From Rhodospirillales bacterium (GTDB taxonomy: Bacteria > Pseudomonadota > Alphaproteobacteria > Rhodospirillales > UBA2165): 39,350 bases of DNA. Shown here in pieces: positions 1 through 39,350 of the stretch; within the stretch, counting starts at the first letter, position 1, and each line of letters begins with the position of its first letter. The DNA is taken from NCBI GenBank assembly GCA_028823885.1, contig JAPPFK010000013.1:1-39350 (forward strand). The letters run 5' to 3'. Below the pieces are notes generated by a model that saw only the letters and a program-made list of their open reading frames with translations, ran no database searches and had not been told where the DNA came from. A program made the translations under genes and the position numbers.

Positions 1-1
1 G

Positions 2-370
2 CGGTTCCGGGCACTGCGGCTCGCTATCGGCGGTACAGCCGGCGGTGGCTCGCCGCGTATCGGCCGCGAACTGTTCCAGGGCGAGCCCGGATCCCTGAGC
101 CAGCCGGGGGCGGGCGGGTGGCCGCCCTTTCTGGCCGCGCTGTGCGAGGACGGGCTGTGCCTGCCCGGCAAGATGGACGGGCTGCTGGCCTGGCCCGGAC
201 GCGAATTGGTGTTCCGTGGACGGGATACGTTCGGCGTGTCGACGGGAATCGCCCACGTGAAGGTTTCTTTTGAGGCACGGGACGGCGGAGCCGCGATCAT
301 GGCCAAGGCCTATCCGGCCGCCGTGTATCTCCCGTTCGAGGAGATCGAGTCGCGGTTCGCCTTGCGATGA
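2..370 (+). CDS. C-terminal part of an unknown protein (runs off left edge)
   Basis: The frame is open from the first bases and ends at TGA (368-370), so this is the last ~122 codons of a gene whose start lies outside the window. The ORF track shows only the internal ATG at 173, but the same frame is open upstream with sensible residues (GRELFQGEPGSL, then WPPFLAALCEDG), so the internal ATG is unlikely to be the start. The tail AVYLPFEEIESRFALR looks like an ordinary soluble protein. I see no membrane segment or recognisable motif. It converges on the NHLM exporter gene, with 10 bases between the two stops. I do not recognise the family. Confidence refers to it being a real gene end. Confidence 0.5.
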   Translation, partial: RFRALRLAIGGTAGGGSPRIGRELFQGEPGSLSQPGAGGWPPFLAALCEDGLCLPGKMDGLLAWPGRELVFRGRDTFGVSTGIAHVKVSFEARDGGAAIMAKAYPAAVYLPFEEIESRFALR

Positions 371-380
371 CCTTTCGGGG

Positions 381-3308
381 TCAAGTCAGCTGCCGGCGTA
401 CCAGGTCGCGAAACGGCCCGTCGGCGTCGGCCAGCTCGTCGAACCGGCCGACCTGAACGACTTTCCCGGCTTCGAGCACATAGATGCGGTCGGCCCCGCG
501 TATCGTCGACATCCGGTGGGCGACGACGATTCGCGTCGCGGTCGAATTGCGTATTCCGTCCATCAGGGCCGCCTGGTTTCTGTGATCCAGCCAATTGGTG
601 GCCTCGTCAAGGATGACGATGCGCGGGTTGCGCACCAGCGCCCGGGCGATCCGGATGCGCTGGCTCTGCCCGCCCGAGACGACGGCCGCGCGTTCTCCCA
701 TGCTGGTATACATTTGCATCGGCATCGCCGCGATATCGCGGTCGACCGCGGCTTGGCGGGCGGCGCGCCAAGCGTCGTCCACCGTCAGGCTCTGGTCCTG
801 GCCGACGATGTTGTTGAGAACGGTGCCGATCTGAACGCCCCCGTCCTGGAGCACCGCGCCGACCTGCCGGCGCACCGAGACCGGATCGAGATGGGCAAGG
901 TCGCGATCGTCGTAGTAGACGGCGCCTCCGGCGGGCGTCTCGAGGCCGAGCGCGAGACGCACCAGCGTGCTCTTGCCGGCGCCCGACTCGCCGACGATGG
1001 CAATGAATTCGCCGGGGTTCGCGTGGATGTCGACGCCATCCAGTACAGGCGGTCCCGTGTCGTCGTATCGGAAGCTCACGGACTCGAAACGAAGCGCGCC
1101 GCCCAACACGGCCGGAGGACCGGGCCGGGATCCGGCCTCGGGGCGAGCGCCGAGAATGGGCAGAACCTGTTCGCAGGCGGGCCCGACCGACGCGATGGAC
1201 TCGAATGCCGCGCCAAGCGCCACGATGGACGCGTAGAAGATCATCGAGGCGACATAGGCAACCAGGAATTCGCCGACCCCGAGCGCGCCGTCTTCCCGCC
1301 AGTAGGCGGCGGCGAACAGGACGGCTGCCGCCAGCAGCGGCACCGCCGCGCCGAACGCCGTCAGGTGCTCGTTCAGGATGCCGATGCGGATCTCCGCCAG
1401 CTTGTGCTCGCGGTAGCGCCGCGCCCAGGACGCCCGGGCCGATGCTTCCGCTCCCGCCGCCTGCAGCTTCCGGACGCCGTCGATGAGTTGCGACAGGTGA
1501 CCGGCGAGGAGGCGTTCCTCGCGGAACCGGCGCCGCTGCGCGGCCATCTGCGCCGCGCCGAAAGCGAGGATGACCGCCAACGCGCCGAGGCCGATACCCA
1601 TGCTCAGCCAGCCGAGCACGGCATCGTAGAGGAACACGAGCGCGATTGACGGCACGAGAAACAGAACGGACAGGAGCGCGGCCCCCGTCGCGCCGGAGAG
1701 CCGGTCGCGCACCGTCTGGAAGGCCAGCGCCCTCATGGATATCTCGCCCGAGTTGTATCCGCGATAGAACCGTGTATGGAGCCTCAGCAGGCGATCCCAA
1801 AGCGCGGCGGTGGCCCGCGCCGCAAGCCGGCCCTCGATGCGCATGACCGTCGTACCGCGCAGCACATGGGCCAGCGCGGCGGCGGCAGCGAGCAGCACCA
1901 GCATCAGCGCGAGCCGCAGAAGCGCGCCGCCGTCGCCCGACGGGATCACGCGGTCGACCAGCACGCCGATGCCCGCCGCCGGCGCCAGGGCAAGGATACC
2001 CGCCGCAAGACCGGCGCCGATAACGCGCACAAGATCCGCGCCGGATCTTCCCGCGGCGGCCGCAAGCAACTCCCCCGCGCCGACGGGCCGGTCGGCGGGC
2101 AGAGGCCGGTAGAGGACGTAGGCGTCGGGTGCGAGCGTCACGGCTTCCGCCCGCCCCACCGGCGAGGACCCGCCGGTCTCCGGATCGTGCAGCCGGTACC
2201 GGCCCATCGTCCCCGGAACGTGGGCGACGGGGGTGCCGCCCTCGTTCGGGAAGGCCAGCATGGCTCCGCTGTCCGCGCGCCACCAGCGGTCTTCGGGCGA
2301 CAGGCGCACCTGCCGGGCGCGTACACCCGATGCATGCAGCAGTTCCGGTAAGTCCGGCGGCTCGTCCGCAGGGCCGCCCGGGGTCCGGATGGCGACACCC
2401 TCGTGCTGCCCCACGGCGCGGAGCGCGGCAATCAGCTGCCCGCCGGCGGAAGCCTCCGGCTGGGACGAACCGAGAAATCCGAACAGGCGCCGCCGCGCCT
2501 CGTCCTCGTCGTGGCGGCGCCACGCCGATCGGGCGACCTGGAGATTGACCTGGTCGGCCAGCAGCATCCGGCGATTGATGACCTCCGCCCCGAATGCGAG
2601 CCGGTGAAACCCGGGCAAAGCGCGAGACAGGAGCGTCTCGGCGCCCAGCGCCCGCGAAGACAGAACGTCCACGACGGCGGGGTCGCGAAGCGTGGCCCAG
2701 TTGTCCCGCGTAAGCGGCACGAGATCGTCGGCCTCCGGCTCCTCGGTGCCGAAGAATTGCGCCGCGCCTCCCTTGACCCACACGACGCCGCCGGCGCTCG
2801 TCAACACGCCGCGGGCCTCGGCACCCGCTCCTTCGCCGAGCTGCATGTCGGGGCGCGGATGAACCTCGATTTGCGCGGCGATCGCGGAAGCGATGCCGGC
2901 TATCCAGTCATCGGCGTCCTCGGCAAGAACCCCGTGTATCCCATCAACGCCGGCCTGGGTTCCGGCAAAGACGCGTTCAGCCGGTATTCGGCGCAGGATT
3001 GTGTCCGGCACTCCCTTGGCGAGGAGCCGCAACTCCTCGGCGTCGGGCGCGCCAAAGGCGAGCCGGCCGGCTTCCAGCCGCAGCACATGGCGAAACGGCG
3101 CCTCCGCCATGCCGTCCCGGACCCAGATAAGAAAGACGTCGAGGGCGCCGCGCTCGACGAACCACAGGCTTTCGGGATCGTCGAACCGCACGGGCCGGTT
3201 GCCGGCCGCCGGCACCGCCTCGCCGTGGGATACCGCGAATTCAGCCAGAACGCGGCGATCCGGATTGGTGGCCTGCGGGCCGGTGCCGTCTGCGCGATCA
3301 GGAGGCAT
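381..3308 (-). CDS. NHLM-type bacteriocin system ABC transporter, permease/ATP-binding protein (second exporter subunit)
   Basis: A 975-aa ABC exporter half of the type that moves ribosomally made peptides with nitrile-hydratase-like leaders across the inner membrane. The N-terminal ~400 residues are a soluble region without a C39 peptidase signature. A hydrophobic permease domain follows (roughly residues 430-690, e.g. GLAAGILALAPAAGIGVLV). A nucleotide-binding domain ends the protein, with Walker A GESGAGKSTL, signature VSGGQSQRIRIARAL, Walker B RIVILDEATN and H-loop VAHRMSTI. All ATPase motifs are present, so it looks intact. I chose the ATG at 3308 over the longer ORF start at 3386: it has a good ribosome site (AGGGAG, 6 bases away), and its first 11 bases overlap the end of the upstream partner gene, suggesting translational coupling. 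That partner is truncated, so the exporter is probably an orphan. I see no precursor peptide gene nearby. Confidence 0.85.
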   Translation of the reverse strand: MPPDRADGTGPQATNPDRRVLAEFAVSHGEAVPAAGNRPVRFDDPESLWFVERGALDVFLIWVRDGMAEAPFRHVLRLEAGRLAFGAPDAEELRLLAKGVPDTILRRIPAERVFAGTQAGVDGIHGVLAEDADDWIAGIASAIAAQIEVHPRPDMQLGEGAGAEARGVLTSAGGVVWVKGGAAQFFGTEEPEADDLVPLTRDNWATLRDPAVVDVLSSRALGAETLLSRALPGFHRLAFGAEVINRRMLLADQVNLQVARSAWRRHDEDEARRRLFGFLGSSQPEASAGGQLIAALRAVGQHEGVAIRTPGGPADEPPDLPELLHASGVRARQVRLSPEDRWWRADSGAMLAFPNEGGTPVAHVPGTMGRYRLHDPETGGSSPVGRAEAVTLAPDAYVLYRPLPADRPVGAGELLAAAAGRSGADLVRVIGAGLAAGILALAPAAGIGVLVDRVIPSGDGGALLRLALMLVLLAAAAALAHVLRGTTVMRIEGRLAARATAALWDRLLRLHTRFYRGYNSGEISMRALAFQTVRDRLSGATGAALLSVLFLVPSIALVFLYDAVLGWLSMGIGLGALAVILAFGAAQMAAQRRRFREERLLAGHLSQLIDGVRKLQAAGAEASARASWARRYREHKLAEIRIGILNEHLTAFGAAVPLLAAAVLFAAAYWREDGALGVGEFLVAYVASMIFYASIVALGAAFESIASVGPACEQVLPILGARPEAGSRPGPPAVLGGALRFESVSFRYDDTGPPVLDGVDIHANPGEFIAIVGESGAGKSTLVRLALGLETPAGGAVYYDDRDLAHLDPVSVRRQVGAVLQDGGVQIGTVLNNIVGQDQSLTVDDAWRAARQAAVDRDIAAMPMQMYTSMGERAAVVSGGQSQRIRIARALVRNPRIVILDEATNWLDHRNQAALMDGIRNSTATRIVVAHRMSTIRGADRIYVLEAGKVVQVGRFDELADADGPFRDLVRRQLT

Positions 3309-3819
3309 GAACGAGCTCCCTGTAGAGGCCGTCTTCAACCGCCACCAGCCGGTCATGCACGCCGTCCTGGACCGCACGCCCGCCATCGAGCACGACGATC
3401 CGGTCGCAGTCGCGGATCGTGCTTAGGCGATGGGCGACGATCAGGCAGGAGCAGCCGCGGCGGCGCAGGGCATCGTCGATGCGGCTCTCGGTGATCGCAT
3501 CGAGCGCCCCCGTCGCCTCGTCAAGAATCAGCAGCGAGGGACCCGGCACCAGGGCGCGGGCGATTTCCACACGCTGGCGCTGGCCGCCGCTGAAGTTGCG
3601 CCCCCACTCTTCCACTTCGGCGTCGTAGCCGTGGGCGCGGGCCATGATCTCTTCGTGGATCGCCGCATCCCGGGCCGCGGCGATCAACTGCGGGTCCGGA
3701 ACGGTGGGATTCCAAAGCGTGAGGTTGTCGCGCACCGTGCCCGCGATGAGCGCCGTGTCCTGGCTCACGAACGATATGGAATCGTTCAGGACGTCGCGCG
3801 GAATATCCTCGCGGCCCAA
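3298..3819 (-). pseudogene. 3' fragment of NHLM-type bacteriocin ABC transporter, peptidase/ATP-binding protein
   Basis: From LGREDIPRDVLNDSISF onward the translation is the C-terminal part of an NHLM-type peptidase/permease/ATPase: Q-loop SFVSQDTALIAGTVRDNL, signature NFSGGQRQRVEIARAL, Walker B LLILDEATG and H-loop VAHRLSTI. Only ~173 residues remain of a protein normally around 700 aa. The C39 peptidase, all membrane helices and Walker A are missing. The ORF track extends it to 4056, but those extra ~79 residues are the antisense of a P450 fragment and resemble no ABC protein. The gene is therefore broken at about 3819. Its stop overlaps the start of the next exporter gene, the normal operon arrangement for this pair. 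Without Walker A it cannot act as an ATPase. Confidence 0.85.
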
Positions 3820-4072
3820 CCGCGACGAAACCGTGTTTCCCGACGGCGGCATCCTGGACATCGACCGCCGCAACGCCCGGGACCATCTCTCGTTCGGACA
3901 CGGCGCCCACTTCTGCCTCGGCGCGCCGCTCGCCCGGCTCGAAATGAAAATCATTTTGGAGGAGTTGACGCGCCGCCTGCCCCACATCCGGCTTGCGGGC
4001 AACGGACCGCCCGACGTCTTCCGGACCTTCACCTTCAGGGGGCTGAAGCACCTCACCGTCGAGTGGGGATGA
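3818..4072 (+). pseudogene. 3' fragment of a cytochrome P450
   Basis: About 84 codons in the frame of ORF 3644-4072 are plainly the end of a bacterial P450. They start at NRDETVFPDGG (the usual ANRDE.VFPDP segment), then FGHGAHFCLGAPLARLE, the haem-thiolate signature with its cysteine ligand, then the L helix and a C-terminal tail ending in VEWG. Codons upstream of 3818 read as the antisense of the ABC transporter, so homology stops sharply there. The I helix, the ExxR motif and the rest of the enzyme are absent, and there is no start codon for the remaining part, so it should be non-functional. The full-length gene probably sat in a biosynthetic cluster with the neighbouring methyltransferases, which is inference. 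Confidence 0.88.
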
Positions 4073-4144
4073 CGTCCTCGAGCCGTCCGCCGGGCGCCAG
4101 GGAAGCCGGCTTTGATACCCGCATCCCGATTGCGGCCGATATGG

Positions 4145-5023
4145 CTACCGCGGTAGCGGCCGAGTTGCGGAAATGAACCGGTATGTGAATAGGCCTTCCG
4201 ACAATCCCTCGGCGTAGGCGACCGATGCGTCCATGAACTCCTGGAAGGCGGGATGGGTCTCGCGGAGCTGCGGATTCAGGAACGAAACCGACAAAAAGCC
4301 CCGCCGGATCCGGTCCGTCGACGGCAGCGCTTCGCTGGTGAGATCCTGCTCCTCGATCGCGGTGAAGCCCGCTTCCTCGACCATCGCGAACACATCGGGC
4401 CACGACTCCATGGCGGGCAGGCGCCAGTTGCGCTCCACCGCGGCGATGAGAGCGGCATGCCGTTCCGAACTCGGCCCATTTTCCTTCAGCAGCTCCGCTT
4501 CGAGGACCTGCCAGCGCCCTCCCGGCTTGAGAACCCGGTAGACGCCCCGCAGATAAGCGGGCTTGTCGGCGGCGTAACAGAAGGATTCGTGGTTCAGGAC
4601 CGCATCGAAACCGGCGTCCGGGAACGGCAGGTCCATGAAGTCCCCGTGCCGGAATTCCACCAGATGGCCGACGCCGCGCTCCTGCGCCTTCCGCGCCGCC
4701 ACGGCAACATGCGGCTCGCAGTTCGTCAAACCGGTGACCCTCACGCCATGGGTTTCGGCCAGGAAGATCGCCGTGCCGCCCACGCCGCAGCCGGCGTCGA
4801 GCACATGCTCGCCCGGTCCGAGGCGGCACCCTTGAACCAGGGTGCGGTTGGCGCGGTCGAGGCCTTCGGCGTTGGTCCGGGTTTCCGGCCCCCAAAGTCC
4901 CCGGTGAATCGACAGATGCTCCGGGTTCTTGGTCAACACGAGCTCGGTCAGGCCCGCATAGAGATCGGATACCGGCCTCTCAGCTTCCGTTCGACCGGAC
5001 GAAGGCGTTCCGCCGGGCCCCAT
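4145..5023 (-). CDS. SAM-dependent class I methyltransferase (copy 1 of a divergent pair)
   Basis: A 292-aa methyltransferase. The SAM-binding motif I is VLDAGCGVGGTA (about residue 75). The acidic post-I region is VTGLTNCEP, then the FxxGDFMDLPFPD segment, and the YRVLKPGGRW motif follows. This layout fits the UbiE / tocopherol-methyltransferase / cyclopropane-synthase-like superfamily, acting on a small molecule, and the substrate cannot be read. The ATG at 5023 is preceded by GGAGAGGATGA, a strong ribosome site. It is a close paralogue of the gene at 5183-6055, which runs away from it. The two share a 159-base intergenic region likely to hold both promoters. Its 3' end lies 72 bases from the truncated P450. 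Confidence 0.8.
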   Translation of the reverse strand: MGPGGTPSSGRTEAERPVSDLYAGLTELVLTKNPEHLSIHRGLWGPETRTNAEGLDRANRTLVQGCRLGPGEHVLDAGCGVGGTAIFLAETHGVRVTGLTNCEPHVAVAARKAQERGVGHLVEFRHGDFMDLPFPDAGFDAVLNHESFCYAADKPAYLRGVYRVLKPGGRWQVLEAELLKENGPSSERHAALIAAVERNWRLPAMESWPDVFAMVEEAGFTAIEEQDLTSEALPSTDRIRRGFLSVSFLNPQLRETHPAFQEFMDASVAYAEGLSEGLFTYRFISATRPLPR

Positions 5024-5182
5024 TCATCCTCTCCTCATGGAGGTCCGGCGAGATATCGACAAGCTCGGCCAAACCGGATAACAGTCGCGAGACCGTCGAA
5101 TACAGTCATGAAACCGGCTTGGCAACAACGACATGAGACATGCGGCGCCGCTTGATAATTCGAGGCCGCCGGGAGAATACGA

Positions 5183-6055
5183 ATGAGCCACGGCCAAGGA
5201 GATTGGTCCGAAGGAACGGAAGAGGAGAGGCCGGTCTCCGATCTTTACGCCGCGCTGACGGATCTCATGTCGATGGAGGGGTCCGAACGGCTGTCCATAC
5301 ATCGCGGCCTTTGGGGGCCGGATACCACGACGGACGAAGAAGCCCTGGACCGCGCCAAGCGCACCCTGGTTCAAGGGTGCCGCCTCGGCCCGGGCAAGCA
5401 TGTGCTCGACGCCGGCTGCGGCGTGGGCGGCACGGCGATCTTCCTGGCCGAAACCCATGGCGTACGGGTCACCGGCCTGACGAACTGTGAGCCGCAAGTC
5501 GCCGTGGCGGCGCGGAAGGCGCGCGAGCGCGGCGTCGGCCATCTGGTGGAGTTCAAGTTCGGAGACTTCATGGACCTGCCGTTCCCGGACGCCGCTTTCG
5601 ATATCGTGCTGAACCACGAGTCCCTCTGTTATGCCGTCGACAAGCCCGCTTATCTGCGGGGCGTCTACCGCGTTCTCAAGCCGGGAGGGCGCTGGCGGTC
5701 CCTCGACGCGGACCTGGCGAACCGGACCGAGCCTCTGACGGAACGGCTGGACGCGCTGCTCGCCGCCCTGGAGTGGAACTGGCGCCTGCCTCCCTACCGG
5801 GCGTGGCGCGATGTGCTGTCCATGGCCGAGGAAGCGGGCTTCACCGGGGTCGAGGCGCAGGATCTCACCAGCGAAGCGCTGCCGTCGACCGACCGGATCC
5901 GGCGGCGGTACTCGTTGTTTTCGTTTCTGAATCCGCGAATTCGCGACATGAATCCCGCTTTCCAGGAAGCCATGGATGGATCGGTCTGCTTCGCCCAGGG
6001 ATTGTCGGAAGGCCTGTTCAAGTACCGGCTCATTTCCGCCACGCGCCCCATATGA
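5183..6055 (+). CDS. SAM-dependent class I methyltransferase (copy 2 of a divergent pair)
   Basis: A 290-aa methyltransferase with the same motifs as copy 1: VLDAGCGVGGTA, VTGLTNCEP, FGDFMDLPFPD and YRVLKPGGRW. The central core (from SIHRGLWGP to the KPGGRW motif) is nearly the same in both. The N-terminal ~40 residues and the region after KPGGRW (the likely substrate cap) differ more. That pattern suggests duplication followed by substrate divergence, which is inference. The ATG at 5183 has GGGAG about ten bases upstream. It ends 50 bases before the 3' end of the tRNA gene on the other strand. The acceptor substrate is unknown. A small secondary metabolite is plausible given the P450 and peptide-exporter remnants alongside. 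Confidence 0.8.
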   Translation: MSHGQGDWSEGTEEERPVSDLYAALTDLMSMEGSERLSIHRGLWGPDTTTDEEALDRAKRTLVQGCRLGPGKHVLDAGCGVGGTAIFLAETHGVRVTGLTNCEPQVAVAARKARERGVGHLVEFKFGDFMDLPFPDAAFDIVLNHESLCYAVDKPAYLRGVYRVLKPGGRWRSLDADLANRTEPLTERLDALLAALEWNWRLPPYRAWRDVLSMAEEAGFTGVEAQDLTSEALPSTDRIRRRYSLFSFLNPRIRDMNPAFQEAMDGSVCFAQGLSEGLFKYRLISATRPI

Positions 6056-6104
6056 CAGCGGACCGGGCGGCGGTGGATTGGCGGCGGGAACGGCCGAAAA
6101 AGAG

Positions 6105-6181
6105 TGGTGGGCCTGGCAGGACTCGAACCTGCAACCAGACCGTTATGAGCGGCCGGCTCTAACCAATTGAGCTACAGGCCC
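6105..6181 (-). tRNA. tRNA with CAT anticodon (tRNA-Ile2 or elongator tRNA-Met)
   Basis: The reverse complement folds into a full cloverleaf of 77 nt including an encoded CCA. The acceptor stem is GGGCCTG/CAGGCCC, the D arm GCTC...GAGC with GGTTA, the anticodon stem GGCCG/CGGTC with loop CTCATAA, and the T arm GCAGG-TTCGAGT-CCTGC. The anticodon is CAT. This is not initiator tRNA, since the first acceptor pair is a standard G-C. The body looks more like tRNA-Ile with lysidine-modified CAT than elongator Met, but I cannot settle this by eye. Its 3' end faces the accessory block at 1-6100. Confidence 0.93.
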
Positions 6182-6267
6182 CACCGAGGTGGCAGAGCTT
6201 ATACCAAGCGCGCCCGGCCGAATACAGATGTGGAATTGCCTGCATTATCGGCAACTCGGCGGCGCCG

Positions 6268-7572
6268 TCACCGGATCATCGTCTCCGGCAAGAGCAGCGC
6301 AATCTTGGGAAAGAGAACAAGCAGCGCCGTGCACACCAGCATGGCCCCCCAGAAGGGGATGACGCCCCTGAAGATTTCGCCCATGGGCACGCCCTCGGCG
6401 ATCCCCTTGACGACGAAGACGTTCAGGCCCAGGGGCGGGCTGATCAGGCTCATCTCCAGCACGACCACGAGGAGCACCCCGAACCAGATGGGATCGAAGC
6501 CCATATCGACGATCATCGGGAAAACGATGGGGATGGTCAGCACCATGATGGCGAACCCTTCGAGGAAGGTGCCGAGCACGATGTAGCCGAGGATGATCAT
6601 GATCAGCACGGTGGTCGGCGCGAGGTTCAGTCCTCCCACCATCTGCGCGAGATCGGCGGGCAGCTGGGTGACGGCGAGGAACGGGTTGAAAATGAAGGCG
6701 CCGATCAGGATCAGGTAGACCATGGCGAAGGTCTTGATGGTCTCCAGCACACAGAACTTGATCGTCTCCAGATTGACCCGGCCGCGCACCACCATCAGCA
6801 TGAAGGTGAAGAACGCGCCGACGGCCGCCGCCTCCACCGGCGTAAATACGCCGAGATAGATTCCGCCGAGCACGACGATGACGATGACCATCAGCGCCGA
6901 GGCGCTGCCGACCGAAGCCATCCGTTCCCGCCAGTCGTGGCGGCCGGCCCGCGGCCCGATGGCCGGATTGAAGCGGGTGAGTATGTAGATGGTCAGCATG
7001 AACAAACCGGTGAGCAGAATGCCCGGCAGCACGCCCGCCAGGAACAACTGCCCGATGGATTCCTCCGTCAGCAGGGCGTAGATGATGAACCCGGTGCTGG
7101 GCGGGATGAGGATGCCGAGGGTGCCGCCCGCCGCCACACAGCCGGTGGCCAGCCTCGGGTGATACTCATAGCGCTTCATTTCGGGCAGCGAGACCCGTCC
7201 CATGGTGACGGCGGAGGCGAGGCTGGAGCCCGACACCGCCGCGAAGCCCGCGCAGCCGACGATGGTCGCGGACGCCAGGCCGCCCGGCCAATGGCCGACC
7301 AGCGAGCGGGCCATGTCGTAAAGCTCGCGGCTCATGCCGGACACCATGGCGAAATTCCCCATCAGCACGAACAGCGCGATGATACTGAGATCGTAATTGT
7401 AGGAAATCTCGAACGGGATGGTGCCGAGGAGCGCCAGGGTGGCGTCGACCCCGTTGAGCCAAAAATAGCCGAAGGTGCCGGCGAGCCCCAGCGCGATGCC
7501 GATGGGGAACCGCATGAAGATGAGGACGAACAGGACCCCGAGGGTATAGAGGCCGATAGCGGTGGCGCTCAC
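6268..7572 (-). CDS. dctM: TRAP transporter large permease subunit (DctM family)
   Basis: A 434-aa, very hydrophobic protein with about a dozen membrane helices, the usual size for DctM. It is the ion-coupled translocation channel of a tripartite ATP-independent periplasmic transporter. Family-like segments include FPIGIALGLAG near the start, FAAVSGSSLASAVTMGRVSLPEM, the GTLGILIPPSTGFIIYALL loop and the LISPPLGLNVFVVKG segment near the C-terminus. The start is GTG at 7572, one base after the TGA of dctQ, so the two are translationally coupled. It is the last gene of the minus-strand cluster that begins with the ring-cleavage dioxygenase, so it probably imports the substrate or an intermediate of that pathway. 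Confidence 0.9.
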   Translation of the reverse strand: MSATAIGLYTLGVLFVLIFMRFPIGIALGLAGTFGYFWLNGVDATLALLGTIPFEISYNYDLSIIALFVLMGNFAMVSGMSRELYDMARSLVGHWPGGLASATIVGCAGFAAVSGSSLASAVTMGRVSLPEMKRYEYHPRLATGCVAAGGTLGILIPPSTGFIIYALLTEESIGQLFLAGVLPGILLTGLFMLTIYILTRFNPAIGPRAGRHDWRERMASVGSASALMVIVIVVLGGIYLGVFTPVEAAAVGAFFTFMLMVVRGRVNLETIKFCVLETIKTFAMVYLILIGAFIFNPFLAVTQLPADLAQMVGGLNLAPTTVLIMIILGYIVLGTFLEGFAIMVLTIPIVFPMIVDMGFDPIWFGVLLVVVLEMSLISPPLGLNVFVVKGIAEGVPMGEIFRGVIPFWGAMLVCTALLVLFPKIALLLPETMIR

Positions 7573-7573
7573 G

Positions 7574-8068
7574 TCACTCTCCGCCGGGCGTGTCGGGCTT
7601 CTCCTCGGCCGGGAAGAATATCCGCAGGATCATGACGAAGGCGAACAGCGCCGCGCCGAAAGCGAGGATGTAATAGAACGGATAGAACGGGATCAGCACC
7701 AGTTGGGAGGCTTCGTTGAACTCCCGCACATCGACGGACTGCACCAGGGTTCGCCAGGCGATGACCAGAAAGAACAGGCCGCCCGCCAGGCTGATGAAGC
7801 GGTTGAGGAGGCCCTGAACGCCCCGCCCCATCTTGTTGTAGAAGATGTCGATGGCGACATGCCCGTTGTGAAAGCCGCAATAGGCAAGGCCCAGAAACAC
7901 CATCACCAGCACGGCGAAGTGGGTGATGTCGAAGACGCCGGTGATGGGACTATTGAAAAAATATCGTCCGGCCACGTCGGCTGTGGTCAGCAGCATCAAG
8001 GCGACGAGAATGATTCCCGCGATGAATGCCGCCGCCGTAACGACCAGCCGAGTGGCGCGGACGAGCAT
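7574..8068 (-). CDS. dctQ: TRAP transporter small permease subunit (DctQ family)
   Basis: A 164-aa protein with four predicted membrane helices (around LVVTAAAFIAGIILVALML, FDITHFAVLVMVFLGLAYC, ISLAGGLFFLVIAWRTL and FYYILAFGAALFAFVMIL), the DctQ topology. The motif ADVAGRYFFNSPITG after helix 1 is typical of the family. I chose the ATG at 8068 over the ORF-track start at 8158, because the extra 30 residues are polar, unlike the family, and lie inside dctP. The gap from the dctP stop is 14 bases and no clear Shine-Dalgarno sequence is visible, so translation may depend on coupling with dctP. It partners with DctM in the membrane. Confidence 0.88.
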   Translation of the reverse strand: MLVRATRLVVTAAAFIAGIILVALMLLTTADVAGRYFFNSPITGVFDITHFAVLVMVFLGLAYCGFHNGHVAIDIFYNKMGRGVQGLLNRFISLAGGLFFLVIAWRTLVQSVDVREFNEASQLVLIPFYPFYYILAFGAALFAFVMILRIFFPAEEKPDTPGGE

Positions 8069-8082
8069 GGCGCTATGATCGC

Positions 8083-9123
8083 CTATGACGATTTGCCGGT
8101 GTAGTCGGCGACCATCTGGCCGTAGGGCAGGCCCTGGCCCTCGAAGTCCTTGATCCACTGGGTCTTGGCGGCCTGGAGCCGTTCAACCCATTTCGCCTTC
8201 TCGGCGTCGGTCAACTTGGTGATCGAGGTGTCGGGCCGGTCGGTAATGGTCTTGATGCCGCCGGCGCGGGCGCGTTCATAGGACCGGGCGCCGATCAGGC
8301 TGAACTCGGGACCGCTGTTCTTGTCGATCACCGCCTTCTGCGCCGGGCTGAGCTTGTCGTAGGCGGCCCGGTTCATGGCGATGATCTGCGGCGAGTAGCC
8401 CATGGGCAGATCGACGATGTAGTGTTTCACCACCTCGGCGAGCTTGAAGCTCCTGACCGTGGAAATGCCGACGATGGCGCCGTCGACCACGCCCTTTTCG
8501 AGCGCGCCGTAGGTCTGCGGCATGGGCATGGCGACCGGGATCGCGCCCAGCGCCTTGATGATCGCGGCCTGGTTGCGGGACGGGGTGCGCAGCTTGAGGC
8601 CCTTCAGGTCATCGGGCGTGCGGACAACCTTGTTGGTCATGACCACCGGCACGTCGGTGCCCCAGAGACCCAGCAGCTTCACCCGCTTGTAATCCTCGGC
8701 GATGTGCTTGTCGTAAATCCGCCACATGGCCTTGGTGGCTTCGACGGAATCCGCGTACTGAAGCGGAATTTCCATCACCAGGGTGCGCGGGAACAAAGTC
8801 GAGGTGTAGCCCGGAAGATGGAACTCGATGTCGGCGATGCCGTTGACCACCCGCTTGAAGGCGCCGGGGGGCTTGCCGCCGATCTGCCCGCCGGGGAAGC
8901 CGACGATGTTGAGGCCGGCGCCGGCACCCGACAGGGTCTTGCCCCAGGGCACCATCATCCCCGCCCATATGGGATGTTTGGGGCTGGAGAAGAACGCCAT
9001 CTTGAGATCCTTGTCGGCGGCCTGCGCCGAACCGGCGAACAGGCCGGCGCCGAACGCGATGACGCCGGCCGCCGAAACGGCCAGGGCCGTCCGGCGGGAG
9101 AACTTGGGTAACGACTTGATCAT
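8083..9123 (-). CDS. dctP: TRAP transporter substrate-binding protein (DctP family)
   Basis: A 346-aa periplasmic solute receptor. The N-terminus is an export signal with a twin-arginine-like SRRTALA followed by a hydrophobic stretch and cleavage near AGSAQAADKD. The body has DctP hallmarks: LKMAFFSSPKHP at the mature start, KLLGLWGTDVPVVMTNK, the LKGLKLRTPSRNQAAIIKAL segment with the conserved arginine that pairs with a carboxylate, and GALEKGVVDGAIVG. A carboxylate ligand is therefore likely. The ribosome site GGAGG sits 5 bases from the ATG. There are 129 bases between the cupin stop and this start, enough for a separate promoter, so the transporter may be read through or started independently. 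Confidence 0.9.
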   Translation of the reverse strand: MIKSLPKFSRRTALAVSAAGVIAFGAGLFAGSAQAADKDLKMAFFSSPKHPIWAGMMVPWGKTLSGAGAGLNIVGFPGGQIGGKPPGAFKRVVNGIADIEFHLPGYTSTLFPRTLVMEIPLQYADSVEATKAMWRIYDKHIAEDYKRVKLLGLWGTDVPVVMTNKVVRTPDDLKGLKLRTPSRNQAAIIKALGAIPVAMPMPQTYGALEKGVVDGAIVGISTVRSFKLAEVVKHYIVDLPMGYSPQIIAMNRAAYDKLSPAQKAVIDKNSGPEFSLIGARSYERARAGGIKTITDRPDTSITKLTDAEKAKWVERLQAAKTQWIKDFEGQGLPYGQMVADYTGKSS

Positions 9124-9252
9124 TTGAACCTCCGTGTTGCGATGTGTTGCCGACCCTCGGGGGTCTTGTTTTCGCTTATTTTAAGGGGGTAATCGGCGGG
9201 CCGCCAAGCCACTTGGGTGGGCGGAATCCCATGTGGAATGGGACATCGCGCA

Positions 9253-9645
9253 TCAGCCGGCGGGCGCGGGCGCCTCGCCCAGCATGAATCCCTTGGCGGC
9301 CTTGCCGGTGACGCCGGGTCCCTTGGTGAACATGAGCACCAGATTGTCGGGTCCGGGAGCATCGACGCCGTGCACGACGCCCGCCGGGACGAAGACGATG
9401 CTGCTCCGTTTCACCGGAATGTCGTCCTGGTCCTCGAAGGTGATCGTCCCGGAGCCGTCGATGACGTAGAAAATTTCGTCCTGCATGGGGTGCTGGTGGA
9501 GCACGGTGCTCTGGCCGGGGAGATAACAGACGATTTCACAAATCGCGCCCTTCGACTGGAGCACCTTCTTGCGGATCTGCTTGTCGCCGTTGAACTCGAT
9601 CATGTCCGAGATTTCGTGGCGTTCGACGGTTTCAGCGAGTGCCAT
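9253..9645 (-). CDS. Small cupin-domain protein
   Basis: A 130-aa single-domain cupin. The two cupin motifs are visible: LHQHPMQDEIFYVIDGSGTI (two histidines and a glutamate spaced for a metal site) and FVPAGVVHGV (the third histidine). The ORF-track start at 9834 is too long. The ATG at 9645 begins MALAETVERHEIS and overlaps the end of the upstream amidohydrolase gene by 14 bases. Such proteins can be dioxygenases, isomerases or binding proteins, and no specific reaction can be read here. Being coupled to ring-cleavage and amidohydrolase genes, it probably acts on a downstream intermediate or protects the metal enzyme, which is inference. Confidence 0.82.
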   Translation of the reverse strand: MALAETVERHEISDMIEFNGDKQIRKKVLQSKGAICEIVCYLPGQSTVLHQHPMQDEIFYVIDGSGTITFEDQDDIPVKRSSIVFVPAGVVHGVDAPGPDNLVLMFTKGPGVTGKAAKGFMLGEAPAPAG

Positions 9646-10324
9646 TTTGGTTCTCCGCGGCTGATACGGTTTGCCCATTGCCAACCCGCAATGCGGCCTG
9701 AATGTCGGATGCCGGCGAGACCTTGCCCAGCAGCGCCCGGGTATTCTGCAACGTCGCCTCGTGCAGGGCCGGGGTATGGGAGGCGACGCAGTCCTCGGCG
9801 ACGACCACATGGAAGCCCCGGTTATAGGCTTCACGCAGCGTGGCCTCGACGCAGACGTTGGTCTGGACGCCGGCGAATATCAAGGTCTCGATGCCCCGGG
9901 ACCGGAGGTGCGCCTCGAAGTCCGGGTTGGTGAACGCCGAATAGCTGTGCTTGACGAATTGAGGCTCGCCGTCGGCCGGCTCGACCCCGAAGGGCTCATG
10001 GCCTCGGGTCCCCGGAACGCAGCAGCTCCGCTCGATCCCCGCTTCCCGCTTTCGCCGAAGGAACGTCGGCGGCACCAGCGCATCGTCGTAGTTGGCGTAG
10101 ATCCACAGCACCTCTATGCCGCCCGCCCGGGCGCCGTCGATGAGGCCCTGCAATGCCGGGACGATGGCCCGGCACGGCGCCGGGTCCAGGCCCAGGCCGG
10201 CCACGAAGCCGTCGGCGGCGCAAAAATCCACCTGCATGTCGACCACCGCCAGCGCCGCCCGGGTCTCGGAGAGCAGCCCGAGCACCGGGTTGCCGGAGGC
10301 CGAATCCCGTACCTTCGCATCCAT
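9632..10324 (-). CDS. Isochorismatase-like cysteine hydrolase (amidohydrolase)
   Basis: A 230-aa member of the isochorismatase-like superfamily with its whole catalytic set: Asp in AVVDMQVDFC, Lys in FVKHSYSAF and the nucleophilic Cys in FAGVQTNVCVEATLREA. The sequence around the Cys is closest in feel to the ureidoacrylate / N-carbamoyl amidohydrolases of this superfamily, which split C-N amide bonds and release ammonia or carbamate. The ATG at 10324 overlaps the ligB stop by one base (TGATG), and the 3' end overlaps the cupin gene, so expression is tightly coupled. Next to an extradiol dioxygenase, this suggests that the ring-opened product carries an amide nitrogen. Confidence 0.85.
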   Translation of the reverse strand: MDAKVRDSASGNPVLGLLSETRAALAVVDMQVDFCAADGFVAGLGLDPAPCRAIVPALQGLIDGARAGGIEVLWIYANYDDALVPPTFLRRKREAGIERSCCVPGTRGHEPFGVEPADGEPQFVKHSYSAFTNPDFEAHLRSRGIETLIFAGVQTNVCVEATLREAYNRGFHVVVAEDCVASHTPALHEATLQNTRALLGKVSPASDIQAALRVGNGQTVSAAENQNGTR

Positions 10325-11169
10325 CAGTGAATGGTGTCCCACACCGTGCCGCCGATGCCGCAGCGCATCTCGGCGGAGGGAACGTAGAAGATGGACCGGG
10401 CCCTGGTCCCGCCGGCCGCCGCCATGGCGACCATCCAGGCCAGCAATTCCGTGGTGCCGCCGCCGCCCGCCGCGTTCATCTTCTCCACCGTCGCCTCGCG
10501 GCACACCTTGCCGAGATCGCCCTCCTCGAGCAGCGCCATGAACCAGCGGTCGAAATCCTCGTCGAGGGTGAAGTAGCGGGGGCCGCCCGGCTCGTGGGAC
10601 AGGCCGCCGGTCCCCATGACCGCAACCCGCATGCCGCCGGGCAGGTCGTCCCGGATCGTCCTGGCGATCACCTCGCCCGCGTGGACGCTGATTTCCGGGG
10701 TCGGCACCGGCGGGCTGATGCAGTTCATGTGGATCGGCACCAGGGGCACCGAATAGTCGGGCGTCAGGTAGTAAAGCGGCACCGAAAAATTGTCGTCGAA
10801 CAGCAGGTCGTCCCGGCTGTCGAGGCTCAGGCCGGCCGCCTCCCCCGCCTTCACCAGGGCCTCCGCCACATCGGGATGGCCGTCGACCTCGTAGCCGTCG
10901 AGGGCCAGCCAGGACTTGAAGAACTCGGCCGGGCCCCGCCAGCGGGCCGCCGTGCCGACGCAGAAATCGGGCGGGTCGTGGAGCGGCTGGTTGAGCATGT
11001 GGTCGTTGGCCACGCCGACGATCACGTCGGGCCTGGAGGCCTGGAGATGTTCCCGCATCCTCGCGTAACCGCCGACGATCTCGGCCTGCTCGTCGTCGGG
11101 CGCCGAGCCGAGCCAGCCGGTGCAGCCCGGCGCATGGGCCAGCGCGATCACCGATACGATTTCCGCCAT
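10324..11169 (-). CDS. Extradiol ring-cleavage dioxygenase, catalytic (LigB-like) subunit
   Basis: A 281-aa type II (LigB family) non-haem iron dioxygenase catalytic subunit. Its putative iron ligands fall where LigB has them: His12 (ALAHAPG), His57 (VANDHML) and Glu241 (GGTTELLAWMVA). A catalytic-base His192 lies in GTGGLSHEPGG. It would open a catechol-type or dihydroxypyridine ring beside the two hydroxyls using O2. A strong GGAGGGAGAG site precedes the ATG, 11 bases after the ligA stop. Protocatechuate, gallate or an N-heteroaromatic diol are all possible substrates. The adjacent amidohydrolase makes me favour a nitrogen-bearing ring, which is inference. Confidence 0.88.
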   Translation of the reverse strand: MAEIVSVIALAHAPGCTGWLGSAPDDEQAEIVGGYARMREHLQASRPDVIVGVANDHMLNQPLHDPPDFCVGTAARWRGPAEFFKSWLALDGYEVDGHPDVAEALVKAGEAAGLSLDSRDDLLFDDNFSVPLYYLTPDYSVPLVPIHMNCISPPVPTPEISVHAGEVIARTIRDDLPGGMRVAVMGTGGLSHEPGGPRYFTLDEDFDRWFMALLEEGDLGKVCREATVEKMNAAGGGGTTELLAWMVAMAAAGGTRARSIFYVPSAEMRCGIGGTVWDTIH

Positions 11170-11180
11170 CTCTCCCTCCT

Positions 11181-11498
11181 CTACGACCGCTTCCTGTGCT
11201 CGACGATCTGGTCGCCGAAGGACCGCCTGTAGGCCTGGGCGGCGTCGCTCTTGCTGTCGTTGTCGGCCGAGCCGTGCACCAGGCGGGTCACCTGGGGCAG
11301 GAAATAGGAATGCACCCCCATCTCGCCCAGCGTCACCACGTCGACCGCGCGCCAGGCGGCCCGCTCGGCGTCGCTCAATCCGTACTGTTCCATGACGTCT
11401 TCCATGCGGCCGGCGAAGCCGGTGTAGAGCGCCGGGTCGCGCCTGATCTCGAAAATCAGCCTGTTCGATGGAAGATCGGGATCATATTCGTTTGCCAT
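11181..11498 (-). CDS. Extradiol ring-cleavage dioxygenase, small (LigA-like) subunit
   Basis: A 105-aa all-helical small subunit of the LigAB dioxygenase type, matching the family in length and in signatures such as LIFEIRRDPAL, the YGLSDAERAAWRAVD segment and LGEMGVHSYFLPQ. In known LigAB enzymes the alpha subunit closes a lid over the active site of the beta subunit. The ORF track starts at 11690, but ATG 11498 (MANEYDPDLP) has GGGGAGG at good spacing and fits the family length. It is the first gene of the operon, and a 21-bp palindrome lies about 150 bases upstream. Confidence 0.86.
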   Translation of the reverse strand: MANEYDPDLPSNRLIFEIRRDPALYTGFAGRMEDVMEQYGLSDAERAAWRAVDVVTLGEMGVHSYFLPQVTRLVHGSADNDSKSDAAQAYRRSFGDQIVEHRKRS

Positions 11499-11970
11499 AT
11501 CGCCAGCCTCCCCTATTGGCCTCCCCCGCCAGTTTGGCACAGACCTTGCCCGAATGAAATTCCATACGGCATCGCCGAAATTGACGATGGTTTGCGAACG
11601 AAGAACCGGGTCGAGACCCGCGCCCGGCGATGGATGAACCGGCCGCGAGCCATGCATTTTTTGCATAGCTGTAAGGTGTTGAAATTCCATGATTTATAAA
11701 TATTTTCCAATTCGGCGCTTTTCGCCGGTATAGTCATTCATGGACATTAATAGACATTTATTGTCACCCGTTCGGGAGGTAACGCACCAAGAAGGTCGTA
11801 CAAAAACGCATAGCTCGCCTCCGGACGCAAAACGCCGCCCCGGTAATGGAGCGGCAGTGGTCTATTCATTTAGCTCGGGAGCGTGCCGGGGCAAGGGGGA
11901 GAAGGATGCCGAGCTGGGCGAAGTCGTGGCGCGGCAGAGTCGTGCGGGACGCAGTTCGGATGCGAGACAG
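11499..11970. other. 472-base intergenic region upstream of the dioxygenase operon
   Basis: This gap lies between the ligA start and the end of the HEPN-like gene. It holds the 21-bp palindrome at 11649-11669 and an AT-rich stretch (about 11680-11720, e.g. ATTTATAAATATTTT) that could carry the ligA promoter on the minus strand. ORFs listed across it on the plus strand (11740, 11846, 11883) run on into the antisense of the next gene and show no family features. I see no RNA gene or further repeat. Confidence 0.5.
11649..11669. promoter_or_regulatory. 21-bp near-perfect palindrome, probable operator of the ligAB operon
   Basis: The half-sites GCCATGCA and TGCATAGC are separated by a T-tract. 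Read on the ligA strand it is GCTATGCA-AAAAA-TGCATGGC, with one mismatched pair between the outer 8-base arms. A near-identical copy (18 of 21 bases) lies at 29223-29243. Position (about 150 bases 5' of the ligA ATG) and symmetry suggest a site for a dimeric repressor. No regulator gene is adjacent, so its owner is unknown. Confidence 0.5.
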
Positions 11971-13275
11971 TTATCCATGTCCCCTTATCTCCGCGAACTT
12001 TCTGGCCGAGTCGATCCAGCGACGCAGGGGTTGTTCCATTTCCTCCGGTGCGGCTTCCTCGACCATGTGGAAGATATCGTAATCGTCGTTCCGTTTTTGC
12101 CACATCGAGAGCAGGGGCTTGACGGTCCCGGCGTCCTCTGCCTGGACCTGAAGTGTGCGGAACCAGCCCTCCCGATCTGCCGGCCCGTTGAAAGCGCGGT
12201 TTTCGAGCACGCGGCAGCCGCATTCCCGGGCTACGGTCCAGAGAGTGTGTAGTGGCGTTCCCCGGGGAACGGGGTCGGCAATCGGGATCGCTTCGGAAGG
12301 TAATACGTCGACAAAGCGGTCTTCGAGGGACCAGGGAACGGCCTTGAAGCGCTCGGCTTGCGGGTTCCAGCGAATGCTTGCGCCGTCCGGGGTGTGGCCT
12401 TGGGCGCGGTTCAAGAAGGCCCGGAGCGAGGTTCGAGCCGAGGCGGCCGGGCTCGCGAGGATATCCCTCGCCCATTGCGTGAGTGCTTCAGAGAGCCAGT
12501 CCGACTCGCCATCTGCTCCATGAGATCCGTACCTGGAGAAATTCCAGAGGACCTCGGCGAAGGCGTTGAGCGGATGGCCTTCGCTCCTTAGCCAGTCCCG
12601 CATTTCGCCGTAGATGTCACGAAACGGTTCGCCGGCGTTATGCTGGTCGAGCAACACGTTCTTCATCAGCTTGTCGAGTTGTTCCCAGAGTTGCTGCGTC
12701 AGTTGCGTTTCGGGCATGTCCACCCGCCGGTTCTCAGAGAGATTCTGCTCCGCTATCTGGAAGCACACCCCCCAGATGGCGGCGAGGGTTTCGGGACTGT
12801 TGCTCGGCAGGGTGTTGTCCTCGATCAGCGTATATCGCCACCGTTCATAGCCGACTCCTCCCTGACCGGAAATCTCGTTGAGGAAATCCTCCACGTCGGC
12901 AATGGGCACGTATGAGTGAAGCGACTGGAATCGTCCGTAGAAGTCCCGCACGATGTCTCGTGCACGCGGTTCGAGCTCGGAGAAGAGCCGCGCTAGGTCG
13001 TGGGTACGGTAGCGTTTATTGTTCGCGGCATTCTGTGGAACGGGCCGTCCGATCAGTTCCTCGATGGTCAAGTTGGCGTTCTCCGCGATGAGGTACTTGA
13101 GGGTTTGTTCCAATCCGCTGTAGGCGGTGGTGATCACCATCCAGTTGCGTGCGATGTCGGTGCCCGGATGCAGTTCGTGCGTGACGGGCTCGCTTTCCAG
13201 GGTCTGGCTGGTCTTTCTGTGCGCGGTTCGGAGCCGCTGCACTATTTCCAACTTGTCGTCCCTGGACATCGGCAT
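11971..13275 (-). CDS. Unknown 434-aa protein with a HEPN-like N-terminal region
   Basis: A soluble protein with no signal or membrane helix. Residues 40-140 look like a HEPN fold. A helix (ITTAYSGLEQTLKYLIAEN) comes first, then YRTHDLARLFSEL, then a helix carrying Arg115-x4-His120 (RFQSLHSY), which matches the R-x4-6-H signature of HEPN ribonucleases. The remaining ~290 residues are unfamiliar, with tryptophan-rich patches such as EREGWFRTLQ-like segments, and no catalytic motif is obvious. Two ATGs lie 6 bases apart (MPMSRDD). GGAAGGACA precedes the first. Its base composition seems less GC-rich than the neighbouring core genes, so it may be acquired. HEPN proteins often act as RNases in toxin-antitoxin or phage-defence modules, and that role is not shown here. 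Confidence 0.65.
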   Translation of the reverse strand: MPMSRDDKLEIVQRLRTAHRKTSQTLESEPVTHELHPGTDIARNWMVITTAYSGLEQTLKYLIAENANLTIEELIGRPVPQNAANNKRYRTHDLARLFSELEPRARDIVRDFYGRFQSLHSYVPIADVEDFLNEISGQGGVGYERWRYTLIEDNTLPSNSPETLAAIWGVCFQIAEQNLSENRRVDMPETQLTQQLWEQLDKLMKNVLLDQHNAGEPFRDIYGEMRDWLRSEGHPLNAFAEVLWNFSRYGSHGADGESDWLSEALTQWARDILASPAASARTSLRAFLNRAQGHTPDGASIRWNPQAERFKAVPWSLEDRFVDVLPSEAIPIADPVPRGTPLHTLWTVARECGCRVLENRAFNGPADREGWFRTLQVQAEDAGTVKPLLSMWQKRNDDYDIFHMVEEAAPEEMEQPLRRWIDSARKFAEIRGHG

Positions 13276-13508
13276 TTTTTGTCCTTCCCTTCCGGAATGA
13301 GTAGTGTTGCCGTGCTTGGTTCGGAGGATGCGTGCTCCCGGTACATGAAGAACAGGTTAGGCGCGAATTTGATCATGACGTCCCTTTGTCGGGCTTTCGG
13401 CGGGGACGCACAAGTCCTGGACGGCCCGCGCACAATCGGCGGGCCAGTCCGCCGACCAAAAACGGCGCCTTTTCGCGAGGGCGCTGTTTTTCTTGGCATG
13501 TTCTGCAA

Positions 13509-14012
13509 TCAGACGATCGATGAGATTCCCGCCTTACACATGAGACGTACCGTACCCCAGGGCATCTCCCGGAGGCCCATATCGTCGAACCCGGCGGCAG
13601 CGAAAGCGCCAATGGAGGCGTCATTGGCGGGATCGGGATCACTCCAGACCGATAAGACTCCCGCCCGCGAGAGCAAACTGTCCGAAAACGAACGCAGCAT
13701 CGCGGTTCCATGTCCTAGGCCGATTAGCGCTGCTTCACCGATGAAGAGATCGAGCCCACGAGCACCTTGGGGGAGCTCTTTCCACTCCCGCTCCGGATCG
13801 GAATCCAGATCGTAGGTTTGGATATATGCGAACGGCTCGCCCGACAACTCAACAATGACGCATTCCATCCAGGAACGGGTGAGGTGCCCCTTGATCTGTT
13901 CAAACTCGCGTCCCGGATCGCCCCACCACTTTCGAACGTGCGGCGCGTTAAGCCACTTCTCTATAAGCGAGAGATGACTGGTATCGAAGGGCCGAAAGAC
14001 GTAGCCGGTCAT
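13509..14012 (-). CDS. GNAT acetyltransferase of the AAC(6')-like type
   Basis: A 167-aa acetyl-CoA-dependent N-acetyltransferase. It opens with FRPFDTSHLSLIEKWLNAPHVRKWWGDP, the typical start of the aminoglycoside 6'-N-acetyltransferase / siderophore-acetyltransferase type. YIQTYDLD follows, then a CoA-binding segment LIGLGHGTAMLRSF (around residue 98) and the C-terminal DPDPANDASIGAFAAAGF. The fold and order of motifs match the family over the full length. Whether it modifies an aminoglycoside or something else cannot be read from sequence, and many chromosomal homologues give no resistance. It starts at ATG 14012, 18 bases from the rpoD stop on the same strand. Confidence 0.82.
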   Translation of the reverse strand: MTGYVFRPFDTSHLSLIEKWLNAPHVRKWWGDPGREFEQIKGHLTRSWMECVIVELSGEPFAYIQTYDLDSDPEREWKELPQGARGLDLFIGEAALIGLGHGTAMLRSFSDSLLSRAGVLSVWSDPDPANDASIGAFAAAGFDDMGLREMPWGTVRLMCKAGISSIV

Positions 14013-14030
14013 TCGGCCCTCACGACAAAC

Positions 14031-16049
<2,019 letters not shown>

Positions 16050-16156
16050 GAGTTCCCCGCTTGCTTCCTGATCCTCTCGCCCCGGGTGTCCCGGAGCGCG
16101 TTCCCCTGCCGGTCCCCGCGGGCCCGGCCCTCGATGAATGACGATACCGCTTGGGA

Positions 16157-18016
16157 CTATGCCGCCGTGCCGGAATCCGTTTCGGCCGGACCGGCGTCCA
16201 ACTGATCGGTCTCCTGGACCTGCTGCTGCTTCTTCAATTCCACGAGGCGCCGGAAGTCCGCGTCATTCGGCTCTTTGCCAAGACGTTCTTCCACTGCCTT
16301 GATCTCGGCCAGCAGCCGATCCCGCTGGTAAAGCCTGAGCACTTGGTCCCAGCCTCTACGGGCAATGTCCAATGGTTCGTCCGGCCGGGCGAATGTCGCG
16401 TGGTCCAATACCTGTCGGCTCAAAAGGCCGCCCAATAGCGTCGAAAACCCGGTTTGACATAAGTGGTCATGCAGACCCTGAAAATCAAGGTCGGACCGCT
16501 GTTCGAGGGTCTTTAAGACCTCTTGGCGCAATTTGTCAAGTTCCGGGCTGGTAAAGTCGAGGACTCCCAACCGTTCGCCGATGTCGTCCATCATCTCCGG
16601 ATGGGTGATCAGAACCACCAGAAGAATGCGTTCGCGCAGCGAAATCCGGTCGATTTTGGCGCCCGCGCCCGCCGCTTCGTCGATCTGCACCGAGCTTGAC
16701 GCGGGCCTCGTCCCGCCCGCCGCCCCGCCCGCCCGGGCTTTGCGCATTTCCTGCCACAAACGGTCCTTGAACGTGCTGAGATAGTGCCCGCGCACCGTTT
16801 CGTCGGCGATCTTGAACGCCTGGTCCTTGAGCTTCTTCTCGATCCACGCCCGGTCGTCCGGGTCGTTCAACGGCTTGCCCGCCCGCTCCATGCGCCAGAT
16901 GACCTCCGACAAGGGCACCGCCCCGTTCAGCAGGTCCCCCATGGCGTCGGGGCCCCGGGTCCGGATCAGGCTGTCCGGGTCCTGGCCGGCGGGCAGGAAG
17001 GCGAACCGCAGCGTGTGTCCGGCGTTGAGAATGGGCAGCGCCCGCTCCGCCGCCCGGGACGCCGCCCGCTCGCCCGCATTGTCGCCGTCGAAGCACAGGA
17101 TGGGCTCGCGGGAGAACCGCCACACCAGCCTGATCTGGTCCTCGGTGAGCGCCGTGCCGAGGGGCGCGACGGCGGTCCGGAACCCGGCCTGCTGCAGCGC
17201 CAGCACGTCGGTGTAGCCCTCGACGATGACCATGGGATAGTCCCGGGCGTGCGCCCGGGCCTGATAGAGGCCGTAGAGCAGCCGGCCTTTCTGGAACACC
17301 GGGGTCTCGGGCGAGTTCAAATATTTGGGCGCGTTGGAGCCGGGGTCGGCATCGAGGATGCGCCCGCCGAAGGCGACGACCCGGCCGCGGCCGTCCAGGA
17401 TCGGGAACATCACCCGGCCCCGGAACCGGTCGTATGGCGGGCGGTCCTGGTCTTCCGGCTGCACCACCAGCCCGGCCTCCAGGAGCTTCTCGTCGGGGGC
17501 GCCGTCCTTGGTCAGCGCCGCCTTCAGGGCCCCCCGTCCGTCGGGGGCGAAGCCCAGCCGGTAGGCCTTGACGGTCTCCTCGGTCAGACCCCGCTCCAGC
17601 AAATATTGCAGCGCCCGCTTGCCCTCGGGCATGCGAAGCTGCTTCTCGAAATAGAGCGCGGCGGCCTCCAGCACGCCGTAGAGGCCCTTGGCGCGCTCGT
17701 TCCGGGCCCGTTCCTCCGGCGAATCCTGGGGCACCTCCATGCCGGCTTCCGCCGCCAGCCGCTCGACCGCTTCGGGGAACGACAGGTTCTCGGTCTCCAT
17801 GACGAAGTCGAAGACGCTGCCGTGGGCACCGCAGCCGAAGCAGTGATAGAAGCCCTTCTCCTCGTTGACCGTGAAGGACGGCGTCTTTTCGTTGTGGAAC
17901 GGACACAGGCCCGAATGCTCGCGGCCCGCGCGCTTCAGGGCGACGCGCTTGCCGATCACCGAGACCAGGCCGACCCGCGCCTTGAGCTCGTCCAGAAAGT
18001 GAGGAGAAAACGCCAT
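16157..18016 (-). CDS. dnaG: DNA primase DnaG
   Basis: A 619-aa primase that makes RNA primers at the replication fork. The N-terminal zinc ribbon shows Cys38/His41 ([12 protein letters not shown]) and Cys59/Cys62 ([10 protein letters not shown]). The TOPRIM catalytic core has the acidic motif [17 protein letters not shown] and the metal-binding [15 protein letters not shown]. The C-terminal ~150 residues form the helical DnaB-interacting region (with [15 protein letters not shown] at its start). Length and motif order are standard. The ATG at 18016 is read away from a repeat-filled gap of nearly 580 bases. It is followed by rpoD. Confidence 0.97.
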
Positions 18017-18131
18017 GGCGGTTTTATAGCAGGCGCGGTTTCCCGCGTACGCGCGAGTTACGAGTTATCCCCGTGTTCCTTGCGATTCACAGGGGGTGCG
18101 GTTTCGGCCGCCGCTCCAAAATTACCCGAAT

Positions 18132-18165
18132 CGTCATGCCCCGCCGATAGCGCGGGGCATCCAGG
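18132..18165. repeat. REP-like palindrome 1 (GTCATGCCCCG...CGGGGCATCCA)
   Basis: The arms ATGCCCCGC and GCGGGGCAT close a hairpin around GATAGC-like loop bases. The flanks CGTC and CCAGG match the GTCATG...CATCCA palindromes scattered through many alphaproteobacterial genomes. Compare copies at 18327, 18380 and 18438. Confidence 0.85.
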
Positions 18166-18176
18166 ACAAAAAAATC

Positions 18177-18263
18177 TCACCACAGAGACACAGAGGACAC
18201 AGAGTTCACAGAGAAGGAATGGTTAACTCCTCACTGCCTCACCGTCTCTGTGGTTCAAGAATT
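18177..18263. mobile_element. Gene-less, internally deleted copy of the GxxExxY inverted-repeat unit (MITE-like)
   Basis: It starts TCACCACAGAGACACAGAG, the same type of sequence as the left end of the unit between carA and carB. It continues to CACAGAGAAGGAATGGTT, which mirrors the context of the nuclease start codon there (CACAGAGAAATGGTT). It then passes straight to TTAACTCCTCACTGCCTC and CTCTGTGGTTCAAGAATT, matching the sequence after the nuclease stop. So the left repeat through ATGG is joined to the right repeat with the gene removed. The outermost part of the right end is missing or degraded. Confidence 0.7.
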
Positions 18264-18299
18264 GAAAATCCGGCCCCCCGGACCTGCGCCGGGGTATAA

Positions 18300-18336
18300 C
18301 GCACTCCTTTTAGGGCACACTCCAGCCGTCATGCCC
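18300..18336. repeat. 37-bp direct repeat, copy 1
   Basis: Begins CGCACTCCTTTTAGGGCACA and runs into the first bases of a REP-like palindrome. The identical 37 bases recur at 18411-18447, offset 111 bases, so a ~111-base block has been duplicated in tandem. Confidence 0.9.
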
Positions 18337-18358
18337 GTGCTTGACACGGGCATCCACG
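18327..18358. repeat. REP-like palindrome 2
   Basis: Arms ATGCCCGTG and CACGGGCAT around a CTTGA loop, flanked by CCGTC and CCACG. Same class as palindrome 1, with a compensated stem (GTG/CAC instead of CGC/GCG), which points to selection or spread as a hairpin. Confidence 0.88.
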
Positions 18359-18379
18359 CCTTGCGGGACAGCGGCACAC

Positions 18380-18411
18380 GTGGATGGCCGGGTCTAGCGC
18401 CCGGCCATGAC
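18380..18411. repeat. REP-like palindrome 3 (opposite orientation)
   Basis: Reads TGGATGGCCGGGT...CCCGGCCATGACG, that is, the reverse complement of the GTCATGGCCGGG...CCCGGCCATCCA form. It faces palindromes 2 and 4, making larger foldback structures possible. Confidence 0.88.
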
Positions 18412-18447
18412 GCACTCCTTTTAGGGCACACTCCAGCCGTCATGCCC
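18411..18447. repeat. 37-bp direct repeat, copy 2
   Basis: Same 37 bases as 18300-18336, again leading into a GTCATGCCC palindrome, but the palindrome stem differs after the repeat ends (CGCC here, GTGC in copy 1). Confidence 0.9.
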
Positions 18448-18471
18448 CGCCTCCGTGCGGGGCATCCAGGA
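18438..18471. repeat. REP-like palindrome 4
   Basis: Arms ATGCCCCGC and GCGGGGCAT around CTCCGT-like loop bases, flanked by CCGTC and CCAGG. Stem sequence matches palindrome 1. Confidence 0.88.
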
Positions 18472-18473
18472 TA

Positions 18474-18551
18474 TTCACCACAGAGAACACCGAGGACACG
18501 GAGTATCTACACTCGAATCCGCTCCGTGGTCTCTGTGTACTCTGTGGTAAA
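18474..18551. mobile_element. Second gene-less CACCACAGAG palindromic unit (MITE-like)
   Basis: A near-perfect foldback: 30-base arms (left TTCACCACAGAGAACACC..., right ending ...TGTACTCTGTGGTAAA) pair with about 5 mismatches around an 18-base centre. The outer end TTCACCACAGAG is the same as the termini of the GxxExxY unit at 21044-21546. No coding capacity. It abuts REP-like palindrome 4. Confidence 0.72.
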
Positions 18552-18593
18552 TTTGCAGCCTCTCCCCCCCTGACGGGGGCCACGGGATAGCAG

Positions 18594-19064
18594 TTAAATC
18601 GGTGTCGTCCACCATTCCGAGGCGATTGAAAGATCGCGGGCCTCCAAGAAGCTGCGCTTCGCCGCGTCGTGGTGACCGCAAACGACGACAATTTGAACTG
18701 CTCCCCGGTCCTTCAGTTCAGTTTGCAAATGATCCAACAGGGCCGCGCCCGCCTCCGCCCAGAGCTCCGGTGCCCGCACGACGAAATCGTCGATCGTACA
18801 GGTCAGCCCACCCGGATCGTAGACGGCGGGCGCTGACGCCACGGTTCCAATCAGCATTCCCTCCAGCTCGCCGTCATTTTCAAGAACCAAACAAATCGCC
18901 GAGGGATCATCCAGCAATGCGGCAAACCAGTCCCGTTGGCGTTCCTTCGAATCCAACGCCTTGCGCCAAAACACGGGTTGATGAGGTTCGTATTCGGTCC
19001 GCCGCGCTTCCGCCAGTCGGACCATCTCTTCGAGATCTCCGATGTCGGCGAATCGGGCGCTCAA
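18594..19064 (-). CDS. GNAT-family N-acetyltransferase-like protein
   Basis: A 156-aa protein with a GNAT-like layout. The start MSARFADIGDLEEMVRLAEARR is typical. A central strand pair follows (AICLVLENDGELEGMLIGTV), then IDDFVVRAPELWAEAGAALLDHL, where the CoA-binding loop would be. The classic R/Q-x-x-G-x-G/A motif is not clear, so the acetyl-CoA site may be atypical. The substrate is unknown. It lies 9 bases after yqeY on the same strand, so the two are probably co-transcribed, and it is followed by the repeat array. Confidence 0.7.
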   Translation of the reverse strand: MSARFADIGDLEEMVRLAEARRTEYEPHQPVFWRKALDSKERQRDWFAALLDDPSAICLVLENDGELEGMLIGTVASAPAVYDPGGLTCTIDDFVVRAPELWAEAGAALLDHLQTELKDRGAVQIVVVCGHHDAAKRSFLEARDLSIASEWWTTPI

Positions 19065-19073
19065 GCGACCTGC

Positions 19074-19529
19074 CTATCCCAGCTTCTCTTTGACGATGCC
19101 GCTGGCTTTGGCGAAGTCCATCCGGCCGGCGTATTTCTCCTTCAGCGCGCCCATCACCCGGCCCATCTCCTTGATGGAGCCGGCGCCCAATTCGTCGATG
19201 ACGCCCTGGACGGCCTTGGCCATGTCCGCATCGGAAAGCTGCGCGGGGAGGAACCGTTCGATGATGTCGATTTCCGCCTGCTCCTTCTCGGCCAGTTCGG
19301 TGCGGTTGCCGTCCCGGTAGAGCTGGATGGCTTCCCGGCGCTGCTTGATCATGCTCTGCAGCAGGCCGAGGATGGCGTCGTCGCCGATCCCCTCCTGGTT
19401 GCCCTTGGACCGGTCGGCGATGTCCCGGTCCTTGAGCGCCGCCAGGATCAGGCGGCAGGTCGAGGTCGCCACCCCGTCCTTCGATTTCATGGATTCCTTG
19501 AGGGTGTCGCTGATCTGATCCCTGAGCAT
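19074..19529 (-). CDS. yqeY: GatB/YqeY domain protein
   Basis: A 151-aa YqeY-type protein, related to the tail domain of the GatB amidotransferase subunit. It is thought to bind tRNA but has no firmly assigned reaction. Family features are LRDQISDTLKESMKSKD at the start, TCRLILAALKDRDIA, IEIIERFLPAQLSDADM-like sequence and the C-terminal GRVMGALKEKYAGRMDFAKAS. I chose ATG 19529 instead of the ORF-track 19574, since MLRDQI is the family start and a promoter lies within the longer ORF's upstream region. It runs divergently from carA, a common alphaproteobacterial arrangement upstream of dnaG-rpoD. Confidence 0.92.
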   Translation of the reverse strand: MLRDQISDTLKESMKSKDGVATSTCRLILAALKDRDIADRSKGNQEGIGDDAILGLLQSMIKQRREAIQLYRDGNRTELAEKEQAEIDIIERFLPAQLSDADMAKAVQGVIDELGAGSIKEMGRVMGALKEKYAGRMDFAKASGIVKEKLG

Positions 19530-19564
19530 GGGGGCCGTCTTCTCGCCGTTGCGGAAGGGCGAGA

Positions 19565-19593
19565 CACTAGCCAAAAAGCGGAACCGGAGTCAA
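19565..19593 (-). promoter_or_regulatory. Probable yqeY promoter
   Basis: On the minus strand TTGACT is followed after exactly 17 bases by CTAGTG, ending about 36 bases before the yqeY ATG. The -35 box is good and the -10 box is weak. Confidence 0.5.
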
Positions 19594-19849
19594 ATCCCGC
19601 GCAAAATATAAGTAATTGATATTAAACGTTTTTTTCGGCGTTTTTTTCTTGACGCCAATGGCTTCAATGCTTTAAGCAACGCTTCCAGCCGTGATGTGAC
19701 GGCGGGGGCGCCCAATATCCCGTTTCCGGCAAGCCGGCGCCGGGCCCGGTCCGCCAGACCGCCCGATCCACAGCCATGGATAGACCGCTGATTCCGTTGC
19801 CGTTTCCGGCACCGGACCAGCCCGAAGACGCGAAAGAGACCGCCCGAGA
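19594..19849. other. yqeY-carA divergent intergenic region
   Basis: Together with the yqeY leader this gap is 320 bases. It contains an AT-rich patch (AATATAAGTAATTGATATT) and a tandem CGTTTTTTTC-GG-CGTTTTTTTC. The remainder is GC-rich with no visible attenuator or riboswitch. The T-runs could serve as A/T tract promoter elements. Confidence 0.5.
19649..19677 (+). promoter_or_regulatory. Possible carA promoter
   Basis: TTGACG, 17 bases, TTAAGC on the plus strand. It would leave a ~165-base leader before the carA ATG. The -10 box is poor, so this is tentative. Confidence 0.3.
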
Positions 19850-21043
19850 ATGCCGCCTGCCGACGGCCAGGCCGCGCCCCAAGGAAGCGGCGCGCCCACC
19901 AGCACAAGTCCGCCCGAAGGGGCCGATGCGGCATTGGTTCTTTCCGACGGCACGGTGTTCTGGGGAACCGGCCTGGGGGCCGAAACCTCCAACGTCGGCG
20001 AGGTGTGCTTCAACACCTCGATCACCGGCTATCAGGAAATCCTCACCGATCCCTCCTACGCCGGGCAGATCATCACCTTCACCTTCCCCCACATCGGCAA
20101 CGTGGGCGCCAACCCGGAAGACATCGAGACGGCGACCCCGGCGGCCCGGGGCTGCGTGCTCCGCGCCGGCATCACCGAACCCGCCAACTTCCGGGCGACC
20201 CGTCATCTGGACGAGTGGCTCAGGTCCCACGGCCTCCCCGGCATCGCCGGGATCGACACGCGGGCGCTGACCCGCAAAATCCGGGGCTCGGGCTTCATCA
20301 ACGGCACGGTGGTGAACGGCGGAAATATCGACGTGGCGGCGGCGCTTGCCGAAGCGCAGGCCTGGCCCGGCCTCGACGGCATGGACCTCGCCAGGACCGT
20401 CACCTGCGGCCAGACCTACCGGTGGGAGGAGAGCACCTGGGCGCTGGGCCGGGGCTACGGCGTGCTCGACAAGCCCAGGCATCACGTGGTCGCCGTCGAT
20501 TTCGGCGCCAAGCGCAACATCCTCCGCTGTCTCGCCGCCGCCGGGTGCCGCGTCACCGTGGTGCCGGCGACGGCCACCGCCGAGGATGTATTGGGCCACG
20601 AGCCGGACGGGGTGTTCCTCTCCAACGGCCCGGGCGATCCGGCGGCCACCGGCGAATACGCCGTGCCGATGATCCGGCAGGTGGTCGCGAGCGGCACGCC
20701 GGTGTTCGGCATCTGCCTCGGCCACCAGATGCTGGCGCTTTCATTGGGATGCCGAACGGAGAAAATGCATCACGGCCACCGGGGCGCCAATCACCCGGTG
20801 AAGGATTTGGAGACCGGGAGCGTCGAGATCACCAGCCAGAACCACGGCTTCGTGGTGGTGCGGGACTCCCTCCCGGCGGGCGTGGTCGAGACCCACACGT
20901 CCCTGTTCGACGGCACCCTCGAAGGCATCCGCCTCGACGGCAGGCCCGTGTTCAGCGTCCAGCATCACCCGGAAGCCTCGCCGGGCCCCCAGGACAGCCA
21001 CCACCTCTTCGCCCGCTTCGTGAAGTTCATGGAGGGTGACTAG
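19850..21043 (+). CDS. carA: Carbamoyl-phosphate synthase small (glutaminase) subunit CarA
   Basis: A 397-aa subunit that hydrolyses glutamine and passes ammonia to CarB for carbamoyl phosphate, the shared precursor of pyrimidines and arginine. The N-terminal domain has VLSDGTVFWGTGLG, FNTSITGYQEILTDPSYAGQI and GIAGIDTRALTRKIR. The class I glutaminase domain has FLSNGPGDPA, the nucleophile in FGICLGHQMLALSLG, and the His/Glu pair in FSVQHHPEASPGP. The first ~28 residues are a poorly conserved extension. No better internal start exists. The stop codon TAG is immediately followed by the GxxExxY repeat unit, which separates it from carB by 601 bases. Confidence 0.97.
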   Translation: MPPADGQAAPQGSGAPTSTSPPEGADAALVLSDGTVFWGTGLGAETSNVGEVCFNTSITGYQEILTDPSYAGQIITFTFPHIGNVGANPEDIETATPAARGCVLRAGITEPANFRATRHLDEWLRSHGLPGIAGIDTRALTRKIRGSGFINGTVVNGGNIDVAAALAEAQAWPGLDGMDLARTVTCGQTYRWEESTWALGRGYGVLDKPRHHVVAVDFGAKRNILRCLAAAGCRVTVVPATATAEDVLGHEPDGVFLSNGPGDPAATGEYAVPMIRQVVASGTPVFGICLGHQMLALSLGCRTEKMHHGHRGANHPVKDLETGSVEITSQNHGFVVVRDSLPAGVVETHTSLFDGTLEGIRLDGRPVFSVQHHPEASPGPQDSHHLFARFVKFMEGD

Positions 21044-21103
21044 TTCACCACGGAGCACACAGAGATCACAAAATTGAACCACAGAGGCAGTGAGACACAG
21101 AGA
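21044..21103. repeat. Left inverted repeat of the GxxExxY unit
   Basis: Runs from TTCACCACGGAGCACACAG through TTGAACCACAGAGGCAGTGAG to the start-codon context of the nuclease gene. It pairs with 21487-21546 with small gaps. Confidence 0.78.
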
Positions 21104-21104
21104 A

Positions 21105-21482
21105 ATGGTTGAGGAGAATGACCCTCTCACCCAAACGGTCATTGGCCTTGCGATTGAGGTCCACAAACAGTTGGGGCCTGGTCTTCTGGAATCCGCTTAT
21201 GAAGCATGTCTGTGCTACGAATTGAGTGAAAAAGGGATTTCCTTCGACCGGCAGGTCGACCTGCCGGTTAGTTATAAGTCGATCAAAATCGGAGCCGGTT
21301 ACCGATTGGATATCGTTGTCGAGAACAAGTTGATCATTGAACTGAAAACTGTCGAAAGGATTCTGCCGGTCCACGAATCTCAGCTTTTGACGTATTTGAA
21401 GCTTAGCGGAATCCGGACCGGCCTTATCTTGAATTTCAACTCAGCCGTCCTGAAGGATGGTATTCGGCGGTTGGTGAATTAA
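21105..21482 (+). CDS. GxxExxY protein (PDDEXK_3 nuclease-like family)
   Basis: A 125-aa protein of the GxxExxY family. The naming motif is Gly26-Leu-Leu-Glu29-Ser-Ala-Tyr32 (GPGLLESAYEACL). The PDDEXK-type core shows Asp69 (YRLDIVVEN) and Glu79-x-Lys81 (LIIELK), with Glu29 as the likely fourth acidic residue. A final helix-strand segment is QLLTYLKLSGIRTGLILNF. All nuclease residues are in place, so it may be an active DNA-cleaving enzyme, though no activity is established for the family to my knowledge. I take ATG 21105; GTG 21090 in the same frame lies within the left repeat. It reads in the same direction as carA and carB. Its codons look AT-richer than the car genes, which fits transfer. 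Confidence 0.85.
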   Translation: MVEENDPLTQTVIGLAIEVHKQLGPGLLESAYEACLCYELSEKGISFDRQVDLPVSYKSIKIGAGYRLDIVVENKLIIELKTVERILPVHESQLLTYLKLSGIRTGLILNFNSAVLKDGIRRLVN

Positions 21483-21486
21483 TGAA

Positions 21487-21546
21487 CCCTTCTCATTGCC
21501 TCATTGCCTCTGTGGTTCAAAAATCCTCTGTGTTCTCGGTGGTGAA
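21487..21546. repeat. Right inverted repeat of the GxxExxY unit
   Basis: Begins just after the nuclease stop, includes TTGCCTCTGTGGTTCAAAAAT and ends CTCGGTGGTGAA. An internal 8-base near-duplication (CATTGCCTCATTGCCTC) suggests slippage. Confidence 0.78.
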
Positions 21547-21644
21547 CAATCAATCCCGGGCTATATCAATCGATGTCCGTTTTTTGCCTATCGCCCGGAA
21601 TCGCCGGGAATCGCCGGGTTGGAATCCGGTTCTAGTGGAATCTG

Positions 21645-24899
<3,255 letters not shown>

Positions 24900-24999
24900 T
24901 GGTTGCTTCTTCCCGACATTCATCATGTCCGCCCGTGGCGAGGGGCCGCGGGGAGAGAGGCGTTTTGACTCCTCGATGCGTTGAGACGGAAGACGAAAG

Positions 25000-25473
25000 A
25001 TGGAAAAGATACCGATGACCAAGGACGGCCTGGAGGCGCTGGAAGGCGAACTCAGGCGGCTTCGGTCCGAGGAGCGCCCGGCGATCATCAAGGCGATCGA
25101 GGCGGCGCGGGAACACGGCGATCTGTCGGAGAACGCGGAATATCACGCGGCCCGCGAGCGCCAGAGCTTCGTCGAGGGCCGGCTGGCCGAACTGGAAGAC
25201 GTCATTGCGCGGGCCGACGTCATCGACCCGTCGACCCTCTCCGGCGATACAGTGCGCTTCGGCGCCACGGTGCATATCGTCGACGAGGATACCGACGAGG
25301 AGCAGACCTTTCAGATCGTCGGCACCCATGAGGCGGATGCGTCCGCCGGCCGGCTGTCGGTCACCTCGCCATTGGCGCGCGGCCTGATCGGCAAGAGCCT
25401 GGGCGATTCGGCGGAAGTCACCGCGCCCGGCGGCTCCAGGTCCTACGAAATTCTCGAGGTCAAATATAAGTAG
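25000..25473 (+). CDS. greA: Transcription elongation factor GreA
   Basis: A 157-aa factor that rescues backtracked RNA polymerase by stimulating transcript cleavage. The N-terminal coiled coil holds the acidic tip in [20 protein letters not shown], with the two catalytic acidic residues. The C-terminal FKBP-like globular domain includes [21 protein letters not shown] and [18 protein letters not shown], ending in YEILEVKYK. Length and sequence are standard. It follows carB by 100 bases on the same strand and ends 3 bases before the end of the convergent Lrp gene. Confidence 0.97.
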
Positions 25474-25476
25474 CGC

Positions 25477-25974
25477 CTAGCTGGCGGTCCCGGCCGCGTC
25501 GGCTTCGTCCTCAACCGGCACCCCCGGCAGGTCCTTCGAGGTGCGGATGGTCTCGAAGGTGGAGACCGTCGAGACGTGGTCGGCGGAAGTGAGCCGCATG
25601 GTCAGGTCGTCCCGGTGCTCCTTGTCCCGGGCGACGATCTTCAGCAGGAAATCGCCGCCGCCCCGGATCATGTGGGTCTCCCGGATTTCGGGCCAGCCGG
25701 CGGTCATTTCCTCGAACGCCCGCAGCACGTCCTGGGACTGGCTGTCGAGACCGACGAGGGCGAAGAACATTTCCTTCAGGCCGAGCAGCGCCGGCTCCAA
25801 CTCCGCGTGATAACCCCGGATGTAGCCCGCTTCCTCCAGGGCCCGGACGCGGCGTAGGCACGGCGGCGCCGAAATCCCGACCCGCTTGGCCAACTCGACG
25901 TTGGTCATGCGGCCGTCGGCCTGTAGATCGCCGAGTATTTTGCGGTCGACCTGGTCGAGCTTGACCCGCGACAT
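25477..25974 (-). CDS. Lrp/AsnC-family transcriptional regulator
   Basis: A 165-aa regulator with an N-terminal helix-turn-helix (LDQVDRKILGDLQADGRMTNVELAKRVGISAPPCLRRVRAL-type segment, split here as LQADGRMTNVELAKRVGIS and PPCLRRVRALEEAGYI). A C-terminal RAM ligand-sensing domain follows (MFFALVGLDSQ, MIRGGGDFLLKIVARD, STVSTFETIRT). It likely forms dimers or higher oligomers that respond to an amino acid. It is transcribed away from trxB, and the 286-base gap contains a GTAAT-TTT-ATTAC inverted repeat that may be its own operator. The ligand cannot be read. Confidence 0.92.
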   Translation of the reverse strand: MSRVKLDQVDRKILGDLQADGRMTNVELAKRVGISAPPCLRRVRALEEAGYIRGYHAELEPALLGLKEMFFALVGLDSQSQDVLRAFEEMTAGWPEIRETHMIRGGGDFLLKIVARDKEHRDDLTMRLTSADHVSTVSTFETIRTSKDLPGVPVEDEADAAGTAS

Positions 25975-26037
25975 CTACTGCAGCTCCCTGGTCACCGTCG
26001 AGGAATTCATTGGAAATCTTGGCTCGGTGACGTGAGA

Positions 26038-26050
26038 GTAATTTTATTAC
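26038..26050. promoter_or_regulatory. Perfect GTAAT-N3-ATTAC inverted repeat, possible Lrp-type operator
   Basis: Five-base arms around TTT in the Lrp-trxB divergent region, about 64 bases upstream of the Lrp start codon. The AT-rich patch after it (GCGCAATAATATTTC) would suit a promoter. Assignment to this regulator rests on position only. Confidence 0.35.
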
Positions 26051-26260
26051 CCACACGGCTCCGGCGCAATAATATTTCAAAAATGTCGGCGCACCGGTTC
26101 GAGCGGCCGCATACCGGCCACACACCGGACAGTGCGCCGGCGGCCGCTATTTTACCGGCGCGCTCCCTTGCGGACGGGTGGGGCGCTTTCTATTTTAGGG
26201 CCGGAATTCAGGTCCGCGGGGAACCTCGCCGCCGGACAACCCTGCTTGATTGGAACCGCC

Positions 26261-27232
26261 ATGTCCGAACACATCCACAACAAAGTCATGATCCTGGGCT
26301 CCGGCGCCGCCGGCCTGACCGCGGCCATCTATACCGCCCGGGCCAGTCTGGAGCCGGTGCTGATCCACGGCATGCAGCCCGGCGGTCAGATGACCATCAC
26401 CACCGATGTGGAGAACTATCCCGGCTTCGCCGATGTCGTCCAGGGCCCGTGGCTGATGGAACAGATGCAGGCCCAGGCGGAGAATGTCGGCACCCGGATG
26501 ATCACCGATACGATCGTCGAGGCCGATCTCGGCCGGCGGCCGTTCCGCATGATCGGCGATTCCGGCACCGTCTATACGTGCGACGCGCTGATCGTCTCCA
26601 CCGGGGCCCAGGCCAAATGGCTCGGGCTCGACAGCGAGCAGTCGTTCATGGGATTCGGCGTCTCGGCCTGCGCGACCTGCGACGGCTTTTTCTTCAGGGA
26701 AAAGGAAGTCCTGGTGGTCGGCGGCGGCAATACCGCGGTCGAGGAAGCGCTGTATCTCGCCAACCTGGCGGGCAAGGTGACCCTGATCCACCGCCGCGAC
26801 GAGCTTCGCGCCGAGAAAATCCTCCAGGCCCGGCTGCTCAACCACGACAAGATCGAGGTCGTCTGGGATACGGTACTGGACGAGATCACCGGCAACACCG
26901 ACGGCATAGCGCCCGAAGTCACCGGGGTGAAGGTCAAGAACGTCAAGACCGAGGAGGTGAGCGAGCTTTCCCTCGACGGCGTCTTCATCGCCATCGGCCA
27001 CAAGCCGAACACCGACCTGTTCGGCGGCCAGTTGGACATGGACGACGAGGGCTACCTGATTACGGCGGCCGATTCGACCGCGACCAACGTCCCCGGCGTG
27101 TTCGCCGCCGGCGACGTGCAGGACAACACCTATCGCCAGGCGGTCACCGCGGCCGGGACGGGCTGCATGGCCGCCCTCGAGGCGGAGAAATTCCTCGCCG
27201 AACAAGAAGCGGTTGCCGACGCCGCCGAATAA
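26261..27232 (+). CDS. trxB: Thioredoxin reductase TrxB
   Basis: A 323-aa low-molecular-weight thioredoxin reductase. The FAD-binding motif is MILGSGAAGLTAAIYTARA near the N-terminus. The redox dithiol is Cys137-Ala-Thr-Cys140 (SACATCDGFFF). The NADPH site is VVGGGNTAVEEALYLANLA with HRRDELRAEK. The C-terminal FAD motif is GVFAAGDVQDNTYRQAVTAAG. It transfers electrons from NADPH to thioredoxin. I start at ATG 26261 (MSEHIHNKVM), since the 43 extra residues in the ORF-track version are arginine-rich and unlike the family. The LysR gene follows after 51 bases on the same strand. Confidence 0.96.
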   Translation: MSEHIHNKVMILGSGAAGLTAAIYTARASLEPVLIHGMQPGGQMTITTDVENYPGFADVVQGPWLMEQMQAQAENVGTRMITDTIVEADLGRRPFRMIGDSGTVYTCDALIVSTGAQAKWLGLDSEQSFMGFGVSACATCDGFFFREKEVLVVGGGNTAVEEALYLANLAGKVTLIHRRDELRAEKILQARLLNHDKIEVVWDTVLDEITGNTDGIAPEVTGVKVKNVKTEEVSELSLDGVFIAIGHKPNTDLFGGQLDMDDEGYLITAADSTATNVPGVFAAGDVQDNTYRQAVTAAGTGCMAALEAEKFLAEQEAVADAAE

Positions 27233-27283
27233 GCGCTATTCCTGAGCGTCAATTCTCAACCGTTCGGGACGGGGCCCAACGCC

Positions 27284-28186
27284 ATGTCGATGGACTGGGA
27301 CAAGCTGCGGATATTTCATGCGGTGGCCGAAGCCGGCAGCTTCACCAATGCCGCCGAAACGCTCAATCTCAGTCAATCGGCGATCAGCCGCCACATCAGC
27401 ACCCTCGAACGCGGCCTCAACGTGCCGCTGTTCCACCGTCACGCCCGGGGGCTGATCCTTACCGAGCAGGGGGAGGATCTCTATCTGACCGCCCACGACG
27501 TGTTCCACAAGCTGGCCATGTCGGAAGCCCGGCTGACCGACTCCCAGGAGCGGCCCGCGGGCACGCTCAAAATCGCCACGACCATCGGCTTCGGCTCCGT
27601 ATGGCTGACCCCGCGGATCCGGGAATTCGTCGATCTCTACCCGGACATCGAGGTCAGCATCGTCCTGACCTACTCGGAATTCGATCTTTCCATGCGCGAA
27701 GCGGACGTGGCCATCGAGCTCACGCCGCCGACCCACACCGAGCTCATCCAGCGCCATCTGATGACCATCAACTACTACGTTTACGCGACGCCCGACTACC
27801 TCAAGGCCCACGGGATGCCGCAGACGCCGGAGGATCTCGACGGCCACAAGCTCATCACCTTCGGCCAGGAGGTCGGCGATCAGCGGGAGCTGCTGCCGGC
27901 CCTCAATTTCCTCCTCGATGCCGGCGCAAACCCCAAAAAGCCGCGCCGCCCGGTGCTGCAGGTGAACAATATCTACGGAATCTACCGGGCGGTCCTGTCG
28001 GGCCTCGGCATGGGCGCCCTGCCCAACTATTTCGATGAAGGCTCGGCCAACCTGGTCCGGGTGCTGCCGGAATTGCAAAGCCCGGCGACCGAGGCCTATT
28101 TCGTCTATCCCGAGGAACTGCGCCAGTCGGCCAGAATCGCGGTATTCCGCGATTTCCTGATCCGGAAGGTCATGGAATCCCGCTGA
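27284..28186 (+). CDS. LysR-family transcriptional regulator
   Basis: A 300-aa regulator. The winged helix-turn-helix is in residues 1-65 (FHAVAEAGSFTNAAETLNLS, then QSAISRHISTLERGLNVPLF and RHARGLILTEQGE). A periplasmic-binding-like effector domain follows, with GTLKIATTIGFGSVWLTPRI and LLPALNF. The position directly behind trxB is a pairing seen in alphaproteobacterial genomes and suggests co-transcription. The usual divergent target gene of LysR regulators is absent here, so its regulon is unknown. The 277 bases downstream hold a 12-bp palindrome (CTTAGCGCTAAG, 28273-28284) and nothing else I can name. Confidence 0.93.
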   Translation: MSMDWDKLRIFHAVAEAGSFTNAAETLNLSQSAISRHISTLERGLNVPLFHRHARGLILTEQGEDLYLTAHDVFHKLAMSEARLTDSQERPAGTLKIATTIGFGSVWLTPRIREFVDLYPDIEVSIVLTYSEFDLSMREADVAIELTPPTHTELIQRHLMTINYYVYATPDYLKAHGMPQTPEDLDGHKLITFGQEVGDQRELLPALNFLLDAGANPKKPRRPVLQVNNIYGIYRAVLSGLGMGALPNYFDEGSANLVRVLPELQSPATEAYFVYPEELRQSARIAVFRDFLIRKVMESR

Positions 28187-28463
28187 CTGAAATCCCAGTT
28201 CAGGGAAATTTTGGATAGTGGGTCACTATGAATTTCGCTTCTTGTAAGTCTTCTGGCGATTTCTGACCGCCGCTTAGCGCTAAGGCTATTCGCCCGTGCG
28301 CGACCACCCCTCATTCCACACAGCCGACCAAGCCTTGCCCTGTCGCTGGCAGGAGCGCCAGTTTCCCGCCAATCGCCAGGTCAGCGATGTGCTTGGCAAG
28401 CTGGTCAGTGCCGCAAGGGCTATGTAGCTTGCCCATGAACGCAATATTTGAACGGGATTTCTT

Positions 28464-29192
28464 ATGATCAAGACAATCTTGAGGCTGTTCCGCATCGCCA
28501 AAAACACTTTCTTTCTAGGGATGTTGTGCGTCACGCTGTTAGTGACGGTGGCAGGACTTGCCATTCACAGCATCCAGCTCACTACGAAACTTACACTCGC
28601 GGCAACGAACGCGGCGGCAGCAGCGGCGAACCACCGAAAGGCCATGGCTGTCGCCGCTTCAGCGCATCGCAAGGACAAGGCGAAGGCCGTCGCGAAGACG
28701 AAGGCAAGGGAAAAGGCGAAGGCACGGATCAGGCGGTTTGCCGTTGCCGGCGCGGCCGCAGTTCCCATGGCCGGGATGTTGGCAGGGCCGGCAATTGCCG
28801 GTTCCTTCGAAGTGGCGGATTTCAATAATTGGAAGACAAACAACCCGGAAGGAGGGTTCGCAGACTATGCCTGCGAAACAGGCGAGGCAGGCGCGGAACT
28901 GGTTGATGAAGTCCTTCGAGAGCTCCCGGAACCGATGAGGCCGCATCCCGACGCAGTTCGTGAATGGATACCCCAATGTGGCGATCAATTGGAAGATCAG
29001 CCATGGGAAGTTCTGCCGACTTGGGACGAAATCATCGGGTGGGTGCCATCTTTTGACGGCCTCGGGCGATGGCTGCCGTCACCCGAGGACGTGAATGACT
29101 CGATACCGAACGGCGAAGCACTCAAGGAATTACTTCCCACTGAAGAAATGCAGGAGTTAATTTCGCGATTCAAGCGTCAAATTTCAAAATGA
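28464..29192 (+). CDS. Unknown membrane-anchored protein with an Ala/Lys-rich linker
   Basis: A 242-aa protein. Residues ~16-38 form a membrane helix (FFLGMLCVTLLVTVAGLAIH). Residues ~43-90 are an Ala-, Lys- and Arg-rich stretch (AKAVAKTKAREKAKARIRR) likely to be a long helix or coiled coil. Residues ~91-113 form a second hydrophobic segment (FAVAGAAAVPMAGMLAGPAIA). The C-terminal ~130 residues are acidic and soluble, with repeated tryptophan/proline patches (REWIPQ, WEVLPTWDEIIGWVPSF, GRWLPSPEDV). The GGGAT ahead of the ATG is a modest ribosome site. Composition is less GC-rich than the flanking core genes, suggesting transfer. I do not recognise the family. A palindrome and a strong terminator lie downstream. 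Confidence 0.62.
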   Translation: MIKTILRLFRIAKNTFFLGMLCVTLLVTVAGLAIHSIQLTTKLTLAATNAAAAAANHRKAMAVAASAHRKDKAKAVAKTKAREKAKARIRRFAVAGAAAVPMAGMLAGPAIAGSFEVADFNNWKTNNPEGGFADYACETGEAGAELVDEVLRELPEPMRPHPDAVREWIPQCGDQLEDQPWEVLPTWDEIIGWVPSFDGLGRWLPSPEDVNDSIPNGEALKELLPTEEMQELISRFKRQISK

Positions 29193-29222
29193 GACACTAC
29201 CAACCTTGCAGGAATTCGACGA

Positions 29223-29243
29223 GCTATGCAAATTTTGCATAGC
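29223..29243. promoter_or_regulatory. 21-bp palindrome, second copy of the ligA-upstream motif
   Basis: Half-sites GCTATGCAAA and TTTGCATAGC form a palindrome broken only at the centre base. 18 of 21 bases match the reverse complement of the site at 11649-11669. It lies 31 bases after the membrane-protein stop and about 80 bases before the hairpin cluster, so it could regulate a transcript starting there. Confidence 0.5.
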
Positions 29244-29322
29244 AAACGTGTGGTAATCACACTGGCGATTTTGCACTGCAACAACTACATATCTTGACAG
29301 CGACGGCGTCAGCTGGCGCTCT

Positions 29323-29379
29323 CCGGGCCCCCCCGGCCCGGATTTCCAAGGGTCTTCGGACCCTACGTCTCCCAGACGT
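29323..29379 (+). ncRNA. Cluster of three hairpins, candidate structured RNA
   Basis: Three stems follow one another: CCGGGCC-CCCCC-GGCCCGG (29323-29341), AGGGTC-TTCG-GACCCT with a stable UUCG loop (29349-29364), and ACGTCT-CCC-AGACGT (29365-29379). The terminator follows 21 bases later. The second and third stems stack with no bases between them. This could be a small RNA ending at the terminator, or a 3' UTR of the membrane-protein gene. No convincing promoter boxes are visible and it resembles no RNA family I know. Confidence 0.35.
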
Positions 29380-29400
29380 GAAGCCTCCCTGTTAAACTCA

Positions 29401-29432
29401 CCGGGAAAGTTTTACTTTCCCGGTCTTTTTTT
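29401..29432 (+). terminator. Strong Rho-independent terminator
   Basis: A perfect 10-bp stem CCGGGAAAGT/ACTTTCCCGG with a TTT loop, followed by TCTTTTTTT. The T-run is on the plus strand only, so it stops plus-strand transcripts, either from the membrane-protein gene or a small RNA, before the convergent EF-G-like gene. Confidence 0.93.
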
Positions 29433-29462
29433 GCTCCTAGATCGGGTCGTGTTTTGACGCCC

Positions 29463-31502
29463 TTATTCGGCGGCGATGCCGAGCTCCGATTGCCGGGCCT
29501 TCACCACCTGATCGGCTTCCTTGCCGGTTATTTCCTGCAGCCGGTCGAACTCGAATTCAAAGGTGCCCACGCCCTGGGTCGACGAGCGCAACTCGTTGAT
29601 CAGGTCGAGAATTTCCGATTCCGGCATGTGGGCGTTCACCTCGTCCCAGCCCTTCCAGCCTTCCTTCGGCTCGAACCCGAGGATTTGGCCGCGGCGCCCG
29701 GAAACCAGGCTTTGAACCCGCGACAAGAATTCCGACGGAACGGAAATGGTGACCGAGAAAATCGGCTCCAGCAGGACCGGGCCGCATTTCGGCATCCCTT
29801 CCCGCATGGCCAGGCTGCCGGCCGTCTTGAACGCCTGGTCCGAACTGTCGACGGCGTGGAACTGTCCGTCGGTCAATTCGACCGAGACATCGACCACGGG
29901 AAATCCGAGCGGCCCCTGGGAGAGATACTCCTTCACCCCGTTTTCGACCGCCGGGATGTACTGCTTGGGCACCACGCCGCCGGTGATCGAGTCGGTAAAC
30001 TGGAACCCCGAACCTCTCGGCAGCGGTTTGATTTCGATATGAACGTCGCCGAACTGGCCGTGCCCTCCCGACTGCTTTTTGTGCCGCGCATGTTGCGAGA
30101 TGGGCTTCTTGATGGATTCCTTGTACGCCACCTGAGGCAGGCCGCCATCGACCTCGAGCTTGTTTCGGTTGTGCATCCGCTCAAGCGCGATTCGGAGATG
30201 GGTTTCGCCCTGGCCGCGCAGCACGAACTCGCCGGTATCCGGATTCGGGCCGTAGGTCAGCGACGGATCCTCTTCGATGAGCCGCGCCAGCGCGCCGGCC
30301 ATCTTCACCTCGTCGTCCCGCCTGCCCGCATGGATGGCCAGCGCGTAGACGGGCTTCGGCGGCGCCGGCCACGCCGGACCTTCGGCGTTGCCCGACGGCG
30401 ACAGCAGGTCTCCCGAGCGCACTTCCTCCATCCGGCCGAGCGCGCCCACCTCGCCCTCGGCGAGTTTGGCGACCTTGTCCTGGTCGGCGCCCCTCAGCTT
30501 GACGATACCGCTCACCCGGGAGCCGCCGAGCGTCGCGCCGTCCTCGACGTCGCCACGCAGAATCCGGGCGATGGACCGCTTGCCGGTCTGCGAACCGTGA
30601 GAGGTCTTGAAGACCCGGGCAACCGCCTCGCCGTCGGCATCGATGCCGATCCGCTCGCGGGTCGCCGCGATGCCGGGCGCCTCGTGGCGCAGCACCTTCA
30701 ACAACCGCGTAATGCCGTGATCGGATTCGGCCGAGCCGAAAAACACCGGGACGAGATTCCCCGCCCTGGTCGCCGCCGCGAGGTGGTCGTAGGTCTCGCC
30801 GACCTCGGGCACCTCGTCTTCCAGCAGCTTCTCCAGCAGGCCGTCATCGAAATCGGAGAGCGCCTCCAGCATTACCGTCCGTTCGATTTCCAGACGGTCG
30901 CTGAGGTCGGCGGGTACGTCCGCGATCTCCTTGGGATCGCCCTCGGTGTACTCGAAGGCCCGCTTGCTCGCGAGATCGACATATCCGGTGATCTCATCGC
31001 CTGTCCTGATGGGAATTTCGCGCAGGACCAGCGGCTGGTCTATGACCCCGCGCAGCGCGTCCACGCTCTCGGCGACGCTCGCCGCGGCGCCGTGGATTTT
31101 GTTGATGAAGATGATATGCGGCACGCCTTGCTCGTGGAGCCCGCGCAACAGCCGCGCGGCGCCGAGGGCCTTGTCCGCGCCGGGCTCGATCACCACCACG
31201 GCGATATCACATACGGCCAAGGCGCTGAGCGTGTCCTGGATGAGTTCGACCGAACCCGGACAGTCCAAGAGAGTCCACGAATCGCCGAGATAGTCGAAGC
31301 TGGCGACATTCATTTCGACGCTCATGGTCCGGGAGCGCGCCTCGGGAGATGAATCGCCGACCGTATTGCCTTCGGTGATCCTGCCCAGGCGATTTGTCGC
31401 ACCGGCCTTGAACAGCATGGCTTCGAGTAACGAGGTCTTGCCGCTCAGGTACGGACCCACAAGGGCCGCGCAACGGGGACCGAATTCAGATGTGTCTGCC
31501 AC
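29463..31502 (-). CDS. EF-G-like translational GTPase paralogue
   Basis: A 679-aa protein with the full EF-G domain order. The G domain has P-loop LVGPYLSGKTSL, a switch region RTMSVEMNVASF, a G3 variant LLDCPGSVEL in place of DTPGH, and a G4 variant FINKIHG in place of NKxD. Domain II follows, and domains III-V end with the EF-G-like RGQILGFEPKEGWKGW. Domain IV has GHGQFGDVHIEIKPL. It is the second, divergent EF-G found in many alphaproteobacteria, not the essential fusA, which would sit with rpsG and tufA. I choose GTG 31502 (VADTSEFGPR) with GGAGG upstream instead of the ORF-track 31586. It lies 161 bases after the aminotransferase on the same strand. The altered G4 motif may change guanine specificity. 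Confidence 0.88.
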   Translation of the reverse strand: MADTSEFGPRCAALVGPYLSGKTSLLEAMLFKAGATNRLGRITEGNTVGDSSPEARSRTMSVEMNVASFDYLGDSWTLLDCPGSVELIQDTLSALAVCDIAVVVIEPGADKALGAARLLRGLHEQGVPHIIFINKIHGAAASVAESVDALRGVIDQPLVLREIPIRTGDEITGYVDLASKRAFEYTEGDPKEIADVPADLSDRLEIERTVMLEALSDFDDGLLEKLLEDEVPEVGETYDHLAAATRAGNLVPVFFGSAESDHGITRLLKVLRHEAPGIAATRERIGIDADGEAVARVFKTSHGSQTGKRSIARILRGDVEDGATLGGSRVSGIVKLRGADQDKVAKLAEGEVGALGRMEEVRSGDLLSPSGNAEGPAWPAPPKPVYALAIHAGRRDDEVKMAGALARLIEEDPSLTYGPNPDTGEFVLRGQGETHLRIALERMHNRNKLEVDGGLPQVAYKESIKKPISQHARHKKQSGGHGQFGDVHIEIKPLPRGSGFQFTDSITGGVVPKQYIPAVENGVKEYLSQGPLGFPVVDVSVELTDGQFHAVDSSDQAFKTAGSLAMREGMPKCGPVLLEPIFSVTISVPSEFLSRVQSLVSGRRGQILGFEPKEGWKGWDEVNAHMPESEILDLINELRSSTQGVGTFEFEFDRLQEITGKEADQVVKARQSELGIAAE

Positions 31503-31663
31503 GGGTAGTTCCTCCCAGCCGTCTAGGCGTTTTGAAGCTCCAGGCGGACGCTTTTCGCCGCGACCCGAGTGGAGGCGCCGCGGCACGCCCTTGGGGGAAA
31601 GGTTAGCGGCCCGGAACCGGAGTCTTCAAGGAGAATCCGGTCTCCAAACGATACGGATCGAGC

Positions 31664-32914
<1,251 letters not shown>

Positions 32915-33006
32915 TCAAAAAAACCGGCGGCAAACTACGCCCGCCGCCGCGCCGCTGCAATAACAGATTGTGCGCCTCTGAAAGTGCTTGGATAGTAGGC
33001 CCCGCC

Positions 33007-34365
33007 ATGTCCCCGCTTCTCAATCCGCGCCTTTGGATCATCGGCCTCGGCATCGTCATCCTGCCCCTCGATTCTTCGGTGAACGTGGCGTTTCCGTTTA
33101 TCGCGCAGGCGTTCGATCTGCCTGCATCGGCTCTGCGGTTGGTCGTGGTCACCTATATTTTGAGCGCAATGACCCTGCTGCTGATCGCCGGGCGCATGGG
33201 CGACATATGGGGATACCGGCGTATCTTCAGGCTGGGTCTCGCCATCAGCGTGGCCGCGCTGCTTCTGAATGCGGCGGCGCCGAGCTACGAATTTCTGCTG
33301 GCGGCCCGCATCGGGCAGGGTATCGGCGTGGCGCTTACGCTGTCCTGTGCACCGGCACTCGTCATCGGACTGTTCCCCGACGCCGATCGCGGCAAGGCCA
33401 TCGGGGCCTATGCCATGATATTCGCCGGTTCCATGGCCGTGGGCCCGATCATCGGCGGGTGGGTCATCGAGACATGGGATTGGCGGGCGGTATTCTGGTA
33501 CCGGGCGCCCTTGGCCGCCGCGGCGCTCATCGGATCGGTCTTCATCGCCGAACGGCCGGCCGGGAAAAGCCGCAGGTTCGATGTCGCCGGGGCCATCCTG
33601 CTGGGCTCCGCCATGGCGCTGATCTTCACCTCATTGAACAGCATTGCCGCATCGGGCGCGACGGCGGCGATCGCCGGTGCCGCGGGGGCCGGGACATTCG
33701 TCTATTTCATCCGGCACCAACTCAAAAGCGAGGCGCCGCTCATCGACCTCGGCTACTTCGCATCCTGGCGGTTTTCCGGACTGACCGTCTCCAACGTTCT
33801 CCTGAACCTCGCGGCCTTCTCGGTCATGATGGTGGTGCCGTTCTATCTGGGCCGGGCCGCCGGCATGGACGGCGGAACCATCGGTTACGTTCTCGCCGCC
33901 TATGCGGGCGGCGTCGCCATTACGGCCTGGACCGCAGGTCAATTGCTGGGGGCGCCGGGCGGCGAAGACGACGTTGCGCCCCGGCTCATGCGGCTCAGCG
34001 CCTTGATGATCGGCGGGGGTCTGTGGCTGGTTTCGCAACTGGGCTCCGGTAACAGCCTTTGGGCCGTCGCGGGCTGCATCGGAATTGTCGGCGCCGGGCT
34101 CGGCCTGTATCAGGCGACGTTTCTCTACATGGTCACGGGCACCCTGCCGCCCGAGGACAGGGGCGTCGCGGGCAGTCTCGCGGAAATGACCCGCACCATG
34201 GGCAACGTCAGCGCCGCGACCCTGATGTTCGAGGTGTTCCGGACAAGGCGGGCGGCGGACGGCTTCGACGCCGGATTTGCCTCGACCTATACTCTGGCCG
34301 CGGGCATCGCCTTCGTCGTGCTTGCGGTGATGCTGCTGGCGCCCATATTCCATCGGCGCAAGTGA
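33007..34365 (+). CDS. MFS drug-resistance-type transporter (DHA2-like)
   Basis: A 452-aa integral membrane protein with about 14 predicted helices. Family signs are the first-helix acidic [14 protein letters not shown] (the DHA2-type motif D1), motif [17 protein letters not shown] between helices 2 and 3, and motif C-like [15 protein letters not shown] in helix 5. It would export small hydrophobic compounds using the proton gradient. The substrate is unknown. ATG 33007 ([10 protein letters not shown]) is chosen since the 61 residues before it in the ORF-track version are not membrane-protein-like. It shares a 143-base divergent region with the aminotransferase and ends 43 bases before uvrB. 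Confidence 0.9.
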
Positions 34366-34389
34366 TCTGCCAATCGGGCGTGATATAAT
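34362..34389 (+). promoter_or_regulatory. Possible uvrB promoter
   Basis: A perfect TATAAT lies 19 bases upstream of the uvrB ATG, and a weak GTGATC sits 16 bases before it, overlapping the end of the MFS gene. No GTTC-N7-GTTC SOS box is visible nearby. Confidence 0.4.
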
Positions 34390-34408
34390 CGGCCCCGAAG
34401 GAAAATTC

Positions 34409-36613
34409 ATGCCGCTGCTTGACCATACCGGGATCGATTTCATCCCCGAAAAACGCCCCCTCATCGAGGGCGGCGAGGCGCTGCGCGTGGTCTCGGAGTT
34501 CGAGCCGGCCGGCGACCAGCCCGAGGCCATCGGCGAATTGACGGCCAGCATCCGCGGCGGCGACAAGGATCAGGTGCTGCTGGGGGTTACCGGATCGGGC
34601 AAGACCTTCACCATGGCCCACGTCATTCAGGCGCTGAACCGGCCGACCCTGGTGCTGGCCCCGAACAAGACGTTGGCGGCGCAGCTCTACGGCGAAATGA
34701 AGGAGTTCTTCCCCGACAACGCGGTCGAGTATTTCGTCTCCTACTACGACTACTACCAGCCCGAAGCCTACGTGCCTCGCTCGGACACCTATATCGAGAA
34801 GGACGCGTCGATCAACGAGCAGATCGACCGGATGCGGCATTCGGCGACCCGCGCGCTGCTGGAGCGCAACGATGTGGTGATCGTCGCCTCGGTGTCCTGC
34901 ATCTACGGTATCGGCGCGGTGGAGACCTACGCCCAGATGACGGTCAGGCTGACCGCCGGCGGGGCCATGGACCGCAAGGCGCTGCTCAGGGAGCTGGTGG
35001 AGCTTCAATACACGAGAAACGACTCGGCGTTCTTCCGCGGCACCTTCCGGGTGCGCGGCGACGTGGTCGAGATCTTTCCCTCCCACCTGGAGGACCGGGC
35101 CTGGCGGGTCAGCCTGTTCGGCGACGAGATCGAGGGAATCTGGGAAATCGATCCCCTGACCGGCGAGAAAACGGCGCGGCTCGAAGAGGTCACCGTCTAT
35201 CCGTCCAGCCACTACGTCACGCCCCGCCCGACCCTCCAGCAGGCCATCCCCAAGATCAAGGAGGAGCTCAAGGAGCGGGTGGCCTGGTTCGAGAGGAACG
35301 GCAAGCTGCTGGAGGCCCAGCGGCTGGAGGAACGGACCGCCTTCGATCTCGAAATGCTGGAGACCACCGGGCATTGTGCGGGGATCGAGAACTACTCCCG
35401 CTACCTGACCGGCCGGGCGCCGGGCGAGCCGCCGCCGACCCTGTTCGAATATCTGCCCGAAAACGCGCTTCTGGTGGTCGACGAAAGCCATGTCACGGTG
35501 CCCCAGCTGGGCGGCATGTACCGGGGCGATTTCAACCGCAAATCGACCCTCGCCGAATACGGATTCCGGCTGCCGTCCTGCATCGACAACCGGCCGCTGA
35601 AATTCGAGGAATGGGAGGCCATGCGGCCGCAGACCGTGTTCGTCTCGGCGACCCCGGGCCCGTGGGAGCTCGAAGCCACCGGCGGCGTGTTCGTCGAACA
35701 GGTGGTCCGCCCGACCGGTCTGGTGGACCCGGAGTGCAGCGTCCGGCCGGTGGAGGCCCAGGTCGACGATCTGCTGGCCGAGTGCCGCGCCTCCGCCGCC
35801 AACGGGGAACGGGTGCTGGTCACCACCCTGACCAAGCGCATGGCCGAGGACCTGACGGAGTACATGCACGAGGCGGGCCTCCGGGTCCGCTACCTGCATT
35901 CGGACATCGACACGCTGGAGCGGATCGAGATCATCCGCGACCTGCGCCTGGGCGCGTTCGACGTGCTGGTGGGCATCAACCTGCTCCGCGAGGGTCTCGA
36001 CATTCCCGAATGCGCGCTGGTCGCGATCCTGGATGCCGACAAGGAGGGCTTCCTGCGCTCCAAGACGTCCCTCGTCCAGACCATCGGCCGGGCGGCGCGA
36101 AACGTCGATGGGCGGGTGCTGCTCTACGCCGACAACAAGACCGAGTCGCTGGACTACGCCATCGGCGAGACCAACCGGCGGCGCGCCAAGCAGCAGGCCT
36201 ACAACGAGGCCCGCGGCATCACTCCGGCAAGCGTCAAGAAGGGGATCTCGGACGTCTTGCAGTCGGTCTACGAGGCCGACTACGTGACCGTCGATCTGGG
36301 GGTGAGCGAAGGCAGCCACAAGGTGGGCGGCAATTTGCAGGCCCACCTGAAGGACATGAACAAGCGCATGCTGGATGCGGCGGCCAACCTGGAATTCGAG
36401 GAGGCGGCCCGGCTCCGGGACGAAATCCGCCGCCTTGAAGCCATCGACCTGGGGCTGGACAAGGCCGGCGTCTCACCCGCCGCGGCGGCCGAGGCGGGGG
36501 TCCGGCCATCTCCGTTCAGGCCCGACAGGGCGGGCGTCCAGCCCCGCACCGCCGGCAAACGGAAATCCAAGGCTCACGGCAAGAAGAAGCGCCGCGACGG
36601 GCGGGTGCGGTAA
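34409..36613 (+). CDS. uvrB: Excinuclease ABC subunit B (UvrB)
   Basis: A 734-aa damage-recognition helicase-like subunit of nucleotide excision repair, which receives DNA from UvrA and recruits UvrC. Visible are the Walker [18 protein letters not shown] (residues ~52-68), the beta-hairpin segment [20 protein letters not shown], Walker [11 protein letters not shown], helicase motifs V/VI ([19 protein letters not shown] and [13 protein letters not shown]), and the C-terminal UVR coiled coil [19 protein letters not shown] basic tail ([18 protein letters not shown]) extends beyond the UVR domain. Start and length are standard apart from that tail. Confidence 0.97.
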
Positions 36614-36682
36614 TTCTTCGCCGGCTCCCGGCCCCGCAATTCATCTGTTATCCTTCCCCCTCGATTTCAGGGAGGTTCCGCC

Positions 36683-37936
36683 ATGGATTGGTCCGTCAGC
36701 CGCCGGCCGGCATTCTGGCAAGGCACGAAACTCGCCTATCCGGACGTGCCAAGGGAACACCCGAAGTTCTCCGAGAGCGTTACCGTCGGCAATCTCGTCC
36801 TGGTGTCCGGGTGCGGCGGCAAGGATACCGTGACCGGCGCACCGGCGCCGCCGGACGTCGCCGGCCAGGTCACGACGGCGCTGGACAAGACGAGGGCGGC
36901 GCTGGAGGCAGCCGGCAGCTCCATGGAGAACATCATCAAGACGTTCTTCCTGATCCGCAGCCTGGACGACTATGGCGAGGTGAGAAAGACCGAAACCGAA
37001 TATTACGAGCGTCACGCGCCGTCCCTGATCGAGACGCCGCCGTCCGCGACCCTGATGGTGGTGCCCGGCCTCGCCAACCCCGCCTACCGGCTCGAATACG
37101 AGGTGATCGCGGCGAAGGACCGGACCGCCCCCGAATGGGGCGTCACCTATTACCCGGAGTTCTGGGGCGGCAGGGAGCTGGCGTTCCCGCACGTGCCGAA
37201 GGAGCACGCCAAGTTCGCCCGCACCCAGGTCATCGGCGGCCTGGTCGCCGTCTCCGGCTGTCAGGCCCTGGACCACGGCACGGTTCGGGTCGAGACCATG
37301 GACTTCGCCGAACAAACCCGCATCTGCCTCGACAAGGTGCGGACCGGCATGGAGGAAACCGGCGGATCCCTCGAAACCACCGCCAAGACGGTGGTGTTCA
37401 TCAAGGACCCGGCGCGGATTTCCGAGTACCGGGACATCGAGCGCGCCTATTTCGCCGAACACGCGCCCGCCCTGGCGGACAACCCGCCGGCCAGCACCCT
37501 GATGGTGGTCGAGGAACTGCCCCGGCCCGAATTCCTCGTCGAGGTGGAGGCCTTCGGGGTCGCCGGCGGCGCGCTCCCCGGCTGGCCGGTCGCCTTCTAT
37601 CCGGGCGCCGTCCGGGCCGGGCAGTTGCTGTTCTCCGCCGCCATCGGCGCCGGCGGCGGCATCGAGGCCCAGATCGAGTCACAGATCGAGGCGGCGTTCA
37701 CCGGCCTCAAGGCCTCCCTAGAAAATGCCGGCGGACGCCTCGACGGTCTGGTCAAGACGACCATGATGCTGACCCGGCTCGAGGACTACCCCGTAATGCG
37801 GCGGGTCGAGACGGAGTTCTACGAAGCTCACGCCCCGGCGCTGCTCGACAATCCGCCCGCCAGCACGTTCATCCAACTCCAGGCCTGCGAAGGCGAGGAC
37901 AGCCTGTTCCAGGTCGACGGCACGGCGGTTCTGTAG
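36683..37936 (+). CDS. Protein of three tandem RidA (YjgF/Rid) domains
   Basis: A 417-aa protein made of three Rid domains, roughly residues 15-140, 150-275 and 285-410. Each shows the family pattern: an entry with PDVPREHPKFSESVTVGNLV- or HVPKEHAKFARTQVIGGLV-type sequence, a LVSGCGG/AVSGCQA strand, a long helix (ALDKTRAALEAAGSSMENII, CLDKVRTGMEETGGSLETTA), and a YYERHAPSL / YFAEHAPAL / FYEAHAPAL segment. The arginine that gives RidA its imine deaminase activity (P-x-R-x after NPPA) is replaced in all three (PPSATLMVV, PPASTLMVV, PPASTFIQL). Rid proteins trimerise, so one chain could mimic a trimer. The function is unknown; binding or a different hydrolysis is possible. It lies 69 bases after uvrB and 138 before pobA. 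Confidence 0.85.
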   Translation: MDWSVSRRPAFWQGTKLAYPDVPREHPKFSESVTVGNLVLVSGCGGKDTVTGAPAPPDVAGQVTTALDKTRAALEAAGSSMENIIKTFFLIRSLDDYGEVRKTETEYYERHAPSLIETPPSATLMVVPGLANPAYRLEYEVIAAKDRTAPEWGVTYYPEFWGGRELAFPHVPKEHAKFARTQVIGGLVAVSGCQALDHGTVRVETMDFAEQTRICLDKVRTGMEETGGSLETTAKTVVFIKDPARISEYRDIERAYFAEHAPALADNPPASTLMVVEELPRPEFLVEVEAFGVAGGALPGWPVAFYPGAVRAGQLLFSAAIGAGGGIEAQIESQIEAAFTGLKASLENAGGRLDGLVKTTMMLTRLEDYPVMRRVETEFYEAHAPALLDNPPASTFIQLQACEGEDSLFQVDGTAVL

Positions 37937-38074
37937 GGGCCCTCCCCTCGCTCATCCGCCCTCGGGCGCGAGAACTACGAAAACCGGTGTGATCCCCCCT
38001 GAGATGTGGCACGCTTTCGGCGGGGCGATACCGCGCGGCCCGTCGAGAAGCCTGGATCAATCGGGGAGAAGATC

Positions 38075-39250
38075 ATGCGCACACAAGTGGCGATTATCGG
38101 CGGCGGCCCGGCGGGGCTGATGCTCTCGCACCTGCTGCACCTGGACGGCATCGACAGCATCGTCGTCGAGAAACACCCGAGGGAGCACGTGCTGCAGCGC
38201 ATCCGGGCGGGCGTCCTCGAAGCGGGCTCGGTGCAGCTGTTGCGCGATGTCGGCCTCGGCGAGCGCATGGACGCCGAAGGCCACCCCCATGACGGCGCCT
38301 ATATCGTCTGGAAGGGCGAGCAGAAGGTCCTCATCGACACCGCCAAATACACCGGCAAGCAGATGATGGCCTACGGCCAGACCGCCATCACCGAGGACCT
38401 GTACGCCGCCCGCGACCGGGACGGCGGCCAAATCATCGATGAGGCCCAAAGCGTGGCGCTCCACGACCTCACCACCGAGGAGCCCTTCGTCACCTTCGAG
38501 AAGGACCGCAAGGTGGAGCGCATCGAGTGTGATTTCGTCGCCGGCTGCGACGGCTTTCACGGGGTCAGCCGGCGCTGCATCCCGTCGTCCACGCTGGTGA
38601 ACTACGACAAGAGCTACCCCTTCGGCTGGCTCGGCATTCTCGCGGAAACCCGGCCGCTGCCGGATATCGTCTACGCCAACCACGAGCGGGGGTTCGCCCT
38701 CGCCTCCCAACGCTCGGAGCGGATGAGCCGCTACTACATTCAGTGCCCGCTCGACAATTCCGTCGAGGAGTGGCCGGACGACCGGTTCTGGGAGGAATTG
38801 AAGGCGCGCTTCCCGGCGGACATGGCGGACGCCATCGAGACCGGCCCGTCGATCGAGAAGTCCATCGCGCCGCTGCGCAGCTTCGTCTCCGAGCCCATGC
38901 GCTACGGGCGCCTGTTCACCGCCGGCGACGCCGCGCATATCGTGCCGCCCACCGGCGACAATGGGCTCAATCTCGCCTTTTGTGATGTCTGGTACCTGTC
39001 GCGGGGCCTGATCCGCCACTACAAGGACAATGCGGACGATCTGCTCGACAAATATTCGGAAACCGCGCTCAGGCGCGTGTGGGGGGCCGAACGGATGTCC
39101 TGGTACCTGACCCGGCTGCTGCACCTGTTCCCGGACGACAATCCGTTCGATCAGCGGACCCGCGAGGATGAACTGGATTACGTGGCGCGCTCGGAAAACG
39201 CCATGGCGGCGCTCGCCGAACAATATGTCGGACTGCCCTACGAGATGTAG
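38075..39250 (+). CDS. pobA: 4-hydroxybenzoate 3-monooxygenase (PobA)
   Basis: A 391-aa FAD monooxygenase converting 4-hydroxybenzoate to protocatechuate with NADPH and O2. It has the N-terminal FAD motif VAIIGGGPAGLMLSHLLHL, QRIRAGVLEAGSV with the FAD-contacting Arg, the NAD(P)H/FAD DG motif FVAGCDGFHGVSR, and GRLFTAGDAAHIVPPTG. Substrate residues corresponding to Tyr201 (VYANH), Ser212/Arg214 (ASQRSER), Tyr222 (RYYIQC) and Tyr385 (EQYVGLPYE) are all present, supporting the specific call. One local change is TGDNGLN where the family usually has TGAKGLN. ATG 38075 has GGGGAG upstream and is preferred to 38006. No pobR-type regulator is adjacent. Confidence 0.92.
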   Translation: MRTQVAIIGGGPAGLMLSHLLHLDGIDSIVVEKHPREHVLQRIRAGVLEAGSVQLLRDVGLGERMDAEGHPHDGAYIVWKGEQKVLIDTAKYTGKQMMAYGQTAITEDLYAARDRDGGQIIDEAQSVALHDLTTEEPFVTFEKDRKVERIECDFVAGCDGFHGVSRRCIPSSTLVNYDKSYPFGWLGILAETRPLPDIVYANHERGFALASQRSERMSRYYIQCPLDNSVEEWPDDRFWEELKARFPADMADAIETGPSIEKSIAPLRSFVSEPMRYGRLFTAGDAAHIVPPTGDNGLNLAFCDVWYLSRGLIRHYKDNADDLLDKYSETALRRVWGAERMSWYLTRLLHLFPDDNPFDQRTREDELDYVARSENAMAALAEQYVGLPYEM

Positions 39251-39314
39251 GTCCTATCCCCCCCACCCTCGACGCCCTCACCGTCACGCATTTCCTATGA
39301 CCCCCTCACCCTGA

Positions 39315-39343
39315 CCCTCTCCCCCTGAAGAAGGGGGAGAGGG
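39315..39343. repeat. CCCTCTCCCC-type intergenic palindrome
   Basis: A perfect 12-bp stem CCCTCTCCCCCT/AGGGGGAGAGGG around GAAGA, preceded by CCCTCACCCTGA. This hairpin type is widespread between genes of proteobacteria. It may also act as a weak terminator-like structure after pobA, though it lacks a T-run. Confidence 0.85.
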
Positions 39344-39350
39344 GACTCGA

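Follow-up and report, generated by a model that had tools for sequence, protein, structure and literature searches.

The window analysed here, a 39,350-nucleotide stretch of a Rhodospirillales bacterium genome, carries a ligAB gene pair and, further downstream, a trxB-lysR gene pair followed by a predicted small RNA (sRNA) gene. A 21-bp palindrome lies upstream of ligA (GCCATGCATTTTTTGCATAGC, 11649–11669), and another lies upstream of the sRNA gene (GCTATGCAAATTTTGCATAGC, 29223–29243). The relevant features are the following.

10324–11169, minus strand: LigB-type ring-opening dioxygenase (PF02900)
11181–11498, minus strand: small ligA-like gene, 105 aa, upstream of ligB, with its start codon ~150 bp from the palindrome
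11645–11903, plus strand: copy of the noncoding element A, ~260 bp, comprising the left palindrome, an AT-rich spacer, 10-bp repeats, an inverted half-site, a GC-rich hairpin and the GGGGCAAGGGGGA end
11649–11669, plus strand: palindrome at the left end of this dispersed repeat, matching a LysR-type operator (core ATGCATTTTTTGCAT, 11652–11666; scoring 32.7 with the operator matrix, higher than any other place in the window)
11729–11759, plus strand: internal 10-bp periodic repeats TATAGTCATT CATGGACATT AATAGACATTT, the unit number of which differs among copies
11798–11819, plus strand: inner inverted half-site GTACAAAAACGCATAGCTCGCC, the reverse complement of which resembles the left end of the element, in the manner of a terminal inverted repeat (TIR)
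11833–11855, plus strand: GC-rich hairpin of element A (by reading)
26132–27232, plus strand: trxB, thioredoxin reductase (TIGR01292)
27284–28186, plus strand: LysR-type regulator, LsrB/VtlR-like by synteny, lacking cysteines
28211–29207, plus strand: ~1-kb segment inserted in comparison with a sister species and containing an ORF at 28464–29192
29223–29243, plus strand: predicted LysR-type operator native to the sRNA gene and conserved in the family and the class
29297–29432, plus strand: predicted sRNA gene, the 5' end placed by a -10-like TACATA at ~29285; covariance model match at 29314–29436, conserved core at 29348–29398, terminator at 29400–29432

The two palindromes share 18 of 21 bases, in agreement with a sequence-only reading of the window, which had also held that such a match is unlikely to arise by chance. 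With up to three mismatches allowed, the window contains just these two places, each on both strands (four matches), compared with a mean of 0.48 in shuffled sequences. Genome-wide, with up to two mismatches, the pattern occurs at 23 places per strand and the reversed control at none, so that the motif is far from a chance expectation. The genome-wide scan, which the same reading had called for, thus recovered many copies of the motif, most of which turned out to be the end of a longer noncoding repeat. Several of these copies lie 43–118 bases from contig ends, as is usual for assembly breaks in repeats. The two palindromes of the window look different in kind: the one at 29223 appears to be a native sRNA operator, and the one at 11649 a repeat-borne copy.

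The regulator gene adjoining the native site belongs to a conserved neighbourhood. The gene order in the window is carB-greA-lrp-trxB-lysR, and in Agrobacterium vtlR lies downstream of trxB and directly upstream of abcR1 (PMC7486931); taken together, these arrangements identify the regulator as LsrB/VtlR-like. The NCBIfam collection contains no LsrB-specific model, so orthology to LsrB rests on synteny and the conserved neighbourhood. The LysR orthologues found upstream of the sRNA box are 50–62% identical to the window protein across the class and 74–96% identical within the family. Sinorhizobium LsrB, which activates nfeR1 from a T-N11-A box, TGCA-N6-GCAT, at -72 to -60 (PMC10746234), is reported to respond through redox cysteines. 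The 300-aa window protein contains no cysteines at all, which makes thiol redox sensing of this kind impossible. The sequence-only reading had envisaged a GntR-, MarR- or TetR-type regulator for the motif; the operator tracks a LysR gene instead, and the likely regulator is the LysR-type protein encoded at 27284–28186.

When the region 29080–29470 was used as a query, it was found in 20 of the 24 genomes of the family. The family alignment contains a nearly invariant RNA-like block, AAGGGTCTTCGGACCCTACGTCTCCCAGACGTGAAGCCTCCCTGTTAAACT plus a terminator, and, ~65 bp upstream of the predicted sRNA start, a palindrome of the form ATGCR-N5-YGCAT in which the arms are kept and the loop is variable. 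In the window, the corresponding LysR-type T-N11-A box is located at about -64 of the predicted start. The terminator stem shows compensatory changes, with both sides changed in 7 of 22 predicted pairs, and the fold has a z-score of -5.15. The RNA contains two anti-Shine-Dalgarno stretches, CUCCC at a hairpin loop and CCUCCC outside it. A covariance model of the sRNA matches 110 of 240 class-level Alphaproteobacteria genomes, and among the best 30 of these loci most have an exact box 5' of the RNA, with a LysR gene ending just before it; none of the loci scanned reaches an Rfam threshold. The hairpin cluster noted earlier beside the 29223 site is a conserved, predicted sRNA gene. The ~1-kb insertion lying between the LysR gene and the sRNA operator in the window is absent from a sister species, and the ORF that it carries, the putative unknown membrane protein of the sequence-only reading, has no Pfam or NCBIfam match. 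Two weaker matches of the sRNA model in the same genome (G000:C83:28247-28363, E 7e-6, and G000:C180:4949-5057, E 4e-4) are possible paralogues. Downstream of the sRNA terminator, a 24-bp stretch (29436–29459) recurs elsewhere in the genome, at several places (C176, C38, C1, C168 and C13), hinting at another short repeat.

The palindrome near ligA has a different context. When the motif copies were aligned, most of them continued into a common sequence beyond the palindrome, which defines element A. With positions 11600–12000 of the window as a query, 26 matches were found in the genome, most of which span all or part of the ~260-bp element; nine short ones match just the internal repeats or a single end. 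When the family was searched, element A proved abundant in this genus alone (the two sister species gave 34 and 35 matches), with a single core-only match outside it, in one further genus; these counts of 26–35 BLAST matches per genome include fragments and core-only matches. Across more than 50 copies, the order of parts is GCGAGCCATGCA-N5-YGCATAGC, a spacer, two to several 10-bp units GGACATTNAT, an inverted stretch of the GGGAGG/CCTCCC type, the inverted half-site GTACAAAANTGCATAGCTC, then a GC-rich hairpin and the GGGGCAAGGGGG end. The distance from the palindrome to the inner half-site is mostly 72, 82, 92, 116–118 or 126–128 bp. Inverted copies flank the inner ~175 bp of the element and are followed by a constant right arm of ~85 bp. 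No genes were called inside the copies, and an Rfam scan of the element region yielded no credible family. Some copies occupy orthologous places in the sister species and are therefore old.

Two further observations concern related repeats. A second dispersed family (L033–L036 and L038–L041 in this genome, L128–L135 in the sister) has only the 10-bp GGACATTNAT units in common with element A; many of its copies have a left palindrome of the TTGGAATATATTTCCAA type and a different right side. In another genus of the family (G005), seven matches at further places (for example, L079/L136) contain GGTCATTTATGGACATTCATGG, which suggests an older repeat superfamily built on the 10-bp units.

The architecture of element A raises an alternative, namely, that the 11649 palindrome is a mere terminal inverted repeat of a MITE-like element, the resemblance to a LysR operator being coincidental or due to a shared preference for self-complementary ends, with no protein bound. 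The left end recurs in inverted, TIR-like form on the inner right side of the element, and the copies are dispersed, noncoding and genus-restricted, as would be expected of such an element. Past mobility is suggested by the dispersion of the copies; 1.55 Mb of a sister genome contain no clean empty site or target duplication, and the flanks that differ are rearranged or replaced. A symmetric 27-bp operator matrix, for which 37 sRNA-linked operators from other genera served as the training set, bears directly on this alternative. In the window, the matrix scores 32.7 at 11649 and 30.4 at 29223, and the next best score is 8.0; over 50 mononucleotide shuffles of the window the mean best score was 8.8, although one shuffle reached 19.8, so that scores near 20 are not conclusive by themselves. 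In the sister genome G012 (1.555 Mb), the top match is the genome's own sRNA operator (29.5), the second is a standalone site (27.1) with an orthologue in the genome of the window, and the matches ranked 3–15, all 13 of them, are element palindromes (26.9–17.6), followed by an unlabelled match at 17.3. Both window sites contain the LsrB box TGCA-N6-GCAT. The match takes in the outer bases and the spacing of an operator learnt from other genera, which speaks against a fortuitous TIR. A standalone operator-like palindrome shared with the sister species (L015 in this genome, C28:30638 in the sister) precedes the gene of a small protein with a CxxC motif and is a candidate further target.

Comparison of 15 orthologous element pairs from two sister species indicates how the resident copies evolve. 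The palindrome arms are identical at 300 of 315 positions. The corresponding figures, each tested against the arms, are 2566 of 2953 for the remainder of the element (p = 3e-6), 696 of 777 for the loop and spacer (p = 0.002) and 1123 of 1233 for the left flank (p = 0.015). Although many copies of the element had been detected through their right part, almost all bore the palindrome, so the choice of copies should have little effect on the arm comparison. The excess conservation of the arms makes it likely that the palindromes of resident elements are functional. Transposition alone does not require conserved arms in resident orthologous copies, and, together with the operator match and the lack of a clean empty site or target duplication in the 1.55 Mb, this renders the explanation by a mere TIR unlikely. 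Selection on the palindrome as an RNA hairpin, that is, a processing or termination signal rather than a DNA operator, could also conserve the arms; the palindrome is self-complementary and the elements hold other hairpins. Nevertheless, the same C/A arm mismatch is retained in most copies, the A-C mismatch in sister species would break a pair without compensation, and the 29223 site lies upstream of the predicted transcript start. Moreover, among the 21 copies for which both neighbouring genes were called (by a simple codon-usage script), one is located between convergent genes. We consider an RNA role for the palindrome very improbable.

The surroundings of the dispersed copies are mixed, including ligAB, TRAP and ABC transporters, MFS proteins, oxidoreductases, typA, trmFO and aspS (named by reading). 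The palindrome side faces the 5' end of a neighbouring gene at about 25 of 37 distinct loci, compared with about 12 in the opposite case, a weak bias (p = 0.047) in a hand count made after merging orthologues. Beside the copies, there is no clear enrichment of a -10 box at the spacing of LysR activation (a mean of 1.15 vs 1.03 matches); the match profile does have its maximum at offset 45, the expected place, and it is weak. Several copies lie just 33–62 bp from a start codon, which is too close for activation from -65.

From the position of the 11649 palindrome ~150 bp upstream of ligA, and from other copies near transporter and catabolic genes, one could also argue for dedicated co-regulation, with ligAB as a specific target of the regulator and the shared motif tying aromatic catabolism to the sRNA locus, as the sequence-only reading had surmised. 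However, no such palindrome is present upstream of ligA in any of the four relatives read (L042, L056, L067 and L043, with LigB 98, 97, 79 and 75% identical, respectively), the ligA copy lacks a -10-like hexamer at the expected spacing, and the site is one among many copies of a dispersed repeat. In L056 and L043, by reading, a divergent GntR-like (FCD-looking) regulator gene adjoins ligA instead, with a different inverted repeat between the two. This arrangement is missing from the window, lost at a breakpoint near 11570. Nucleotide similarity between the window and its two closest relatives stops at 11514 and 11566. Given the absence of the palindrome from the relatives, either element A arrived or the region was rearranged in the lineage of the window. 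The suggested specific link to aromatic catabolism is accordingly not supported. The lack of conservation upstream of ligA orthologues is among the outcomes that the sequence-only reading had itself named as refuting its proposal, and dedicated co-regulation seems quite improbable. Regulation of ligAB via the 11649 site is possible but, apart from the site, unsupported.

The explanation that we favour, with a probability of roughly 0.7, is that the two palindromes belong to one family of LysR-type operators, that the LsrB/VtlR-like regulator encoded at 27284–28186 most likely recognises both, and that the repeat dispersed the operator. The earlier proposal that one regulator controls both loci survives in part: the matrix from outside the genus assigns the two sites to the same operator type, so one regulator could recognise both, and the specific aromatic connection is not supported. 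Under this explanation, a LysR dimer would bind 29223–29243, ~64 bp upstream of the predicted sRNA start, and activate the sRNA, which carries the anti-Shine-Dalgarno stretches and would silence mRNAs. The same kind of operator at 11649–11669 would terminate a short noncoding repeat that occurs mostly in this genus and has probably spread an LsrB-type operator to many intergenic places, often upstream of genes. At the element copies, the regulator might act on the adjacent gene (here, ligAB), be titrated, or both. A more tentative extension, which we regard as possible rather than probable, is that a genus-specific small repeat captured a class-wide LysR operator, that transposition carried this operator to numerous promoters, so that the regulon grew or a decoy array arose, and that selection keeps the arms in place.

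The predicted module resembles the LsrB/VtlR-AbcR1/NfeR1 circuit of Rhizobiales, where LsrB activates AbcR1 and NfeR1 in Sinorhizobium (PMC10746234, PMC8844928, PMC7486931). In both cases, a LysR gene lies 3' of trxB and 5' of an sRNA gene, a T-N11-A box TGCA-N6-GCAT is found at about -65 (relative to a predicted start for the window sRNA), and the sRNA combines anti-Shine-Dalgarno motifs with an intrinsic terminator. In contrast to that circuit, the window regulator lacks cysteines and copies of the operator are dispersed by a repeat; unlike AbcR (alpha-r15), the window sRNA has no Rfam alpha-r14 or alpha-r15 match, either at gathering or, within the window, at E values up to 5. With SorX of Rhodobacter (RF02784; PMC6238624, PMC9438474), the window sRNA has in common CCUCCCUGUU and the terminator layout; RF02784 scores 22.2 bits in the window against a gathering threshold of 46.6, and 44.1 bits in the best relative (L242), which has a similar locus. 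However, SorX originates by cleavage of the 3' UTR of an ompR-type gene; the window sRNA, at a LysR locus, has a predicted promoter and operator of its own. Element A itself is comparable to Correia (CREE/NEMIS) elements and other small mobile repeats, which are likewise short, noncoding, dispersed and intergenic with TIR-like ends, and which can carry a protein-binding site (IHF) or a promoter (PMC2649163, PMC2229807). In contrast to these, element A carries the apparent operator of a specific LysR-type regulator, and no target duplication was found. Nothing directly comparable, that is, dispersed elements carrying operators, was found for alphaproteobacteria in the openly accessible literature.

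The presence of this operator-sRNA module beside lsrB/vtlR means that a circuit described in Rhizobiales reaches across much of the Alphaproteobacteria. If the element-borne sites bind the regulator, one could trace here how a bacterial mobile repeat has rewired an ancient regulator-sRNA circuit, and the sister species would offer natural presence/absence comparisons of the element-borne sites.
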